From the NCBI GenBank assembly GCA_021161545.1, contig JAGHAJ010000136.1, positions 1 through 9,013 of the forward strand: a stretch of DNA of 9,013 nt, written 5' to 3'. The position numbers and the translations under genes were made by a program. Below, in pieces: positions 1-9,013 of the stretch. Numbering within the stretch: position 1 is the first letter of the stretch; every line of letters starts with the position of its first letter. A model generated the notes under the pieces. It made no database searches, was not told the DNA's origin, and saw nothing but the letters and a program-made list of their open reading frames with translations. This DNA is from Synergistota bacterium (GTDB lineage: Bacteria; Synergistota; JAGHAJ01).

Positions 1-242
1 CTAAGCAATGCAACTGAAGAAGCGGGGCGCTTTATGCCTGCAGCTTTCCCCAACATCTCCTTAGAATCAACTAATTCTACTTTCACGCCCATCCTACCAG
101 CTACATCTAACAGCTCAGTAAATATTCTATCTTCTATATCTTTGGCTATTATCACCAACTCTGCCTCTCCTCTATTAATCGCCCTTTTAACTTGATTTAG
201 TCCTACTACCCTCTTTTTCCTAACCAGGCCGGTAAGTACCAC
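1..242 (-). CDS. rplGB: L7Ae-like K-turn RNA-binding ribosomal protein, 3' end cut by window
   Basis: Seen: reading leftwards from a GTG at 242, 80 codons stay open to the window edge. An in-frame TAG at 252-254 limits the start, and purine-rich GAGGTAGG (251-258) just upstream fits a ribosome binding site, so GTG is the best start. The product looks like a complete small L7Ae/YbxF fold. It has basic RKKRVVG (8-14), then the RNA-contact segment G14-L-N16-Q-V-K, helix AINRGEAELVIIAKD (21-35), strand VKVELVD (53-59) and the signature LGKAAGI (64-70). Known: this family (B. subtilis YbxF, about 82 residues) binds kink-turn RNA and associates with the ribosome; its gene commonly lies between rpoC and rpsL. 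Only a few codons are probably missing. Inference: it opens the str operon, continuing left with rpsL, rpsG, fusA and tuf. It is 88 bases downstream of rpoC and has its own promoter. The family call is firm; the precise cellular role is not. Confidence 0.87.
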   Translation of the reverse strand, partial: MVLTGLVRKKRVVGLNQVKRAINRGEAELVIIAKDIEDRIFTELLDVAGRMGVKVELVDSKEMLGKAAGIKRPASSVALL

Positions 243-250
243 TGTCTCTA

Positions 251-258
251 CCTACCTC
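251..258 (-). promoter_or_regulatory. Ribosome binding site of the L7Ae-like gene
   Basis: The minus strand reads GAGGTAGG. GAGG (255-258) ends 12 bases before the GTG start, and the second AGG (251-253) ends 8 bases before it. The in-frame TAG at 252-254 lies within this element, so no longer N-terminus is possible and the site decides the GTG start. Confidence 0.6.
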
Positions 259-276
259 GGCACAAAAACAACCCAT

Positions 277-305
277 ATTCTAACATTAACATACCCTTCT
301 GTCAA
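277..305 (-). promoter_or_regulatory. Consensus sigma-70-type promoter with extended -10 for the L7Ae-like/str genes
   Basis: Reading the minus strand, a perfect -35 TTGACA (300-305) is followed by 17 bases and then TAGAAT (277-282), which matches TATAAT at 5 of 6 positions. The bases before the -10 are TGT, giving the TGn of an extended -10. Transcription would start near 270, leaving a leader of about 28 bases before the GTG at 242. The promoter lies wholly in the 88-base gap after rpoC. I see no GC-rich hairpin with a U-run in this gap, so read-through from rpoBC probably adds to it. The assignment rests on sequence match only. Confidence 0.75.
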
Positions 306-330
306 CTCACAAAAGTTTGAAAGCACAAAA

Positions 331-3300
331 CTACCCCTCTGCCTCGTCTCCACCGAAGATATCCTGTTGCTGAGGCATTTTTTCCTCTTCTTCTCCTTTG
401 GCTTTCACTACAACTTTTCTATACTTGCGCAAACCTGTTCCCGCAGGTATGTAATGTCCTATTATAACATTCTCTTTGAGCCCTTTCAAGTCATCATACA
501 TACCGTTGACAGCAGCTTTAGTAAGCACATGTGTTGTCTGCTGGAAAGAAGCTGCCGAAAGGAAACTCTCTGTGGACAAAGATGCCTTTGAGATTCCATG
601 CAACATTGGTTTCGCCCTTGCTTTCCTTTTCTTACGTCTAAGAAGTCCCACATTTTCCTGCACTTTTATAACCTCTACCGTCTCTTGAATAGGTCTAATA
701 GTAATCTCATCTACATTAGCGCTCGCAATCTGTCTTATTGCCTTCTGATTCAACTCTTGACCCGCCGGAAGAATAACCTCCCCAGAAACAGCGTCAAAAG
801 CTGGTAGTGTTAAGACATTACCATAAGCAATGTCTGAGAGAACCTCAAATCTAAGATCACTAATTAACATCTCCGAATCCTCAAGCACTACCTTCTCAAC
901 CCTGTTCTCTAATATCTCATCAACCACTGTAGGTTCCAAGACAGAACCTTGTCTGGCAATAACCGTTTCATCCACAACAATATCTTCCGCAATCTCCTTT
1001 CCCCATGCCTTATCCAAGATAGCTTTATGCAACAGGTCTGGTATATACAGCGATTCTACTTTCTTCCACACCTTAACACTTGACACATTACTTTTAGCTA
1101 TCTTATCAACTATTGACCTTTCCAAAACAGTATTTGCACTCGCTATAAGTTCCCCACTCTCCTCATCAACCACATCTTCTGCCAGCACATTTCCCACAAA
1201 TGACTTCAATACCCTAACATCCTTAGCTACTATCCACTCCGCACCTTTTATCTTGGAAATTATCTCATCCGCTACCTGAGAATTAATGTTCTTCCTACCA
1301 CTCAAATCCAGCCCATCCATCCATACCTTTTCCAAAATGTGAGACTTGAACTCCATTTCTCCAACTATATACTTCACATCTATCCCATCCATGCCAAGTT
1401 CTATCTCACTAATTGGACTATCAACAGATATAATCTTTGCAAATGCTTCAGGCGACAGTTCCTCGCCCCTCTTTAAGAACTCCACTTCACCACTACGGTC
1501 TTTAACGAAACCAAGAACTTTTCTACCAACTACCTCTTTATACTCCTCTTCCTCTATCCTCTCATTCATTTCATCTATAAGAGCGTTCTGTCTATTAAAT
1601 TCATCAACACGCACAACATATCCAGGCAGCAACTCCGTGTCACCTTCATCTATAATCTTAACTTTATCCGACGGTGCTATCTTACGAGTAATAACCTCTA
1701 TATGTTTATCAGATATGGTAACTCCCTGAGAGAGATAAACCTTCTGAACTTCATCTACTATATACTTCTGCACCGCTTTTAACCCTTTTATATCAAGAAG
1801 CTTATTAGGGTCTATATAGCCCGTCGTTAGCTGCTGTCCGGCCTCCACCTCATCTCCAACATCCACAAGGATTCGCGCATTGGACGGCACATTATACACC
1901 TTGGAGAGTTCTTCATCTTCCAAAGAAGTAATAATAAGCTTCTTGCCCCTTTCAGCCTCCTTTATCTGAGAGACTATGCCATCTATTTCTGATATAATGG
2001 CTTCTCTCTTTGGTTTTCTTAACTCAAACAACTGTTCAACCCTCGGAAGACCTTGAGTTATATCTTCTCCCTTTATCCTTATTCCACCCGTGTGGAATGT
2101 CCTCAGAGTAAGCTGTGTACCCGGTTCTCCTATAGACTGAGCAGAAACAATTCCGACAGCTTCTCCTATATTCACAGGCCTTCCCAATGCAAGGTCTCTA
2201 CCATAGCACTTAGTACAGATACCCCTCTTAGACTTACATGTCAAAGGAGAACGAATCTTTACCTTCTTTACACCCGCTTGTTCTATCTTCTTGGCAAGCT
2301 CTTTTGTTATTTCTTCATTGGCATGAACTATAACCTCCCCATCTGGTGTCCTTACATCTTCTGCAGCATACCTACCTGTAATCCTATCCGCAAGCGACAT
2401 AAGTTCCCCACCAAACTCATCCTTTATAGCCTCAAAATATATACCATCTGTAGTGCCACAATCCTCCTCAGTAACCATTATATCTTGAGCAACATCTATA
2501 AGCCTTCTTGTAAGGTAGCCTGACTTGGACGTTCTCAAAGCAGTATCTGCTAATCCCTTTCTGGCACCATGTGTGGATATAAAGTACTCTAAAACGCTTA
2601 ACCCTTCTCTAAAATTAGAGAGTATAGGGTATTCTATAATCTTACCTGATGGGTTAGCCATCAATCCTCTCATACCAGCCATCTGTGTTAGCTGCCTCAC
2701 ACTACCTCTTGCACCAGATTTCACCATAATTTTAAGAGGATTAAGCTCATCCAAGCTTCTAAGGATAACATCAGCAACAGTATCTGCAGCTTTAGTCCAT
2801 ATAGACTCTATCTTCTCCTCTCTTTCATCATCCGTAATAATCCCCTTATCATACTGTTCTGCGACCACTTTCTCACTCTTGTGTGCTTCATCTATAACAT
2901 CCCATTTCTCCTTGGGAACTTTAACATCCGTTATAGAGATTGTCAAACCAAACTTTGTTGCCATATGAAACCCCAGTTCTTTTAGGGCATCCAACGTACC
3001 AACCATAACATCTGGTCCAAACTTTTCATATCCCTCTCTTAATATCTTCAACAACTTCTTCTTATCTACGACATCGTTAACAAACTCAAACCCCTTGGGC
3101 AACGCTTCGTTAAACAATATCCTTCCCACTGTAGTTTCAAAAAATCCATTATCAGTGCGCACCTTTATGCGTGCATGCAATCCTAACTTTCCATATTCAT
3201 ATGCCGTAAGTGCATCATCAAAACTGTAAAAATGAGAACCTTCACCTTTTTCTCCATCAACTATAAGTGTCATATAGTACATCCCTAACACCATGTCCTG

Positions 3301-5301
3301 TGTCGGTGTAACTATAGGACCACCGTGTGCGGGGGAAAGCAGATTACGCGAAGAGAGCATAATTAACCTACTTTCCGCCTGCGCATCTATAGAAAGAGGT
3401 ACATGCACAGCCATCTGGTCACCATCAAAGTCTGCATTAAAAGCCGTACAGACAAGCGGGTGAATCTGTATAGCCTTACCCTCTATCAAAACAGGCTCAA
3501 ATGCTTGGATTCCAAGCCTGTGAAGCGTAGGAGCTCTATTTAGTAACACAGGATGTTCCTTTATTACTTCCTCCAATACATCCCACACTTCTGGCCTGCC
3601 TTTTTCTATCATCTTCCTTGCACTCTTTATATTGCTGACAAATCCCTTTTCTGTCAGCTTATTCATAACAAAAGGTTTAAAAAGCTCAAGTGCCATTTGC
3701 CTTGGAAGTCCACACTGATGCAACTTCAGTTTTGGACCAACTACTATAACAGACCTACCAGAGTAATCAACCCTCTTCCCCAGCAGGTTTTGCCTGAACC
3801 GACCTTTTTTTCCACTCAGCATATCGCTTAAAGACTTAAGCGGCCTTCCAGAAGCATTTACAACCATCTTACCCCTTCTACCATTGTCTATCAAAGCATC
3901 AACTGATTCCTGTAACATCCTCTTTTCACTCTTAACTATAATATCCGGCGCCCTGAGATCTATAAGCTTCTTTAACCTTATATTCCTATTTATAACCCTT
4001 CTATAAAGGTCATTCAGGTCAGAGCTGGCAAACCTACCACCGTCAAGCTGAACCATCGGTCTTAAGTCTGGTGGTATAACTGGTAGAACTTCCAAGACCA
4101 TCCACTCAGGTCTATTTCCAGATTTTATGAAGGCATTAACTACTTCCAATCTCTTTATGAGCTTGCTTCTTTTCTGCTTAGAGGCATTCTTAAGGGCACC
4201 TCGAATCTCACTTGCAAGTGCTTCTAAATCCACATCTTCTAAAAGCCTTTTTATTGCCTCAGCCCCCATCCCCGCCTCAAAGGATTTGTCATAGAGTTTA
4301 TATGTCTCAACTTCTCTCTCAAGGAGTATTTGCCCTTTGTGAGTAGATGTATTTCCAGGGTTTATCACTACATACGCAGGATCTTCTATATTGACATTCT
4401 CTTTCTCCACTTCAAACCTCCCCGGATACCTGTAGCTGTATATCTTTAGCTCTCTTGAAGAAATTATGTCATCCTTTTTAAACGGAAGTTTCGCAACATA
4501 GTTCACTACAAACATCTCTTTACCACTATGCGTGAATCTCTCTACCTTTATGTAATCCTTGGCTTGCTTACCCATATTCTCCAGCTCGGTAGCAGAGATA
4601 ATATCACCAACTTTATAAGGGACATCAGCTCCCAATACCACATCTACAATCTTAAAGCAAGGTTCGACTTCTACAGAGTTTTCACCATATCTTTCCTTAT
4701 ACTTATTAACCTCTTCTTCACTTATATAACTACCCGGTTCCACCACGATGTCATCTGTCCACTTAACTCTATAAGCTTCCTCTGCAACAAATTTTTTATT
4801 AAACTGTTTATGTATCTCAAACTCAGACTGTGATATGAGGTCTCCTTTATAGAGGTTTATTCCTTTCCTACTACCAGGATTTACCACTTTGTAGAGTGGC
4901 TCCAACCTACGCAAAGAGGCAAAATAAACTACCCTCTCCAGGTCCCTTGTAGGTACGTCCAATATCTGACTTATCATGCTCGGTATCCCTTTCAGATACC
5001 ATATATGAACAACAGGAGCAGCAAGTTCTATATGCCCCATCCTTTCCCTTCTGACCTTCGACTCAGTAACTTCAACCCCACACTTCTCACACACAACACC
5101 TTTGTATTTTGCCTTTTTGTACTTACCACAATAACACTCATAGTCCTTGGTAGGACCAAATATTCGCTCACAGAAAAGCCCATCCCTTTCCGGCTTTAGT
5201 GTTCTATAGTTGATAGTTTCTGCTTTCTTTACCTCTCCACGAGACCACTCTCTTATCTTCTCTGGTGACGCCAATGATATCCTTATACCTTTTATACCCA
5301 T
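331..5301 (-). CDS. rpoC: DNA-directed RNA polymerase subunit beta' with two repeat-built insertions
   Basis: Largest catalytic subunit of the core enzyme (alpha2-beta-beta'-omega), 1656 residues against about 1200 for B. subtilis and 1407 for E. coli. Seen in order: zinc site 1 with C56, C58, C71, C74 in the clamp; an N-terminal repeat insertion (about 131-308); lid, rudder and sigma-binding clamp helices with [15 protein letters not shown] (421-435) and [17 protein letters not shown] (501-517); the Mg2+-chelating NADFDGDQ (622-629) with D624, D626, D628; bridge helix region (about 900-934); zinc site 2 with C948, C1022, C1029, C1032; trigger loop [13 protein letters not shown] (1058-1070); and conserved C-terminal region H with [13 protein letters not shown] (1568-1580). 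No SI3 interrupts the trigger loop. A second insertion of about 300 residues (1256-1564) precedes region H and ends in basic [10 protein letters not shown]. The tail is acidic. The ATG lies 3 bases after the rpoB stop and 11 bases after AGGAGG, indicating translational coupling. All catalytic and zinc residues I could check are intact, so the enzyme should be active. Confidence 0.99.
610..1536 (-). repeat. Tandem-module insertion in beta' C-terminal part (residues about 1256-1564)
   Basis: Beta' normally runs in a few dozen residues from the LPG motif (here 1224-1226) to region H; here about 300 residues intervene. They contain diverged copies of a unit of about 45 residues with the pattern G-x-hydrophobic-LAED-...-SGE-hydrophobic-I-x-x-x-(G/N)-x-x-L-...-V-x-x-I-...-V-x-x-(V/I)-x-hydrophobic. 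Copies lie at 1257-1302, about 1321-1365 (degenerate), 1367-1413 ([20 protein letters not shown]), 1431-1474 ([20 protein letters not shown]) and 1491-1537 ([20 protein letters not shown]). The key glycines 1370, 1434 and 1494 are 64 and 60 residues apart. The linkers also look alike ([24 protein letters not shown]). The unit matches the normal beta' segment 974-1017. By eye I associate it with the beta-beta' module described for lineage-specific polymerase inserts. Alignment was done by hand. Confidence 0.8.
2251..2382 (-). other. Canonical copy of the module next to beta' zinc site 2 (residues 974-1017)
   Basis: [20 protein letters not shown] (974-993), then a helix [10 protein letters not shown] and strand VKKVKIRS, lead directly into the zinc-binding C1022 and C1029-x-x-C1032. 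This unit is present in ordinary Firmicutes-type beta' at the same place and is the best template for recognising the extra copies nearer the C-terminus. Confidence 0.75.
4378..4911 (-). repeat. N-terminal repeat insertion in beta' (residues about 131-308)
   Basis: In compact beta' proteins a segment like YFASYVV-DPGNT leads directly to MGAEAI. Here about 178 extra residues lie between YFASL (126-130) and [11 protein letters not shown] (309-319). They resolve by eye into four diverged copies of the normal unit at 309-350. The pattern is an aromatic residue with a hydrophobic strand, then KGD-(L/I)-IS-x-x-E, then a basic/aromatic helix. Copies: 137-176 ([12 protein letters not shown]), 177-215 ([14 protein letters not shown]), 216-263 ([13 protein letters not shown]) and 264-308 ([15 protein letters not shown]). 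Comparable insertions at this site made of sandwich-barrel repeats are known in Thermus and Thermotoga beta'. Repeat boundaries are approximate. Confidence 0.75.
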
Positions 5302-5304
5302 TAC

Positions 5305-8300
5305 CTATCTTTCCTCCTCTGATTTAAGGATAACCTCTGTCAAAGAGTCCCTCTTCTCTTCTCTGGTCTCTTCCTCATCCGGTTCTTCTTCAACCTCAAC
5401 ATCCAGAGCAAGTCCTTGCATCTCCTTAACCAGAACCTTAAACGACTCCGGCACACCAACGCTACTTATCTGATTTCCCTTAACTACAGACTCATAAGCT
5501 TTAACCCTTCCATCTATGTCATCAGACTTTATAGTAAGCATTTCCTGGAGTGTACTTGCTGCACCATATCCTTCTAATGCCCACACTTCCATCTCTCCAA
5601 ATCTCTGACCACCAAACTGCGCTTTCCCTCCAAGTGGTTGCTGAGTTATCAAGGAATATGGACCTATTGAACGCGCATGAATCTTATCATCAACAAGATG
5701 TATGAGCTTCATCATATAGATATAACCGACTACAACGGGATGGTCAAATGATTCACCTGTCCTTCCGTCATACAAGATGCTCTTACCTTCAGGTGATATC
5801 CACCCATATTTCTCAGAAAGCTCCCTGAGTCCTTCCAACACTTTGTCCACCTCAATACCGTCAAACACAGGCGTAGCAACATACACACCTTTATCCTTTG
5901 CAATAAAACCAAGGTGCGTTTCCAGAACCTGTCCAAGGTTCATCCTTGATGGAACTCCAAGAGGATTTAACACTATATCAACGGGCGTTCCATCAGGTAA
6001 GAATGGCATATCCTCTTCAGGCATAATCCTCGAAATAACACCCTTGTTTCCATGCCTACCTGAAAGTTTATCCCCAACAGACACCTTTCTCATCTGCGCA
6101 ACATAGACTTTTACCATCTTGTTAACGCCTGGAGGTAAACTATCGCTGTTCTCTTTGGAAAACACCTTTACATAAACCACTTTTCCACCTTCGCCATACG
6201 GAACCCTTAACGATGTATCCCTCACCTCTCTCGCCTTATCTCCAAATATAGCCCTTAAAAGCCTTTCCTCTGCACTCAGATCACTCTCTCCCTTTGGTGT
6301 AATCTTACCTACCAATATACTACCAGATTTTACCTCCGCTCCAACCCTGACAATACCATTCTCATCAAGGTCCCTCAACGCATCCTCACCTACATTTGGT
6401 ATATCCCTCGTTATTTCCTCCGGACCCAATTTTGTATCTCTCGCCTCAACTTCATACTCTTCTATGTGTATAGAGCTAAAAACATCTTCTTTTACCAGCC
6501 TCTCGCTTATCAAGATAGCATCTTCGTAGTTATACCCTTCCCAAGGCATGAACGCCACCAACAGGTTTCTACCAAGTGCAAGCTCGCCACCATCCATAGA
6601 AGGACCATCAGCTATAACCTGACCTTTAAATACCTTATCTCCTTTCTTTACTATCGGCTTCTGGTCTATACATGTCCCCTGATTTGATCGCCTGAACCTC
6701 AACAGGTTGTATTCGTCCTTTGTACCATCCTCTCTATCTATAGCAATCTTATTTCCAGAGACATAGCTCACTACTCCATCTGCCTTAGCCACAACAAGCA
6801 TACCTGAGTCATAAGCAGCTTTTTGTTCCATACCCGTTCCAACAAGTGGTGCCTCCGGTTTTATCAATGGAACAGACTGTCTTTGCATGTTCGAGCCCAT
6901 TAGTGCTCTGTTTGCATCATCATGTTCCAGAAACGGTATCAAAGACGTAGAAACACTAACTACTTGCTTAGGAGAGACGTCCATATAGTCTATCTTTTCA
7001 GACGGAACCATGATAAGTTCTCCCCTGTGTCTGGCTACAACACTCTCCTTGGCAAGCCTACCATCTTTTATCTCTTCATTTGCTTGAGCAATGAAAAACT
7101 CATCTTCCTCATCAGCAGAGAGATAAACCACCTCATCCGTAACAACCCCATTTACAACCTTACGGTAAGGGGTTCTTATAAAACCGAGTTCATCAACCTT
7201 AGAGTATGTAGTTAAAGAAACCACCAAACCTATATTAGGCCCTTCAGGTGTCTCTATAGGACATATCCTACCATAATGGGTATAGTGGACATCCCTTGCC
7301 TCAAAACCTGCCCTTTCTCTACTCAACCCACCAGGACCAAGAGCACTCAACCTCCTCTTGTTAGTGAGCTCTGCCAAAGGATTTGTCTGGTCCATGAACT
7401 GAGAGAGCTGACTACTGCCAAAAAACTCCCTGACAGAAGCAACAACAGGTCTTACATTAAGCAGGTTTTGTGGGGTTGCTGTTGCAAGGTCAGGAAATGT
7501 GGACATTCTGTCCCGCACATTCTTACTCATCCTGAGGAAACCTACTCTTAAATGTCCCTCGAGCAATTCCCCAACAGCACGCACCCGCCTGTTACCAAGG
7601 TGATCTATATCATCTACATCTTCATAGCCATCCTTCAGTTTCAATAGGTGCTTTAAAATTGCATCAAGGTCTTCCAATGTTATGATATGTGTATCCACTG
7701 AAACATCTATCTTGAGCTTCTTATTCATCTTAAACCTTCCAACTACACCAAGACTATACCTTCTATCATTTAAGAACATCTCTCTTATGAGTTCCTTTGC
7801 ATTCTCTATCCTGATTGGGTCTGTTGGACGGAGTCTCGAGAACAACTCAAGGTATGCCTCCTCCTGCGTCTTAGTGGGATCAAGATGCAAAGTATTAGCC
7901 AAAACAGGGTCCACATCATACACCCTTATAGAAGATACATTGTTGTCAAAAAGTGCAGAAACTTCATCAGATCCGAGGTATCTTCCACGCTCCACAACAA
8001 GTGCCCCCGTGGAAGAATTGTAAACATTTTCAGCCACCACTCTGCCCTTCACTTCATCTGCCACCACAGATACCTCTTCCACACCTTTAGAAAACGATTC
8101 TAATATCTCAATATTATCTTTTCTCCCAAACACCTTCAACAGTATAGTATAAGGTATCTTCTTTCTCCTATCTATCTTTGCATAAAGCACATCATTACTC
8201 AACTCAAACTCTATCCATGAACCATGCTGAGGAATAATCTTTCCCGTATATATGGTGCTACCAGAAGTAGATTTTTCCTCCAAAAAGTATATTCCGTAAG

Positions 8301-8748
8301 AACGGGTTAACTGACTCACAACTACTCTCTCAACACCATTGATAATGAACGTACCTCTACTCGTCATCAGTGGAATTTCGCCAAAAAATACTTCTTCTTC
8401 CTTTATCTCGCCTGTTTCCCTATCCTCCAGCCTCATCTTAGCATACAGTGGAGCCTGATAGTTTACATCCTGTTCTAAGGCATCCCACTCACTTATGCGC
8501 GGTTCTCCTATCCTATATTCAACAAAATCCAGTGAAAATCTACCATTAAAGCTCTCAATAGGAAATGTATGACTGAACAACCACTGAAGACCAATGTTTT
8601 CGCGCTTGGAGGGTTCCACATCCTTTTGGAGAAACTTCTTAAAAGAAGTGAGCTGAAGCTCAATCAAGTTAGGTATCTCCAGCACTTCCCTGATCCTATT
8701 AAAAAATTGTCTTTCTCTCATTTCGGTCAAAAGACTCACCTCACCCAT
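5305..8748 (-). CDS. rpoB: DNA-directed RNA polymerase subunit beta
   Basis: Second catalytic core subunit, 1147 residues from the ATG (1141 if the TTG at 8730 is used). Seen: protrusion start [12 protein letters not shown] (21-32); [17 protein letters not shown] (131-147); a lobe segment with one copy of the repeat module (232-279); [17 protein letters not shown] (380-396); rifampicin region [11 protein letters not shown] (447-457) and [18 protein letters not shown] (464-481); [13 protein letters not shown] (496-508); [12 protein letters not shown] (734-745) with E742 and D743 near the catalytic metal; [14 protein letters not shown] (891-904) with K894 and K902, equivalent to E. coli K1065 and K1073; and clamp motif [20 protein letters not shown] (1040-1059). 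It lacks the E. coli-type SI2, so the enzyme is compact. The C-terminus (1118-1147) is strongly acidic. The longest frame is given, but a good ribosome binding site favours the TTG. N463 replaces the usual His of the rifampicin pocket. It is co-transcribed with rpoC from a promoter just upstream. Confidence 0.99.
5313..5318 (-). promoter_or_regulatory. Ribosome binding site of rpoC within the end of rpoB
   Basis: The minus strand carries AGGAGG inside the last rpoB codons (Ser-Glu-Glu-Glu-Arg-stop), 11 bases before the rpoC ATG. The rpoB TAG is only 3 bases before that ATG, so a ribosome ending rpoB can restart on rpoC. This fits balanced synthesis of the two subunits. Confidence 0.8.
7912..8055 (-). 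other. Copy of the beta-beta' type module inside the beta lobe (residues 232-279)
   Basis: Beta residues 232-279 contain [20 protein letters not shown] followed by an L-x-x-D-E-V helix and [10 protein letters not shown]. This is the same strand-loop-strand-helix-strand pattern as beta' 974-1017 and the modules of the beta' C-terminal insertion; NVSSIRV here parallels NVSSVKV at beta' 1405-1411. It sits at the lobe site where other lineages also carry insertions. Homology is judged by eye. Confidence 0.6.
8736..8742 (-). promoter_or_regulatory. rpoB: Ribosome binding site pointing to a TTG start for rpoB
   Basis: GAGGTGA on the minus strand is a 7-base match to the extended anti-SD complement AGGAGGTGA. 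It lies 5 bases before TTG at 8728-8730 (codon 7 of the longest frame) and 14 bases before the next ATG (8719-8721). The first ATG (8746-8748) has AT-rich TTTTAAATACCC before it and no such site. I favour the TTG, at perhaps 60 percent. Confidence 0.6.
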
Positions 8749-8782
8749 GGGTATTTAAAAATCTGGAATAAGACAACTTTTA

Positions 8783-8811
8783 ATGATAAGACATATTCTA
8801 TCAAATGTCAA
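8783..8811 (-). promoter_or_regulatory. Sigma-70-type promoter for rpoBC
   Basis: On the minus strand a perfect -35 TTGACA (8806-8811) is followed by 17 bases and the -10 TATCAT (8783-8788), 5 of 6 matches to TATAAT. Transcription would begin around 8776-8778, giving a leader of about 28 bases to the ATG at 8748 or about 47 to the TTG at 8730. An A/T-rich stretch (AAATTTTTA, 8812-8820) directly upstream could act as an UP-like element. The second hexamer TAGAAT at 8795-8800, preceded by TGA, could be an alternative extended -10 but has no -35 at 17 bases. Confidence 0.75.
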
Positions 8812-9013
8812 TAAAAATTTATTTGTGGAAAGTAGATAGGTATGGACATATCTATCAGCCTCCAGAATTAGAAGGAGCAGAAAGGAAAAAGGCAATGGGT
8901 ATCATATCTTCTAAAAGTGGTTCTCTGGATTTAATACCCGTTAAGTTGATACCTCTAAAAAGATATCAAGCGGCCCACCTTCTCTTCGGGCTGCTTAAAG
9001 TGTATAATCTAAA
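8805..9013 (+). CDS. Possible divergent small protein, 3' end cut by window; unrecognised
   Basis: From an ATG at 8805 the plus strand stays open for 69 codons to the window edge. The product begins MSIKIYLWKVDRYGHIYQPP, has a basic/acidic stretch EGAERKKA and later a hydrophobic run AAHLLFGLL. I do not recognise a family. The ATG at 8805 has no ribosome binding site. The in-frame ATG at 8895 has AAAGGA (8881-8886) ending 8 bases before it, so a shorter start is possible. Codons are purine-rich at position 1 in the first half, like real coding sequence. Against it: the first ATG overlaps the -35 of the rpoB promoter, and the right part contains a hairpin that could be a minus-strand terminator. 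A chance open frame is not excluded. Confidence 0.4.
   Translation, partial: MSIKIYLWKVDRYGHIYQPPELEGAERKKAMGIISSKSGSLDLIPVKLIPLKRYQAAHLLFGLLKVYNL
8957..8998 (-). terminator. Hairpin with trailing U-run, possible terminator of a minus-strand gene to the right
   Basis: The inverted repeat AAGCGGCCC (8968-8976) and GGGCTGCTT (8988-8996) flanks an 11-base loop. Read on the minus strand the stem is AAGC, an A/C mismatch, then GCCC paired with GGGC; it can extend by a U-G and a U-A pair. TTTTT (8957-8961) follows 4 bases after the extended stem. The U-run is not adjacent, which weakens the call. On the plus strand the mismatch becomes a G-U pair and the 9-base stem is continuous, but no U-run follows. 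If real, it would end an upstream gene such as rplL and separate it from rpoB. Confidence 0.35.

Follow-up and report, generated by a model that had tools for sequence, protein, structure and literature searches.

The rpoBC locus and the insertion site

The stretch of DNA analysed here (the window, 9,013 nt of contig JAGHAJ010000136.1 from a Synergistota bacterium) carries rpoB and rpoC, and the features discussed below are collected in Table 1. The window RpoC is encoded by a single intact open reading frame with no frameshift. Directly after rpoC lies a partial gene (window 3-242, minus strand) that by eye resembles an L7Ae-type ribosomal protein. The gene order rpoB-rpoC-L7Ae is known from Gram-positive bacteria.

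Table 1. Features of the window, with residue ranges in the encoded subunits and the evidence for each
Feature	Position	Strand	Evidence
rpoC, beta' subunit, 1656 aa	331..5301	minus	ORF; Pfam RNA_pol_Rpb1_1 to Rpb1_5
rpoB	5305-8748	minus	ORF
N-half of host domain sLC/bD7 (residues 1203-1248), LPG included	1558..1695	minus	family alignment; counterpart of the sheet at M. smegmatis beta' 1164-1210
Module M1 (residues 1250-1312), most diverged copy	1366..1554	minus	hhalign in register with beta BEAN and M5, probability 17-32%
Module M2 (residues 1313-1370)	1192..1365	minus	hhalign: M5 95%, beta BEAN 92%, bD5 73%
Module M3 (residues 1366-1428)	1018..1206	minus	hhalign: beta BEAN 97.5%, bD5 96.7%; predicted fold pLDDT 86
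Module M4 (residues 1424-1486)	844..1032	minus	hhalign: M5 96%, M3 75-82%
Module M5 (residues 1485-1548)	658..849	minus	hhalign: bD5 97.8%, beta BEAN 96.3%
Basic return segment (residues 1549-1567), second half of sLC/bD7	601..657	minus	VR[RK]LR pattern kept in relatives
HGISKASL, start of region H / switch 1	577..600	minus	sequence
Second insertion, sLC repeats N1-N4 in bD2 (residues 134-345)	4267..4902	minus	hhalign: N1-N4 97%, N1-N2 95%, N2-N3 95%
Resident BEAN domain of beta' (bD5, residues 966-1024), relative of the modules	2230..2406	minus	hhalign; Table 2 of PMC11515920
BEAN/BBM2 module in beta (RpoB residues 226-285), relative of the modules	7894..8073	minus	hhalign

From LPG to the G of GISKASL the window RpoC has 344 residues, whereas a Bacilli beta' has 33, so that the site has gained 311 aa net. 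This agrees with a preliminary description of the DNA, which had noted about 300 extra beta' residues just before region H. Its placement of HGISKASL at residue 1568 and of the insertion at window 610-1536 (RpoC residues 1256-1564) also agrees with the sequence, while LPG starts at residue 1225 and not at 1224 as given there. Alignment to Bacilli and to solved beta' chains places the insertion inside the small-left-claw (sLC) domain bD7, between IEVI..LPG and GITKASL, which is beta' insertion site (vii). A basic run, counted in that description as following the repeated units, is indeed present at residue 1555, but it is part of the conserved return segment of the host domain and not of the array.

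The host domain is a small three-stranded sheet. In the HelD complex of M. smegmatis, the matching sheet is found in the downstream part of the primary channel, where it meets helix alpha16 of HelD, while the other claw, beta'-NCD, is contacted at its sheet by the tip of the HelD clamp-opening domain (PMC7749160).

Five modules related to BEAN/BBM2 domains

Family profiles were cut at the window residues from an alignment of the window RpoC and 34 relatives, and were compared by hhalign. Five modules, M1-M5, were found in register across the insertion, each with a conserved core of about 45 residues and a period, including a linker helix, of about 58. The preliminary description had seen about five diverged copies of a unit of about 45 residues; the in-register copies and the core length hold, whereas the true period is longer and M1 is only a weak copy. 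The kinship of the array to beta' 974-1017 and beta 232-279, raised in the same description, is confirmed by profile-profile comparison, with 97.8% between M5 and the resident BEAN of bD5 and 97.5% between M3 and the BEAN of beta.

A 2024 survey accepts a BEAN domain when HHalign gives it a probability of more than 70% against a BEAN profile from RNA polymerase (PMC11515920). M3 and M5 exceed this level with the values just given and M2 with 92%, while M4 gives about 50% directly and 96% to M5. M1 gives 31-32% to the beta BEAN in the same register, a weak match whose best value falls below that level. Control profiles from the N-terminal repeats and from the HABAS domain bD6 gave at most 7.5% against the modules. 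A HABAS identity of the modules was considered and rejected, the probability to bD6 HABAS being only 0.3-5.6%. For M2-M5 the true score was unmatched by any of 60 column shuffles per pair, and for M4 none of 100 further shuffles per comparison reached it. With M1, 0-1 of 100 shuffles reached the score in each of three comparisons, although in the 60-shuffle test against the beta BEAN the best shuffle scored higher (24.5 against 20.0).

In a single-sequence phmmer search, residues 1367-1431 matched E. coli beta i4 (E 5e-4). No Pfam family covers the insert. A search for tandem repeats at the DNA level found none in the window, and the module copies are therefore old. The TGD/E motif is described in the survey's text as typical of BEAN domains in beta and absent from those outside beta (PMC11515920); at this position M3 and M5 of the window read SGE, and one relative (L003) reads TGK in M3. 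By their profiles, M2-M5 are clearly to be classed as BEAN/BBM2 domains (CATH 3.90.105.10), and M1 is likely a fifth module.

Predicted structure of module M3

An AlphaFold model of M3 was built from a 13-row alignment of presumed relatives, consisting of M3, the other modules of the window, its bD5 and beta BEAN domains, and bD5 of six other bacteria. The AF2 model reached a pLDDT of 86. All 50 listed Foldseek matches were RNA polymerase entries (probability 0.99-1.00, none with an E-value below 0.001), led by beta i4 and the beta' jaw BEAN. A second structural aligner gave Z 8.0-8.1 to E. coli beta 226-343 over 64 residues (rmsd 2.4) and Z of about 7 to the beta' jaw, and also listed MoeA, a protein named as containing a BEAN domain in the survey's text (PMC11515920). 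By the aligner's own note a Z near 8 is middling when taken alone, and it is the agreement with the sequence profiles that carries weight. The model supports an alpha/beta fold of M3 shared with beta i4 and the beta' jaw, as support and not as independent proof, because the alignment was itself built from the homology hypothesis. The structure prediction proposed in the preliminary description thus gave a BEAN-like fold for M3, whereas a single-sequence prediction of the whole insert reached a pLDDT of only 38 and is not interpreted; M3 alone was modelled confidently.

Distribution and conservation of the insertion

The insert was present in all 34 aligned Synergistota relatives, and a single-sequence search recovered it from 161 of the phylum's 185 genomes; most of the genomes missed belong to one diverged genus, in which the aligned members have the insert. 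For 32 of 35 sequences the length from LPG to GITKA is 330-360 residues. As such, the insert is a phylum-wide trait of Synergistota, kept with nearly constant length. The preliminary description had expected only a short loop at this site in most beta' proteins and had left open how widespread an insertion there might be. The bD7 site is free of insertions in all 60 listed solved beta' chains, and none was found in Bacillota, where among the matches listed (290 genomes) all run unbroken across it; both results support the rarity of an insertion at this exact site.

The fragmented state of the genome (288 contigs, 82% complete) could raise the suspicion of an assembly chimera, or of a recent foreign insertion in one metagenome bin. 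The presence of this insert at the identical site in 34 further Synergistota genomes refutes this, while the G+C content of the insert (0.41, against 0.42 for the rest of rpoC) and the absence of a frameshift also speak against it, and we give it practically no credence. Taken together, the module identity, the site, the phylum-wide presence and the conserved length are, on the strength of profiles and models, almost certainly correct.

Several irregularities were noted among the relatives. In the RpoC of one diverged genus (L065, L066 and L067), about 30-95 additional residues, acidic and of low complexity, break up M5. One Synergistota genome (G043) shows two rpoC genes, on contigs C9 and C4 (L023 and L074), each with the insert, which may reflect duplication or a mixture of strains. 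An rpoC gene with an in-frame TGA (G027:C78) and another split into two frames (G011:C1) are perhaps assembly errors.

Apparent second RpoC matches in six genomes (L068-L073, from G052, G020, G022, G059, G021 and G051) were rejected as copies of rpoC, since they represent a second, divergent RNA polymerase in which beta and beta' are fused in one polypeptide of 1437-1726 aa. The beta' domains (Rpb1_2, 4, 5) come after the beta domains (Rpb2_3, Rpb2_6), and NADFDGD is present together with a trigger-loop-like IGERGTQLAMKRFH. In L071 a CARF-HD protein (PADLOC, E 5.5e-213) is encoded next to the fused polymerase, and an RtcR-like sigma-54 activator lies downstream. No description of a CARF-linked fused polymerase was found in the literature searched, and it is worth a separate study.

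Sequence within the insert drifts quickly, identity to the window being 14-28% across the 34 relatives compared with 48-76% in the flanks. Such fast drift at an unchanging length is in keeping with a structural scaffold that makes few contacts with partners. The drift, and the acidic stretches of 30-95 aa that one genus adds in M5, would also suit a nearly neutral expansion tolerated by the structure, in which duplicated modules persist without a specific partner since their removal is rarely clean. One would then expect some lineages to have lost or trimmed the insert, however, and the nearly fixed length across the phylum and the invariant positions N15, G83, F87, W181 and R305 (insert numbering) argue against it; we consider neutrality rather unlikely, though deserving of some weight.

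A second insertion in bD2

In Synergistota the other small left claw, bD2, is enlarged as well; in the window RpoC it holds four sLC copies, the last of them (N4) being the resident one. This domain is homologous to the one hosting the BEAN array, and N4 matches the bD7 sLC at 66-75% in hhalign. Two homologous claws beside the downstream DNA thus appear to be enlarged, each with different modules, where the spatial part of this statement draws on a mycobacterial structure. It is conceivable that both small left claws were expanded at the downstream DNA gate, bD2 by sLC repeats and bD7 by five BEAN modules, into a phylum-specific gate or factor platform governing DNA loading in a manner unlike model polymerases, but we hold this to be unlikely.

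Charge and proposed role of the array

The insert (residues 1232-1540) has a net charge of -27 in the window and of -7 to -38 in the family, with a mean of -21, while residues 1541-1566 carry +7 in the window and +1 to +7 in the family. The preliminary description had suggested that the array touches nucleic acid or a lineage-specific factor. The acidity of the array makes contact with nucleic acid by the array itself seem unlikely and a protein partner, as a candidate, more plausible. Binding of downstream DNA or nascent RNA, which would stabilise an open or elongation complex, might be argued from the host sheet adjoining the downstream DNA channel (PMC7749160) and from the basic return segment with its charge of +7. 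Against this stand the acidic modules, and the basic run belongs to the return segment of the host domain, outside the modules, so that we judge such binding to be quite improbable.

We favour instead an appendage, on the side of the clamp, that serves docking or gating, on the precedent of E. coli beta i4/SI1 and the acidity of the array. The segment is a lineage-specific insertion of tandem BEAN (BBM2) modules, five with the likely M1, within the small left claw bD7; beta' gained it no later than the last common ancestor of Synergistota, and it has been retained since. Each module would comprise a helix followed by a small alpha/beta unit, and together they may form a chain projecting, next to the downstream DNA, from that side of the cleft on which the clamp lies, a position suggested by a mycobacterial structure. 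Without any catalytic part, the chain would serve to dock a protein or to gate the clamp, in the way that TraR acts through the contact surface of E. coli beta i4; by this analogy, we regard such a chain of modules and its role as reasonably probable. In E. coli most of the interface between TraR and the lobe is formed with SI1, the BBM2-type beta i4, and deletion of SI1 nearly abolishes activation by TraR (PMC6970531).

Comparison with known insertions in RNA polymerase

For a large insertion in an enzyme central to the cell, shared by an entire phylum, the anatomy is here resolved down to its modules; the listed solved polymerases have no insertion at that site. The two homologous claw domains, each enlarged by its own module type, allow ideas on the origin and persistence of surface appendages of polymerase to be tested.

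The existence of the insert is probably already known. An RpoC insert of more than 300 aa was reportedly described by Bhandari and Gupta in 2012 as a signature of Synergistetes; phylum and size agree with the insert of the window. Insertions in the middle of bD7 are listed in the text of the 2024 survey, which also reports that rare variants among Firmicutes and the DST group, Synergistetes included, carry BEAN, HABAS or sLC inserts at bD2, bD4, bD5 and bD7 (PMC11515920). Its bD7 inserts share the insertion site of the window, and the parts of its main text that deal with them give neither a module count nor species. The five-module anatomy and its pairing with the bD2 repeats may thus be new detail.

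That insertions of such modules in polymerase are known in principle, as the preliminary description had stated, is borne out by the tandem BBM2/BEAN insertions described in PMC2939025 and in the survey's text (PMC11515920). The BEAN of bD5, in the jaw region of all bacteria, is the same module and has M5 as its closest relative in the insert, but is a single resident module of bacterial beta' and no insertion array. E. coli beta i4/SI1, with two tandem BBM2 modules in the beta lobe, belongs to the same module family by profile, phmmer and predicted fold, and is likewise a tandem surface insertion in polymerase. It differs in subunit, in site and in having two modules where five are found here; one to six BBM2 repeats have been predicted at the beta i4 site (cited in PMC2939025). 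The Thermus NCD1 and actinobacterial beta'-NCD insertions in bD2 are similarly lineage-specific and lie in the homologous small-left-claw domain of the clamp. They occupy the other claw, however, and are likened to the array by site and not by sequence, while bD2 of the window has sLC repeats of its own.
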